From Shewanella putrefaciens (GTDB lineage: Bacteria > Pseudomonadota > Gammaproteobacteria > Enterobacterales > Shewanellaceae): a DNA stretch of 64,000 nucleotides. The stretch is from positions 3,038,001 to 3,102,000 of the forward strand of contig NZ_CP066370.1 in the NCBI RefSeq assembly GCF_016406325.1, read 5' to 3'. Of this stretch, positions 1-64,000 are shown piece by piece. A program made the position numbers and the translations under genes. Numbering within the stretch: position 1 is the stretch's first letter; the number at the start of each line of letters is the position of its first letter. The notes below the pieces were generated by a model, which ran no database searches, was not told where the DNA came from, and saw only the letters and a program-made list of their open reading frames with translations.

Positions 1-1265
1 TCAAACTTTTCACTCTGGCTCATTGGATTAAAAATACGGAAATAAGGTTGGGCATCACATCCACATCCAGCAGACCATTGCCAGCCACCATTATTAGCCG
101 CTAAGTCACCATCAATGAGTTTTTGGCGGAAATAGCGCTCACCCCAACGCCAATCAATTAACAAATGTTTGGTTAAGAAACTGGCGACCACCATACGCAG
201 GCGATTGTGCATCCAACCTGTTTGATTAAGCTGACGCATAGCTGCATCAACAATAGGATAACCAGTTCGTCCCTCGCACCAAGCCTTAAACTCTTCAATA
301 TTATTACGCCACTGAACTTGGTCTGCTTGACGATTAAAATTATAATTTTTAGATAAGTCTGGAAATGCGACTAATAAATGACGATAAAACTCACGCCAGA
401 CAAGCTCATTAAGCCAAGTTCGGCCAAGGCTTGTATCATCCACGATCACCTCAGGAAAACGCTGTAATAATGCGGCAACACATTGGCGTGCACTGAGCAC
501 GCCAATCGCCAAATAAGGAGAAATACAACTCGTCCCATCTAGGGCCGGAAAATCACGATCCTGTTTATAATCTTGCACTTTTTGCTGTACAAAATCGCAC
601 AGCAAACGCTTAGCTTGCCCTTCTCCCGCGCCCCATTGTTCGCTCGATACTTTATTCACGGCTAAATTTAACGCTTTAGGTTCTGGTAAAACGGGCCCAA
701 GTGGTGCGGGAACTCCGAGTGGCAAAATGGCATGACGGGCGGCAATTTCTCGCCACTTTCGACTAAAAGGGGTAAAAACTCGATACATTTCACCCGATAA
801 GTTCAACACTGTGCCTAGCGCGAGCAAACAATGTTCATCAGTTAACAACAGCGGCACACCCGCATCAATGCATGCCTGATCGCGAACTCGTTCGTTTATC
901 TCTGGCTCTGAGCCAGCAAACACCCTTGTAATATTGTGCTGCTGACAATAATCAAGCATAAATTGTGGGATATCCGCAAAACGCTCTAATTGAATTAACT
1001 CAAACTGAATACCTAAACATCCAAGCCCTTTCGCAAGCAGATTAATATGACGTTCAATAAAATCTAATTGAATAGGCGCTACATCATGGCATGCCCACTG
1101 GATGGGAGTTGCAATATATATAGCCCTAAGCGCAGTACCTTGCGCCCTTGCCCAATCGCAAGCCGCTGTTAATGCTTGATTATCGGCAAGTCTTAAATCT
1201 TGACGAAACCACATCAGTGTATCGCCTACATTTGACGTAGCCATTTGTTCTTTAAGTGATATCAC
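1..1265 (-). CDS. phrB: Deoxyribodipyrimidine photolyase, 3' end outside window
   Basis: Class I CPD photolyase that repairs UV-induced cyclobutane dimers using blue light, FADH- and an antenna cofactor. The N-terminus reads LMWFRQDLRLADNQAL, the usual start of the antenna-binding domain. Near the window edge the FAD-domain signatures DWRWGERYF, NNGGWQWSAG and PYFRIFNP are visible, so only the C-terminal end is cut off. The chosen start is GTG at 1265, because GGAG lies six bases upstream. An ATG at 1244 also opens the conserved region but has no ribosome site. It is the last visible gene of a minus-strand operon with the MerR regulator (37-base gap) and the DUF523-DUF1722 protein. E. coli has a similar ybgA-phr arrangement. 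Confidence 0.95.
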   Translation of the reverse strand, partial: MISLKEQMATSNVGDTLMWFRQDLRLADNQALTAACDWARAQGTALRAIYIATPIQWACHDVAPIQLDFIERHINLLAKGLGCLGIQFELIQLERFADIPQFMLDYCQQHNITRVFAGSEPEINERVRDQACIDAGVPLLLTDEHCLLALGTVLNLSGEMYRVFTPFSRKWREIAARHAILPLGVPAPLGPVLPEPKALNLAVNKVSSEQWGAGEGQAKRLLCDFVQQKVQDYKQDRDFPALDGTSCISPYLAIGVLSARQCVAALLQRFPEVIVDDTSLGRTWLNELVWREFYRHLLVAFPDLSKNYNFNRQADQVQWRNNIEEFKAWCEGRTGYPIVDAAMRQLNQTGWMHNRLRMVVASFLTKHLLIDWRWGERYFRQKLIDGDLAANNGGWQWSAGCGCDAQPYFRIFNPMSQSEKF

Positions 1266-1302
1266 TGTTATCTCCACTCATATTTTTAATACCGCCTTTT
1301 AC

Positions 1303-2283
1303 TTATACACCCTGCTGCAGATTGACCGTTTGATGCCGAGTCGAAGCCTGCGATTTAGGTGACACAGAATCAATCAACGCCGCTACCGTTGGCATAGCAA
1401 ATGTGGATAACGAGGTATACATGGGGGCAAAGGGTCCAATGACACAGCATGGGAAAGCCATTTGTTTTAGGGTATCGAGTATTTCAGCCTGCTCAGAACC
1501 GGAATGACTAGCATCAGGAATAACTAAAAGTGCATCGACTTTGAGCCTGCCATTTAAGAGCGCTAAATTCCCAATAACCTGCTCACCAAGATCAATAACC
1601 GACACTCGTAACGCCGCTAATTCAAGTAACAAAATGAGTGAAAATAGGGTATTAGTCCGTATTGCATTTGCTGATAACTGTGTATTACGGCAGAGTGTTA
1701 TTACAACAACTCTTGCCGTATGTGCTTGCCCTGCAAGCACAAAACGTCCGCCTGTCCGACTAAGTAATTCACTCTTTAGCCATGCGGTCACTAACTCAGC
1801 ATCGAGCCGTTCGACTAGTAAACTATCAATATGACTCAGCCAAGGATTCAATAACTTATCTTTGACTAAATGAAACGGGTATAAGCCGATTGCTTCATCC
1901 AATATCTGGTGTAACTTATGTTGATTAAATGCCAACAGTGCAGCCGTCAAGGCTGCAATTTGTTCAGTCCAAATATCAGTCACTTCTGTTTGAGTGGCTT
2001 CTAAGGGCAAAGATTTCGCGGCACTCAACAGCAAAGGTTTCACTTTACTAATCGCGACCCCTTTAGCCAACCAAGCATTGATCTCATGAATTTCTTTAAT
2101 ATTTTCTGCCGTGTATAACCTGTGTCCCTTGGGAGTTCGTTCCGGGATCACTAAACCAAAACGGCGCTGCCATGCCCTTAATGTCACCGCATTAACCCCT
2201 GTAATTGAAGATACTTCCCCGATTGGGAGTAAGACTTCATCTCGGTATTCTGCATCAGGCATGGACGGTTGATCTTCTTTCAT
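1303..2283 (-). CDS. MerR-family regulator with degenerate B12-binding-like domain
   Basis: Transcription factor of the LitR/CarH/MlrA branch of MerR. A winged-helix MerR domain opens the protein (IGEVSSITGVNAVTLRAWQRRF then the GHRLYT wing), followed by a helical bundle and a Rossmann-like half. Cobalamin-binding relatives carry W-x9-E-H in the bundle and DxHxxG in the Rossmann half. Here the first motif reads W-x9-E-R (PWLSHIDSLLVER) and no DxHxxG is present, so B12 sensing is probably lost, as in MlrA/BluR-type proteins. The ATG at 2283 is chosen over an in-frame GTG at 2292; neither has a strong ribosome site. It lies between the DUF523-DUF1722 gene and phrB, so it probably controls this UV/light operon. 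Confidence 0.85.
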   Translation of the reverse strand: MKEDQPSMPDAEYRDEVLLPIGEVSSITGVNAVTLRAWQRRFGLVIPERTPKGHRLYTAENIKEIHEINAWLAKGVAISKVKPLLLSAAKSLPLEATQTEVTDIWTEQIAALTAALLAFNQHKLHQILDEAIGLYPFHLVKDKLLNPWLSHIDSLLVERLDAELVTAWLKSELLSRTGGRFVLAGQAHTARVVVITLCRNTQLSANAIRTNTLFSLILLLELAALRVSVIDLGEQVIGNLALLNGRLKVDALLVIPDASHSGSEQAEILDTLKQMAFPCCVIGPFAPMYTSLSTFAMPTVAALIDSVSPKSQASTRHQTVNLQQGV

Positions 2284-2325
2284 CTTAATCACTTATTTGG
2301 TTAAACAATTGCTTGCGACCATAAA

Positions 2326-3279
2326 TTAATATGCGTAACGCAGTTTTAACGCCTCAGGATGAGGATTCAAATACACTTGGTCTTCAATATAGGGGGTTGG
2401 AAACTCCCGCAGATAATGATTTATCAAGGTAATAGGCACCAATAATGGCAAGAGGCCTTGTCGATATTTCATAATCGCTTCAGATAGTTCTGTCTTTTGC
2501 TCTTTGCTCAAATGCTTTTTAAAATAACCTTGAATATGCTGTAACGTGCTGGTGTGATTCTTACGGGTCGCATTAATTTTAAGTGCCGTCATAAAGCCTT
2601 CAAAATAGCGAGTCGCACTGGTTTCAAGATCATCAATATTGGCAATAATAGGTCCTAGCTCGCGATACCATTTAGGGCTGTGGGCCATGAGCAGATATTT
2701 ATAACGGGAGTGAAACTTAACCAATTTATGCTTAGTTAATCCTTCGTGCTTCATTTGGTGCCAATCGTGATAGGCATAAACGCGGGTAAAAAAGTTTTCC
2801 CGTAATACCATATCGTGTAAGCGCCCCTCCTCCTCCACGGGTAGTAATGGATAACGCTCCATTAACTTGCGAGCAAACACACCGATACCCGATTTTGTGC
2901 CGTTATTCGTGCCTATTTTGTACTCAGTCACCCGTTCCATACCGCATGTAGGCGATTTAGCACAGAGCAAGTATCCCCCTAAAAAATCTAGCTCTTGTAC
3001 TTTGCTTTCACTGTAAGCATTCAGTCTGTCGGTGACATCTAAGCTACCATCGCCGCTTTGAACAAGTATGGTTTCACCATCACGCACTAAACGTATGCTT
3101 TTACGAGGTGCACCTAGACCAATCGCCATCTCAGGACAAATGGGAACATAATCAAAAAAATTTTTAATCTCTTGATTACAATAGGAAGAATTTTTGTGCC
3201 CCCCATCGAAGCGAACTTTTTCACCCAATAGACAAGCACTGATCCCAATCTGAATTCGCTGCGGGTTAAACTTATACAT
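2326..3279 (-). CDS. ybgA: DUF523-DUF1722 fusion protein (YbgA-like)
   Basis: A 317-residue cytoplasmic protein with an N-terminal DUF523 domain (about residues 9-155: GISACLLGEKVRFDGGHK, CPEMAIGLGAPR, AKSPTCGME) and a C-terminal DUF1722 domain (about 185-300: HSRYKYLLMAHSP, YFKKHLSKEQK). Conserved cysteines in DUF523 suggest a metal or cluster site, but no reaction is established. DUF1722 (YbgA) proteins are repeatedly found next to photolyases. Here it heads the operon with the MerR regulator and phrB, which suggests a role in light- or UV-related stress. The start has upstream purines (GGAG) and the promoter region holds paired TTGTACAA sites. Confidence 0.9.
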   Translation of the reverse strand: MYKFNPQRIQIGISACLLGEKVRFDGGHKNSSYCNQEIKNFFDYVPICPEMAIGLGAPRKSIRLVRDGETILVQSGDGSLDVTDRLNAYSESKVQELDFLGGYLLCAKSPTCGMERVTEYKIGTNNGTKSGIGVFARKLMERYPLLPVEEEGRLHDMVLRENFFTRVYAYHDWHQMKHEGLTKHKLVKFHSRYKYLLMAHSPKWYRELGPIIANIDDLETSATRYFEGFMTALKINATRKNHTSTLQHIQGYFKKHLSKEQKTELSEAIMKYRQGLLPLLVPITLINHYLREFPTPYIEDQVYLNPHPEALKLRYAY

Positions 3280-3307
3280 AATCTGACTCCTTGTATAACT
3301 ATGACTT

Positions 3308-3350
3308 ACATTACGGACCAGAGTTGTACAAAGATCAAGTTTTTGTACAA
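3308..3350 (-). promoter_or_regulatory. Candidate MerR operator and promoter for the ybgA-merR-phrB operon
   Basis: Two identical 8-base palindromes TTGTACAA sit at 3324-3331 and 3343-3350, 19 bases centre to centre. TGTACA-type repeats are typical operators of LitR/CarH-type MerR proteins, and such a regulator is encoded two genes downstream. On the minus strand TTGATC (3333-3338) and TAATGT (3308-3313) are separated by 19 bases, the long spacer typical of MerR-controlled promoters. The motif is seen directly; the link to this regulator is inference. Confidence 0.5.
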
Positions 3351-3462
3351 ATATTTATAAGTAACAGTGAAATTAACTAAACGATGATTTTGCGCATTTG
3401 GCCTCAATATTGCTTAAAAATAACCCGACATTTGACACAGCAATCAAAGGAGCCACACAAAA

Positions 3463-3966
3463 ATGATCGTTACTCACCCTAATACCTTCACAGCCGTTAC
3501 GCTCGCTCAGGTCAAGTCAAGCCAGAATCAGTTTGAAGATGCACTTGTATCGGCCACCACAGCTTCAGCAACGGTATTATCAACTCAAGATAAAGTGACC
3601 TTGTCCTCTACTGGGACCACTGCACAACCTGCTGATACTTATAGTCATTTAGCATCCAATGCTAAACAGAGTTATACAAGTAATGTGCAAAACATAGCGG
3701 GAACAAAAGAACCTGAAAAAGACACCAATCGTTTAGATGAAGCCATGCAAGCTATTCTAGATAGACGTACAGGTCTCGATAGGGAAAAACTGAAGAAAAT
3801 AGAAGAAGAAATGGAGAGAATTGCCGCTGACGAAAATCTATCAGAAGAAGAAAAATCTAAGCAAATAGAGCTACTTCAAGCCCAAAAAGTAGAACTCATT
3901 AAAGAATCAACGGAAAAAAATGAAGAGCGACAACGCAATAACCAAGCTGAAGTTCATTACAGTTGA
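3463..3966 (+). CDS. Hypothetical coiled-coil protein
   Basis: 167 residues, not recognised. There is no signal peptide or membrane segment. The first ~85 residues are Ser/Thr/Ala/Gln-rich and look disordered. Residues ~90-160 are strongly charged and predict a long coiled coil (DREKLKKIEEEMERIAADEN, EEEKSKQIELLQAQKVELIK). An AAGGAG site stands 10-11 bases before the ATG, so it is probably expressed. It diverges from the ybgA-merR-phrB operon and shares the upstream region containing the TTGTACAA repeats, so co-regulation is possible. The low-complexity N-terminus followed by a C-terminal helix recalls small proteins related to flagellar or anti-sigma function, but nothing decisive supports that. 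Confidence 0.7.
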   Translation: MIVTHPNTFTAVTLAQVKSSQNQFEDALVSATTASATVLSTQDKVTLSSTGTTAQPADTYSHLASNAKQSYTSNVQNIAGTKEPEKDTNRLDEAMQAILDRRTGLDREKLKKIEEEMERIAADENLSEEEKSKQIELLQAQKVELIKESTEKNEERQRNNQAEVHYS

Positions 3967-4074
3967 TACGCTAAATACTGAGGTTAGCAAATAAACCATT
4001 GCCCAACCCCAAGGCTATTGCGCTCACAAGTGAGTCCCTAAAGGCTTGTTTGGCATTGTTAATCCAATGGCGAC

Positions 4075-5316
4075 TCACCGAGAGGGCTTTTTACTGCCAA
4101 AGGCTCGTTTTTTGGCACGTTGTTTTTGTGCCGCTTTACCGTTACGCCTGGGTTCAGGTTCCATCTTATTAAAATCTGGCTCAAAACCGGGATACCATTG
4201 TTGCGGCAAGCGCTTATCAAGCACAACTTCGACTTCTTCTAGTAATAATGTATCTTCTTGGCTAAACAGCGTGATAGCAAGGCCTGCACTCCCCGCTCGC
4301 CCCGTACGGCCGATACGGTGAATATAGTCTTCAGCAATAAAGGGCAATTCAAAATTAATCACATATTTTAATTCAACAATATCTAGCCCACGGGCAGCAA
4401 CATCGGTGGCCACTAACACCTGAATATTACCCAGTTTAAATGCTTGTAATACTTTTTCCCGTGCGCCTTGGGACAAATCACCATGGAAGGCATGAGTGAC
4501 AATACTCAGTTTATTTAACTGCTGTACAAGTCTATCAACACCTTGCTTAGTACGACTAAAAATAAGCACTTGGTGCCAATGATTCGAACGAATCAAGTGA
4601 CTAACAAACTCAGTTTTACGATCGCTATCAATGGCATACACTCGTTGTTCAACCTGTGCTGCGGTCGTATTACGTTTAGTCACTTCGATTAATTTAGGCT
4701 CACGTAGTAAAGATTTACTCAACTCAAATATCGCATCATCTAAGGTGGCAGAAAAAAGTAGCGTTTGTCTGTCCTTAGGCACTTTTTTAAGCACTGCATT
4801 AATTTCATCCATAAACCCCATATCAAGCATACGGTCGGCTTCATCGAAAACTAATGTACTGAGTTGATTAAGGTTTAATACTCCTTGACGAAGATGATCG
4901 AGCAATCGCCCTGGGGTTGCAATTAGCACATCAATACCTGTTTTAAATACATCGACCTGCGCATCAATACTCACGCCGCCATAGGCTATACCTATACGAA
5001 TATCTGTATTTTTAGCATATTTAACAAAGCTTTGATGTACTTGTACCGCTAACTCACGTGTTGGTACTAACACTAATGCTTGTACGGTTTTTACCCTCTC
5101 AGCCTTCTGTTCTACATTTTTAGCCATAAGCAGATGCAAAATAGGGAGTGCAAATGCAGCCGTTTTACCCGTACCTGTCTGTGCGCCGGCCATCACATCT
5201 TGTTTGGCTAAAATGACTGGAATTGCTTCCGATTGAATGGGTGTGGGTAACGAGTAACCCAGTTCGGTTATGGTATTCACTAGAGTGGCATTTAAAGATA
5301 AGGAACTGAAAGACAT
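4075..5316 (-). CDS. rhlE: DEAD-box ATP-dependent RNA helicase, RhlE-like
   Basis: 413-residue RNA helicase for structured RNA, probably in ribosome assembly or mRNA turnover. Motifs occur in family order: Q motif (LPTPIQSEAIP), Walker A (AQTGTGKT), GG and TPGR, DEAD (VFDEADRMLDMGF), SAT (LLFSATL), then the RecA-2 domain with HAFHGDLSQGAREKVL, ATDVAARGLDI and HRIGRTGRAG. A short basic tail (RRNGKAAQKQRAKKRAFGSK) follows the core, as in RhlE-type enzymes that bind RNA nonspecifically. It is monocistronic between convergent and divergent neighbours. Several DEAD-box paralogues exist in such genomes, so the family call is surer than the gene symbol. Confidence 0.92.
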   Translation of the reverse strand: MSFSSLSLNATLVNTITELGYSLPTPIQSEAIPVILAKQDVMAGAQTGTGKTAAFALPILHLLMAKNVEQKAERVKTVQALVLVPTRELAVQVHQSFVKYAKNTDIRIGIAYGGVSIDAQVDVFKTGIDVLIATPGRLLDHLRQGVLNLNQLSTLVFDEADRMLDMGFMDEINAVLKKVPKDRQTLLFSATLDDAIFELSKSLLREPKLIEVTKRNTTAAQVEQRVYAIDSDRKTEFVSHLIRSNHWHQVLIFSRTKQGVDRLVQQLNKLSIVTHAFHGDLSQGAREKVLQAFKLGNIQVLVATDVAARGLDIVELKYVINFELPFIAEDYIHRIGRTGRAGSAGLAITLFSQEDTLLLEEVEVVLDKRLPQQWYPGFEPDFNKMEPEPRRNGKAAQKQRAKKRAFGSKKPSR

Positions 5317-5625
5317 TGGAAATCACCAAATAACATCATGGCATTAATGTTAGCAGATACGACATAGTCGCGCCTAGACGCAAAAGCAAAGCATTCCTCC
5401 AATGCAATCGACATTAACCACACGAGCAACTGTCATAGCCTCAATAATAGGTCACCACCGATGGAAGTAATGTATAAATAGGGTATCAAGATTGACTTCA
5501 CTGAGACGCGAATACCAGCGAGGCAGAAGCTACAACTTATTAATATTTTACAGAGTATTGATTGACAAAAATGCTATCTTATTGTCTACAATGGAAATAT
5601 TAAGGCTGAAACACCAAGGATATTT
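5317..5625. other. Intergenic region between rhlE and the Lon-like gene
   Basis: 309 bases between divergent genes. The only promoter-like element noticed is TTGACA at 5562-5567 with TACAAT at 5587-5592 (19-base spacer, so weak), pointing to the Lon-like gene. No RNA gene or repeat was seen. Confidence 0.4.
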
Positions 5626-8058
5626 ATGCCCACTGACCACTCATTTCAGATCAAGCCGAGCCAAGCAGCACCATTAACCAGTCAACAACTGTACCGTAAA
5701 TGTGATCTCAAAGAATTAAGCACCGACTGTCAATCAACCGCAGAACTGACACCACTGGATGATATTGTCGGCCAAGAACGCGCTCAACAAGCCGTTGAGT
5801 TCGCTATGGGAATAAAGGAAAAGGGCTACAATATCTACGCTATCGGTCAAAATGGCTTAGGTAAACGCACTATGATGCTACGTTACCTCAATCGACATGA
5901 GCCAAGTGAGCACAGCCTATACGATTGGTGCTATGTGGTAAATTTTGATGATACCCGCAGCCCTAAAGTGCTAAAACTCGCTGCAGGATCTGGGCTAGAG
6001 TTTAAAAAAGCCATCGAAAAATTGATGCTTAAGTTGGTCAAAGCGCTTCCTTTAGCCTTTGATAATGAAATGTATTATGCCCGTGCTGAAAAACTTAAAA
6101 GCCAACTGGCACAAAAGCAAGAAGCGGCGCTCACCGAATTAAGCGAAGAAGCCAAACAAAAGGGAATTAGCCTTAGCTTAACCTTACAGGGTGACTATCA
6201 AATGATCGCCCTAAACGGCGAAGAACCCCATGATGAACACTCCTTTACGGCATTAACTGAAACAGAACGCAATCAATTTGAAAGTAATATCAATGGACTC
6301 GAAGTCAAATTGCGCAACATCATCCGCCAAAATACTGAGTGGGAAGAAGAATTTAGTGACACTCAACAAGAACATGATGAACAAGTTGCAAAAGATGTAC
6401 TGATCCACTTTTTTAAACCCCTTAAGGATAAATATAAACATCAACCTGAAGTGCGTGCATTTTTAACCGGTATGCAGGCAGATATTTTAGATAACCTGGA
6501 TATCTTTTTAGAAGAAAGTGAAGAACAACTCGCCCTCGCCTATGCTTCACTCGAAAAGAAAATGCCACGTCGCTACCAAGTCAACGTACTGGTTTGCCAA
6601 GGCGCACAAAAATTTCCGATCGTGGTTGAAGAAAGCCCGAGTTATCACAGCTTATTTGGTTATGTCGAAAATGCGACCTTCAGGGGCACTGTATTTACCG
6701 ATTTTTCCCTCATCCGCTCAGGCAGTTTACATAAGGCCAATGGTGGCGTGCTATTGATGGACGCGGTAAAAGTATTAGAGCGTCCCTATGTCTGGGATGG
6801 TCTTAAACGCGCCCTACGTTCGCGTAAACTCGATTTAAGCTCATTAGAACGTGAAGTGTCGCTATCGGGTACAATATCGCTGGCACCTGAACCTATCCCC
6901 TTAGATGTCAAAATCATCCTATTTGGTGATCATGAAACCTACCAACTCTTACAACACTATGATCCAGATTTTAGTGAATTATTTAGAGTTACCGCTGATT
7001 TTGAAGATGTGATGGACAGAACCGATGCCTCTGAAGCCCATTATGCCCGCTTCATTTCCAGCATAGTCCACGATAACAATATGCTGCACTGTGATAGAAG
7101 CGCTATCGCACGGATCATCGAATACAGTTCCCGTGAAGCAGAAGATCAACAAAAACTCTCGTTGCATTCAGCGAACATTGCCAATCTGCTCCGTGAATCA
7201 AACTATTGTGCAAAATCGGCGGGTAGCAAGCAAATTAGTGCGCCTGATGTAGAGCAAGCACTTCGCAACCAAGAGCAGAGGGTTTCACGCCTACACGACA
7301 ACATAATGCAAAGCTTTATTAATGGTACAACATTAATTAACACCCAAGGTGACGTTATTGGTCAGATCAATGCCTTATCCGTTATTTCCACCTCTGACCA
7401 TCAATTTGGTATGCCTAATCGTATTACCGCGACAACGGCTTTTGGTAAAGGTGAAGTGTTAGACATTGAGCACAGAGTCAAACTGGGTGGGCGGATCCAT
7501 TCTAAGGGAGTGTTGATCTTAACCGCTTATTTAGCTTCGGTTTTAGGCAAGACGGCACAAATCCCCTTAACCACATACCTCACCTTTGAGCAATCCTATA
7601 GTGGCGTTGATGGGGACAGTGCCTCTATGGCCGAATGCTGCGCTATTATCTCTGCCATCAGTGAACTGCCTATCAGGCAAGATATTGCGATCACAGGTTC
7701 GATGAATCAATTTGGAGAAGCCCAACCCATTGGTGGTGTTAATGAGAAAATTGAAGGGTTTTTCGATGTCTGTAAAATAAAGGGCCGCTTATCGAGCCAA
7801 GGCGTGATTATTCCCGCATCAAATATTGCCAATCTTATGCTGCGTAAAGATATTGTCGATGCCGTTGAACAGGGTGAATTCCATATTTGGGCGATAACCC
7901 ATGTCACTCAAGCGATGGCACTGTTACTCGGCAAAAATGCAGGTAGCTTCTTGCAGCAAGAACCATCACCAAACCAAGAGCAATATTCACCTGAGAGCAT
8001 TTTTGGTATAGCACAACAAAAACTCACCACACTAAGAATGTTGAGTAAAGCCGATTAA
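5626..8058 (+). CDS. LonB-type ATP-dependent protease (AAA+ with S16 peptidase domain)
   Basis: 810-residue Lon-family protease without the LonA N-terminal substrate domain. An N-terminal AAA+ region contains a Walker A-like GQNGLGKRT (around residue 80), a long helical insertion (~120-290, including HDEQVAKDVLIHFF) and the GGVLLMDAVKVLERPYVW segment typical of this LonB/YcbZ group. The C-terminal S16 domain carries the catalytic Ser665 (GVDGDSASMAE) and Lys708 (GGVNEKIEGFF). The 43-residue spacing equals Ser679-Lys722 of E. coli Lon, so it should be an active peptidase. An AAGGA site lies seven bases before the ATG. No membrane segment is visible, so it is cytoplasmic. Substrates are unknown. 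Confidence 0.92.
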   Translation: MPTDHSFQIKPSQAAPLTSQQLYRKCDLKELSTDCQSTAELTPLDDIVGQERAQQAVEFAMGIKEKGYNIYAIGQNGLGKRTMMLRYLNRHEPSEHSLYDWCYVVNFDDTRSPKVLKLAAGSGLEFKKAIEKLMLKLVKALPLAFDNEMYYARAEKLKSQLAQKQEAALTELSEEAKQKGISLSLTLQGDYQMIALNGEEPHDEHSFTALTETERNQFESNINGLEVKLRNIIRQNTEWEEEFSDTQQEHDEQVAKDVLIHFFKPLKDKYKHQPEVRAFLTGMQADILDNLDIFLEESEEQLALAYASLEKKMPRRYQVNVLVCQGAQKFPIVVEESPSYHSLFGYVENATFRGTVFTDFSLIRSGSLHKANGGVLLMDAVKVLERPYVWDGLKRALRSRKLDLSSLEREVSLSGTISLAPEPIPLDVKIILFGDHETYQLLQHYDPDFSELFRVTADFEDVMDRTDASEAHYARFISSIVHDNNMLHCDRSAIARIIEYSSREAEDQQKLSLHSANIANLLRESNYCAKSAGSKQISAPDVEQALRNQEQRVSRLHDNIMQSFINGTTLINTQGDVIGQINALSVISTSDHQFGMPNRITATTAFGKGEVLDIEHRVKLGGRIHSKGVLILTAYLASVLGKTAQIPLTTYLTFEQSYSGVDGDSASMAECCAIISAISELPIRQDIAITGSMNQFGEAQPIGGVNEKIEGFFDVCKIKGRLSSQGVIIPASNIANLMLRKDIVDAVEQGEFHIWAITHVTQAMALLLGKNAGSFLQQEPSPNQEQYSPESIFGIAQQKLTTLRMLSKAD

Positions 8059-8094
8059 AGTCTAAGCTTTTTAAGCCGAGAATGAAGTGATAAA

Positions 8095-8121
8095 AAAGGG
8101 TTGGCCAATGGCTAACCCTTT
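8095..8121. terminator. Bidirectional intrinsic terminator
   Basis: A 12-base stem (AAAGGGTTGGCC / GGCTAACCCTTT, one G-U pair) with an AAT loop lies between the convergent Lon-like and ene-reductase genes. It has an A-run before it and T-rich sequence after it, so it can stop transcription from both sides. Confidence 0.75.
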
Positions 8122-8148
8122 GTCTTTAAATACTCTCACGGACAAAAT

Positions 8149-9216
8149 TTATACTAATGTTGCCAGCATTTCATCGCTGTAAGGGACAAGTTCAAGCCCA
8201 TCACGAACACGAGCGATATAGTCAGGGTTTGCAATAAAGGGGCGACCAATAGCAATCAAATCAAACTTGTCTGCCGCAATAGCCTCACTTGCTGTTTCAG
8301 CACTATAACTCCCTACTCCTACTAAAGTTTTGCCATAATGTGCTCGCACATAACTAGAAGCTCGGCCACCTAAATAGTCAAATTCCATACAGTCATCAAA
8401 GATCCCAATATGTACAAAAGCGATATCACGCGTTTCTAATTCTGGCAGTAAGTAGTCGAAGACGGCGCGATCGCGGCTATCGGTCGCCATATTGAAATAG
8501 GCTCCAGGAGAAAGGCGTAACCCCGTTCTGTCCTTACCAATGCGTGCAATGATCGCGTCTACGACTTCAAGCGCAAAACGCGACATTTTTTCAGGTGTAC
8601 CACCATATTCATCCGTGCGACGGTTGCTGTCATGGTGTAAGAAAGCATCAATCAAGTAGCCATTGGCACCATGAATTTCCACACCATCAAATCCTGCTTC
8701 GATAGCATTTTCAGCGGCTTTTGCGTAATCGCGTACTAATCCTTGAATATCTTCAAGTGTCGCTGGTTTTGGTGTGACATAGGTTAGCTCACGCATTCTT
8801 GGCACAGAGCCTTCAATCTTCTGTGCAGAAGGGGCAAGTACATCTCCGCCACCAAAAAAGTGCGGATGCGCTACTCGACCCGTGTGCCATAGCTGCACAA
8901 AAATTTTACCGCCCTTGGCATGTACCGCATCGGTCACTTTGCGCCAACCGGCAATTTGCGACTGGGTAAAAATACCTGGAGTATTGGGATAGCCTTGACC
9001 ATCTGGGCGGATAATAGTGGCTTCGGTGATGATCAATCCTGCATCAGCCCGGCGAGCATAGTAAGCGACCATTTCGGCGGTAGGCACAAGTTCAGCATCT
9101 GCCATACAACGGGTTAACGGCGCCATTAAGATGCGGTTATTTAAAGTAATGGTTTCATTAAGCTGGTAGGTTTCAAACAGGTTTTCCAATCGATTGGGTG
9201 AAGATTGTATGCTCAT
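8149..9216 (-). CDS. Ene-reductase, Old Yellow Enzyme family (SYE3/NemA-like)
   Basis: 355-residue FMN-dependent NAD(P)H oxidoreductase that reduces activated C=C bonds and can reduce nitroesters or electrophiles such as N-ethylmaleimide. The TIM-barrel family signatures are present: NRILMAPLTRC at the N-terminus, the substrate-binding His/Asn pair in GVEIHGANGYL, FLHHDSNRRTDEYGG, and the FMN-phosphate loop with IAIGRPFIANPD. The length is normal. It diverges from a TetR regulator (134 bases apart) over three operator-like palindromes, matching a nemRA-like detoxification unit induced by electrophiles. S. oneidensis SYE3 is the likely orthologue. The physiological substrate is unknown. Confidence 0.93.
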   Translation of the reverse strand: MSIQSSPNRLENLFETYQLNETITLNNRILMAPLTRCMADAELVPTAEMVAYYARRADAGLIITEATIIRPDGQGYPNTPGIFTQSQIAGWRKVTDAVHAKGGKIFVQLWHTGRVAHPHFFGGGDVLAPSAQKIEGSVPRMRELTYVTPKPATLEDIQGLVRDYAKAAENAIEAGFDGVEIHGANGYLIDAFLHHDSNRRTDEYGGTPEKMSRFALEVVDAIIARIGKDRTGLRLSPGAYFNMATDSRDRAVFDYLLPELETRDIAFVHIGIFDDCMEFDYLGGRASSYVRAHYGKTLVGVGSYSAETASEAIAADKFDLIAIGRPFIANPDYIARVRDGLELVPYSDEMLATLV

Positions 9217-9232
9217 TATTCCGGCCTTATTC

Positions 9233-9299
9233 TTGAATGTGCATTCAAGATATTATTATTTGAATGAACATTCAAGTTCATTTTTGAATGTTTGTTCAA
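9233..9299. promoter_or_regulatory. Triple operator for the TetR regulator
   Basis: Three 16-base elements of the form TTGAATG-N2-CATTCAA lie between the divergent ene-reductase and tetR genes, at 9233-9248, 9260-9275 and 9284-9299. The first two are perfect in their 7-base arms; the third has TGTTCAA on the right. They are spaced 27 and 24 bases apart. This is the expected place for autoregulation and repression of the reductase. Confidence 0.75.
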
Positions 9300-9349
9300 A
9301 ACTAGGTAGAATCCGTCCTAAGTGTTTCTAGAGTAGTGAAATAAATTCG

Positions 9350-9931
9350 ATGCGTAATGCCGAGTTCGACAGAGAACAAGTTCTTCGCGGTGCGATGACA
9401 GCCTTTATGCATAAAGGTTACACCAAAACAAGCATGCAGGATCTTACCCAAGCGACGGGCTTACATCCGGGCTCTATTTACTGTGCTTTCACCAACAAAC
9501 GTGGATTACTTATTGCTGCCATCGAGCAGTATCAGCAGGATAGAAATTTACAATTTAATCATTTCTTTGCAAGCGGTCAGGATGTACTCGCTAATCTTAA
9601 ACATTACTTAGATGAAATTGTTGTTGAATGTTTAAGCTGTGACAGTGGTCAAGCGTGCTTGCTTACCAAGGCATTGAATGAAATAGCGGAGCAAGATCAT
9701 GAGATCCAAGGGATCATTAACCAATATTTACAATCTTGGCAACGTGCGCTCTCAGAGCAATTTGAGACTGCTCAAGAACAAAAAAAACTTAAAGGTGAAC
9801 GTAATAGCGAGCAAAGAGCTCAATACCTGATGATGGGGATATATGGTCTTAGAACGTTTGCCCATACACATCCAGAAGCCAAAACCTTACAACAGCTCGC
9901 CAATCAACTCTTCATTGAAGTGTGTCAATAA
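9350..9931 (+). CDS. TetR/AcrR-family regulator (NemR-like)
   Basis: 193-residue repressor. The TetR HTH is at residues ~7-55 (DREQVLRGAMTAFMHKGYTKTSMQDLTQATGLHPGSIY in pieces, followed by FTNKRGLL). The rest is an all-helical ligand domain of the AcrR/NemR type with cysteines in VVECLSCDSGQACLL, a TetR_C-type segment. NemR senses electrophiles and HOCl through cysteine chemistry, so these closely placed Cys residues are good candidates for sensing, but that is inference. It is transcribed away from the ene-reductase and the two promoters share the TTGAATG palindromes. Confidence 0.9.
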   Translation: MRNAEFDREQVLRGAMTAFMHKGYTKTSMQDLTQATGLHPGSIYCAFTNKRGLLIAAIEQYQQDRNLQFNHFFASGQDVLANLKHYLDEIVVECLSCDSGQACLLTKALNEIAEQDHEIQGIINQYLQSWQRALSEQFETAQEQKKLKGERNSEQRAQYLMMGIYGLRTFAHTHPEAKTLQQLANQLFIEVCQ

Positions 9932-9998
9932 TCCATTGATTAAGGTCATCTTCATCCAGTTAATGTTGAAATGACATTAGCCTGAAGAACTCAGGTTA

Positions 9999-10238
9999 TC
10001 AGCCAATATTCGCCTGTGCAAAAACACGTTCCCCCAAGGAGTTCAAAATCTTACACTCTCCTTCGAGTACGGCAATAATTGACTTTCCGTTGCGGAAACT
10101 GGCAGGGATCATCACACGACCAGACTCACTCAAAGATAAACCATTAAGTACCGCATTGTGCATAATCAACCCTACTGGTGCGTCATAATACAAAACGGTT
10201 ACAGTCGCTTGTGTTGCTTGCATCACTTTTACTCGCAT
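9999..10238 (-). CDS. Small conserved-looking hypothetical protein
   Basis: 79 residues from ATG 10238 (MRVKVMQATQATVTVLYYD). An upstream TTG (10286) would give 95 residues, but the added part looks noncoding. It begins with a beta-rich stretch and ends with GKSIIAVLEGECKILNSLGERV. There is no signal peptide or membrane span. The pattern of short strands fits a small beta-barrel or dimeric strand-swapped fold. I do not recognise a function. It stands alone, convergent with tetR and upstream of nothing obvious. Confidence 0.65.
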   Translation of the reverse strand: MRVKVMQATQATVTVLYYDAPVGLIMHNAVLNGLSLSESGRVMIPASFRNGKSIIAVLEGECKILNSLGERVFAQANIG

Positions 10239-10557
10239 TAAGCAGCATCTACTGCTATTGACTAACGTGATAAGAGCATCCTTCAACTCTTAGAGTTGTA
10301 AAACATCTAAAAATACGTTTTACCATTTAAAATCAATTTACTAAGACCTAACAGTCAGTACCTAACCCTATGCCACTGTGAGTTGTTTGTGTTAGACCAT
10401 CTTAGCGTCATTAATATTGTGCATTTTAAACATCGCAACAACAAAATACCAACATATTTACATACCATAAAGTCATTACGGGTAACTGATCACGTTTATA
10501 AAATATCCGATCCCGTTCCCGTTTAACATAAATAAACGGATACCTGACGAGATACCT
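10239..10557. other. Intergenic region, nothing recognised
   Basis: AT-rich stretch between the small hypothetical gene and the chemoreceptor. No RNA gene, terminator-grade hairpin or operator was recognised. Confidence 0.4.
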
Positions 10558-12126
10558 TTATTTAGCTTTGAACCCTACCCTAAATCCGCCCCAGTGTTTC
10601 CCATTCACATAAATTGGCACAGACAAGTCGTGCATTACCTCCCCTGTATCCCGTTTATAGGTTTGTAATAACACAGGCTCAGTATGTGTACCACAGCGGA
10701 TCCCCGTTGGATCGTTAAACAACCGTTTGGTTCGATTATGTACTATATCCATCTCTGCCCGGCCTGTAAGCGCTTGGCTAAAGCGTTTATTGTGTGTCGG
10801 AAAATAGCCTTTTTTATCTACAGCCCCAGCATAAATAATTTCACTGTGCTTCTCTAAAATAGGTTCTTGAATCCCAGGGAAATACTGATCGGTATAACGG
10901 TCAAAAGCCGTGCTATATTTCTGGGGTTTGGTATTTGCTATCGGTTGATATTGGGGATTGAATAAATCAGCCTCGCTAAAACTGCCATTTTCGATACCTT
11001 GAGCAAGTTTCTCTCCACAGGCTTTAGCAGCATCATTGGCCAATAATAAAACTTGCTGATCAAAGGTTTGTGTATCCCAATGAGACAATGCCTTAAAAAT
11101 GCCCTCGGTTGTTAATGACAAGGTAAACGCCTGCTCTGACACTTTGTGGCTCTGCTTACCCGTGGAATTCAATGAGTCGCGGATCTGTGAGACGGAGCGA
11201 CTAATCTCGTTTGTCGTATGATTGTATTGCTTTAGCGAGTCTTCCATCTCACCTAAAGCATGGGCTGAACGTGTCACAGATGTTGATATTTCGGTAAAGT
11301 GTTCGTCTAATTCCCCCATAGCAACCACCACGTCCGCGGTTTGAGAAACGACTCGCTCCATTAAACCAGAGGTTTTATCGGTCTCGCTGCGAATTTCTAA
11401 TAACATCTTACCAATATCTTGGGTTGCAACTGCAGTTTTGCCCGCAAGGCTTCGGACTTCATCTGCTACCACTGCAAAACCTCGCCCCTGCTCTCCTGCT
11501 CTTGCTGCTTCAATGGCTGCATTTAGTGCAAGCAAATTGGTTTGCTCTGCTACGGAATTGATAACTTCAGTGATTTTTTGGATTTGTTCTGCTTTAGACT
11601 TCAAAGCCTGAACTTGTTCGGCAGCAGTATCAATGTCCGCACTAAGTGAATGAATGGACTCTACCCCTTTTTGCGCTTGGGTTCGGCCTTGCACACTAAA
11701 TCGTTCAGCCTCCTGAGCCTGAACTAAAATATCAGCCGCATTATCCCCTAATTGAGCAGTGGTATGGCTTAATTGTTCTGCGGCTACCGCAATAGCACTG
11801 GCATGCTCACCATTTGATTCTATCGATTTATTTAGTAAATCAATAAAATGTGAAACCTCTGCCGAACCAATGGCTATTTTACTCGTTTGCACACTGATAT
11901 CGTGCGCCGGTGTATTTTGCAATTTCAGCTTTTGAGCAATAAGTTCATCTAGCTGTGCTTGCGTGGCAGATGAACGTAACACAACCCACAAGACGAGGCC
12001 GCAAGCTAAGAAACCTAAAATAATAGCTTGCACAACATTAGGTATACCGAGTCCTGCAAGCAATAAGCTGCACAGCATGACCAGAATAAAACTGAGCGCA
12101 ACCATAATTTTATGCTGTATTTCCAT
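10558..12126 (-). CDS. Methyl-accepting chemotaxis protein with C-terminal sensor domain
   Basis: 522 residues from ATG 12126 ([11 protein letters not shown]); a longer reading from 12171 adds 15 unlikely residues. Two adjacent membrane spans (~7-27 and ~31-50) are joined by a few residues, so there is no periplasmic ligand domain. The cytoplasmic signalling coiled coil follows, with the hairpin tip [20 protein letters not shown] and [17 protein letters not shown]. Unusually, a ~150-residue globular domain follows the signalling region (from ~370: [81 protein letters not shown]). Similar Cache-like tails occur in other MCPs and probably sense a cytoplasmic signal. No CheR-binding pentapeptide is visible at the C-terminus. 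Confidence 0.9.
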
Positions 12127-12547
12127 ATATATAATCTCGCAAGGACACAAGGTGAAAAATGAAACGGCCAACGAAGAGACTTATCCAAGGGTCAAGCCAT
12201 ACTGTATTTTCATTTTAGAAAGTTTAATGGCTAAACTGGAAATAGACCGCATTTTAGGTTCGAGACAATAACGGTTAGTTTATCCCTATGATCAATTTAA
12301 GATATTCACTCTTAAGTAAAATCCAATCTGACTAAGGGTTATCATCAACAGTCTATCGACCTTATGGCGTTAGACATTAGTATGAAAAAGCCCATCTTGC
12401 ACTCACGCCTTTAGAAAGGCTGTCACCCTAGCTGTTCAGAAATGCGTACTCCATCGTCTTCTGTACAATAAATCCCACATAGACGGCTGCACATCCATCA
12501 AGAAAACTGCTAATATCGGCGCAATTTTTTGAGCTAACGAGATCAAG
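12127..12547. other. Intergenic region between chemoreceptor and yebC-family gene
   Basis: 421 bases between divergent genes. The stretch contains promoters by position, but no clear -10/-35 pair, operator, RNA gene or long open frame was found. The ribosome site of the yebC-family gene is GAG-rich (AACGAGATCAAG) just before 12548. Confidence 0.35.
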
Positions 12548-13270
12548 ATGGGCAGAGCATATCAAAATCGTAAAGAATCCATGGCGAAAACTGCAGGTCA
12601 GAAAACCCGCCTTTACTCACGCTACGGGAAAGAAATTTACGTTGTCGCTAAACAAGGTGGTGTAGAGCCTGATGGTAACTTATCACTACGCCGTTTAATT
12701 GAGCGTGCGAAGAAAGATCAAGTTCCGGCGCACGTTATCGAACGTGCTATCGAAAAAGCCAAAGGTGGTGGCGGTGAAGATTACGATACCGCCCGTTATG
12801 AAGGTTTTGGCCCTGGTAACTGTATGGTGATTGTGGATTGCCTAACCGATAACGCAAAACGAACCTTTACTGAAGTTCGTCAAGCCTTCGTCAAAAACGA
12901 TGCTAAGCTCGGTGGCCCTGGTACTGTTGGCCATATGTTTGATCATTCTGCCGTATTTGTTTTCCCTGGCGATGATGAAGATGCCATTTTAGAAATCCTA
13001 ATGATGGCCGATGTGGATGTTAGTGACGTTGAAGTCGAAGATGGCATGATCAGCGTATTTGCGCCACATACAGAGTTCTTCAAAGTGAAAACGGCACTGA
13101 CCGATGCCATGCCAGACATTAACTTTGAAATCGAAAATATCACCTTCGTCCCACAAACCATGACAAAAGTGACAGGGGAAGATGTTGCAGTATTCGATAA
13201 GTTTATCGCTGCATTAGAAGATTGTGACGATGTGCAAAACGTCTATCACAATGCAGAAATTGAAGAGTAA
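12548..13270 (+). CDS. YebC/PmpR-family protein (YeeN/YebC2-like subgroup)
   Basis: 240-residue member of the YebC/TACO1 family. It begins [20 protein letters not shown] rather than with the MAGHSKW of canonical YebC, which places it in the second (YeeN/YebC2-like) subgroup common in Vibrio and Shewanella. Family blocks follow: [33 protein letters not shown] (in pieces), [33 protein letters not shown] and the acidic C-terminal half. The family was first described as DNA-binding regulators; more recent work ties YebC/YebC2/TACO1 to relief of ribosome stalling at proline-rich motifs. It is monocistronic and ends in a strong terminator. Confidence 0.92.
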
Positions 13271-13291
13271 CCGCCTCTCGCCTGAAAACAA

Positions 13292-13317
13292 AACGCAGCC
13301 CTTTGGCTGCGTTTTTT
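13292..13317. terminator. Intrinsic terminator, probably bidirectional
   Basis: Perfect 9-base stem AACGCAGCC / GGCTGCGTT with a CTTT loop, followed by a T-run on the plus strand and preceded by an A-run (T-run on the minus strand). It separates the convergent yebC-family and hpf genes. Confidence 0.85.
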
Positions 13318-13363
13318 ATCATCAAGCTCTTTTAATTCAAGAGAAATTATCGCAGGTGAGTGC

Positions 13364-13720
13364 CTAACGTAAGTCCATCTCTTGGATAATTTCATGGGCT
13401 ATCGCAGGCGTTGTGCAGCTAGGCGTTTCATGTAAATCGGCTTTAAGCTGACCTTTACGGTGTTTAAGTGCTGCATCTAACTTCTTGGCAGCCGCTTTAA
13501 TTGCGGGATACATCACCTCATCGGTACCCGAAGCAGAAATGCGACTACCTTCATAATTTGTTCGAATTTCAACCTGAAACTCGCCATGTTCTTTCGCAAT
13601 AATGATATCGAGCGCGATCAAACTAGGGAAATGAGTGGCGATTTTTGAAAACTTTTCGTTGACATGTTCTTTAACAGAATCAGTAACATCGACATGGTGA
13701 CCAGAAAGATTTATTTTCAT
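13364..13720 (-). CDS. hpf: Ribosome hibernation promoting factor, short form
   Basis: 118-residue Hpf/RaiA-family protein that binds in the decoding channel of the 30S subunit in stationary phase and blocks mRNA and tRNA entry. The family fold is visible: MKINLSGHHVDVTDSVKEHV, HFPSLIALDIIIAKEHG, FQVEIRTNYEGSRISASGTD, MYPAIKAAAKKLDAALKHRK. The basic helix ending in KHRKGQLK is typical. The tail after residue ~98 is short, so it lacks the dimerisation domain of long HPF. A second paralogue, raiA, lies at 32015. It is not next to rpoN, the usual hpf context, and is convergent with the yebC-family gene. Confidence 0.92.
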   Translation of the reverse strand: MKINLSGHHVDVTDSVKEHVNEKFSKIATHFPSLIALDIIIAKEHGEFQVEIRTNYEGSRISASGTDEVMYPAIKAAAKKLDAALKHRKGQLKADLHETPSCTTPAIAHEIIQEMDLR

Positions 13721-13846
13721 AGGTTGTCCCTTTATATTGTCATTACTTTTATTTTCGCTTCACTATTAGAGCTTGGGGCATGCAGGATAAAACACAAGCC
13801 CTATCGACAAATATTTAGACTAATGCAGATATTAGCGTCTTCTAAA

Positions 13847-13862
13847 TGTGAGTTACATCAAA
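13847..13862 (-). promoter_or_regulatory. Possible CRP site upstream of hpf
   Basis: TGTGA-N6-TCAAA (flanked by AAA on the left) lies about 130 bases upstream of the hpf start. One half matches the CRP consensus fully, the other at three of five positions. The position is rather far for activation, so this is only a candidate. Confidence 0.25.
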
Positions 13863-13961
13863 GAAACATCATGGGATAAGTGCAGAAAATAAAATCAAGC
13901 GGTTGATTTACATACAACTAACAATTTATAAATCAACCGCTAAGCTAATACCAAATCAGCC

Positions 13962-15530
13962 TCAATATTTACGTTGTACACTCTGTTGCCAAAACTGCTG
14001 GGATAAATGATGGGTTTTAGTGGATAAACGCGAGACTTGGTCGCCCCTCGCCGCTGCATCTTGGGTTTGTTGTAGACTCTGATGAGCTAAGTCACTGATG
14101 ACATGAATTGCGCGACTGATCTCGGCAGCAACCGACGCCTGTTGGGTCATTGCTGCGGCATTATCATCGCTCAAAGAGTTGATCCGCGTAATCGATGACA
14201 ATAACTCACCAAAAGCCACACTGGCATCCTCTGCAAGCGCAACGGACCGTTTGACCTGCTCTTGTCCTGCCATCATGGTGGACGTTGCTTTTTGGGTGCT
14301 GTCCCTAAATCGGCCTACAATCATTTCTATTTGTGAGGTTGACTGACTCGTACGGCTTGATAGTTGTCGTACTTCATCAGCAACAACAGCAAAACCACGA
14401 CCACTCTCCCCAGCACGAGCCGCCTCAATCGCAGCATTAAGGGCTAATAGATTGGTTTGATCGGCAATAGCGCGGATCACTTCTAATACCTGATGAATGG
14501 CACGACTATCTTCTTCAATCGTTGCAACCACATCTGAAAAGTGGCTTACCTGTACACTCAATTGATGTATCGCATCGATTACCGTTTCAAGACGTGAATG
14601 TCCACGCTGAGCCGCCTGATGGCTAGATACCATTTCCGAAGCGGTACGATGAATATTGCCCGTCACTTCAGCAAAACTCGCACTCATTTGCTCCATTGCC
14701 GTGGCGGCTTGGGTCGTTTGTTCGCTCTGACTATCAGCATGTTCCCATGTATTAGTAATGGTTTGCTTTAAACTGACACTCTGCTGCTGAATTTCACTCG
14801 CTGAATCAGCCATTCGCCCGACCACACCACCAATTTCTGTGATTAAGAAGCGTAAAGCCAGATCCAGCTTACCGATTTCATCTTGACGCCCCGTATACAC
14901 CCCCATAGCAACAGGATCATCAATAATATTTGTCGCAATAGAGACAAGATTATGTAGTGGCTTCATCAAAACAAACCAAGCAATAACCGCAAGTATCCCG
15001 CCACTAAAAGCCGCAAGTAATGGAGAATAACTGGCAACATAAGCGGTGATCATAATGGAGAAAAGCATCGCAGCCAGTATTTTCCCACTAAATCCTAACT
15101 TGTCTTTTTTCAAAGCTTTAGGTTTTTTACCTTGATTAATATCCTGATAAATACTCTCGGCAGCTTTAATCTGCTCAGGCGTCGCTTGGCGGCGAACAGA
15201 TTGATATTCATGAATTTCACCATTCTCATATACAGGAGCAACGTAGGCATTAACCCAATAGTAATCGCCACTCTTAGTACGATTTTTAACTATCCCCATC
15301 CAGGGCTTGCCACTCTTTATCCGCTCCCAGAGCATCTTAAATGCCGCAGCAGGCATATCGGGATGACGCACGATATTATGGGGACTCCCCTGCAACTCAT
15401 CGACGTTAAACTCACTGATATTTGAAAATGTCTGGTTAACATACTTAATGTTTCCCTTCAAATCCGTGGTAGAGAGTAAAATCGCATTATCAGACAGGTG
15501 TTTCTCACCTTTTGTAGGATGTGTTTGCAT
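13962..15530 (-). CDS. aer: Aer-type energy-taxis receptor (PAS + MCP)
   Basis: 522 residues from ATG 15530 ([11 protein letters not shown]). A N-terminal PAS domain (~15-120) shows the Aer hallmarks: [55 protein letters not shown]. These bind FAD in Aer and report redox or electron-transport state. Two close hydrophobic segments (~155-205) anchor it, followed by a HAMP-like stretch and the MCP signalling domain with tip [20 protein letters not shown] and [17 protein letters not shown]. There is no periplasmic domain. It is monocistronic. Several Aer-like receptors are common in Shewanella, so the symbol denotes type rather than strict orthology. Confidence 0.9.
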
Positions 15531-16000
15531 AGGGTTAAGGGTTGGCTCTCGGTAAAAATGTGAATGGCATTTTGCCAAAAGGAAAGTCAACCTACGTTGA
15601 TTAAGCTCACAATGACAGTAGAAAAGTTAACCAAATGCTAAACAAGCATTAGCATAAAAACCAACAAGCACCTATAAAAACAAACAATTGTGACTTACCC
15701 CTCATTATCATCTCACTAGGCTTAATCAATATCACACTCTCCACTTTAGGTAAGACAAACCCAAAATAGACTCGGCGATATATCACAACTTTACACTTCA
15801 ATCTAAATGATATCGTTTATCATTTGCACCAACTAAGTTATACTGCGCGACATTGAAATTTATATCATTCCCATTGTCACCAACACATTCGTAAGTAGAC
15901 ACACTATTTTTTGTGGGTGGCATGAAATCTAAAAAGTGGTTTGGATTGTGATGGGAAGTCATATCTGACCCAAATGGGCTAAAAATGAGAATTAACACGT
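15531..16000. other. Intergenic region with the Fur-type operator
   Basis: 470 bases between the Aer gene and the DUF3649 gene. Apart from the Fur-like box at 15805-15825 it holds no recognised gene, RNA or repeat. A degenerate second half-site, ATATCATTCCCATT, follows at about 15861. Confidence 0.5.
15805..15825 (+). promoter_or_regulatory. Fur box upstream of the DUF3649-PepSY-DUF3325 operon
   Basis: The 19-base core AATGATATCGTTTATCATT is a near-palindrome with seven-base arms AATGATA / TATCATT, the outer arms of the Fur consensus AATGATAATCATTATCATT. The spacing of the arms is correct and only the centre differs. Position (about 180 bases before the first gene) and the iron-linked content of the operon support iron repression by Fur. 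Confidence 0.7.
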
Positions 16001-16369
16001 ATGCCTAATATGCCAGCGTCCGACACATCAACACATTCTTCAAGCACGCCATTGCGTTTCCCCATATTTTTATCGGGAATACTGCAATGGTTTAAGCAAG
16101 AGCAATCCCTATATGCCCTTAAAGTGTTCGCCCGCGCCAGCGCTGCGATGTTAGCAGGGTATCTCGCCGCAGCAACCTTAGCTTGTTTGCTGACACTCCT
16201 ACTGCCAATGCCAAAGTTTGAAAGCACATTAACAGCAAATATGTTGTCTTTTTTATTTTATGCCATCGCAATTATTTACGCCTTCTGTGTACGTAAAACT
16301 TGGCATGCATGGCGAGATCTAGGCCTAGTGAGTTTATTGTGTTTTGGATTGATTAAGGTGTGTGGATAG
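16001..16369 (+). CDS. DUF3649 small membrane protein
   Basis: 122-residue protein with a hydrophilic N-terminus and three likely membrane segments: LAGYLAAATLACLLTLLLP (~50-70), ANMLSFLFYAIAIIYAFC (~80-97) and LGLVSLLCFGLIKVCG (C-terminal). DUF3649 proteins regularly sit with PepSY-domain and DUF3325 proteins in iron- or siderophore-linked loci. That gene order is seen here, behind a Fur-like box. The stop is five bases before the ATG of the next gene, so the three are co-transcribed. Exact biochemical function is unknown. Confidence 0.8.
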   Translation: MPNMPASDTSTHSSSTPLRFPIFLSGILQWFKQEQSLYALKVFARASAAMLAGYLAAATLACLLTLLLPMPKFESTLTANMLSFLFYAIAIIYAFCVRKTWHAWRDLGLVSLLCFGLIKVCG

Positions 16370-16373
16370 TAAG

Positions 16374-18038
16374 ATGAAAGAAACATTTTTTAGAACCTTA
16401 TCTTGGCTTCACACTTGGGCTGGTTTACTGGTGTGTTGGGTATTATTGTTGATCTTTTTCGCTGGTAGCTTGAGCTATTTTCGCCACGAAATTACACAGT
16501 GGACTAAACCCGAATTACACAGTGGTGTTTATCAAGAATATCAATCCTCCTCAATCGAAAAACAGCTAGATAAGGGCCAAGGTTATATAGAAGAACATTC
16601 CCCTCAATTGGCACAGCGTTGGATGATAAGTTTTCCAACTGAGCGTCAACCATTGTTGAGTTATAGTTGGCAATTGCCGCCAGAAAAAGGCCAGCGTCGT
16701 GGCAAGATAGAGGAACATGTTGCCTTGGCTGATGGTAGCGCGACTCTCTCCGACATAAGAGAGAGTCGCGGAGGCAATTTTTTCTATCGTCTACACTTTG
16801 ACTTGCATTATATGCCCGCCATTACGGCCCGCTATATTGTCGGTTTTTGTACTATGTTTATGCTAATCGCCCTAATTAGCGGCATAGTGATACATAAGCG
16901 TATTTTCAAGGATCTATTCAGTTTTAGACGTGGAAAAGGTGCTCGTTCTTGGTTAGATGCCCATAATGTGAGTTCAGTGATCGCGCTGCCCTACCACATC
17001 ATGATCACCTACACTGGACTTATCACCCTGATGTTACTTTATATCCCTTGGACAGTGACTACCGCCTACTCTGGGGATAATCAAGCATTTTTACAGGATC
17101 TGAATCCTGCAAGACAAACTGAGAAACCAGCAGGAATTGCAGCACCATCTATACAGTTGAGTCAATTAGTGCCTCAGGTAAAGGCTGCTTGGGGAGATTC
17201 CCCCATAAAACAAGTCATTCTGTCAAATCCCAACGATCAAAATAGCCAAGTAACCTTTTATCAAAACACAGGAAAGGATGTCACAGACGAAGCAAATATT
17301 TTGATATTTAGTGGTGTAACGGGTGAGCTTAAATATGCTAACCCCCACGATGCATCGGGTGCATTAACAACTTATGATACTATGATGTCGCTTCACACAG
17401 CACGATTTGCTGGGGCATTACTCAGAATTTTATTCTTTTTCTGTGGTTTATTAGGTTGCGCTATGGTGGCAACAGGCACACTCATGTGGGCGATTCGTAT
17501 ACGTCAAAAGCAACAAAAAGAAATAGATAAAGGTGAAAAACCAAGCTTTGGCTTACGTTTGGTAGAAGGATTAAACTTTATGTTTATTATCGGACTACCA
17601 TTAGGAACCGTTGCATTCTTTTACGCTAACCGTTTATTACCCGCCCAGCTAATAGGCCGCGCTGAATGGGAAGTTCACAGCTTCTTTATCGCTCTGGCAT
17701 CGATGGGGATTTGGGCTATTTATGGCCGCTCACGCCGTCATTGGCAAATGGCGTTAATGATGACGGGCATATTATGCTGTACTCTCCCCGTGCTCAATGC
17801 GCTCACATCTCCCCATAATATCGTCGACAATATCCAATCAAACCAATGGGCCCTCGTTGGTTTCGATCTACTTACATTGCTGTTAGGTGGCCTTATGTTG
17901 TTTGCTAGCCAAAAACTGACGTTGATTGCGACGACACCTGCTAAGCGTCCAGAAAGGTCCTCTCGAAACCGCCCTAGTGCGCAGACATCATCCGTAGCAA
18001 CCGAACTGAGTTCGTCATTGGAGGAAGCCAAATCATGA
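16374..18038 (+). CDS. PepSY-associated membrane protein (PiuB-like)
   Basis: 554 residues from ATG 16374 (MKETFFRTLSWLHTWAGLLVCW); an overlapping GTG at 16362 is possible. The first membrane span carries the family motif HTWAGLL, followed by a periplasmic PepSY-type segment, a second helix (RYIVGFCTMFMLIALISGIVI), a large periplasmic loop (~235-345), and several C-terminal helices (LRILFFFCGLLGCAMVATGT, FMFIIGLPLGTVAF). Conserved His residues near helix ends fit haem binding or reduction of ferric siderophores, as proposed for PiuB-like proteins; not shown. The C-terminus is a Ser/Arg-rich tail. It overlaps DUF3325 by four bases (ATGA). Confidence 0.85.
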   Translation: MKETFFRTLSWLHTWAGLLVCWVLLLIFFAGSLSYFRHEITQWTKPELHSGVYQEYQSSSIEKQLDKGQGYIEEHSPQLAQRWMISFPTERQPLLSYSWQLPPEKGQRRGKIEEHVALADGSATLSDIRESRGGNFFYRLHFDLHYMPAITARYIVGFCTMFMLIALISGIVIHKRIFKDLFSFRRGKGARSWLDAHNVSSVIALPYHIMITYTGLITLMLLYIPWTVTTAYSGDNQAFLQDLNPARQTEKPAGIAAPSIQLSQLVPQVKAAWGDSPIKQVILSNPNDQNSQVTFYQNTGKDVTDEANILIFSGVTGELKYANPHDASGALTTYDTMMSLHTARFAGALLRILFFFCGLLGCAMVATGTLMWAIRIRQKQQKEIDKGEKPSFGLRLVEGLNFMFIIGLPLGTVAFFYANRLLPAQLIGRAEWEVHSFFIALASMGIWAIYGRSRRHWQMALMMTGILCCTLPVLNALTSPHNIVDNIQSNQWALVGFDLLTLLLGGLMLFASQKLTLIATTPAKRPERSSRNRPSAQTSSVATELSSSLEEAKS

Positions 18039-18391
18039 TGCCCAAAATGATTCCCGTGCTAGGGATTTTAGGTCTAAGTTACCTCTCCTTATCCCTTTTT
18101 GCCTTAGCAAAATTTGGGCATTTTAAGGATGTATTTAACCGTCCACCAGCACAATGGCAAAGCCATTTGTTAACCTTATTTGCTTGGTTATTACTTGCGT
18201 TTAGTTTAAGTGCCTGTGCAAGCGACCAAGGCTGGGCCTATGGGAGTATTTTATTTATGGGGATCATTTCTCTTGCCGCGATGTTGGTGATTCTGACGTT
18301 AAGCTATAGTCCACGTCATTTGCCGATAGGTATTGTTACCGGAAGTGTGTTAACCGGAGGATTAATATTGAGTGCTGGTATCCCCTTATAG
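18035..18391 (+). CDS. DUF3325 small membrane protein
   Basis: 118-residue integral membrane protein with about four helices: IPVLGILGLSYLSLSLFALAKF in pieces at the N-terminus, HLLTLFAWLLLAFSLSACA, WAYGSILFMGIISLAAMLVI and LPIGIVTGSVLTGGLILSAG. It starts on the ATGA overlap with the PepSY gene, so translation is coupled. DUF3325 proteins are the usual third partner of DUF3649 and PepSY proteins in Fur-controlled clusters. Its own role is not known. Confidence 0.8.
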   Translation: MMPKMIPVLGILGLSYLSLSLFALAKFGHFKDVFNRPPAQWQSHLLTLFAWLLLAFSLSACASDQGWAYGSILFMGIISLAAMLVILTLSYSPRHLPIGIVTGSVLTGGLILSAGIPL

Positions 18392-18587
18392 ATTAGCGTA
18401 TAAGCCTGTATCACCAAAACACCACTGGACAGAGTCATTAGGTGGAGCAGGCTGGCTTAGATTGATATACCATAAGCCATTTATTAGCTCTCACATTGAT
18501 TTAAACGCAAACATAGGAATCTTAAGGTGGTTTGAGGTGGATGCCTAAGCTATAGTGCCCATGAGTATCTCAGTTAAGGAGAAAATA

Positions 18588-19025
18588 ATGGGCTTTAACA
18601 TAACGGTTAACTGGCAAACTTCGCCTGCACAAGAAGGGGAGTTTTGCCGAGACCACAGTATTACATTTGGTAGCGGCCAAACGATTCAGGCTTCTTCAGC
18701 GCCAGATTATAAAGGCAATGAACACTATGTAAACCCAGAGGAAAGCTTGCTAGCTGCGCTTTCGTCATGCCATATGCTGACGTTTTTGGCCATTGCTCAC
18801 CTAAAACGCTTACCGGTTTTATCTTATATCGATGCCGCCACTGCCGAACTAGGGAAAAATGAAGCAGGTAAACTCGCCATCACAAGAATCGTGCTTAATC
18901 CAAAGATAATTTTTGCCGAGGGCGTTGAGGTTAGCCAAGAAACACTTGAAAAAATGCACGAAAAAGCACATATAAACTGCTTTATCGCCAACTCGTTAGC
19001 GACGGACATTCACATCAAGTTTTAA
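18588..19025 (+). CDS. OsmC-family peroxidase-like protein
   Basis: 145 residues from ATG 18588, chosen because AAGGAG lies eight bases upstream; a longer reading from 18555 has no such site. OsmC/Ohr proteins reduce organic hydroperoxides using two cysteines. Both are present: the helix Cys in ALSSCHMLTFL and the second in INCFIANS. The family core PEESLLAALSSCHM and the C-terminal beta segment are intact. The YhfA/OsmC branch differs from Ohr, so the natural substrate is not certain. It is monocistronic, with a terminator hairpin just behind it. Confidence 0.9.
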   Translation: MGFNITVNWQTSPAQEGEFCRDHSITFGSGQTIQASSAPDYKGNEHYVNPEESLLAALSSCHMLTFLAIAHLKRLPVLSYIDAATAELGKNEAGKLAITRIVLNPKIIFAEGVEVSQETLEKMHEKAHINCFIANSLATDIHIKF

Positions 19026-19044
19026 TACTGGTGAGAATAAAAAT

Positions 19045-19077
19045 GGGTGTTGTCTCGGGAACAATGAGACAACACCC
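19045..19077. terminator. Terminator hairpin between osmC and the tricorn-like gene
   Basis: Perfect 12-base stem GGGTGTTGTCTC / GAGACAACACCC with a nine-base loop. Short A- and T-rich flanks on both sides suit a bidirectional terminator for convergent genes. Confidence 0.7.
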
Positions 19078-19147
19078 TAAATTTGTACACCATTATAGTA
19101 ACGACATTAACTTAAATTTCAGTTAAATATCGCATCTTAATCTCTAA

Positions 19148-22100
19148 CTAATTAGCGTTAATATCTTGTGCCATTCCTTTTACCGGCATAGGTTGCGCCT
19201 TTAAGGCAGGAATAGGTTGTTTCACTAGCTCATCTTTTAGGTAACTTATTGCAGCCTCAAGCTGCGCATCTTTGCCATTAAAGGTAGCGAAAGGTAAGTT
19301 ATCGACTTCAATATCCGGCGTCACGCCATGGCCTTCAAGCACCCAGCGGCCATCCATTGCATACTGTGGATACTCGGCCACCCGCGCCATCCCTTTATCG
19401 GTCAACGCATTTCGCCCAGATAACCACACCCCCGCCCCTGCCGTTTGCTTACCAATCAGCGGTGCAATACCGAGCGCTTTAATCCCAGCGGAGAAGGTTT
19501 CGCCGTCGGAATAGGTCAATTCATCGGTTAACACCACTAAATGGCCGCGGAAGGTTTGCTGCATATTGGTGTTTGGCGTGCCGTGGGTGGGTTGCCAAAA
19601 CGCCCAAGCGCGGCGCAATAACTTCTCAATAATCCAACTATCAATATTGCCACCGCGGTTACGGCGAACGTCGATAATCAAACCCTCTTTATCGTAATTG
19701 GCATAAAACTCACGGGCGAAACTTTCAATATCACCACCGCCCATGGCATATAAATGCAAATACCCCATCTTGCCCTGACTCGCATCCTCGACCACTGCCG
19801 CATTATGGCTCACCCAATCTAAGTAACGTAACTCACTGTCCACCATGGCACTAACGGGTATGACGATGGTTTTATGGGTTTGGCTACCACGCTTAAGCTG
19901 CAGCAAGACTTGCTTGTCCTGGTGATTACGTAAAAGACGCGTGACATCAGCTACATTTTCTACTGGCGTACCGTTAATGGCCAACAATATATCCCCCTCT
20001 TTGGCATCGACTTCGATACGATTAAGTGGTGAAGCCTTAGCAGGTAGTTCAGGATCGCTACTGTAAATGTGCGCAATTTTAACGCCATCTGCCGTTTGTT
20101 GTAGACGCGCGCCAAGGCTTGCCGCTTTAGCCGCATCGGGATCTTTAGGCAAATCACCACCGCGCACCTGTGAGTGCAAAGAATCTAACTCGCCCATCAT
20201 TTGCATGAAGATATCATTCAGTTCGTTACGATCGGTCAGGCGGTCGAGCAAAGGCTGATACTTAGCCTTAGTGGCTTGCCAATCGAGGCCGCGCATTTTC
20301 TTGTCGAAGAAAGATTCTCGGTGCATTAACCACGCATCTTCAAACATTTGCTGCCATTCAAGCTGGGGAGAAATCGCTAACTGCCATTGTTCCGTTTGCA
20401 CTTTGGCATTATCCGTATCACCTAATTTATCACCGCCATCAACAATCAAGAGTGATTTATCATTACTGTGCTTGCGTAGCATCAGCTTTTTACCATCGGC
20501 AGAAACCTCATATTGGCCAATGTCCTCGGCAAAAACCTCGGCTTTGGGGCTTAATCGGTCAAATTTGATGGTCATTAAATTAGGTGCGACATCGTCGCCA
20601 ATAGCTTGATCTAACAAATAAAGTCTATCATCGACGACGCGCAGCTTACTGTAATTGCCTGAATCGACAGGCACTTGCCATAAACGCTGAGAGATCCCCG
20701 CCCAATCGATTTTTACTGGACTCGGTTTATCCTTAGCATCGGTTTTTTCAACTTGATTCGATTCGAGTTCATTGGGTTTACTAAAGGGGAACTTGGCATT
20801 TTTGACCAGTGCGATGGCAAAAATTTGGCTGCGTTTATCAAACACTGGGCCCATATTTCTATCGCCCCAAGGTGAACTTGGTGTTGCGCTGAATTGGCGA
20901 TTCGATAGGAAATATAGCCACTGGCCGTCACTGCTAAAGGTTGGCGAATAGGACTCGTATTTGTCGCTTGTGAGCGTCTCGGCCCTATTTTCATCCACAG
21001 AATACAGGACGATTTGCGGACGTTGTTTACCGATTTCCGACTTAGTTAATGCAATAAAACGGCTGTCACTGGACCAGCGGATATCGGCGTAAGGCCCAAG
21101 TCCCTCGCCGTGAGTGATGATTTTTTGATTGGTATTTTTCTTTAAGTCAAGCAGCCAAACATTACCATCGTTATCGTCATGGGCGATAAATCGACCGTCA
21201 CTGGACAAATTAAGACTCATTCTTAAAGTATGGCCATCTTTGGTTAACTGTTTAGCGCCACTGCTGCCATCAGCAGGGAATTGCCAAATTTCCTGCTGAC
21301 CTGTCATGTCGCTAATCGCATAAACCGACTTGCCATCTTGGCTCAACACCGCTTCCCTTACGCGATAAGTCCCCGGCAGTGCAACTTGAACTAAACGCGA
21401 GCCATCAACACCCGCGATCGCCACGTGGCTGCGGGCGGTGATCACCACTTTATCGCCAGCGGGGGCCAAATTAGTTGAAGAAGCGTAATCCATAGGATCT
21501 TTTACCCAATGCTCACGGCGCTCGGCAAAATCGGAAGTGAGTTCAATATTGAGTAACGAGTCTTTAGCGGCCGCAATATCAAACACATGGATATCCGCAC
21601 CTAACTGGAATACCACTTTGCCTTGGTCCATCCGCGCACCGCGGACCTGCCAATCTTTAAATTGAGTTAACTGTTTTGCATCTGAACCATCGAGCGCACT
21701 CGACCAGAGGTTGTCGTTGCCATCGCTGTCGCTAATAAAATAGAGTCTGTCCTGCCATAGCATAGGTTGGCGCACTGAGCCATCGTGTTGGCCGCTGAGC
21801 AACTGTGCTTCGGTTTTACTGCCGAGTTTAAAGCGCCATAATTCACCTTTTGCGCCGCCACGGTAAACTTTGGCATTATCGCCAGTCACTTGCAGACCAA
21901 AGCGGGTGAAGTACACGTATTCGTTGCGATCATCAATCACACCTTCAACTGCATCGGCTAAGGGTAAATCTGTGGTGGTGAGGGTTTGAGGATCGACGCT
22001 GCGCAGCATCCAATTATTAGCAGGACCAAAGCCCGTGTCGGTGGAATATAAAATCTCACCTTTGGCAGTCCAGCCCTGAACTCGTACACGGCTATTCTCA

Positions 22101-22432
22101 AAACTCACCCGTTTAGCCACACCGCCCGTAATGGGGATCACATACACTTCGCTCGCGCCTTCATAGTTGGCAACATAAGCAACCCACTTACCATCGGCCG
22201 AAATAGTCGCCCCTAGCTCTTCTGCGGGTAAACTCGTTAAGCGAGTAGCCGCTTTTTGACCTAAGGTCTGAGCCCATAAATCCCCTTCTGCAGTAAAGAC
22301 TAAGGTTTGATCGTGCAACGCTGGCGCGCGGTAATACCCTTGATTGCTCACCGCATCGGCAGCGATGGTTTGGAACGCTGTTAATGTGCCTAGGGCAAGC
22401 ATGCAGCAGGCAACGGAATGGCGAAGTTTCAT
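19148..22432 (-). CDS. Tricorn-like periplasmic S41 protease
   Basis: 1094-residue protein with a signal peptide (MKLRHSVACCMLALGTLTAFQTIAA, cleavage near ADA). The N-terminal ~650 residues form TolB/tricorn-type beta-propeller repeats (ISADGKWVAYVANYEGASEVY, FSSDGQWLYFLSNRQF, LSSDGRFIAHDDNDGNVW). The C-terminal part has the tricorn C1 helical domain (~700-760, with LDSLHSQVRGG offering the catalytic His), a PDZ domain (~800-870, GDILLAINGTPVENVADVTRLL) and the S41 core (DVRRNRGGNIDSW, TYSDGETFSAGIKALGIAPLIGKQTAG) with the nucleophilic Ser in the SDGETFS region. Tricorn normally trims proteasome peptides in archaea; this secreted bacterial form probably degrades peptides in the periplasm. It stands alone. 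Confidence 0.9.
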   Translation of the reverse strand: MKLRHSVACCMLALGTLTAFQTIAADAVSNQGYYRAPALHDQTLVFTAEGDLWAQTLGQKAATRLTSLPAEELGATISADGKWVAYVANYEGASEVYVIPITGGVAKRVSFENSRVRVQGWTAKGEILYSTDTGFGPANNWMLRSVDPQTLTTTDLPLADAVEGVIDDRNEYVYFTRFGLQVTGDNAKVYRGGAKGELWRFKLGSKTEAQLLSGQHDGSVRQPMLWQDRLYFISDSDGNDNLWSSALDGSDAKQLTQFKDWQVRGARMDQGKVVFQLGADIHVFDIAAAKDSLLNIELTSDFAERREHWVKDPMDYASSTNLAPAGDKVVITARSHVAIAGVDGSRLVQVALPGTYRVREAVLSQDGKSVYAISDMTGQQEIWQFPADGSSGAKQLTKDGHTLRMSLNLSSDGRFIAHDDNDGNVWLLDLKKNTNQKIITHGEGLGPYADIRWSSDSRFIALTKSEIGKQRPQIVLYSVDENRAETLTSDKYESYSPTFSSDGQWLYFLSNRQFSATPSSPWGDRNMGPVFDKRSQIFAIALVKNAKFPFSKPNELESNQVEKTDAKDKPSPVKIDWAGISQRLWQVPVDSGNYSKLRVVDDRLYLLDQAIGDDVAPNLMTIKFDRLSPKAEVFAEDIGQYEVSADGKKLMLRKHSNDKSLLIVDGGDKLGDTDNAKVQTEQWQLAISPQLEWQQMFEDAWLMHRESFFDKKMRGLDWQATKAKYQPLLDRLTDRNELNDIFMQMMGELDSLHSQVRGGDLPKDPDAAKAASLGARLQQTADGVKIAHIYSSDPELPAKASPLNRIEVDAKEGDILLAINGTPVENVADVTRLLRNHQDKQVLLQLKRGSQTHKTIVIPVSAMVDSELRYLDWVSHNAAVVEDASQGKMGYLHLYAMGGGDIESFAREFYANYDKEGLIIDVRRNRGGNIDSWIIEKLLRRAWAFWQPTHGTPNTNMQQTFRGHLVVLTDELTYSDGETFSAGIKALGIAPLIGKQTAGAGVWLSGRNALTDKGMARVAEYPQYAMDGRWVLEGHGVTPDIEVDNLPFATFNGKDAQLEAAISYLKDELVKQPIPALKAQPMPVKGMAQDINAN

Positions 22433-22707
22433 GTATTGTCTCTATCCTATTATTATGTTCAGCGATGGGCTTTTAATAATGCGCTTGAAGCAAACTTTAA
22501 ATCTGATAATGATTCCCACAAACTAGCAGAATTTGATAGGAAGTTCAGTAACGTCAATAGAGAGAAGTTTTAGCAAATGTGTCGCCAAGGCGATACCGAA
22601 AGGACAAATGAATACAATTGAAACTAGCGACTAAAACTGATGAAAGGTCATTGGATTAAACCGCCTTAGATGAAAATGACGGCATATAATTAAAAAAACT
22701 TAAAATA

Positions 22708-23562
22708 TTAAAAATCAGAAACATATAGAATGTTGATAGGATAATTTTGCTGACTCATGTTTGATTGCTTCGCAATAGAGAGTAACTGCCACTTATGAAT
22801 AACCTTGGTAATTTCTCCGTTGTCCTTCAACGCATTAATCGCAATATTGAACTGAGCAAGCTGTAAAGGTGTCATGCTCATTTTACTTAGCATTAAATGG
22901 ATATGACTTTTGTCTAACACTAATGTTAATGGAACTAACTTAATATTCTGATACTGGCTAGCAATGTAGGGAACCGCCATCGCATCGCCCAAAATTATAT
23001 CGCCTCTACCATAGGTAAGCATTTGTACTGATTTACTTGCATCAGGACTTAAAACGAGCAAATACTCCCGTTCTAGTTGGTATTGGAGTCTATGGTAATC
23101 AGCGCCATACCAACCACTAGAAGGAACAAGCAATCGTAATTTTCGAGTAAAAATATCCGCCCAACTCTCAACATTAATCAGATCTTTTTGTTCATCAAGT
23201 ACAAAAAAACGTACTTCTTCATCTCGATAATCCACAGTGAACAATGCATATGCTTGCCGTGCATCTGTCATCGTTGCTCCCATCATCACATCTAACTCCC
23301 CAGTTTTTAGCATCTGATGGGATCGTTTGGCTGGCACATTGATAAAACTCACTTCACACCCAAGGTAAAGTGCAAATGCCCGCATAAGATCAACATCGAG
23401 TCCATGGGCTTGTCCCCTAGGATCTTGCCAGGCATACGGAGGCCAGTTGTTGTAACCAACTCGGATAGTGTTAGTGCAAGGCAAAAGTTTCTCGGCTTGC
23501 GATACCCCATGGGTTAGCAAGATAAACATAAACAAGTAAGAGACACTTTTAAACCAAAGCAT
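22708..23562 (-). CDS. Periplasmic substrate-binding protein, family 3 (orphan)
   Basis: 284 residues with a signal peptide (MLWFKSVSYLFMFILLTHGVSQA). It belongs to the polar-amino-acid binding fold: IRVGYNNWPPYAWQDPRGQAHGLDVDLMRAFA, FINVPAKRSHQMLKTGELDVMMGATMTDAR (in pieces), YGRGDIILGDAMAVPYI, and the C-terminal ALKDNGEITKVIHKW. No ABC permease or ATPase gene is nearby. Many such orphan proteins in Shewanella are sensory or of unknown ligand. It lies upstream of the thr operon, probably on its own promoter. Confidence 0.85.
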   Translation of the reverse strand: MLWFKSVSYLFMFILLTHGVSQAEKLLPCTNTIRVGYNNWPPYAWQDPRGQAHGLDVDLMRAFALYLGCEVSFINVPAKRSHQMLKTGELDVMMGATMTDARQAYALFTVDYRDEEVRFFVLDEQKDLINVESWADIFTRKLRLLVPSSGWYGADYHRLQYQLEREYLLVLSPDASKSVQMLTYGRGDIILGDAMAVPYIASQYQNIKLVPLTLVLDKSHIHLMLSKMSMTPLQLAQFNIAINALKDNGEITKVIHKWQLLSIAKQSNMSQQNYPINILYVSDF

Positions 23563-23721
23563 AAGCTAAAGACCTCTCAAGTTATGTGCGGCAACGGGTG
23601 AAGGAAGAAGCGTGACAACTTAAAGACTGGCTTATAGCTTAGTAAGCATAGTTGGCACCTAAGATGGGCGCCATTGTTCCCAATGAGATTCATTACGTCA
23701 TCTTCAAATTCGAGACATGTA

Positions 23722-23744
23722 AAAAGGGAGCCCAGCTCCCTTTT
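23722..23744 (-). terminator. Terminator of the thr operon
   Basis: Stem AAAAGGGAGC / GCTCCCTTTT with a CCA loop about 40 bases after the thrC stop. The T-run on the minus strand makes it a good intrinsic terminator, and it probably works from both sides. Confidence 0.8.
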
Positions 23745-23785
23745 ACAATTTAAAATATGACCGCTTGACTAAAAGCAATAAAACA

Positions 23786-25075
23786 TTAAACCAATACTTT
23801 AAATAGATGTGCTTTTAATTTGATAAAATCAGGTGCTAATTCCGCCGATAAGATAGGCTTATTGGCAACAGCTTCAAGCTCGGCAGGCAGTGGTAAATTA
23901 AGCTTTAGCTCCCTATCCACAACATCCTTAAACTTAGCGGGATGCGCCGTCCCCAAAAATATGCCCACTTCATCGGGCACTAAAGTTAAAGATAAGGCCT
24001 TAGCCGCAATCGCCGCGTGAGGCTCAGACACATAACCTTGAGCTTGTAATTCGGCCAATGCCTGTGACGTTTGTTCCTCCGATAAACGAATACCCACTAA
24101 GCTACTCAGTGGCCAGCCTAATTTCTCACAAATGGCTTCCACTCGCGGCCAGTTACTTGGCTCACTCACATCCATGGCATTGGACATAGTCGCTTGAGTC
24201 GGATTGGGCTGCCATTGGCCATTGTCTAAATAACGCGGCACTGTATCGTTGGCATTGGTCGCGGCAATAAAGCGTTTAACCGGTAATCCCATGGCTTTAG
24301 CGAATAAACCTGCGGTCAAGTTACCAAAGTTACCACTTGGCACAGAAATCACAGGATCGGCTTCATGGCGTTGTTTAGACTGGGCAACGGCTTCAAAGTA
24401 ATAACAAATTTGCGCGAGTAAGCGGCTGATATTGATAGAGTTAGCCGAATTCAGGCTCAGACCATCACGGACTTCGGGATCATCAAAGGCGCGCTTAACG
24501 AGATCTTGGCAGGCATCGAAATCGGACGAGACAGCGACTGTATGGATATTCTTGCCCAACGTCGTGAACATCTTTTCCTGTAGTTCACTGATCTTGCCCT
24601 TAGGATAGAGCACCACCACATTGACTTTCTCAAGCCCATAGAAGGCATCGGCAACCGCTGCGCCAGTGTCGCCCGAGGTCGCAGTCAAAATAGTTAAACG
24701 CGTGTCACCCACAAAGGCATTGACACATTGCGCCATAAAACGCGCCCCAAAATCTTTAAACGCCAGTGTTGGACCGTGGAATAATTCGAGGCAAGCGCGC
24801 TGCTCATCGACGGCAACCAAAGGTAAATCAAAGTTAAAGGCACGCTCAACTAATTCATCGACCGCATCTTGGCCTAACTCAGAGGCAAGCCATGCGCCGA
24901 GTACTTTTTTACTGCGCTCAACGAATGGTAACGCCAGCAGCCCTTCAATATCGTCTAGTACGGGTATTTGACTAGGAAAGAACAAACCTCTGTCTTTACC
25001 TAACCCCAGTTGTACCGCTTCTTTAAAGCTCACTTTCTGCGAAGGGTGTTTTAAATTATATAGTTCCATGCTCAA
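23786..25075 (-). CDS. thrC: Threonine synthase
   Basis: 429-residue PLP enzyme converting O-phosphohomoserine to threonine, the last step of the pathway. Visible signatures: LFHGPTLAFKDFGARFMAQ (Lys that carries PLP), ILTATSGDTGAAVADAFYG, VVLYPKGKISELQEKMFTTLG and the glycine-rich VPSGNFGNLTAGL. Length equals that of E. coli ThrC. It is the third gene of thrABC, 64 bases after thrB. Confidence 0.97.
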   Translation of the reverse strand: MSMELYNLKHPSQKVSFKEAVQLGLGKDRGLFFPSQIPVLDDIEGLLALPFVERSKKVLGAWLASELGQDAVDELVERAFNFDLPLVAVDEQRACLELFHGPTLAFKDFGARFMAQCVNAFVGDTRLTILTATSGDTGAAVADAFYGLEKVNVVVLYPKGKISELQEKMFTTLGKNIHTVAVSSDFDACQDLVKRAFDDPEVRDGLSLNSANSINISRLLAQICYYFEAVAQSKQRHEADPVISVPSGNFGNLTAGLFAKAMGLPVKRFIAATNANDTVPRYLDNGQWQPNPTQATMSNAMDVSEPSNWPRVEAICEKLGWPLSSLVGIRLSEEQTSQALAELQAQGYVSEPHAAIAAKALSLTLVPDEVGIFLGTAHPAKFKDVVDRELKLNLPLPAELEAVANKPILSAELAPDFIKLKAHLFKVLV

Positions 25076-25139
25076 CTCAACCTTTTGATGCTAAACCTTA
25101 AATACTAATTTGGGTACTTAGTCGTAGCTAAATTAACTA

Positions 25140-26102
25140 TTAATCGACTCTACGCGTGCCCTGCTCATCGAGGCGACACACGTGGGCAAAGCCACCCACC
25201 TCGGTGAGATAATGCGCCTCTAACCAGGCTTTAGCGGCGTTGGCCGTGGCTAAATCATCGGTAATCGAAAACAGCGTTGGGCCGCTGCCCGAAATCCCCG
25301 TCGTCAACATACCTAAATCGGCTAACGCGGCTCTTGCTTTGTCGTAACCCGGAATCGCGGCGGCGCGATAGGGCTCGGCTAACACATCCTTTAATACGCT
25401 GATCGCAAGCTTGGCATTCTGCTGGTACGACGCATGCACAAAGGCACTTAAATAACGGCCAAAATCGATAGTGACACTTTTATCATAGTGATCAGGCATG
25501 AGTTTGCGCATCATTGCCGTTGAGAGTGAAATCCCTGGATAGGCCACAACCCAATACCATTCTTTAAAACTGGGTATTGCTTCGCAAACTGTACCCGGCA
25601 CATTAAGCATCAATTGCATGCCGCCCAAATAACAGGGGGCGACGTTGTCATAGTGCACACTACCGCTGATCTTCCCTTCAAACTCGCCCATCAATTCCAG
25701 CAAAGCTTGCTCGTTATAAGGTCTGTCAAAATGTTCATTCAAGGCATATAACGCCGCCACGACCGAGCTGGCACTCGACCCCAAGCCACTACCAACGGGC
25801 AGGTTCTTTTCCAGTGTGAGTGCCACGCCTTCATCAGCTTTACCCTGCGCAGTTAAAAACTCCTTACTCACGGCTGTTAAGAAGAATTCGGCACATTGGT
25901 ACACAATATTGTCTTGCGGATTATCAGGCAGTTTATGGGCCCAAGCGCCGGTTTGCATAAGACTCACACCCGACGCTGCCGCGGCGATAGTCACTCTGTC
26001 GCCCAGTAAACTATCATCAATCGGCGCTAATGCTGCACCCAGTAAATCAAATCCGACGCCCACGTTACCCATAGAGGCTGGAGCGTAAACAGTCAAACTC
26101 AT
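25140..26102 (-). CDS. thrB: Homoserine kinase
   Basis: 320-residue GHMP-family kinase that phosphorylates homoserine. The ATP-binding glycine/serine loop [21 protein letters not shown] is present, with the N-terminal [21 protein letters not shown] and the C-terminal motif [12 protein letters not shown]. The start ATG overlaps the stop of thrA by four bases (ATGA), which implies translational coupling. Confidence 0.97.
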
Positions 26103-28567
26103 ACACTCACCTCACGAGTCCAATTCAAGGTTCTTAATACATCGGCAAAGGCGCCAGCAGCGGTCACTTCAGTCCCTGCGCCATAGCCGCGTAGCACAAA
26201 GGGAATGGGCTGATAATAGCGGCTATAGAACGCCAAGGCATTTTCACCGCCTTTTACGCTATAAAGCGGATCCTGTGCATCGACTTCGGCGATACGCACA
26301 CGGCACACACCATCCTCAATTTGCCCAACATAACGCAGCACTTTACCTTGGGCTTTGGCCTGCGCCACTTTTGCGGCAATTGCGGCATCAACTTGCGGTA
26401 ATCGTGCCATAAAGCTTTCAACATCACCTGAATCATCAAACTCGGCTGGCAATACCGATTCAACCTGCACATCACTGAGCTCTAACTTTAGTCCCACTTC
26501 ACGGGCAAGAATGAGCACTTTACGCGCCACATCCATACCACTCAAATCATCACGAGGATCGGGCTCAGTAAAACATTTTTCCCGTGCAAGACCGGTTGCT
26601 TCAGAAAGTGTCATGCCTTCATCCAGCATGCCGAAGATAAAGGATAAAGAGCCCGATAAAATACCGTTAAATTTATGCAGTTTGTCACCCGCAAATAACA
26701 GTTTTTTCAGGTTATCGATCACAGGTAAACCTGCACCGACTGTAGTTTCATATAAGAATTGGCGACGCTGTTTTAATGCCGTTTGGCGAAGTGCTTGATA
26801 ATAAGCATAATCGCGAGTGTTCGACTTTTTGTTCGGCGTGACCACATGCAATCCTGAGTTCATCACATCCAAATACAGATCCGATACTTGCTCACTCGAG
26901 GTGCAATCCACCAGCACAGGATTAAGCAATTGTTGCTCTTTCACCCATGCAAGTAACGCAGGGATATCGCAGGCTTGCTGACTATCGGCAAGCAAGCTAG
27001 ACCAATTGCTTAAATCGATGCCCGCACTGTCGAGTAGCATCTTGTTCGAATTCACTATGCCGCAAACACGGATACTGATGTGCTGCTCTTTAAGCATGGC
27101 GGACTGTTGTTTTATCTGCTCGAGCAGGCCTGCGCCCACATTGCCGCAACCCACTAAAAACACATCTAAATACTGCTGCACATCGAAAAAGCCTTGATGA
27201 CAAGCCGCCACCGCATGCTTAGTCTTACGCTGCTCGATCACAGTCGAAATCGAGCGCTCGGACGAACCTTGGGCGATGGCGATAATGTTCACGCTTGCCT
27301 GCGCTAACGCTTGGAAGAAACGCGCCGCCACCCCTTTATGGGTGCGCATGCCATCACCAATCAAGGACACAATTGCCAGTTCATGGCGCATAGCGATAGG
27401 CTCAAGCAAATCACTTTTTATTTCTAATTCAAACTCTTGCTCTAATGCCCATTTCACTTTGGCCGAGTCAGACGTCGCCACACAGAAGCTAATACTGTAT
27501 TCAGAGGAGCTTTGGGTAATTAAAGACACAGACACGCCGCTGCGGGAAATCGCCGCGAGAGTACGGCTCGCCATGCCAACCATGCCTTTCATGCCTGGGC
27601 CTGATATATCGAACATGGTCTGGTTATCTAAATTGGAGATAGCTTTAACCTGCAAGCCAGTTTCATCGGCTTGGTTTGATACCAAAGTGCCGGGCGCATC
27701 GGGGTTAAAACTATTTTTGATATAACAGGGAATATGGAACTGAGCGATGGGCGCAATCGTCTTAGGATGCAGCACTTTAGCGCCAAAATAGGAGAGTTCC
27801 ATCGCCTCTTGATAGCTGAGTTGTGACAACAGCTTAGCGTCGGCAACCACACGGGGATCAGTATTATAAACGCCGTCAACATCAGTCCAGATCTCACAAC
27901 TTGACGCATCTAAACAAGCGGCCAGCACGGCAGCAGAATAGTCCGAACCATTACGGCCTAATGTCACCACTTTGCCCTGTTCATCGGCGGCGGTGAAACC
28001 CGGCATTACCCATACGCGTTTTTCACCTAATGCCAACGCACGAAACCTTGGCTTACTCACAGCGATATCGACCACGGATTCTAACGGCCGACCTCGACCT
28101 AGAAACAAGGCGCGCGGATCGAGTTGAGCAGACGTGATCCCCTTAGATAGCATCACTTGTTCCATCAAGGCTGCAGATAAACGCTCACCTGCCACCACGA
28201 TTTCAGCACGTATGCCATCGGGACACTCTTGCAACAAGGCAATCCCACGGAGTCTATCGTGCCATAACGCCAACTGACTCGCTAAACCTGCAAATAAGTG
28301 CTCACTTTGGGCGCTAGAGAGTCCAGAAGCCACCGCATCTTGGTAAAGCGAGGTAAATACTCGTTCAACATGTTGTATCACTGGGGAATAATCTTCGCCT
28401 TTAACTGCAACGTCGACCATTTCTAATAACGCATTGGTCACAGTCGCCGGGGCAGATAGCACTGTGGCTATTGGCTCAAGCTTAGATGACTTGGCAACGA
28501 TATCCGCCGCCATCGAGAATCGCTGCCAATTTGCAAGCGAGGTACCACCAAATTTCATTACTTTCAT
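26099..28567 (-). CDS. thrA: Bifunctional aspartokinase I / homoserine dehydrogenase I
   Basis: 822 residues from ATG 28567, chosen for AGGAG six bases upstream; further upstream reading runs into the attenuator. The N-terminal aspartokinase (~1-250) has [15 protein letters not shown] and [14 protein letters not shown]. Two ACT regulatory modules follow (~310-450, for threonine feedback). The C-terminal homoserine dehydrogenase (~460-822) shows [17 protein letters not shown], the catalytic region [20 protein letters not shown], and TPNKKSN. It catalyses steps one and three of threonine biosynthesis. Size matches E. coli ThrA (820). Confidence 0.97.
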
Positions 28568-28611
28568 CTTGTTCTCCTGTACCGCGCCCGACTTAGAAAT
28601 AAGAGCTAGAA

Positions 28612-28645
28612 ACAAAAAAGCCCGCTTCTTTGTGGGAAGCGGGCT
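28612..28645 (-). terminator. Attenuator terminator of thrABC
   Basis: A ten-base stem AGCCCGCTTC / GAAGCGGGCT with a seven-base loop and a run of six Ts (minus strand) lies between thrL and thrA. The leader segment GGGCGGGCT around the thrL stop can pair with AGCCCGC of the stem, so antitermination when ribosomes stall on Thr codons is readable directly. Confidence 0.9.
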
Positions 28646-28670
28646 CATCGTTAAAATTCTTTAGGGTGTA

Positions 28671-28742
28671 TCAGCCCGCCCCCACTGTTGTTGTAGTGGT
28701 GGTTGTAATAATGGTAGTTACTACGAAACCTAGGCTATGCAT
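28671..28742 (-). CDS. thrL: thr operon leader peptide
   Basis: 23-codon ORF starting at ATG 28742 and ending in TGA 28671. The peptide begins MHSLGFVV, then contains TTIITTTTTTT and ends VGAG. It holds nine threonine and two isoleucine codons, matching the E. coli ThrL principle (many Thr and Ile codons). Ribosome stalling at low Thr-tRNA or Ile-tRNA should favour the antiterminator and permit thrABC expression. Confidence 0.93.
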   Translation of the reverse strand: MHSLGFVVTTIITTTTTTTVGAG

Positions 28743-28778
28743 GTGTTTGGGCTAATCCATGTTAATTTCTTGATAAAC

Positions 28779-28808
28779 AGAATTGCTTTTTTTACCCGCG
28801 CTTGTCAA
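28779..28808 (-). promoter_or_regulatory. Candidate thr promoter
   Basis: On the minus strand a perfect -35 TTGACA (28803-28808) is followed after 17-18 bases by a poor -10 (AATTCT-like). It is about 40-60 bases upstream of thrL, the right place. Confidence 0.4.
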
Positions 28809-29208
28809 CCCCTAAAATGGATTATTTATAGGCAAATATTAACGCTCGATAAAATACTGCATCAAGATTCGTTAATATGAAGTTTTCTAGGGGTAAAAAT
28901 GCGATTTACTCAATAGATAACTGTTGACGTTAACGTAATGCCGCACGAAAAACATTAGATAATCATTTGTTTTACATCTAATTATTTATAGTGCACTTTA
29001 AAATAATGCGTTATTTGTTCTACCTCATCACTCAGGCTAAATTGACCGGCTAACGAGCAAAAATCACATTACTCATCCTTTCTACCGTAAAGCACCGACA
29101 AATTTTCCTAAAAAAAACCTGTGCGATATCTAACATAAGCCACTTCAAATTATCGCCAGCACTAAAAAAGCACGTTATTATGCGCGCACATTACGAATTG
29201 GAGGCGAT
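28809..29208. other. Intergenic region thr promoter to slyD
   Basis: AT-rich region between divergent operons. It must contain the slyD promoter, but no clear element, RNA gene or repeat was identified. A good GGAGG site stands five bases before the slyD ATG. Confidence 0.35.
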
Positions 29209-29865
29209 ATGAAGATCACTCAACACAGCGCGGTAACCATTCATTACCGTTTATCAGATCAAGAAGGCAGACTATTAGAAGACTCTTTCGACTCTGAACC
29301 TATGCTATATCTACACGGCACTGAAAACCTGATCCCAGGTTTAGAAGCCGCATTAGACGGTAAAAGCAAAGGCGAAAAACTCGATGTCACTATTAGTGCC
29401 GAAGAAGCCTATGGCCCTTATCACGATGGCCTACGTCAAGCCGTGCCATTAGAAGCCTTTGGTGATATCGAAGATATCGTCCCTGGTATGCGTTTCATCG
29501 CCGAAACTGAAATGGGCCAACGCCCTGTTCAAGTCATCGAAGTAAAAGATAATGTCGTTATCGTCGATGGCAACCATCCTTTAGCGGGCCAATCGCTCAA
29601 TTTCAGCGTCGAAATCGTTGACGTTCGTGAAGCCTCAGCCGAAGAAATCGCTCATGGCCACATTCATGCCCAAGGTGGCTGTGGCAGCCATGGACACGAT
29701 CATGATCATGGTGGTGGATGCTGCGGTGGTTCCGGCAAGGAAACAGGTGGTTGCTGTGGTGGTTCAGAGCATGACCATGATCACCACCACGAGCATGATC
29801 ACGAAGCCTGTGATACACCCAAAGCAGGTTGTGATGGCAATGGCGGCTGTGGTTGCCGAGGCTAG
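29209..29865 (+). CDS. slyD: FKBP-type peptidyl-prolyl isomerase with metal-binding tail
   Basis: 218-residue chaperone and proline isomerase. The FKBP core flanks an IF insert: VTIHYRLSDQEGRLLEDSFDSEP, YLHGTENLIPGLEAAL, KLDVTISAEEAYGPYHDGLRQ (in pieces) and VIVDGNHPLAGQSLNFSVEIVDVR. From ~145 to the end it is rich in His, Cys, Gly and Asp (GHIHAQGGCGSHGHDHDHGG, GGCCGGS, EHDHDHHHEHDHEACD), the SlyD nickel/zinc-binding tail needed in hydrogenase maturation. It is monocistronic and plus-strand, opposite the thr operon. Confidence 0.96.
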   Translation: MKITQHSAVTIHYRLSDQEGRLLEDSFDSEPMLYLHGTENLIPGLEAALDGKSKGEKLDVTISAEEAYGPYHDGLRQAVPLEAFGDIEDIVPGMRFIAETEMGQRPVQVIEVKDNVVIVDGNHPLAGQSLNFSVEIVDVREASAEEIAHGHIHAQGGCGSHGHDHDHGGGCCGGSGKETGGCCGGSEHDHDHHHEHDHEACDTPKAGCDGNGGCGCRG

Positions 29866-29904
29866 TTTGAGCTTTAACACTTAAGCTCAGTATTTATAGA
29901 TATA

Positions 29905-29973
29905 GGTCGAGTTTAAATAAACTCGACCACAAATTTTGCATTATGAGGTACTTTCTTAAAAAGGAAGCGCCTC
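29905..29973 (+). terminator. Hairpins behind slyD
   Basis: A perfect ten-base stem GGTCGAGTTT / AAACTCGACC (29905-29928, no T-run) is followed by an imperfect stem GAGGTACTTTC / GGAAGCGCCTC (29945-29973) with ATTTTTATT behind it. The second is the more likely terminator of slyD. Confidence 0.55.
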
Positions 29974-30011
29974 ATTTTTATTGAACTTTTCCTTAAAACC
30001 ATCTCTTTCCA

Positions 30012-30287
30012 CTAACTTATTAATGTCTGAATTTTCGCTCTATGCTCGGGAGTCATATTTTTAAGGTAATTAGAGCACCGAGTAATAGTGGCAATACTGA
30101 CTTCAAATTCTGCTGCAATCTGACGTTGACTCATTTCACTATTTAGCAGTAGCTGGAAAACTTTAAGCCGCCCAGCAATGGCACTTCGCTCATCTTCAGT
30201 TAACAGTAAATGAGGGAGCATAAAAAGATCTTCATAATTTCCATGACTCAAAATCTTGTTTAATACTAAGTCCCAATTTGCTCGCAT
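30012..30287 (-). CDS. trpR: Trp operon repressor
   Basis: 91-residue tryptophan-dependent repressor. The DNA-binding segment MSQRQIAAEFEVSIATITRCSNYL parallels the E. coli TrpR HTH (RELKNELGAGIATITRGSN), and the N-terminal helical core (LFMLPHLLLTEDERSAIAGR) is intact. It is convergent with slyD and divergent from the cytochrome c' gene. Its operator (trp operon elsewhere) is not in the window. Confidence 0.93.
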   Translation of the reverse strand: MRANWDLVLNKILSHGNYEDLFMLPHLLLTEDERSAIAGRLKVFQLLLNSEMSQRQIAAEFEVSIATITRCSNYLKNMTPEHRAKIQTLIS

Positions 30288-30475
30288 AATCGCCCCATAA
30301 CTACTGTTAAAGCATTACATGGCAGTTTACCAGATTTGTTTCTCTAACAAATAACTTGTTACGCTTCTTCATTACATCTAGACAAAAACTGACAAAAATG
30401 CTTCTAGTACATCAAGTTAATTTGTGTACAATAGAGGCGCAATGTCACACTTCGACGCTAATTTGTGAGAATACT

Positions 30476-30925
30476 ATGAAAAAATTACTACTTACCCTCG
30501 TTGCTAGCACCTTATTCGTTTCAGCAGCACAAGCACATAATTTCGAAGATGCTAAAGATGCAATTGAATACCGCCAATCTGCATTTAGCCTTATTGCCTA
30601 TAATTTTGGTGATATGGGTGCGATGATGAAAGGTAAAAAACCTTTCGAAGCCAAAACCTTCGCTATGCGTGCAACGAATGTTGCTGCGCTTTCGATGCTA
30701 CCAATCGAGGGATTTATTGAAGGGTCAGATAAAGGTGATACTGAAGCCTTAGCGAAAATCTGGCAAGATAAAGCCGATTTCGATGCAAAAATGAAAACAT
30801 TCCAAGAAAATGCCGCCATTTTAGCAACTGTTGCGCAACAAGGCGATCAAGCTGCAATCAAAGACGCCTTTATGAATACAGGTAAAAGCTGTAAAGGTTG
30901 TCACGATGCTTATAAGAAAGACTAA
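30476..30925 (+). CDS. Cytochrome c' (class II c-type cytochrome)
   Basis: 149 residues from ATG 30476; a longer reading from 30356 has no signal peptide at its start. The signal peptide MKKLLLTLVASTLFVSAAQA is cleaved before HNFEDAKD. The mature chain is a helical bundle (IEYRQSAFSLIAYNFGDMGAMM) and the haem motif CKGCH is near the C-terminus (SCKGCHDAYKKD), the class II arrangement. Cytochromes c' bind NO and buffer electrons in the periplasm. A cytochrome b561 gene lies just behind on the other strand. Confidence 0.94.
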   Translation: MKKLLLTLVASTLFVSAAQAHNFEDAKDAIEYRQSAFSLIAYNFGDMGAMMKGKKPFEAKTFAMRATNVAALSMLPIEGFIEGSDKGDTEALAKIWQDKADFDAKMKTFQENAAILATVAQQGDQAAIKDAFMNTGKSCKGCHDAYKKD

Positions 30926-30939
30926 TTTTCTTAAGCATT

Positions 30940-30974
30940 AACGAAAAAGCCTGCTTTAAGCAGGCTTTTTCGTT
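30940..30974 (+). terminator. Terminator between cytochrome c' and cytochrome b561
   Basis: Fifteen-base stem AACGAAAAAGCCTGC / GCAGGCTTTTTCGTT with a short TTTAA loop. The T-run in the second arm fits termination of the cytochrome c' transcript, and the A-run in the first arm fits the minus strand as well. Confidence 0.85.
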
Positions 30975-31024
30975 AATGCAACCTTATCACTTACTTTTCT
31001 CATGTAACATTTACCACGTGATGA

Positions 31025-31717
31025 CTAAAGCACTCGTACAATAGGCCAAACTAAATAAGAAAAAATAACAGCAGCCAAAACAGCAAAAAGTACTAAGGCA
31101 ATCCATCCGGATTTAAACAATGGATTAACTTGTTGATATGAAGACAACTCCGTCTTAGAAATCTTTTTATCACCAGTCAACATGGCTCCAATCAATTTAT
31201 CCCCTTTGATTGCATGAATAATGACAGCCAATATATGGATAGCACTCAACAATAAAATAAGATTAAAGTTCGTCTTATGTAGCCAAGTCATTGATGCACT
31301 TGTACTTGAACTAACATAACTATATAGCGGCCCTTCAGTAAAAATATCGTCGGTTGCAAACAATCCTGTCACTATTTGTAGGCTAATCACAGTAATCAAT
31401 GCAATGACCATATACCCCCCTACAGGGTTATGCCCAAGTACAAAAGATATTCCCTTAGTTCGCACTTCATTGAGGTATTTCAACGCAACTTTAGGATGAC
31501 AAATAAAGTGGCTAAATTTAGATGTATCACTACCAACAAATCCCCACACAAATCGAAAAGCAATCAAGCTCAGCAAACTGTATGCAAAAATTTGATGCCA
31601 TTGCATTTCACCGGCATCCGCACTCCACCATAACAAGCCCATGAGCATCACCATAACCCAATGGAAAATACGTGTAGGTAAATCCCATACTTTAACTTTG
31701 ATATATTCGGTTTTCAT
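31025..31717 (-). CDS. Cytochrome b561 membrane protein
   Basis: 230-residue membrane haem protein of the Ni-Fe-hydrogenase-type cytochrome b family. Four membrane helices carry the haem histidines: the first helix WDLPTRIFHWVMVMLMGLLW, the HQIFAYSLLSLIAFRFVWGF helix, VISLQIVTGLFA, and the LHKTNFNLILLLSAIHILAVIIHAIKG helix with paired His. A last C-terminal span (ALVLFAVLAAVIFSYLVW) ends the protein. Such proteins pass electrons between quinones and periplasmic c-type cytochromes. It is convergent with the cytochrome c' gene, a suggestive but unproven partner. Confidence 0.9.
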   Translation of the reverse strand: MKTEYIKVKVWDLPTRIFHWVMVMLMGLLWWSADAGEMQWHQIFAYSLLSLIAFRFVWGFVGSDTSKFSHFICHPKVALKYLNEVRTKGISFVLGHNPVGGYMVIALITVISLQIVTGLFATDDIFTEGPLYSYVSSSTSASMTWLHKTNFNLILLLSAIHILAVIIHAIKGDKLIGAMLTGDKKISKTELSSYQQVNPLFKSGWIALVLFAVLAAVIFSYLVWPIVRVL

Positions 31718-32014
31718 AAATAAGACCTACTCGAGCGAACGAATAAAATAAGTAGACGTATTTTAAAGGGATTTGCTGATAAATTTAAAGTAAATATAGG
31801 AAAATCAGGAAAAGGCTGCAGAGTTAACTTATCGAATATGCCCCTGTTCGGTGAGGAATACAAGGCTTTCAAGCTAAGAATAATTGAAAATTGTCTAAGC
31901 GATCAAATATCCAGTGAACAGTATCCAAATGGGGAATTTTTGTGACTTAGATCTCGTTTTATACAGCTAAGGTTGGTACTCTGAAATCCAAGGAAACAAC
32001 AGAAGGTTCGACAT

Positions 32015-32374
32015 ATGCTAAAGATTACGAGCAAACAACTAGAAGTCACTGCCCCAATCCGTGAACGTATTGAAAGCCGTTTTGAGAAACTTTCTAGACA
32101 CGATGTGCAGTTGATTAATCCCCACGTGATCATTACAGAGGAGAAACCAGGTTTCAAGATTGAAGCATCGGTTGGCATCCCAAATGGAGAACTTTTTGCT
32201 CAAGCAAAACACGAGAACCTTTATGCAGCAATTACTGCCATGGGTCAAAAATTAGAGAAACAACTCAATCGATTAACCCATAAACCCGAAGCACAGCGTT
32301 TTGCTTCATTAGTACATACCGACACTGACGATGTAGATGCAATTGACGAATATGAGGAGGAAGATGCCGCTTAA
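32015..32374 (+). CDS. raiA: Ribosome-associated inhibitor A (hibernation factor)
   Basis: 119-residue RaiA (YfiA)-type protein: MLKITSKQLEVTAPIRERIE, the FEKLSRHDVQLINPHVIITEE strand region, KIEASVGIPNGELFAQAKHENLYAAITAMGQKLE (in pieces), then an acidic extension (TDTDDVDAIDEYEEEDAA). RaiA occupies the A/P site of 70S ribosomes under cold shock or stationary phase. The acidic tail is the typical RaiA difference from Hpf. An AAGG site is eight bases before ATG. No terminator follows for 1.1 kb, so the transcript may run through the gene-free tract that ends at 33492. Confidence 0.92.
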   Translation: MLKITSKQLEVTAPIRERIESRFEKLSRHDVQLINPHVIITEEKPGFKIEASVGIPNGELFAQAKHENLYAAITAMGQKLEKQLNRLTHKPEAQRFASLVHTDTDDVDAIDEYEEEDAA

Positions 32375-33606
32375 TTTATTTAGTGTTAATGTAAGTGCGA
32401 GACACATCACTTTGAGAGGCATAAAAGTAGAAGTCATTTACGTTGGACACAGTTTTATGCAAAAGCTAGATAAAATCATCTTTATGATGAGCAAAAACTA
32501 GGTGTTCAATTAAATACCTACTACACTTTACTAAGTGACAGCAAGAATCGAAGTGATGTGAATATAAGTCAAAAAGATTAAAAAATGTAAATAGCTTAAT
32601 GTAACAATAGGAGGCCGTCAGAAACATAATTAATGAAACCATAGTTAACCGTTGAACAAGTAAAAATTTAGCTAATCTCATCTAACGCATCATAGACTTT
32701 TATACTGATATACACAGTTTTACAGGCTCCACTTTCAACCAACATACTTGATAGAGAAGGAGGTAACTGACAAAAACTAATCGTTCTTAAAAGTATTTAC
32801 CCTAACACCTAAGACAAACTCAATACGTTTATGTTTTCATGAATATAAGGAGTATGTAACAACTATATTAGCAAAAGCAATTGTATTTAACAGATAAAAT
32901 GAACTTCAAAAATGTAGTTATATCTCTTTAGCATTTATATTTAAGGAGTAACTTAAGTAAATAACCACTAAAGTCAGAAAATCCTAATAAGTATCTGTTT
33001 TTAAATTTAGGTTTTCGCTCAAGACTAAGAGGTATTCAATCTAACAAGGCTAATATGTCAAATAGTTATCCACTAAATTATTAGGAGGGTGTTAAAGAGA
33101 GTGGTTTATGCTTGATTAAGATAAATACTCACTTAGCGGTAATTTCCAATGTTAGTATGTAAGTTTGATAAACAGTAAAAATGTTAAGCACTTTAAGTTA
33201 AAGTTGCAATTGTAACAACTAAGATAAACTAAAGTAAGCTAAACGAGTGATATGGCCCTACTGCTTAGCAGAAAAATGTACCTAGTACACACTATAAGCC
33301 GTAAACCGTTTATTGATAAATGTAAACCGAGTACAAGTGAGTTAGTTGTTAGTAGTACAATTGTTTAATGTATGCAAACAATACACTGATAAATAAGGTA
33401 AACTTGGTTCCATATTCACTGATTAATAAGGAGGATAAACTCGTTTGACCAGATCTTATACTAAAACCAGCGCACCTTCGGGTGCGCTTTTTCATTTTAT
33501 GAATAGTCTCATAAGAATCAAAACGCTCGGAGCTCCATTAACCAAACTCATCTTTTAGTGTAAACTCCTCCCTTAGTTGTTCGCATTCATGCAAGGCATT
33601 GAAATT
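32375..33606 (+). other. Gene-free AT-rich tract with repeated Shine-Dalgarno-like motifs
   Basis: About 1.1 kb without a credible protein gene on either strand. On the plus strand GGAG occurs inside AAGGAG/TAGGAGG-like words at about 32609, 32757, 32847, 32943, 33083 and 33429; the minus strand has about one. None is followed by an open frame longer than a few codons (for example the one at 32847 is followed by ATG TAA). The tract ends in the strong terminator 33469-33492, so a long noncoding transcript or 3' UTR of raiA is plausible. Confidence 0.5.
33469..33492 (+). terminator. Strong intrinsic terminator in front of holC
   Basis: Perfect 8-base stem AGCGCACC / GGTGCGCT with a stable TTCG tetraloop and a T5 tail. 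The nearest upstream plus-strand gene (raiA) ends 1.1 kb earlier, so a transcript must traverse or start in the gene-free tract. Confidence 0.9.
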
Positions 33607-34119
33607 ATGACTCAAGCGCTGTTTTATCTGATGCCACCAGTGGCACAATCTGGTCATATCGCGATCCAGTCAGCCATAAGCACTGTAGCCAATACCAATG
33701 CGGCTTTAGGAGCAATGCACCTTTTTGCATGTCAATTAGCTCAGCAAGCTTATATTAAGCAACAATTAGTCTATATTCATTGTCAAGACAAAAACTTAGC
33801 TTTAGAGATTGATGAATTATTATGGCAATTTGAGCCAACAGCATTTGTACCTCACAACTTGAAAGGTGAAGGACCTATCACTGGTGCCCCAGTTGAAATA
33901 GGTTCTGACCGCCTTGGGGCCAATAAAAGTCGTCAACTTCTGATTAATATTGCAGACCAAGCCCCCCCATTTGCGGTAAACTTTGGTCAAATCATCGATT
34001 TTGTTGCCAATGACGATCAGCATAAAGCCGTTGCCCGTGAACGCTATAGGCAATATCGCGACCTAGGGATCGAATTAACGACCCATAATTTAGCAACACA
34101 TCCACTTAATTTAGTTTGA
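33607..34119 (+). CDS. holC: DNA polymerase III chi subunit
   Basis: 170 residues from ATG 33607 (MTQALFYLMPP). Chi binds psi and SSB and links the clamp-loader to the lagging strand. The N-terminal strand ALFYLMPPVAQS and the helix AALGAMHLFACQLAQQAY fit HolC; conserved segments include IHCQDKNLALEIDELLWQFEPTAFVPHNL (in pieces), GAPVEIGSDR and PFAVNFGQIIDFV. A longer reading from 33577 lacks support. It lies 15 bases before valS, the same order as in E. coli (holC-valS), and is probably co-transcribed. Confidence 0.9.
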   Translation: MTQALFYLMPPVAQSGHIAIQSAISTVANTNAALGAMHLFACQLAQQAYIKQQLVYIHCQDKNLALEIDELLWQFEPTAFVPHNLKGEGPITGAPVEIGSDRLGANKSRQLLINIADQAPPFAVNFGQIIDFVANDDQHKAVARERYRQYRDLGIELTTHNLATHPLNLV

Positions 34120-34134
34120 GACAGATACGTTCCC

Positions 34135-37011
34135 ATGGAAAAAACATACGATCCGCAATCCATCGAGCAAACGCTTTACCAAAACTGGGAAGCGCAAGGT
34201 TACTTCAAACCACACGGTGATGAATCCAAAGGCAATTATTGCATCATGATCCCCCCACCCAACGTGACGGGGAGCTTGCATATGGGCCATGCCTTCCAAG
34301 ACACCATCATGGATACCTTGACCCGTTACCAGCGGATGAAAGGTAAAAATACCCTATGGCAAGTCGGTACTGACCATGCGGGTATCGCCACCCAAATGTT
34401 GGTAGAGCGTAAACTTGAAGCCGAAGAAGGCAAAAATCGCCATGACCTAGGTCGCGATGCCTTTATGGATAAAGTGTGGGAATGGAAAGCGCAATCGGGT
34501 GGCACTATCACGAAGCAGCTACGTCGTATGGGCGCCTCTGTTGATTGGGACCGCGAGCGTTTCACTATGGACGAAGGCTTGTCCAAGGCCGTGCAAGAAG
34601 TGTTTGTGCGTCTGTACGAAGACGAATTGATTTATCGCGGCAAGCGTTTAGTCAACTGGGATCCAAAGCTGCACACGGCTATCTCTGATTTAGAAGTGGA
34701 AAGCAAAGAAAAACAGGGCCATATGTGGCACCTGCGTTATCCACTGGCCGACGGTGAGCTAACCGCCGATGGTAAAGACTACTTAGAAGTCGCTACCACA
34801 CGTCCAGAAACTATGCTCGGCGACAGTGCGGTTGCAGTGCATCCCGATGATGAACGTTATCAAGCGTTGATTGGCAAATATATTCTGCTGCCAATAGTAA
34901 ATCGCCGCATTCCTATCGTGGCCGACGATTACGTCGATATGGCCTTTGGTACAGGTTGCGTGAAGATCACCCCAGCCCATGACTTTAACGACTATGAAGT
35001 CGGTAAACGTCACAACCTGCCCATGTTCAACGTGCTGACCTTAGATGCCGCCATTCGCGTGAGCGCCGAAGTGGTGAACTCTGACGGTACCTTTAACAAA
35101 ACCCTCGATGGCAGCTTACCTGAACGCTTTGCCGGACTTGACCGTTTTAAAGCGCGTGACGCTATCGTCGCCGAATTTGAAACCTTAGGATTGCTCGAAA
35201 AAATCGCGCCTCACGCCTTAAAAGTCCCTTATGGTGATCGTTCAGGTGTAGTTATCGAACCGATGCTGACCGACCAATGGTATGTGGCTGTTGCGCCAAT
35301 GGCGAAAACCGCTATCGAAGCCGTTGAAAATGGCAGCATCAAGTTTGTGCCGCAGCAATATGAGAACATGTACTTCTCTTGGATGCGTGATATTCAAGAC
35401 TGGTGTATTTCGCGTCAATTATGGTGGGGTCACCGCATCCCTGCATGGTACGACGAAAATGGCAAAGTCTATGTCGGCCGCAACGAAGCCGACGTCCGTG
35501 CTAAGCACAATATCAGCGATTCAATGACATTACGCCAAGACGAAGATGTACTGGACACTTGGTTCAGCTCAGCCCTGTGGACTTTCTCAACCTTAGGCTG
35601 GCCTGACAATGTAGAAGATTTAAAAACCTTCCACCCAACCGACGTGTTGGTGACAGGCTTTGACATCATCTTCTTCTGGGTTGCCCGTATGATCATGATG
35701 ACCATGCACTTCATCAAAGATGAAGACGGCAAGCCACAAGTCCCGTTCAAAACTGTCTACGTAACTGGCCTTATCCGCGATGAAGCGGGTAACAAAATGT
35801 CAAAATCTAAGGGTAACGTACTCGATCCATTAGATATGATCGACGGTATCGGACTTGAAGATTTAGTTGAAAAACGTACCGGCAACATGATGCAGCCACA
35901 ACTGGCCGCAAAAATAGAAAAGAGCACCCGCAAAGAGTTTGAAAATGGCATCGAAGCCCACGGTACTGATGCGCTGCGCTTTACGCTTGCCGCTATGGCA
36001 TCAACGGGCCGTGACATCAACTGGGATATGAAGCGCTTAGACGGTTACCGCAGCTTCTGTAACAAGTTGTGGAACGCCTCGCGCTACGTGCTGATGAACA
36101 CAGAAGATCAAGATTGTGGCCCTGGCTCACCAAAATACAAAGGTGGCGAGCTAGAACTATCACTAGCCGATCGCTGGATTATCGGCTTGTTCAATCAAAC
36201 CGTTAAGACCTTTGACGATCACATGGCGGCCTATCGTTTCGACTTAGCGGCCAATACCCTGTATGAGTTCACTTGGAACCAGTTCTGTGACTGGTACTTA
36301 GAGTTAACTAAACCGGTATTGCAAAACGGCAGTGAAGCGCAAATGCGCGGTACTCGCCACACCTTAGTGACGGTGCTCGAAGCGATGCAGCGCCTGATGC
36401 ACCCTATGATGCCATATATTACTGAAACCATTTGGCAACGCGTTAAACCGTTAGCTCGTGTCGCTGGTGATACCATTATGCTGGCACCGTTCCCAACATT
36501 TGATGCCGCTAAAGTCGATAGCGCAGCAATGGCCGATTTAGAGTGGGTTAAGCAAGTGATTGTCGCTGTACGTAACATTCGCGCCGAACTGAACATTGCC
36601 CCATCTAAGCCATTAAATGCCCTACTTCGTGGTGTTAGCGCGCAGGATAAAGCCCGTGTTGAAGCAAACCAAACCTTCTTTACTACGCTTGCTCGCCTAG
36701 AAAGCATGACCATTTTAGCCGATGGCGAAACTGCGCCTATGTCGACCACAGGTTTGATTGGTGAAATGGAACTGTTAATCCCAATGGCAGGTTTAATCGA
36801 TGTTGCCGCCGAAATGGCCCGTATCGACAAACAGCTTGAAAAGCTCGGCCAAGAGATCGCTCGCATCGAAGGTAAATTGTCGAACCAAGGTTTTGTGGCA
36901 AAAGCCCCAGCCGAGGTTATCGACAAAGAGCGCGCTAAGATGGCCGATCTCAAGCGAGATATGGACAAGCTCAACGAACAAAAATCTGAGTTCGCTAAGT
37001 TAGAAGCTTAA
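34135..37011 (+). CDS. valS: Valyl-tRNA synthetase
   Basis: 958-residue class I synthetase. The HIGH-type motif is [14 protein letters not shown], the editing CP1 domain carries [17 protein letters not shown], and the KMSKS motif is [13 protein letters not shown]. The anticodon-binding domain is followed by the C-terminal valine-specific coiled coil ([20 protein letters not shown]). Length is standard. A terminator hairpin stands behind it. Confidence 0.98.
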
Positions 37012-37063
37012 CCTTCTCTCATGCTCTGATTGACTTGCTATGATTGACTGATTCAACTGAATG

Positions 37064-37090
37064 AAGGGCAGCCTAGTGGCTGCCCTTCTT
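37064..37090 (+). terminator. Terminator of holC-valS
   Basis: Perfect ten-base stem AAGGGCAGCC / GGCTGCCCTT with a TAGT loop and CTTGT tail. Confidence 0.75.
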
Positions 37091-37310
37091 GTATGTATAG
37101 ACACTGAAACCACAGGTTATCTTAAGTCTGACGCTTTCTTAAATCCAAACCAATTCTAAACATGGCTTCATTACCTACTACACCGCATTAAAACCACTTA
37201 ACGATTCTTAAAGCGAAGTAGATGAAAATCCTGAATACCTAATTTCCCATAGTGAGCAGTCGGCAGGATATGAATTTAAAAGAGGTGGGAAGTAAAGGCT
37301 TAGACAGCTA

Positions 37311-37342
37311 ATAAAAAAGCCCTGCAATTGCTTGCAGGGCTT
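37311..37342 (-). terminator. Terminator of the tRNA Ser/Arg cluster
   Basis: Eleven-base stem AAGCCCTGCAA / TTGCAGGGCTT with a four-base loop, and a T-run on the minus strand (AAAAAA on plus). It is the end of the tRNA transcript. Confidence 0.85.
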
Positions 37343-37349
37343 ATCTATA

Positions 37350-37426
37350 TGGTGCGCATGGAAGGAGTCGAACCTCCGACCGCCTGGTTCGTAGCCAGGT
37401 ACTCTATCCAGCTGAGCTACATGCGC
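37350..37426 (-). tRNA. tRNA-Arg(ACG), copy 1 (last in transcript), acceptor GCGCATG
   Basis: 77 nt with encoded CCA. Acceptor GCGCATG/CATGCGC, D-arm AGCTCAGCTGGATAGAG, anticodon loop CTACGAA (ACG) and TPC GGTTCGACTCC. Shares its sequence with copies 3 and 5. Confidence 0.97.
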
Positions 37427-37523
37427 AAAAATTGTTTTTTACTTCTAACTAGAGCCAACCGAAATTGAGTCTAGAATAAGTATCTTTATCTCGCAAATCT
37501 ATTTCTTCGACTAAGAAATAGAA

Positions 37524-37615
37524 TGGCGGAGAAGGAGGGATTCGAACCCTCGATGGGAGTTAAAGCCCATACTCCCTTAGCAGGGGAGCGCCTTCGGCCA
37601 CTCGGCCACCTCTCC
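37524..37615 (-). tRNA. tRNA-Ser(GCT), copy 1
   Basis: 92 nt with encoded CCA and the long variable arm of serine tRNAs. Anticodon loop TGCTAAG (GCT), acceptor GGAGAGG with 3' CTTCTCCG-CCA. Same sequence as the copy at 38255. Confidence 0.96.
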
Positions 37616-37650
37616 GCAAAATCTACATTTGTAAGCAATGCTTACATAAT

Positions 37651-37727
37651 TGGTGCGCGTGGAAGGAGTCGAACCTCCGACCGCCTGGTTCGTAGCCAGG
37701 TACTCTATCCAGCTGAGCTACACGCGC
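37651..37727 (-). tRNA. tRNA-Arg(ACG), copy 2, acceptor GCGCGTG
   Basis: 77 nt with CCA. Differs from copy 1 by the compensated acceptor pair 5-68, GCGCGTG/CACGCGC. Same anticodon loop. Confidence 0.97.
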
Positions 37728-37771
37728 ATTTTTACTTTTCGCTGATAGACCATACTGCTTATCAACTAATT

Positions 37772-37848
37772 TGGTGCGCATGGAAGGAGTCGAACCTCCG
37801 ACCGCCTGGTTCGTAGCCAGGTACTCTATCCAGCTGAGCTACATGCGC
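37772..37848 (-). tRNA. tRNA-Arg(ACG), copy 3, acceptor GCGCATG
   Basis: 77 nt with CCA, same anticodon, acceptor as in copy 1. About 44 bases separate it from copy 2. Confidence 0.97.
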
Positions 37849-37890
37849 ATTTTAACTTTTTATCGCAACACAAAAGCATTGAGATTTAAT

Positions 37891-37967
37891 TGGTGCGCGT
37901 GGAAGGAGTCGAACCTCCGACCGCCTGGTTCGTAGCCAGGTACTCTATCCAGCTGAGCTACACGCGC
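37891..37967 (-). tRNA. tRNA-Arg(ACG), copy 4, acceptor GCGCGTG
   Basis: 77 nt with CCA. Acceptor G-C variant identical to copies 2 and 6. Confidence 0.97.
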
Positions 37968-38054
37968 ATTTTTATAACTTACTAGAAGCAACTAACTACA
38001 AAATTTCAAATTGAAATTCAAAACTGATGAGTTAAAGATTAACTAATGCAGAGA

Positions 38055-38131
38055 TGGTGCGCATGGAAGGAGTCGAACCTCCGACCGCCTGGTTCGTAGC
38101 CAGGTACTCTATCCAGCTGAGCTACATGCGC
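38055..38131 (-). tRNA. tRNA-Arg(ACG), copy 5, acceptor GCGCATG
   Basis: 77 nt with CCA. Acceptor A-T variant identical to copies 1 and 3; followed by a longer spacer (87 bases) before copy 4. Confidence 0.97.
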
Positions 38132-38155
38132 GACTTGTATTGCTTCAATAAAAAA

Positions 38156-38232
38156 TGGTGCGCGTGGAAGGAGTCGAACCTCCGACCGCCTGGTTCGTAG
38201 CCAGGTACTCTATCCAGCTGAGCTACACGCGC
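38156..38232 (-). tRNA. tRNA-Arg(ACG), copy 6, acceptor GCGCGTG
   Basis: 77 nt with CCA. First Arg gene of the transcript, 22 bases behind tRNA-Ser copy 2. Confidence 0.97.
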
Positions 38233-38254
38233 ACTGTTTTCTATCGGTAAGAAA

Positions 38255-38346
38255 TGGCGGAGAAGGAGGGATTCGAACCCTCGATGGGAGTTAAAGCCCA
38301 TACTCCCTTAGCAGGGGAGCGCCTTCGGCCACTCGGCCACCTCTCC
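38255..38346 (-). tRNA. tRNA-Ser(GCT), copy 2 (first in transcript)
   Basis: 92 nt with CCA, identical in visible sequence to the copy at 37524. It is the promoter-proximal gene of the cluster, as serV is in E. coli behind csrA. Confidence 0.96.
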
Positions 38347-38354
38347 GTTTTCTT

Positions 38355-38389
38355 GGCGCACATATTACTGTTTGACGAAAATAAGTCAA
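38355..38389 (-). promoter_or_regulatory. tRNA cluster promoter with GC-rich discriminator
   Basis: Minus-strand -35 TTGACT (38384-38389), 16-base spacer, -10 TAATAT (38362-38367), then the GC-rich discriminator GTGCGCC (38355-38361), hallmark of stringently controlled stable-RNA promoters. It lies just in front of the first tRNA-Ser. Confidence 0.75.
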
Positions 38390-38486
38390 ACCCTTTTTCA
38401 GAAACAGATCCCATTTGAACTGTTTTTAATCACATTGCTGTTATATCAAGCCAATGTATTGATTTACGCCAATCTTTCGGTCTAAA

Positions 38487-38516
38487 AAATAAAAAAGTCA
38501 GTTAAAAAACTGACTC
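38487..38516 (-). terminator. Terminator of csrA
   Basis: Stem AAGTCAGTT / AACTGACTCTT-type pairing (about eight bases) with an A-rich loop, followed on the minus strand by a T-run. Lies between csrA and the tRNA-cluster promoter. Confidence 0.65.
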
Positions 38517-38551
38517 TTCTGTCGCCGTAATACCCTCGCCATAGCGCAGTA

Positions 38552-38749
38552 TTAAAAGTTACCACCTTCCGATGGTGAACCCGATTTTTCAGATTGGATA
38601 CGTTGATAGATTTCTTCACGGTGAACAGAAACCTCTTTAGGTGCGTTAACACCGATACGCACCTGATTTCCTTTTACCCCCAGCACTGTAACAGTGACTT
38701 CGTCACCAATCATCAGTGTTTCGCCAACACGACGAGTCAAAATCAGCAT
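38552..38749 (-). CDS. csrA: Carbon storage regulator, RNA-binding
   Basis: 65-residue dimeric post-transcriptional regulator that binds GGA motifs in mRNA leaders and CsrB-type RNAs. The sequence [22 protein letters not shown] and the RNA-contact end with [15 protein letters not shown] are the canonical CsrA core (Leu4 and Arg44 conserved). It sits between lysC and the tRNA Ser/Arg cluster, as in E. coli. The tail [13 protein letters not shown] is variable. Confidence 0.98.
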
Positions 38750-38867
38750 TCGATAGCTCCTTTATTTCTTAATTCAGCTTACACACGGCACTCATCCGGT
38801 AGATGGGCTTATTATAAGGTCAGCTTAGTACAAATTAATAGTATTCAATACTCAAACGGTTATTTAA

Positions 38868-40124
38868 TTACACCTTATTTAGCTCGAAAGCGTGATGTAA
38901 CGCCCGAACCGCTTTGTGCAAGTCCCTTTCATCGATAACGGTTGATAATTTACTCTCCGACGTCGAGAGTAACTTAGCATGGATTGTTTCATTACCCAAG
39001 ACATCTAACATCTTAGTCAATAATCCCATTTTTGCCTGTAAACCTTTGCCAACTAAAGATACTTTTGCACGTTGACGCTCAACAATCAATTGACCAAGCT
39101 CAAGACTTGTACTCAATGCTTCAAGCTCGTGCAATAAAATATCCACTTTTGCTTCTGCAAGCATAAAACTTACACACCCTGCGGGAGCATCCTCATTTAA
39201 TCTGAGCGGGGTGATAAACTCCACATCGATTTCAAGGCGAGACAAACAAGCTAACAAGGCTTGGTAATGTTCACTCGTCGTTAATAAGCCATCAATCGTT
39301 AATGTTGCTAACGCTTTATTGATCGCAATCCCCTGCACCAAGGAAGCACTTATCACGTCAGATTCGGTACCAAATTGAATTAGGGTACCTTGACCAACTT
39401 CAAAACTAGATAACACTCGCAAAGGCACTCGAAAACGTTCGGCATATTCAACCGAGTCAGGATGTAACACCTTAGCTCCCAGTTTGGCCATTTCGAGCAT
39501 AACATCAAAGCCAATGACATCAAGACAACGCGCATTACTATCAATATTTGGATCGGTTGTGAAGACACCAGCAACATCAGTGAAAATTTGGCACTCATCA
39601 GCGTTAAGTGCAGCAGCTAACGCAACCGCAGTGGTATCAGACCCTCCACGCCCAAGGGTCGTTACATCTCCGTTAGGATCAATCCCTTGAAACCCTGCGA
39701 CTATCGGCACAATTCCATCATCAAGCAGTGACTCTAGATAGCCAGTATCGACATTCTCAATACTTGCGCGACCAAAATGACTATTGGTATGGATTTGAAC
39801 TTGATCTCCCGTGAGCGACTTAGCCTTAATACCACGTCGCTGCAAAGCTATCGCCATCAATGCGATACTCACTTGTTCGCCTGTTGAGACAAGCATATCG
39901 AGTTCCCGCGCCGAAGCACGGGGGTCAACTTGCGCGGCAAGTGCGAAAAGTCTATTTGTCTCCCCTGCCATAGCAGAGAGCACGAGTACCTGTTGTTCAC
40001 CACTGCGAGCGGACTTTGCAATCTGTTCGGCAACCACTTCAATACGTTCTATAGAACCCACCGAAGTGCCACCAAACTTTTTCACAAAAAGCTTGCTACG
40101 ACTAAGCTTTCGTTTTTCAGGCAC
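38868..40124 (-). CDS. lysC: Aspartokinase (monofunctional, lysC type)
   Basis: 418 residues starting at GTG 40124 with AGAGGT five bases upstream. Aspartokinase core KKFGGTSVGSIERIEVVA, the nucleotide region AGFQGIDPNGDVTTLGRGGSDTTAVALA (in pieces), TDVAGVFTTDPNI and TLIQFGTESDV (ACT linker) are visible. The C-terminal ACT modules span ~260-410. It feeds aspartyl phosphate into lysine, threonine and methionine paths. It is nine bases behind alaS, suggesting co-transcription. A second aspartokinase is in thrA. The feedback ligand is not readable from sequence. Confidence 0.93.
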   Translation of the reverse strand: MPEKRKLSRSKLFVKKFGGTSVGSIERIEVVAEQIAKSARSGEQQVLVLSAMAGETNRLFALAAQVDPRASARELDMLVSTGEQVSIALMAIALQRRGIKAKSLTGDQVQIHTNSHFGRASIENVDTGYLESLLDDGIVPIVAGFQGIDPNGDVTTLGRGGSDTTAVALAAALNADECQIFTDVAGVFTTDPNIDSNARCLDVIGFDVMLEMAKLGAKVLHPDSVEYAERFRVPLRVLSSFEVGQGTLIQFGTESDVISASLVQGIAINKALATLTIDGLLTTSEHYQALLACLSRLEIDVEFITPLRLNEDAPAGCVSFMLAEAKVDILLHELEALSTSLELGQLIVERQRAKVSLVGKGLQAKMGLLTKMLDVLGNETIHAKLLSTSESKLSTVIDERDLHKAVRALHHAFELNKV

Positions 40125-40133
40125 AGCAACCTC

Positions 40134-42758
40134 TTAAGCTAAACGCTCAGTAATCCAAGGTAATACTTGAGCTAAGGCCGCATCCAGATTTTCTGGTTGG
40201 CTACCACCCGCTTGCGCCATATCTGGACGACCACCGCCCTTGCCGCCCACTTGTGCAGCGACCATAGCGACTAGCTCACCCGCTTTGACTTTGCCAACTA
40301 AGTCGTTACTCACGCCAGCAATCAGATTCACTTTGCCTTCTTGAGCCGTACCCAACACAATAATGGCAGATTTTAGTTTTTGCTTTAATTCATCTTGTAA
40401 ACCGCGAAGTGAACCAGCCTCAACGCCATCTAGTTTTTTGATAAGTACATTCACGCCATTAACAACCACAGCATCGCCCACTAAGTCAGCACTCGCAGCC
40501 GCCGCTAATTTATCTTTTAGCTGCGCCATGTCTTTTTCAAGTTGTTTCATTTTATCGAGTTGTGCTTTTAACTTAGCAACCACTGAATGAGTATCGCCTT
40601 TTAACAAGGCAGCCGCCTCTTCCAGCTCAGCCTGTTGCTGCGCCACATAAGCCATAGCCGCGGCCCCTGTCACAGCTTCTATACGGCGCACACCTGCTGC
40701 AATGCCCGCTTCTGAGGTGATCTTAAATAAGCCGATATCGCCAGTGCGGCCCACATGGGTACCACCACACAATTCGATAGAGAAATCGCCCATAGTGACA
40801 ACACGAACCTGTGCATCGTACTTCTCACCAAAGAGTGCTATAGCACCTTTTTCTTTAGCTTCATCAATCGCCATTTCAGCGACTTTCAGCTCGTGGTTAC
40901 GGCGAATTTGGGTATTCACTAATTCTTCGACTTTCTTTAGTTCAGCAGGTTTGACTGCTTCGAAATGAGAGAAATCGAAACGTAAACGCTCAGGGTCAAC
41001 CAGCGACCCTTTTTGCGTGACATGCGTACCAAGCACTTGGCGCAGTGCGGCATGCAATAAATGCGTAACAGAATGGTTTAACTGAGTACGGTGACGTAAT
41101 TTTTTATCAACCTTAGCCTCAACCATTTGGCCAATACTCAAGCTCCCTGCGACTAAGACACCTTGATGGCCTGTTGCTTGACCATACTTTTGCGTATCGT
41201 TTACCGTAAATTCAATACCGTTCGCAACCAATTGGCCTTTATCGCCCACTTGACCGCCCGATTCAGCATAGAAAGGTGTCACGTCTAGCACAAGAACCGC
41301 TTCATCACCCGCTTTAATAGCCGTCACTGACTCGCCGTTTTGATAAATCGCGGTGACTTTTGCTTGACCCACAAGTTCGGTGTAACCGCAGAATGCTGTT
41401 TCGGCGTCAATTTTCAATGCCGCATTGTAATCGGCACCAAAGTTACCCGCAGCTTGGGCGCGGCTACGTTGCTCGGCCATTGCCGCTTCAAAACCTGCCT
41501 CATCGACAATAATATTACGCTCACGACAAACGTCTGCGGTTAAATCCATTGGAAAACCGTAGGTATCATAGAGTTTGAATACGGTTTCACCGTCTAAAGT
41601 GTCACCAGTTAATTCGCTTAAGGCTGCGTCTAAAATACCTAAACCACGCTCTAAAGTACGAGCAAACTGCTCCTCCTCCGCTTTAAGTGCTTTTTCAACA
41701 ATAACTTGAGTTTCAGCGAGCCCTTTGGCTGCATCCCCCATCACATCAATCAGCGTCGGAACTAATTTGTAGAAAAAGGCTTCTGTCGCACCTAACTTAT
41801 TACCATGACGCACGGCGCGGCGGATAATACGGCGCAACACATAACCACGGCCTTCGTTAGATGGCATTACACCATCGGCCACTAAAAATGCACATGAACG
41901 AATATGGTCAGCAATAACGCGTAGTGATTTATTGGATAAATCAGTCACGCCGATAATTTCTGCGGCTTTGGCAATAAGAGCACGGAAGATATCGATTTCA
42001 TAGTTAGAATGTACGCCTTGCATAATCGCAGCAATACGTTCGATTCCCATACCTGTATCGACAGAAGGTTTTGGTAGCGGCAACATTTCGCCTGAAGCTT
42101 GGCGATTGTATTGCATGAATACAATATTCCAAATTTCGATGAAACGATCGCCATCTTCTTCTGGGCTACCAGGACGTCCACCCCAAATATGATCACCATG
42201 GTCGTAGAAAATCTCGGTACAAGGACCACAAGGACCAGTGTCACCCATTTGCCAGAAGTTATCCGAAGCGTAAGGTGCGCCCTTGTTATCACCGATACGA
42301 ATGATATTTTCAGCGGCCACACCAATCTTTTTATTCCAAATTTCAAAGGCTTCATCGTCAGTTTGGTAAATAGTGACGCACAGACGTTCTTTCGGCAGCT
42401 TTAAGGTTTCAGTTAAAAATGACCAACCAAAACGAATCGCTTCTTCTTTGAAATAATCCCCAAAGCTGAAGTTACCTAACATTTCGAAGAAAGTATGGTG
42501 ACGGGCGGTATATCCCACATTATCTAAATCATTATGTTTACCGCCAGCGCGTACACAACGTTGAGCAGTGGTCGCACGCGTGTAATTGCGTTTATCCATG
42601 CCAAGAAACACGTCCTTAAATTGGTTCATGCCCGCATTGGTAAATAAAAGAGTTGGATCGTTGCCTGGCACTAATGAACTACTGTCCACAACCTGATGAC
42701 CGTGGCTGCGGAAAAATTCGAGGAAAGCACTTCTAAGCTCTGCTGTAGTTTGATACAT
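40134..42758 (-). CDS. alaS: Alanyl-tRNA synthetase
   Basis: 874 residues from ATG 42758 ([21 protein letters not shown]), chosen for AGGA eight bases upstream; the longer frame up to 42812 is spurious. Class II synthetase: [11 protein letters not shown] and [15 protein letters not shown] in the catalytic core, editing domain with the [12 protein letters not shown] and [12 protein letters not shown] zinc signatures, and the C-Ala domain ending [15 protein letters not shown]. Operon order alaS-lysC-csrA. Confidence 0.98.
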
Positions 42759-43098
42759 GAAATCGTCCTGAATTGGATAAGCATTACCAGCTACACCATA
42801 GGGCAGCCGCATTTCTATTTGCCCAGCATTATAAGCAGACTAAGGAAAGACAACCAGTCTTGATTGGTGATATACACATCAGGAATTTAATATTTTAGCT
42901 TGAATAGGCTACACCAGAGCCACTAGAGGCAAAACGGCAGGATAAGGAATAATTGAAGACAGTGTAGGTTTGTCGCGATAAGGACAATTTTAAAGCAAGT
43001 GAGCACAACGAGAAACCAGAAGGCTTCAAAGCCCGTAGGTGATATGTAGATGAGTTTTTACAGCTTTAGCTTCAAATCATCACTTTTGAATTAGGGCG
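42759..43098. other. Intergenic region between recX and alaS
   Basis: 340 bases. A weak SD-like CAGGAC precedes alaS. No RNA gene, terminator or operator was identified. Confidence 0.4.
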
Positions 43099-43590
43099 TT
43101 AATCATCTTCGTCGAGATCATTGGGATCTGAATCTAATGCATAACTGATTTGATCGTAGCTAAAGCCTTGGCCCATTAAAAAACGCACACGTTTAGCCTT
43201 TTCCTTTGCAATAAGTTCCCGAGCTTTAGAGCCCTTCACTTCTGTCACGCGGGGAACACCGTATTTTTTTGTAGCTTTGTCTTTTGCTAGCTCAAACCAA
43301 TCACAATCACAATTGACCAAAGCGGCTTCAATGCAGTCTTTAGATAAGCCTTTCTGTGCGATTGCTTGGCGGATGCGTATTGCACCATGGCCTCGACTGA
43401 TGTGGCTACGCACCAACAACTCTGCATAACGCGCATCATTAATAAAACCAGAGGATTCGCAAGCATCGAGTACAGGTTCTATATCGTTAAGTTCGAAACC
43501 TTTATCGAGCAATTTATCACGAATTTGTTGGCGGGAATAATCGCGGCGCGCTAGCAGCGCTACCGCGATTTGGTATGCGGACTGACTCAG
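43099..43590 (-). CDS. recX: RecX regulatory protein with non-canonical start
   Basis: RecX binds and inhibits RecA filaments. The homologous N-terminal part ([20 protein letters not shown], then [15 protein letters not shown]) is in frame right up to the recA stop, and the frame has a stop (TGA) just upstream of CTTAGAGAC. In that window there is no ATG, GTG or TTG; only ATT (43593) or CTG (43590) can serve. CTG 43590 gives 163 residues, close to E. coli RecX (166). The first common start codon, TTG 43512, would remove 26 conserved residues. The rest is a normal helical RecX repeat ([22 protein letters not shown]). The CTG/TGA overlap with recA implies coupling. The gene is certain; the start is inferred. 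Confidence 0.85.
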
Positions 43591-44660
43591 AATATTTCGC
43601 CTGTCTCTAAGTCAATATTACCTTCTGTGCTTTCATCATCGGATGCAGATGATGCTAGGGCACTTGGATTACTTAACAGTAACTCACGTAATGTCTTGTC
43701 TATTTCGGCGGCAATTGCTGGGTTTTCAGTCAGATATTTACCCGCATTTGCACGACCTTGGCCAATTTTATCACCTTTATAGCTGTACCAAGCGCCCGCT
43801 TTTTCAATCAACTTATGGGCTACACCTAAGTCGACTAACTCACCTGTACGGTTAATACCTTGGCCGTAAAGGATTTGGAACTCAGCTTGCTTAAATGGAG
43901 CCGCAACTTTGTTTTTCACCACTTTAACGCGAGTTTCGTTACCGACAACTTCATCGCCGTCTTTAATGGCACCTGTGCGGCGAATATCCAAACGAACAGA
44001 AGCATAGAACTTCAGCGCGTTACCACCGGTTGTCGTTTCTGGGTTACCGAACATCACACCAATCTTCATCCGAATTTGGTTGATGAAGATAAGTAAGGTG
44101 TTGGATTGTTTCAAGTTACCAGCAAGTTTACGCATGGCTTGGCTCATCATACGCGCCGCTAGGCCCATGTGAGAATCACCAATTTCGCCTTCGATTTCAG
44201 CTTTAGGCGTTAATGCTGCGACTGAGTCGACCACGATAACATCAACGGCCCCCGAGCGAGTTAATGCATCGCAAATCTCAAGCGCTTGCTCGCCAGTATC
44301 CGGTTGTGAACAAAGCAAATTATCAATATCTACGCCCAATTTTTTAGCATAGATTGGGTCTAACGCATGTTCTGCATCGATAAAAGCACAGGTTTTACCT
44401 TCACGCTGCGCAGCGGCAATCACTTCTAAAGTCAGTGTCGTTTTACCAGATGATTCAGGACCATAGATCTCAACAATACGCCCCATTGGCAAGCCACCAG
44501 CACCTAAAGCGACATCTAGAGATAACGAACCAGTAGAAATGGTTTCGACATCCATAGAGCGATCTTCGCCCAGCTTCATGATAGAACCTTTACCAAATTG
44601 CTTTTCAATCTGGCTCAATACCGCTGCGAGTGCTTTCTCTTTGTTTGGATCGACCTTCAT
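43587..44660 (-). CDS. recA: Recombinase A
   Basis: 357-residue DNA recombinase and SOS co-protease. Signatures: Walker [15 protein letters not shown], the conserved [39 protein letters not shown] region (in pieces), and the C-terminal acidic tail. The upstream sequence has a SOS box overlapping the -35/-10 region (44765-44792). It is followed immediately by recX. Confidence 0.99.
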
Positions 44661-45042
44661 TCCTGTTCCCTCATCTAGGCAGCATCTAGGCTGTCAAAAG
44701 TGATATTCAATTTAGTAAAGCGGGCAATTCAAAAAGCGAGGCTTTCTGTCTTAATATGCTGACTAGTATACTGTACAATCATACAGTATCAAGACCTGTG
44801 CACGAATTATTTTTCAATGGGGTAATTTCCTTATACTTACGCACTTTTACATTAATATTGGGCAAATAAATTATCATAATAAGGGAATATCTACATTTGG
44901 TGGCTTAATTGTCAGTAAAATATTGCTAAGATTGGCGCAACTTATTTTGAGTAGGAATAGCCACAAACTTCCAAGGTTTTACGCTATATCCACACAGATT
45001 GATATCGCTTTTAGGGCAGCCACAACGGACGATAACGATTTA
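44661..45042. other. Intergenic region between recA and mutS
   Basis: 382 bases between divergent genes, with the LexA-controlled recA promoter at 44765-44792. Nothing else was recognised; the mutS ribosome site is weak. Confidence 0.6.
44765..44792 (-). promoter_or_regulatory. recA SOS promoter with LexA box
   Basis: On the minus strand TTGATA (44787-44792), a 16-base spacer, and TATACT (44765-44770). The spacer is itself the LexA box CTGT-N8-ACAG (44771-44786), a perfect consensus. The E. coli recA promoter has the same architecture (TTGATA-16-TATAAT around the box). Confidence 0.95.
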
Positions 45043-47613
45043 ATGAATGTAATTGATACCGATGATTTAGAAAAACATACCCCCATGATGCGTCAATATT
45101 TGACGATGAAAGCAGAACATCACGATATGCTACTGTTTTATCGAATGGGTGACTTCTATGAACTCTTCTATGATGACGCTAAACGTGCTTCTGAGTTATT
45201 AGGCATCTCCCTGACTGCCCGCGGAAAGAGTGGCGGCGATCCAATCCCAATGGCTGGCATTCCCTATCATGCGGTTGAAGGTTATTTGGCTAAATTGGTT
45301 CAAATTGGTCAATCTGTTGCAATTTGCGAGCAGATTGGCGATCCCGCGACCGCTAAAGGTCCGGTTGAGCGTAAAGTCGTACGCATAGTAACACCCGGCA
45401 CCTTAACCGATGAAGCCCTGTTACAAGAACGCCAAGACAATCTTTTAGCCGCAGTTTATCAAGGTAAAGTTGGATTTGGCTATGCGACCCTCGATGTTTC
45501 CTCTGGCCGATTTGTGATTGCAGAGCTTGATACAAGGGAATCCTTAGAAGCCGAATTACAACGTACAAATCCAGTCGAAATTCTTTACAGTGAAGATTTT
45601 GGTGAACTTGGCTTGCTAAGCCACTTCAAAGGCAAACGTCGTCGTCCCGAGTGGGAATTTGATTACGACACCAGCATCAAACTTTTACTTGCACAATTTG
45701 GCACTAAAGATCTTCATGGTTTTGGCATTAGCGATGCGCGTCTATCACTGCAAGCCGCTGGTTGCTTAATGCAGTATGTTAAAGATACACAACGTACTGC
45801 CCTGCCCCATATCAATGCCATAATTCGCTTTAATCAAGCGGATAGTATAGTACTTGATGCCGCAACCCGCCGTAACTTGGAACTCACCCAGAATCTAGCG
45901 GGTGGCCGTGATAATACCTTAGCAACCGTATTAGATAATACTGCGACAGCAATGGGAAGCCGTATGCTGCAGCGCTGGATCCATCAGCCATTACGGGATC
46001 CTAATCAAATTATCGCCCGCCAAACGGCTGTGAATGAATTACTTAAGACAGGCACACATGAACCACTCCATGAACAGCTTAAGGCACTGGGTGACATTGA
46101 GCGTATTATGGCAAGGCTTGCGCTGCGTACTGCTCGACCCCGGGATTTTGCACGCCTACGTCAAGCATTGAGTTTATTACCTGAATTACAACAAAGCTTA
46201 AGCGTGCTAAATGCACCTCATACCGTCAAACTATGTCAATATTTGGGTGAATTTCCCGAAGAACAGGCCCTACTCGAGCGCGCCATTGTTGATAATCCCC
46301 CTATGCTTATTCGTGATGGTGGCGTGATCCGCGAAGGCTACAATAATGAACTTGATGAATGGCGCGGTCTGAGTGAGGGGGCCAGCGACTATTTGATTCA
46401 ACTTGAAGCAAGGGAAAAAGAACGTACTGGCATCAATACACTTAAAGTCGGCTATAACCGCGTACATGGTTATTATATTGAAGTCAGCCGCTTGCAATCT
46501 TCACAAGTGCCGCTCAATTATCAACGACGCCAAACGCTTAAAAATATGGAGCGTTATATCACGCCCGAACTTAAGGAGTACGAAGAAAAAGTGCTCTCAA
46601 GCCAAGGTAAAGCGCTGGCCCTTGAAAAACAGCTATGGGAACAGCTTTTCGATCTTATTCTGCCCAAACTACATGAGTTACAAGCTTTTGCTAGAGCGGC
46701 TGCTGAACTTGATGTATTAAGTAATTTTGCCGAACGCGCTGAAACTTTAGGATATATCTGTCCTCAGCTAAGCCAGGATATCGGCATCCAGATTGATGCA
46801 GGCAGACATCCCGTCGTTGAACGCGTCAGTCAAACACCCTTTATCGCCAATCCAGTCACCTTGCACAATCAAAGACGCATGTTGATAGTGACAGGACCCA
46901 ATATGGGGGGTAAGTCGACTTATATGCGCCAAGTCGCCTTAATCACGCTTATGGCTCATATTGGCTGTTTTGTACCGGCAGAGCGAGCTGTGATAGGGCC
47001 TATTGATCGCATATTTACTCGTATTGGTGCATCGGACGATTTAGCTTCAGGCCGTTCAACCTTTATGGTCGAAATGACTGAGACTGCCAATATCCTCCAT
47101 AATGCAACGGCTCAAAGTCTGGTATTAATGGATGAAATTGGCCGCGGTACATCGACCTACGATGGCTTATCTCTAGCTTGGTCTGCTGCAGAGTATCTCG
47201 CCCAACAAATCGGTGCCATGACGTTATTTGCTACCCACTATTTTGAGCTAACCCAACTGCCGGAACTTATGGCTGGTGTCTATAACGTCCATTTAGACGC
47301 GATAGAACATGAGGATACCATCGCCTTTATGCATGCGGTACAAGAAGGCGCCGCCAGTAAAAGCTACGGCTTACAGGTTGCAGCACTCGCGGGCGTACCA
47401 GCGAAAGTCATTAAGGCAGCCAAACACAAGTTGCAGCAATTAGAAAGTCGCGATCATCAGCTTGAGGGCACAAAAACGCCCATTCAAACCCTACTCGCCC
47501 TACCTGAGCCGGCTGAGAATCCCGCTCTAACTAAGTTACAAGCAATAAATCCCGATAATTTAACGCCTAAACAAGCACTTGATTTACTCTACGAATTAAA
47601 GCGCTTGAGCTAA
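45043..47613 (+). CDS. mutS: DNA mismatch repair protein MutS
   Basis: 856 residues from ATG 45043 ([20 protein letters not shown]); a frame from 44923 adds an unlikely N-terminus. The mismatch-binding F-x-E motif is in [15 protein letters not shown], the ATPase Walker A in [13 protein letters not shown], Walker B in [14 protein letters not shown] and the last helix-turn in [18 protein letters not shown]. Length is standard. It is divergent from recA and convergent with rpoS, with a terminator behind it. Confidence 0.99.
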
Positions 47614-47631
47614 TCAATTAAATTAAAAAAC

Positions 47632-47657
47632 AAAACGCCCACTATTGTGGGCGTTTT
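47632..47657. terminator. Terminator between mutS and rpoS
   Basis: Perfect 11-base stem AAAACGCCCAC / GTGGGCGTTTT with a TATT loop and a T-run following. Good intrinsic terminator for mutS, and usable from the rpoS side. Confidence 0.9.
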
Positions 47658-47709
47658 TAATAGGGACTTAAATTGCTTGATCATTACCGTCTTACTTTGC
47701 CCAATAACA

Positions 47710-48690
47710 TTAATTTCTAAACAACGCTTCAACAGATAGGCCTTGTGAACCGAGTAAATCACGCAGACGTTTTAAGGCTTCAACTTGAATTTGACGAACA
47801 CGCTCACGGGTTAACCCTATCTCTGCACCGACATCTTCCAATGTCGATGGCTCATAGCCTAATAATCCAAAACGACGAGCTAATACCTCTCTTTGTTTAG
47901 TATTTAACTCATTGAGCCATTTCACTACCGAGTTTGAGATATCTTCATCCTGTACCTTATAGTCAGGGCCTACACTGTCATCATCGGCCAATATATCGAT
48001 CAGCGCTTTGTCATTATCGCCCCCCAAAGGCGTATCGACTGAGGTAATCTTTTCATTCAACTTCAACATACGGCTGACATCTGCACTAGGGACTTGCAAT
48101 TTTTCAGCAATTTCTTCAGCTGTCGGTTCGTGATCTAATTTTTGCGCTAATTCCCGAGCGGTTCTTAAATATACGTTCAACTCTTTAACAACATGAATAG
48201 GTAAACGAATGGTGCGAGTTTGATTCATAATTGCACGTTCAATCGTTTGACGAATCCACCAAGTTGCATAGGTTGAGAAACGAAAACCTCTTTCGGGATC
48301 AAATTTTTCTACCGCGCGGATAAGTCCTAAGTTCCCTTCTTCGATTAAATCTAAGAGTGCTAATCCTCGGTTGTTATAACGACGTGCAATCTTAACAACA
48401 AGTCTAAGATTACTTTCAATCATGCGATTACGGGATTTTTCACAGCCTTTTAAGGCTTTACGAGAAAAGTAAACTTCTTCTTCTGCGCTAAGCAGGGGGG
48501 AAAACCCTATTTCACCTAAATAGAGTTGCGTGGCATCAAGATTTTTTTGCAGGTCATCTTGAACCTGTTGTTCTAGTCCAAGTTCTTGAACTAAATCTGT
48601 AGCAATATCCTCTTTTTCGAGATCAAACTCTGCGGTTTCAACGGAAAAATCGACTAATTCTTCTGCGGCAGTGCTATTTATACGGCTCAT
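47710..48690 (-). CDS. rpoS: RNA polymerase sigma factor RpoS (sigma-38)
   Basis: 326 residues from ATG 48690 with GGAG eight bases upstream. Stationary-phase sigma factor. Region 1.2 [17 protein letters not shown], region 2 [34 protein letters not shown], region 2.4 [20 protein letters not shown] and region 4 [18 protein letters not shown] are all readable (shown in pieces). It follows nlpD; the space between them is the usual site of an internal rpoS promoter. Confidence 0.98.
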
Positions 48691-48771
48691 GATCAAATCT
48701 CCTAAACCTAATTAAACTGCTTGAACTATTGCAATTTCCTATCCTCCATTTGCCAACAAGGCCCTAAGCAA

Positions 48772-49656
48772 TCATTGCTTAGGCAAATAATTAAGTGGGT
48801 TAACAGATTGACCATGATAACGAATTTCAAATCGTAACATTACTTGATCGGTTCCTGTACTACCCATTTTAGCAACTGTTTGTCCAGCGAGGACATGTTG
48901 CTTTTCTTCAACTAAGATCTGATCCGTATGAGCATAAGCACTAAGGTAATCTTCACTGTGTTTAATAATGACTAAATTACCATAACCCCTAAGAGCACTA
49001 CCTGCATATACCACCCTCCCGTCTGCTGCGGCTTTGATGATATCTCCCCTTTGACCTGCGATCTTAATGCCTTTATTCCCCTGCTCATTAGCAGAGTAAG
49101 TCCCAACTAATTTACCTCTTACAGGCCATTGCCACTGGCTCACACTGTCAGGCAGTGTCGAAGTAGGAGCAACGATTGTAGGGTTAATATTTTGTTGGCC
49201 ACTTGTTGCAGAATACGCAGGCTTAGCTTTCTGATCAAGTGTTTTTTTCTGTGAAGCACTTATTTGCAAATTATTATTATTTGATTGTTTTTCCTGAGAA
49301 TTATTTGATTTTTGACTTTTCAAAGCAGAAGAATATCCACCTAAAGTCTTAGTGTTGGACTGATTAACAATCCGAGGCTGTGTTAAATACAAGATCTGCC
49401 CAGGGTAAATAGTGTAGGACTTATCTAATTGATTAATTTTAGCTATTTCAACAAAATCCTTCCCTGCCGCCCATGAAATAGAATAAAGCGTATCGCCTTT
49501 TTTTACTTTATAAGAATCGGATTTAAGATGGCCTTTACTGTGTTTTGAGAGGTGGGGAGAAAGACTTTCGACAGGCGCAGGGTGGCTCGCCTGAAAGCTA
49601 CAGCCTACAAGCATAAACAATAAGCTGAGGTTTAAAAGTAAACCCGCATTCAACAA
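48772..49656 (-). CDS. nlpD: NlpD murein hydrolase activator lipoprotein
   Basis: 294-residue outer-membrane lipoprotein starting at TTG 49656, supported by GGAG six bases upstream. Lipobox LVGC (about residues 16-19), then a LysM domain (SYKVKKGDTLYSISW), a Gln/Asn/Ser-rich linker and a C-terminal M23-type domain (KGIKIAGQRGDIIKAAADGRVVYAG and GYGNLVIIKHSEDYLSAYAHT in pieces). The LytM domain lacks the full zinc ligand set of active peptidases, as in NlpD, which activates amidase AmiC at the septum. Confidence 0.95.
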   Translation of the reverse strand: MLNAGLLLNLSLLFMLVGCSFQASHPAPVESLSPHLSKHSKGHLKSDSYKVKKGDTLYSISWAAGKDFVEIAKINQLDKSYTIYPGQILYLTQPRIVNQSNTKTLGGYSSALKSQKSNNSQEKQSNNNNLQISASQKKTLDQKAKPAYSATSGQQNINPTIVAPTSTLPDSVSQWQWPVRGKLVGTYSANEQGNKGIKIAGQRGDIIKAAADGRVVYAGSALRGYGNLVIIKHSEDYLSAYAHTDQILVEEKQHVLAGQTVAKMGSTGTDQVMLRFEIRYHGQSVNPLNYLPKQ

Positions 49657-49748
49657 TAAAAACTCCTCTACTAAGTTGCATTACTGTTTATGATGAGAAA
49701 CACACTTCCTCTAAACATCACTAACAAGTGATGAAGTTGCAATCCAAT

Positions 49749-50384
49749 TTATGCTAATTCACCATTAACTAATGGCACAAATTTTACCGTTTCAATATTT
49801 TCTGAACTAAAACGCTCGCGATGACGTGTGATCCGCATCAATTGCTGTGTGTTCTCTCCCACTGGTAACACTAACACTCCGCCATCGACCAGTTGGGATA
49901 AAAGTGCCTCGGGTACTGTCGCTGCGGCAGCGGTCACCATAATGGCATCAAACGGGCTACGGTTAGACCATCCTTGCCAGCCATCGCCATATTTGAATGA
50001 CACATTATGTAGATCGAGCCGTTTTAATCTTTGCCGAGCTTGAATTTGTAAGCCTTTAATACGCTCTATCGTACAAAGCTCTGGCACTAACTGGGCTAAT
50101 ATGGCGGCTTGATAACCCGACCCCGTTCCGACTTCTAGCACCTTTTTTGGCATATTACTGAGTAATAGTTCGGTCATTCTGGCAACGATATAAGGCTGAG
50201 AAATCGTTTGACCTTGACCAATTGGCAAGGCGGTATTTTCGTAGGCTTTATGGGCTAACGCATTATCGAGAAACATTTCACGCGGGGTTTGCGATATCGC
50301 CTTTAACACGGCTTGATTACGGATCCCCGCATCAGAAAGCTTTTTAGCGAGATTCACCGCCGATGTTAAGGCAACTCGAGTCAT
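49749..50384 (-). CDS. pcm: Protein-L-isoaspartate O-methyltransferase
   Basis: 211-residue SAM-dependent repair enzyme for isoaspartyl residues. The SAM-binding [27 protein letters not shown] (in pieces) and the [20 protein letters not shown] segment are typical. Its start overlaps the surE stop by four bases (ATGA). Same order nlpD-pcm-surE as in E. coli. Confidence 0.97.
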
Positions 50385-51130
50385 ATTTTATCTACCCAAT
50401 TCTGCAATACCGATAATTGTCTGTAGGCTGTGAGATCAACCGTCAAAGGGGTAATTGACACATACCCATTGGCAACTGCATGAAAATCTGTCCCTTCGGT
50501 AGCATCTTGTTCAAGACCTGGTGGGCCGAGCCAAAAAATCTCTCGCCCCGCAGGATCTTTTGTCCGCACTATGCCTTCAGCTTTATGCCTTGCGCCAAGC
50601 CGAGTCACTCTAATCCCTTTAATCTCATCAAGCGGTAAATCTGGTACATTGATATTTAAAATTTGATCGCTCGCTAATGGGTGTAATAAAAGTCCCTGCA
50701 CGATGCGCCGTGCATAAACAGCCGCAGATTGATAATGCTTAAACTCTCGGCCATTGAGAGAAATAGCCACTGCTGGAAAGCCTAAAAATCGCCCTTCCAT
50801 TGCCGCAGCGACGGTCCCAGAATACAAGGTATCATCACCCATATTTGCACCGGCATTAATGCCAGAAACGACCATATCGGGTTCACCATCACAGAGCTCG
50901 CGGATAGCTAAGTGAACACAATCTGTCGGCGTACCATGTACAGAAATATAACCATTATCTAACCTATTAATTCTTAATGGATTAGTCAAGGTTAGTGAGT
51001 TACTGGCCCCCGAACAATTACGATCAGGCGCGACTGTCATCACGTTGGCTATTTCAACGAGTGCTTCTGTTAAGGCTTTGATGCCAGGTGCATTGACACC
51101 ATCATCATTACTAACAAGAATGCGGATCAT
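50381..51130 (-). CDS. surE: 5'/3'-nucleotidase SurE
   Basis: 249-residue metal-dependent nucleotidase (also exopolyphosphatase) for stationary-phase survival. The catalytic metal motif [20 protein letters not shown] and [28 protein letters not shown] (in pieces) are present, with the usual asparagine and serine ligands. Overlaps truD by four bases. Confidence 0.97.
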
Positions 51131-52209
51131 GATGCAGCGTCATCACTACCGTTAACAGCGTTAGCCTCTGACGTAACTGTTGCTTGCCACTGCTGCTCTT
51201 TTACATCCTGATAATTAACCAGTTCCCTAAGTAAAGATGTCGCAAAGCTACCCGCTGGTAAAATAAACTCTAACACTAAACTATCTTCTGTTATTTCGTA
51301 TTTAAGCCCTTGAGGCTCAAGCAGTAATGGACGACGTTCCTGCTCCAATCCTGCATGTTCCAAACCATAGCAGTCATCGCTAAGCTCACTCATCGCTAAG
51401 GTTTCCATCGCCGCGGCTTCGCCTTGAGGCAACATCATGCCACGACCCCACAAAGGTGCTGATAGTTGAATATCTTTTTCAATCAGACGTTTCAACACCA
51501 CCAGATCCCATTCGGGTGTCACGAAGAAACTTTTGCTACCCGCCAACATCACACAATCACCCGCTAAAGGTTTAGTACCATGGTTGGCTAAGCGGTATGA
51601 CACGACGGTATTAAACAAGTTTGAGCGCACAGCAGATAAATACATGCTGCGTTTGTTTCTGTCTTTCACTTTTTTACCCGCCAACATTTGGCGTCCCATG
51701 ACGAGATTTTTACCATCATGGCCAAAACGCTGCTCACCAAAATAATTGGGGACACCGATTTGACTCACTTTCTCAATCCGGCTAATGATATCTTCAGCGT
51801 GAGTGACATTACGCAAAGTCAAAATAAAGCGATTACCCAGTAGTGCACCGATGCGTAATTTTTTGCTATGGCGGCTACTAGAGAGAAGCGTTAATCGTTC
51901 ACTGTTAAGTTCTGCCCAAGCGGGAGTTTCTTTACCCGGAATGCGTACACCAAACCATTGTTCAGTAATGGCATTTTTATCTTTCTGGCCCGCATAGGTC
52001 ACTTCCTTTGGATGCACCTTTGCAAACTTGGCAATCATTTCTGCCACTTGAACCGTATTCAGCCCGTCTTTACGGATATGTAAGAGATGATGCTCCCCTT
52101 CTCCTGTTGGGCTAAAGGGCAAAATCTCTTTCACGATAAAATCGCTATTTTGAGTACGTAAATCGGCAGTGCCGAGTGGTTTGCCATATAAGTAATGCAG
52201 TTCGCTCAT
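51127..52209 (-). CDS. truD: tRNA pseudouridine(13) synthase
   Basis: 360-residue TruD enzyme, modifying U13 in tRNA-Glu. Catalytic aspartate in [19 protein letters not shown] (the D of QKDKN) and the family signatures [18 protein letters not shown] are present. Gene order surE-truD-ispF matches E. coli. Confidence 0.96.
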
Positions 52210-52230
52210 GGGACTTATCTATCTCGTTAA

Positions 52231-52716
52231 TTAATCTTGTTTACGGCTCATCAACACAACTGCTTCTACCGCAATGCCTTCTTTACGTCCTGTAAAACCT
52301 AACTTTTCAGTAGTGGTGGCTTTGACGTTAATATCATCCAATTCGGCCATTAAATCGGTGGCAAGCACTTGGCGCATAGCTTCAATATGGGGTGCAATTT
52401 TGGGCGCTTGGGCAATAATAGTGACATCAACATTACCTAGTTCAAAACCCCTTTGCTTTGCCAAATCATAGCAATGACGCAATAATACGCGGCTATCAGC
52501 GCCTTTATAGGCGGTATCCGTATCGGGAAAATGTTTGCCTATATCTCCGAGAGCCATCGCTCCCAGAATGGCATCAGACACTGCATGCAACACCACATCA
52601 CCATCGGAATGTGCGACGAGCCCAGTCTCATAGGGTACTTCAACACCACACAATATTAAGGGCCGATCTTCGCCAAATTTGTGAACATCGAAACCATGAC
52701 CGATACGGATTTTCAT
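52231..52716 (-). CDS. ispF: 2-C-methyl-D-erythritol 2,4-cyclodiphosphate synthase
   Basis: 161-residue MEP-pathway enzyme. Metal ligands in GHGFDVHKF and the [18 protein letters not shown] motif are present. Length is standard. It follows ispD with about 40 bases between stop and start. Confidence 0.97.
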
Positions 52717-52756
52717 TTATTATTTCCTAACTTACTTTAGTAACATGCTAGATAAA

Positions 52757-53527
52757 CTATTTTGCCACGCGCATTAAAAAGAGTTCAGCCAGCTCCAGAT
52801 CATCGGGATGTGTGACTTTGATATTGTCGGCACGGCCAGAAACCAGCCCCGGTGATATCCCTGCCCATTCCATGGCTGAGGCTTCATCCGTAACCGTTAC
52901 ACCAGCTAGGATTGCCGCTTGAAGATGCATTTTCAACTCAGATGTTGGAAATAATTGCGGCGTCAACGCATGCCATAAATTATCGCGGCAAACAGTTGCA
53001 TTTATTTCCCCTTTTTGATTAGCACGCTTCATCGTATCACGCACTGGCATTGCCAATATCGCCCCATGGGGGAAATCGGCACGTGACACAAGTAATTTAT
53101 CGATATCAGCCAAGGTTAAACAGGGCCTTGCTGCGTCATGTACCAAGGCCCAACTATCTTCAGGCGCTTTCATCAACGCCGCCAACACTGAATCAGCACG
53201 CTCACCGCCACCAAGCACTGTGATAAGTTTTGGATGCTGCGCTTGTGGTAATGCGTAAAAAAATGAGTCATTAGGATGTAGTGCAATAATCACTTGGGTG
53301 ATTTGTTGATGCGACAATAGTGTATCTAACGTATGGGCAAGAATACTTTGACCTAATACCTCAAGATATTGCTTGGGTTTATCGGCCCCCATGCGGCTAC
53401 CAATTCCTGCTGCGGGCACGATCGCGACAACGCTTTGGGGATCTGGATTTGCTTTCATCATTTGATGCTGATGTTCGAGATTGGGTCGCTCTTCTAATGC
53501 GATATCCATACGCATTAACTCCGTCAC
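52757..53527 (-). CDS. ispD: 2-C-methyl-D-erythritol 4-phosphate cytidylyltransferase
   Basis: MEP-pathway nucleotidyltransferase. The conserved core is VVAIVPAAGIGSRMGADKPKQYLEV, LVHDAARPCLT and the C-terminal AMEWAGISP segment (in pieces). The reading starts at GTG 53527, overlapping the ftsB stop; ATG codons at 53515 and 53509 (the latter nine bases after GGAG) are better initiation candidates and would remove a few residues. The ~30-residue N-terminal extension before the conserved core is Gln/His-rich and probably not functional. Confidence 0.95.
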   Translation of the reverse strand: MTELMRMDIALEERPNLEHQHQMMKANPDPQSVVAIVPAAGIGSRMGADKPKQYLEVLGQSILAHTLDTLLSHQQITQVIIALHPNDSFFYALPQAQHPKLITVLGGGERADSVLAALMKAPEDSWALVHDAARPCLTLADIDKLLVSRADFPHGAILAMPVRDTMKRANQKGEINATVCRDNLWHALTPQLFPTSELKMHLQAAILAGVTVTDEASAMEWAGISPGLVSGRADNIKVTHPDDLELAELFLMRVAK

Positions 53528-53823
53528 TGAGAAGGACTCGATACTGAGCGTTCACCACCCACCACACGGTAGAAAGTTTCACCTTCTTTTACCATACCGA
53601 GCTCGTTACGCGCGCGTTCTTCAATGGCCTCAGTACCGCTTTTAAGGTCGATAATTTCTTCTTTCAGCACTTGGTTACGCTCATTGAGTTTATCGTTACC
53701 TTCTTGCTGAACCGCAATATGTTTTTGCAAGACAAAGTATTCGGGCAGACTGTTGCTTCCCGACCATAGCCGATATTGCAATAAACCGAGTAGCACTATG
53801 AGTGCAATGACAAAAAATTTCAT
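53524..53823 (-). CDS. ftsB: Cell division protein FtsB
   Basis: 99 residues from ATG 53823 (MKFFVIALIVLLGLLQYRLW), chosen because this starts directly with the membrane anchor; a longer reading from 53880 adds an improbable N-terminus. A single membrane span (~3-20) is followed by a coiled coil (LPEYFVLQKHIAVQQEGNDKLNERN, ALL-alpha) and the conserved end. FtsB bridges FtsL and FtsQ in the divisome. It lies upstream of ispD, as in E. coli. Confidence 0.9.
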   Translation of the reverse strand: MKFFVIALIVLLGLLQYRLWSGSNSLPEYFVLQKHIAVQQEGNDKLNERNQVLKEEIIDLKSGTEAIEERARNELGMVKEGETFYRVVGGERSVSSPSQ

Positions 53824-53877
53824 GGAGGAATTAGCGTCAGTATCTTGGATTAATAAAATATACCGCAGATAGTACAA

Positions 53878-53907
53878 CAAAAAAGGCCACCAAGTGGTGG
53901 CCTTTTT
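53878..53907 (-). terminator. Terminator of eno
   Basis: Stem GGCCACC / GGTGGCC extended by A/T pairs, with an AAGT loop and a T-run on the minus strand, lies just behind the eno stop. A-run on the other side may also stop plus-strand reads. Confidence 0.85.
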
Positions 53908-53922
53908 GCATCAAACGTTAAA

Positions 53923-57109
<3,187 letters not shown>

Positions 57110-57177
57110 CTAGGACGGGGCAGTAGTATACCAAAGGCGGCGCGATTCGACAAACACCAATCGGGATAATTTGCCGT

Positions 57178-58104
57178 TTATCTCGTCTCCATCGCTTTTA
57201 CTTGGTCCCAATAGGCATCGAGCTCCATTAATGTATGCTCTTCCATGCTTTTACCGCTGTCACTGGCCAACTGTTCAACGCCGCGAAAACGGCGTTCAAA
57301 TTTAAGATTGGCTTGGCGCAACGCTTGTTCAGGATCGACCTTAAGATGTCGAGCTAAATTCACTACGGCAAACAGCAAATCGCCCATTTCGGACTGCACT
57401 TTAGCTTGGTCTTGCTCGTCTTGATTCACTTCATGCAAGACTTCATCGATTTCTTCATGGATTTTAGCGACCACGGGCTCAAGCTCGGCCCAATCAAACC
57501 CGACTCGCGCCACCCTTTGCTGAATTTTGATTGAACGTGACAGCGCGGGTTGTGAGCGAGGAATATTGTCTAGCGCTGAAACAATAATATCGGCTTGGGT
57601 TTCACCCGCCACTTGCTGTGCCTTTTGTTCACGTTCACTCGCCTTAATCGCCTCCCAATTGGCTTTCATCGCTTTGGCGCTATCGCCAATTTGTACATTT
57701 TGCTCACCAAACACATGGGGATGACGACGGGTTAACTTGTCGCTGATTTTCTCAATCACGCTCGAAAAATCAAATAACCCCTGCTCTTTGCCGAGCTGAC
57801 AATAGAATACGATTTGAAATAACAAATCCCCGAGTTCATCGGGTAACTCATCCCAGGCTAAACGTTCTATGGTATCGGCAACTTCATAGGCCTCCTCTAA
57901 GGTAAAAGGCACTATGGTTTGAAAGGTTTGCGCTTTATCCCAAGGGCAACCCGTGTGCGGATCACGCAGTTTTTCCATTATCTTAAGTAGCGGCTCTACA
58001 TCTGTTATAGACAGTTCCGTTGTAGATGGTTCCGTTGTAGAAGTTTCAGTCATAGAAGGTTCAGTAGTAGAAAATGAGGTTAATGGCGCCGTGTGGGAAG
58101 TCAT
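57178..58104 (-). CDS. mazG: Nucleoside triphosphate pyrophosphohydrolase with N-terminal repeat
   Basis: 308 residues from ATG 58104 (AAGGA nine bases upstream). MazG house-cleaning of (d)NTPs and (p)ppGpp control. Metal motif region CPWDKAQTFQTIVPFTLEEAYEVADTI (in pieces) and two EExxE-type repeats are visible (EIDEVLHEVNQDEQD, and the C-terminal DLLFAVVNLARHLKVDPEQAL). Relative to E. coli MazG (263), about 35 extra N-terminal residues consist of TTEPS-type five-residue repeats encoded by a 15-bp tandem repeat (57998-58072). The core is intact, so activity is expected. Confidence 0.95.
   Translation of the reverse strand: MTSHTAPLTSFSTTEPSMTETSTTEPSTTELSITDVEPLLKIMEKLRDPHTGCPWDKAQTFQTIVPFTLEEAYEVADTIERLAWDELPDELGDLLFQIVFYCQLGKEQGLFDFSSVIEKISDKLTRRHPHVFGEQNVQIGDSAKAMKANWEAIKASEREQKAQQVAGETQADIIVSALDNIPRSQPALSRSIKIQQRVARVGFDWAELEPVVAKIHEEIDEVLHEVNQDEQDQAKVQSEMGDLLFAVVNLARHLKVDPEQALRQANLKFERRFRGVEQLASDSGKSMEEHTLMELDAYWDQVKAMETR
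57998..58072 (-). repeat. Five-unit 15-bp tandem repeat inside mazG
   Basis: Five imperfect 15-bp units (75 bp in all), each containing a TAGA core. They encode STTEP, SMTET, STTEP, STTEL, SITDV-like peptides. The unit length is a multiple of three, so copy-number changes stay in frame. Confidence 0.85.
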
Positions 58105-58638
58105 GCAGATGTCCTTTAAAGATAAATACTGCAACGGGCGAATATTGAGAAAGAACAAAAAATACGCCTCAGCAGTGCTTATTAGCGAAAGGCTATAATA
58201 AAGCGATGATGATAAGCTAGGTAAAATAAAAGCGCTATTTTGATGCTGAGATCAGATTTTAGTGCCGTATTTCAACTAAGACTTATTTTAACGAAAGAGC
58301 GTTCGCTCCATTTCGTAATTCACTCATCTCGTGAGCAATAAATTGACAACCTTGTTACCCTGCAAATTCTCATCTATGTCCTGCATACAAGTATTTAGCG
58401 CAAGCCATCTTAAATGATAAGATACGCAGCAATACTTCAATGAAGCTAAAACTCACCGAGTGAAGACCTGACAATTTCGGCCAAACTATTACATGTGATG
58501 AATACACATGAGGAGCGCCGCGTGATGAATGCGGTTATTCGATCTATTTATTTGATTATACTAGGCGTTTCTCTATTCTATCGTCCTATATTAGGGCGTA
58601 CGCCTCTATAGATTTCAGCATTACTGGAGACAAAACTC
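58105..58638. other. Intergenic region between mazG and aguA with a small ORF
   Basis: 534 bases. Apart from a 28-codon ORF at 58525-58611, nothing else was recognised. A GC palindrome GGCGTACGCC lies inside the ORF at about 58595. Confidence 0.4.
58525..58611 (+). CDS. Possible small hydrophobic leader ORF before aguA
   Basis: 28 codons from ATG 58525 to TAG, preceded by GAGGAG nine bases upstream. The peptide starts MNAVIRSIYLIILGVSLFY and is hydrophobic. It overlaps by TGATG the stop of a five-codon ORF (ATG AGG AGC GCC GCG TGA). It ends 27 bases before the aguA ATG. It could be a leader peptide or a small membrane protein, or only chance; no family is recognised. Confidence 0.3.
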   Translation: MNAVIRSIYLIILGVSLFYRPILGRTPL

Positions 58639-59751
58639 ATGACAAACGTGAATGTGGATGTCACGCCGTTAACGACTAAGCCATCCCAAGATGGTTTTTA
58701 TATGCCCGCCGAATGGGCTGCGCAGCAAGCGGTGTGGATGATTTGGCCCTATCGTCCTGATAACTGGCGCGCAGCTGGTGCCTATGCTCAGGCGACCTTT
58801 GCCAAGGTGGCCGATGCCATTGGCGCGGCAACTCCAGTGTATATGGGTGTCCCTAAAGCCTTTTTAGCCGAAGCTAAAGCGGTAATGCCATCCCACGTCA
58901 CTTTGGTTGAAATGGACAGTAACGATTGCTGGGCTCGCGACACTGGGCCAACAGTAGTTGTAAATGCTCATGGCGAATGCCGCGGTGTTGACTGGGGTTT
59001 TAATGCTTGGGGCGGCCATAACGGTGGTTTGTACTTCCCATGGGATAAGGACGAGCAAGTCGCACAGCAAATGCTTGCGCAGCATGGTTTTGCCCGTTAC
59101 AGCGCGCCGCTGATCCTCGAAGGTGGCTCCATCCATGTCGATGGTGAAGGCACCTGTATGACGAGTGCCGAATGTTTGCTCAACGCCAACCGTAACCCTG
59201 AACTGACAAAAGAACAGATTGAAGACTTACTGCGTGACTATTTGAATGTTAAGCAGTTTATCTGGTTACAAGATGGCGTTTATATGGATGAGACCGATGG
59301 CCATATCGACAATATGTGCTGTTTTGCCCGCCCTGGTGAAGTCATTCTGCACTGGACCGATGATGAAACTGATCCACAATATCCACGTTCAAAAGCCGCG
59401 TTAGAGGTGTTGCAAAATACCGTGGATGCCAAAGGCCGTAAGTTAAAAATCCATCTGTTGCCACAACCGGGGCCGCTGTATTGCAGCGAAGAAGAATCAA
59501 AAGGTGTGACCGAAGGCACTGGCGTGCCACGCACGGCGGGTGAGCGTTTAGCAGGTTCTTATGTGAACTTTTTAATCACCAATAATCGCATCGTGTTCCC
59601 GCTGCTTGACCCTGCAACCGATGATATCGCCGCCCAAAAACTGCAGGAAATCTTCCCAGAGCATGAGATTGTGGGTGTGCCAGCCCGTGAGATTTTATTA
59701 GGTGGCGGCAATATCCATTGTATTACTCAGCAAATCCCTGCTGGAAAGTAA
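58639..59751 (+). CDS. aguA: Agmatine deiminase
   Basis: 370-residue guanidino-group hydrolase, converting agmatine to N-carbamoylputrescine and ammonia on the way to putrescine. Catalytic residues seen: ARDTGPT (Asp), [13 protein letters not shown] (His) and the nucleophilic Cys in [17 protein letters not shown] at the C-terminus. Length is standard. A good GGAG site is nine bases before ATG. It is followed at 59767 by an 18-codon remnant similar to the start of aguB and then by an amidase gene. Confidence 0.96.
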
Positions 59752-59766
59752 CCCAAGGAGAACAGC

Positions 59767-59823
59767 ATGACGATTAATGTCACTGTTATTGCACCACAAT
59801 TGGCTTTCTGCGGGAGGGCGTAA
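59767..59823 (+). pseudogene. aguB: Remnant of aguB (N-carbamoylputrescine amidase), N-terminus only
   Basis: An 18-codon ORF, MTINVTVIAPQLAFCGRA then stop, begins six bases after AAGGAG, 16 bases after the aguA stop. AguB proteins start like MTxNVTVAATQMA, so the first dozen codons correspond to a N-carbamoylputrescine amidase. The gene is cut off after this point and the ATG of the amidase follows two bases after the stop. It suggests a deletion that joined aguB's start to a different gene. Chance similarity of a short peptide is the alternative. Confidence 0.5.
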
Positions 59824-59824
59824 G

Positions 59825-61531
59825 ATGTTTGAAGTCACTGAAGTTTCTATTGCCGAGCTGCGTGCAGCGCTCGAATCTGGCCGCACCACCGCAGTTGAGT
59901 TGGTTAAGTCGTATCTCGCGCGGGTTGAGGCCTATGACGGCCCTGCGACAAAGACTAAGCTCAATGCGTTAGTGGTACATAATCCCGATGCGCTGAAAGA
60001 AGCCGAAGCCTCAGATGCGCGCCGCGCCCGTGGTGAAACCTTAAGCCCACTTGAGGGTATTCCGTATACCGCCAAGGATAGCTATTTGGTGAATGGGCTG
60101 ACGGCGGCGTCTGGCAGCCCAGCCTTTAAAGATTTAGTGGCCCAGTACGATGCCTTTGCCGTTGAGCGCCTACGCGCCGCGGGTGCCATTTGCTTAGGCA
60201 AAACCAATATACCCCCCATGGCCAATGGCGGTATGCAGCGTGGTCACTATGGCCGCGCTGAAAGCCCATACAATGCTGAGTATCTTACTGCACCATTCGC
60301 TTCGGGCTCTTCCAATGGAGCGGGCACAGGTACGGCGGCAAGTTACTCGGCTTTCGGTCTTGCAGAAGAAACGTGGTCAAGTGGCCGTGGCCCTGCGTCC
60401 AATAATGGTTTATGCGCCTATACGCCGTCTCGCGGCGTGATTTCCGTGCGTGGCAACTGGCCGTTAACCCCGACCATGGATGTTGTCGTGCCTTATACTC
60501 GCACAATGGCGGATATGCTCGAAGTGTTGGATGTGATTGTGGCCGATGACCCCATTACTCGTGGCGATCTCTGGCGTCTGCAACCTTGGGTCCAAATCCC
60601 TAAAGCCTCCACAATTCGCCCAGAATCTTATCTGGCGCTGGCGGCTAGCGCCGATACGCTCAAAGGTAAGCGTTTTGGGGTGCCGCGCATGTACATCAAT
60701 AAAGATGAATTGGCGGGTACCAGCGAAAATCCGGGTATTGGCGGCCCAACTGGTCAACGGATTCATACCCGCCAATCGGTTATCGATTTGTGGGAAGCGG
60801 CGCGTAGAGCCTTAGAAGCCGCTGGCGCCGAAGTGATTGAAGTCGATTTTCCGCTGGTTTCCAATTGTGAAGGTGACCGCCCGGGTGCGCCGACGGTGTT
60901 TAACCGCGGTATCGTTACGCCCCAATTCCTCCATGATGAATTATGGGAACTCTCAGGTTGGGCGTTCGATGAATTCCTGCGTGCTAACAATGACCCTAAA
61001 CTCAACAAGCTTGAAGATGTGGTTGGGCATTTGATATTCCCTCATGATCTTGGCACCTTGCCTAACCGTGAAGGAGACTTAGCGGCAGGCATGGAAGAGT
61101 ATGTCAACATGGCCAAGCGTGGCCTTAAATCCTTCGACCAGATCGACAGCATTCCCGATGGTCTGCGTGGCTTAGAGAAGACGCGTAAGCTGGATCTCGA
61201 AGACTGGATGGACGGGCTAAAGCTTGATGCCGTGCTGTTCCCAACCGTGGCCGATGTGGGCCCCGCCGATGCCCATGTGAATCCGGCTTCTGCCGATATC
61301 GCATGGAGTAACGGGGTTTGGGTAGCAAACGGAAACCTTGCGATTCGTCACTTAGGCGTACCAACTGTGACTGTACCTATGGGCGTGATGGCCGATATTG
61401 GTATGCCAGTTGGTTTGACCTTCGCAGGCCGCGCCTATGACGATAACAACCTGCTTAAATTTGCAGGTGCATTTGAGTCAACAGGTGACAGGCGCATGAT
61501 TCCGCCGCGCACACCAAAGCTTGGCCAATAA
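59825..61531 (+). CDS. Amidase-signature family hydrolase
   Basis: 568 residues from ATG 59825 (MFEVTEVSIAELRAALESGRT), with GGGAGG seven bases upstream; a longer reading from 59777 would cross the aguB remnant. The catalytic Lys is in GIPYTAKDSYLVNG; the Ser-rich loop is FASGSSNGAGTGTAAS, and the second Ser in ETWSSGRGPASNNGLCAYTPSRG. In most amidases this second motif reads TDTGGSIRxPA, so the oxyanion loop is altered. This subtype is more familiar from actinobacteria and fungi, suggesting transfer. The substrate is unknown; hydrolysis of N-carbamoylputrescine in place of AguB is possible but speculative. Confidence 0.85.
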   Translation: MFEVTEVSIAELRAALESGRTTAVELVKSYLARVEAYDGPATKTKLNALVVHNPDALKEAEASDARRARGETLSPLEGIPYTAKDSYLVNGLTAASGSPAFKDLVAQYDAFAVERLRAAGAICLGKTNIPPMANGGMQRGHYGRAESPYNAEYLTAPFASGSSNGAGTGTAASYSAFGLAEETWSSGRGPASNNGLCAYTPSRGVISVRGNWPLTPTMDVVVPYTRTMADMLEVLDVIVADDPITRGDLWRLQPWVQIPKASTIRPESYLALAASADTLKGKRFGVPRMYINKDELAGTSENPGIGGPTGQRIHTRQSVIDLWEAARRALEAAGAEVIEVDFPLVSNCEGDRPGAPTVFNRGIVTPQFLHDELWELSGWAFDEFLRANNDPKLNKLEDVVGHLIFPHDLGTLPNREGDLAAGMEEYVNMAKRGLKSFDQIDSIPDGLRGLEKTRKLDLEDWMDGLKLDAVLFPTVADVGPADAHVNPASADIAWSNGVWVANGNLAIRHLGVPTVTVPMGVMADIGMPVGLTFAGRAYDDNNLLKFAGAFESTGDRRMIPPRTPKLGQ

Positions 61532-61582
61532 GCGCTAAGACAATGCATAAGCCCAAGCACTAAATGTATGAGCTTAAAAATG

Positions 61583-61622
61583 AAAACGGGATTTGCACCA
61601 GAATGCCAATCCCGTTTTTTTA
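61583..61622. terminator. Terminator between amidase and mesD
   Basis: Stem AAAACGGGATT / AATCCCGTTTT with a 14-base loop and a T7 tail. It is bidirectional by flanking sequence and separates convergent operons. Confidence 0.8.
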
Positions 61623-61711
61623 ATACCGACGTCAATACCTTTTCAACAAAGCTAGACTCATGCTGCTATAAAACATGCTGCTGTAAAACAGACAGCAACA
61701 CTTAACGCGTC

Positions 61712-62776
61712 TTATCTTAATGCCAAGAGTTCTTTTCTGACGATCTCTGCGCCTGCACTTAAGGCATTGAGTTTACCTCTTGCGACTTGATGCGATAAGG
61801 GCGTCATGCCGCAGTTGGTGCAAGGATAGAGCTTGTCGGCATCGACAAATTTAAGGGCTTTTCGTAGGGTGTCAGCCACTTCCTCAGCGGTTTCAATGGT
61901 GTCGGTGGCAACATCAATCGCACCGACCATGACTTTTTTACCGCGAATGAGTTCAAGTAGTTCCATTGGCACATGGGAGTTGTGACATTCTAGCGAGATA
62001 ATATCGATATTAGACTTTTGCAGTTTAGGAAACGCTTCTTCATATTGGCGCCACTCTGAGCCCAAGGTTTTTTTCCACTCTGTATTGGCTTTGATGCCGT
62101 AACCATAACAAATATGCACCGCCGTTTCGCATTTAAGCCCTTCAATGGCTCTTTCTAAACACGCAATACCCCAATCGTTTACCTCATCAAAAAACACATT
62201 AAAGGCAGGCTCATCAAATTGGATAATATCAACACCCGCCGCTTCTAATTCTTTGGCTTCCTCATTAAGAATTTTGGCAAATTCCCACGCGAGCTTTTCG
62301 CGACTTTTATAATGGTCATCATAAAGCGTATCTATCATGGTCATAGGGCCAGGCAGCGCCCATTTAATCCGTTGCGTGGTTTGCTTGCGTAAAAATTTGG
62401 CATCCTCAACAAACACCGACTTTTGGCGGCTCACTGGGCCGACAACCGTGGGCACGCTCGCATCATAGCGATCACGAATTTTAACGATTTTACGTTTTGA
62501 AAAATCAACGCCGTTGAGGTGTTCAATAAAGGTAGTGACAAAATGCTGCCGCGTTTGCTCACCATCACTGACAATATCAATCCCTGCTAGCTGTTGATCC
62601 TGTAATGACAAACGCAGTGCATCGTGTTTACCGGTAATTAATTCCTCTCCTTGCAATTTCCATGGAGACCAAAGTGTTTCAGGCTCTGCAAGCCATAAAG
62701 GTTTAGGCAAACTGCCCGCAGTTGAAGTCGGTAACAGTGTCTGGTTAAGCGATGTTTTATTAAGTCGTGTTGTCAT
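61712..62776 (-). CDS. mesD: Core methionine synthase, MesD-like
   Basis: 354-residue protein corresponding to the catalytic half of MetE alone (E. coli MetE 753), without the N-terminal domain. The zinc ligands of the MetE site are present: His221 and Cys223 (VHICYGYG), Glu263 (SLECHNSH) and Cys322 (PCTNCGMTPL). The TIM-barrel also shows DIIQFDEPAFNVFFDE. Folate-independent core-MetE families (MesA-D) were described recently, and MesD is defined by its partner MesX (DUF1852), which is the next gene upstream here. The methyl donor is not known. It is the distal gene of a minus-strand operon with mesX, 55 bases apart. Confidence 0.9.
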   Translation of the reverse strand: MTTRLNKTSLNQTLLPTSTAGSLPKPLWLAEPETLWSPWKLQGEELITGKHDALRLSLQDQQLAGIDIVSDGEQTRQHFVTTFIEHLNGVDFSKRKIVKIRDRYDASVPTVVGPVSRQKSVFVEDAKFLRKQTTQRIKWALPGPMTMIDTLYDDHYKSREKLAWEFAKILNEEAKELEAAGVDIIQFDEPAFNVFFDEVNDWGIACLERAIEGLKCETAVHICYGYGIKANTEWKKTLGSEWRQYEEAFPKLQKSNIDIISLECHNSHVPMELLELIRGKKVMVGAIDVATDTIETAEEVADTLRKALKFVDADKLYPCTNCGMTPLSHQVARGKLNALSAGAEIVRKELLALR

Positions 62777-62831
62777 AATAATGATGCCGTATTGGATTAA
62801 TTAATGAGCGTGACAATTAGGCGCAGAGCGA

Positions 62832-63806
62832 CTAAAGATAATTAGCAGACCATTGTTCAAAAAACGTTTGATAGGGTTTGATAAAGTGCTCCGCTGCAAA
62901 TTTGCCTTGCTCATTCGCCAATTGGCTACGTTCTGCTCGGTCATAAACAATTTGAGTCAGTGAATGATCCAAGTTTTTCAAATTAGGTTGATAGCATTTC
63001 CCTGCAACGGCATTGGCGTTATAAATCTCTGGCCGATAGATTTTTTGAAAGGTGCCCATAGTGCTGATGGTGCTTATCAACTCAAGATGGGTGTAATCAT
63101 TCAGTAAATCACCAAAGAAATAAAAAGCTAAAGGCGCCACACTATTTGGCGGCATAAAATAGCGCACCTGTAAGCCCATTTTTTTGAAATATTGCTCAGT
63201 TAAAGACGACTCATTTGGCTGATATTCAACCCCTAATACTGGATGCTGATTCTCAATTCTATGGTAGGTTTTATTATCCGACACACTGAGGCAGATAACC
63301 GGTGGCTTATTAAAATTCTGTTTGTAAGCATCAGAATTAACAAAAGACTGAAATAGCTTGCCATGTAGTCCACCAAAATCATCTGGAATACTAAATTTGG
63401 CTTGGCCCTTATTATGTTCTGCCAGTAATACGCTAAAGTCATAATCGCGTACGTAAGATGAAAAATTATTACCTACAATGCCTTCAATACGTTTATTGGT
63501 TTTATGATCAACAATATTGGTTTTCAATACTTCAATCGATGGGAAGGTTTGACCACTGCCGTCAATATCCAAATTAACGGAGATAATTTCAAGTTCGACA
63601 GAATAACGATCGCCTTTAGGGTTATCCCAATGCGCTAAGGCATTAAAACTATTATCAATCATCTTTAACGCGTTGCGTAAGTTCGCTTGGCGATGACTGC
63701 CTCTGGCCAAATTAGCAAAGTTGGTCGTGATACGCGTCTTGTCTGAGGGATGATAATTTTCATCAAGACAAATGCTGTTAATCGTAAATGTAAAATGCTT
63801 ATTCAT
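62832..63806 (-). CDS. mesX: MesX (DUF1852), partner of MesD
   Basis: 324 residues from ATG 63806 (MNKHFTFTINSICLDENY); an in-frame ATG at 63824 is possible. DUF1852 family. Readable family parts include KTRITTNFANLARGSHRQANLRNALKMIDNSFN (in pieces), RYSVELEIISVNLDIDGSGQTFP, and the C-terminal GKCYQPNLKNLDHSLTQIVYDR. No signal peptide or membrane segment. MesX is required with MesD for methionine synthesis in Acinetobacter baylyi, and the process there needs oxygen. It is directly upstream of mesD, consistent with an operon. Confidence 0.88.
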   Translation of the reverse strand: MNKHFTFTINSICLDENYHPSDKTRITTNFANLARGSHRQANLRNALKMIDNSFNALAHWDNPKGDRYSVELEIISVNLDIDGSGQTFPSIEVLKTNIVDHKTNKRIEGIVGNNFSSYVRDYDFSVLLAEHNKGQAKFSIPDDFGGLHGKLFQSFVNSDAYKQNFNKPPVICLSVSDNKTYHRIENQHPVLGVEYQPNESSLTEQYFKKMGLQVRYFMPPNSVAPLAFYFFGDLLNDYTHLELISTISTMGTFQKIYRPEIYNANAVAGKCYQPNLKNLDHSLTQIVYDRAERSQLANEQGKFAAEHFIKPYQTFFEQWSANYL

Positions 63807-63955
63807 AGTGTTCCAGTATCCCATTGTCTGATTTCAAACCTGAGTTTATGCCCTGCGCTTCTAGCTTCTCGACCCGACTCTGATAGACATTATTCGTGTT
63901 CTGTCTGAGGTTCTATTTAACTTAAGTGCCGATGACTTAAGTCCTGATGGCTCAG

Positions 63956-64000
63956 CTAGTGTGCAACTTCAAGCTTGTCTAATATTTCGCTTGGAGTCAT
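63956..64000 (-). CDS. C-terminal tail of a gene cut by the window edge
   Basis: On the minus strand a frame reads MTPSEILDKLEVAH then TAG at 63956, open to the edge. If a real gene, it ends 150 bases upstream of mesX and would be the operon's first gene. Only 14 codons are visible, so identity is open. Confidence 0.25.
   Translation of the reverse strand: MTPSEILDKLEVAH

Follow-up and report, generated by a model that had tools for sequence, protein, structure and literature searches.

The closest described relatives of the locus studied here are the MesD/MesX systems reported by Price et al. in 2021 (PMC7857596), which include the pair ACIAD3523/ACIAD3524 of Acinetobacter baylyi, a pair of Sphingomonas koreensis and the solved structure 3RPD. 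According to that report, MesD and MesX together rescue E. coli metE and metF mutants in air, but not without air, and single genes fail to do so. By the same account, 3RPD shows MesD from Shewanella sp. W3-18-1 together with zinc and selenomethionine; the substrate residues are Ser22, Glu73 and Asp188 in 3RPD numbering, and Tyr226 lies in a MesD-specific insertion. MesX, a “putative oxygenase” according to Pfam (PF08908), was predicted to be either an oxygenase or an oxidase; flavin reductases were stated to occur often beside mesX-mesD (mesXD), and the origin of the methyl group was left open in 2021. The literature searches brought up no later answer on the methyl source: among the papers found, MesX function is treated in PMC7857596 alone, and the genes are mentioned in two further papers, one reporting that the DUF1852 gene of Acinetobacter baumannii is repressed by B12 (PMC12892962) and the other that MesD homologues apparently allow two root isolates to get round the poisoning of MetH by N2O (PMC13059711). 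On the regulatory side, Leyn et al. 2014 (PMC4239095) reported “PF08908-metE2” among the well-conserved predicted targets of MetR. Gel-shift data on S. oneidensis yielded TGAG-N5-TTCA as the MetR consensus (PMC13393422), in a paper that mentions neither mesD, mesX nor DUF1852. The relevance of mesXD lies in its being one of few methionine routes that require neither folate nor B12.

The window investigated here is a stretch of 64,000 nucleotides of Shewanella putrefaciens, corresponding to bases 3038001-3102000 of a host genome that consists of one contig of 4386330 bases. Close to its end lies a gene pair (Table 1) that is very probably the Shewanella mesX-mesD operon for O2-linked methionine synthesis, an estimate which covers the identity and the role of the pair. 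As such it is an already known system, since the route had been described by Price et al. 2021 (PMC7857596), MetR control of the gene pair had been predicted by Leyn et al. 2014 (PMC4239095) and a near-identical Shewanella MesD had been solved (3RPD). An earlier sequence-only reading of the window had spoken of a partly understood route of methyl transfer; its interpretation of the locus is supported, the route itself being known and the methyl donor left open in print (PMC7857596).

Table 1. Features of the mesX-mesD locus and of related loci. Positions are those of the window unless a locus (L) or genome (G) is named.
Feature	Position	Strand	Remarks
mesD	61712..62776, stop codon included	minus	core methionine synthase (folate-independent); ORF of 354 aa
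mesX	62832..63806	minus	324 aa; PF08908 (earlier name DUF1852); partner of MesD, putatively an oxygenase or oxidase
mesX-mesD gap	62777..62831	minus	55 bp, between ORFs
Terminator-like hairpin	61675..61701 (L037 676-702)	minus	directly 3' of mesD; weak
Two ORFs converging on mesD	58639-61531	plus	by look agmatine deiminase-like and amidase-like
MetR box, exact S. oneidensis type	L037 3053-3065		52-64 bp past the window end, ~245 bp before mesX
Cobalamin riboswitch	L038 2731-2929	plus	directly upstream of mesX
Cobalamin riboswitch	L040 4409-4600	minus	directly upstream of mesX
TwoAYGGAY RNA match	L117 5414-5559	minus	upstream of mesX, opposite strand; 49.7 bits, gathering 43
Split mesD	L059 6857-7393 onward		Bowmanella yangjiangensis, two frames, beside intact mesX
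FMN reductase gene (PF03358)	L039 3366-6066		between mesX and a mesD of diverged sequence
Opposed flanking ORFs	L039 1-894 and 6903-7501		identical first 60 residues; transposase-like by look
Second-mesX fragments	G082:C1:2175963-2176446		one with internal stop; full-length copy at 2600368
TauE-type clade 1	39 loci: 35 named within L053-L125, and L008, L019, L020, L026		divergent from mesX, 240-740 bp off
TauE-type clade 2	10 loci: L007, L018, L057, L061, L081, L085, L087, L093, L104, L112		after mesD
TauE-type clade 3	2 loci: L047, L123		after mesD and flavin reductase
PF03358 (FMN_red) beside mesXD	L024, L039 by Pfam; L027, L028 by similarity
PF01613 (Flavin_Reduct) beside mesXD	L046, L122, L123, L047

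The surroundings of the pair were covered by a 13-kb stretch around the window end (L037, of which the positions plus 60999 give those of the window). Neither a terminator-like nor a promoter-like site was reported on the minus strand of the gap between the two genes, and therefore mesX and mesD probably form one transcription unit. With respect to the hairpin listed behind mesD, the terminator-like sites in the scanned 3 kb amounted to 3, versus 2.5 by chance. For mesX the first ATG, at 63824, would yield 330 aa and an inner ATG, at 63806, yields 324 aa; the latter start, also the one taken in the sequence-only reading, fits better, because most of the relatives listed measure 324-325 aa. Further downstream, two plus-strand ORFs converge on mesD.

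Assignment of the mesD product to the MesD family is supported by curated HMM cut-offs, by its identity to 3RPD and by the gene pairing described below. In the profile search it reached 704.9 bits (E=1.5e-212) with the NCBIfam model NF006589, “methionine synthase”, for which the cut-off is 392, and nine other methionine-synthase models of NCBIfam, the MetE ones included, all remained under cut-off, these models not being matched to individual Mes families; the MetE models TIGR01371 and NF003556 gave 103.7 vs 929.95 bits and 110.8 vs 541, respectively. The adjoining MesX matched PF08908.16 over profile positions 1-323 of 323 with 603.7 bits (cut-off 25, E=8.7e-182), so that with these two E-values chance is excluded for both assignments. 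An HMM search of both proteins was one of the checks which the sequence-only reading had proposed for its claim of a DUF1852 gene preceding a MesD gene, and it placed both over cut-off, with the PF08908 gene 55 bp ahead of mesD.

The same reading had described a protein restricted to the catalytic half of MetE, and this was corroborated by Pfam: PF01717 spans residues 15-339 (124.8 bits), PF08267 stays at 19.9 bits (cut-off 27) and falls within the part covered by PF01717, and no N-terminal folate-binding half was detected in the 354 residues. The nearest solved structure is 3RPD, with 354/354 residues aligned at 791 bits and ~98% identity (an eye count of the alignment gave 6 differences). 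All four zinc ligands that had been listed from the letters, H221, C223, E263 and C322, are indeed present, together with the substrate residues S22, E73 and D188 and with Y226. In an alignment of 119 sequences, composed of the window's MesD and 118 ORFs of the fetched loci with a few places entered twice (the window's own included), the zinc ligands, E73, D188 and Y226 are conserved in 119/119 and S22 in 118/119 plus one gap. The C-terminal half of the MetE encoded by the same genome carries the zinc and substrate residues as in MesD and lacks Y226, which aligns with an insertion position. A second MesD clade (L021/L048, L039 and L045), 54-56% identical to the window's MesD, is likewise paired with MesX. 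As for MesX itself, the window's protein is 73% identical to the A. baylyi MesX record P0324, and the closest named records, among the matches listed, are from Shewanella. Fragments of a second mesX occur in one genome (G082) beside its full-length copy.

Within the genus, MesX was found in 34/97 Shewanella genomes and MesD (E <= 1e-100) also in 34/97; comparison of the lists by eye showed these to be the same 34, with neither protein in the remaining 63/97. In a phylum-wide draw MesX was present in 44/398 genomes, and in 0/14 control genomes. The host genome also encodes MetE (795-aa frame), MetH and MetF, so that MesXD constitutes a third, accessory methionine synthase here. With these genes present the pair is dispensable in principle, which raises the alternative that the window's mesXD is a non-functional remnant beside a working MetE and MetH. 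Decay of mesD does occur elsewhere, as the gene is broken in Bowmanella (L059) and 3/34 genus MesD matches (G462, G465 and G467) are flagged with one internal stop. In the window, however, both frames are intact and full-length, all MesD functional residues are kept and identity to relatives is high, which makes a remnant highly improbable. A sequencing error may explain the split Bowmanella yangjiangensis gene.

The pairing of mesX and mesD was investigated in a set of 123 mesX loci, of which 30 came from the phylum draw, 13 were chosen by place and 80 were named; four places were included twice, and named and other genomes may overlap. As named loci the best 80 of 592 confirmed matches were used, most of which derive from gammaproteobacteria close to Shewanella. 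In 120/123 loci mesD adjoins mesX on the same strand, an FMN reductase gene intervening in L039, which agrees with the sequence-only reading in its use of the pairing as diagnostic of the family, as does the coincidence in the same genus genomes. The three unpaired loci (L095, L096 and L107) belong to Pseudoalteromonas luteoviolacea; an orphan, MesD-free MesX was considered for these and rejected, because all three genomes carry a MesD elsewhere, 78-79% identical to the window's. In L039 the segment with mesX, the FMN reductase gene and a mesD of diverged sequence is flanked by opposed ORFs, transposase-like by look, as if it were a mobile cassette.

Control of mesX-mesD by MetR, as predicted by Leyn et al. 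2014 (PMC4239095), is supported by the distribution of candidate boxes upstream of mesX. Around the window a single exact box of the S. oneidensis type was found in the 13 kb (Table 1). Taken alone this box is weak, because chance gives 0.41 such sites per 13 kb and at least one site was present in 65/200 shuffles; a palindrome scan with one mismatch of the same 13 kb returned 5 sites vs 8.6 expected. Across relatives, an exact MetR-type box is located upstream of mesX in 94/118 stretches, which chance does not explain: 100 first-order resamplings averaged 4.0 such stretches and never exceeded 9. The loci are related, and the counts hence not independent. These 118 non-duplicate stretches measure up to 400 bp, five rows having been left out of the count (four duplicates and L126, which is without upstream DNA). 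By type, a palindromic exact box occurs in 31 stretches and one of the S. oneidensis type in 66, some stretches harboring both. Allowing one mismatch, the palindrome occurs in 107/123 loci vs a shuffle mean of 27, and a MetR-type box with one mismatch allowed is situated in the shared intergenic region of 34/35 named loci with a divergent TauE-type gene. LysR proteins lie beside mesXD in L059 and L039, for which the MetR model is the best one, yet with 201 and 228 vs a cut-off of 382 bits.

An exact box is absent from 24/118 upstream stretches. A cobalamin riboswitch directly upstream of mesX was found in 2/14 loci of a separate scan (L038 and L040), both without an exact MetR-type box, and none reached gathering score in positions 57000-64000 of the window or in L037. 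As a general substitute for the MetR box the riboswitch was rejected, since 22/24 box-less loci (L039, L046, L049 and 19 more) lack it. Independently, a TwoAYGGAY RNA match was observed in L117.

Clustering of ORFs around 92 loci identified the TauE/SafE type (PF01925) as the top neighbour family beyond mesX and mesD (44 loci), followed by LysR (12 loci). In a BLAST search a TauE-type gene adjoined mesXD in 51/123 loci, a frame fragment in L068 having been left out of the count; these genes form three clades with different positions relative to the pair (Table 1), ~32-40% identical between clades and 68-99% within. In the 80 named loci, 44 such neighbours are present (35, 8 and 1). The background was estimated from ten genomes, eight with a TauE-type locus and two without (L101 and L111), which contain 4-11 PF01925 matches per genome of 4.3-6.4 Mb, or ~1.4 per Mb; at this density 1 to 2 of 80 13-kb stretches would be expected to carry one by chance. 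The occurrence of three clades at different positions argues for a functional link to an exporter, though relatedness inflates the count. Neither PMC7857596 nor PMC4239095 mentions TauE in its main text, and Table S2 of Leyn et al. could still list it. The host of the window has six TauE-type genes over cut-off, none of them near mesX, the nearest in sequence being 46% identical to the clade sited upstream of mesX in relatives. Linkage of mesXD to an exporter may represent a new lead of moderate strength on the methyl donor, one taken from relatives alone.

A second such lead, of similarly moderate strength and again from relatives alone, may be the linkage to flavin reductases, genes for which adjoin mesXD in 8/123 loci. 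This figure, from BLAST with three queries, falls below what the word “often” in Price et al. (PMC7857596) would imply; it is a lower bound, because only three queries were used, 30 loci had just 1.5 kb of flank and 8/80 named flanks were shortened. Two Pfam families are involved (Table 1). The PF03358 protein of L024 scores 248.6 with the MsuE model, over the cut-off of 212.5, and for the PF01613 protein of L047 the nearest models are RutF and HpaC, under whose cut-offs it remains. In L047 and L123 the gene order on one strand is mesX, mesD, flavin reductase and TauE-type exporter. With flavin reductases in 8/123 and exporters in 51/123 loci, neither belongs invariably to the mesXD system. 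The window's own pair is flanked by no flavin reductase gene and by no TauE-type gene, as judged from the surrounding ORFs and from BLAST searches of L037 with the genes of relatives. Together, the exporter in its three clades and, in some loci, the FMN reductase provide a concrete handle on the route, pointing to a possible exported anion and a possible dependence on flavin reductase.

A mechanism can be outlined in which homocysteine would be bound on the MesD zinc (H221, C223, E263 and C322) and would receive a methyl group coming from neither 5-methyl-tetrahydrofolate nor B12. MesX would make or hand over this methyl group in an O2-dependent step, the need for MesX and O2 being known genetically from relatives in print. 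The neighbourhoods of some relatives suggest that MesX may use reduced flavin, provided by a separate FMN reductase, and O2, and that it may leave an anionic co-product which is exported. Accumulation of homocysteine may switch the operon on through MetR, and the pair would then act as a reserve beside MetE, MetH and MetF that works in air and needs neither B12 nor folate. In its most specific form, which we put forward tentatively, MesX might be the FMNH2/O2-using half of a new two-component system: an MsuE- or RutF/HpaC-like reductase would feed MesX, a common metabolite would be split, its methyl passing to MesD, and the remainder, an anion such as sulfite, a sulfonate or a small carboxylate, would leave via a MetR-controlled TauE/SafE-type exporter. 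The fold of MesX would in that case be new, or very distantly GNAT-like.

Two other explanations concern the mechanism of MesX. In the first, which competes with the mechanism outlined and not with the identity of the pair, MesX might not make the methyl donor at all, and could instead be a chaperone, an activator or a zinc/homocysteine loader of MesD, which alone would take the methyl from a cell metabolite, with an indirect need for O2 (respiration, quinone or H2O2). An effect through the electron-transport chain is possible in principle according to Price et al. (PMC7857596), and the predicted structure of MesX, a confident model, gave an indecisive fold comparison with no lead to a known oxygenase. 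Nonetheless we consider this explanation doubtful, as the extreme conservation of MesX (89 invariant columns across 112 sequences, the lowest of which is 59% identical to the first) suits an enzyme and the flavin reductase genes beside mesXD point to redox chemistry. A further alternative, that MesX is a distant GNAT-like protein which binds a CoA- or pantetheine-type thioester such as acetyl-CoA and uses O2 to free its methyl, appears improbable.

With regard to the described systems, the window's pair belongs to the same families as the MesD/MesX pairs of Price et al., with adjoining genes in each case, and in the comparison made with 3RPD it shares the zinc and substrate residues, the MesD-specific Tyr226 included. 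Unlike those systems, it has no adjoining flavin reductase and its host also possesses MetE and MetH. MetE agrees with MesD in the zinc and substrate-binding residues of the catalytic half but has in addition the N-terminal half that MesD lacks. Aligned with the MetE of its own genome, MesD in turn contains 18 inserted residues after its second zinc ligand and before its third. Finally, PF08908-metE2 of Leyn et al. 2014 (PMC4239095) is the same gene pair, with a MetR-type box upstream of mesX in both; the box of the present locus, however, lies past the window end and matches the consensus variant of S. oneidensis, not the perfect palindrome.
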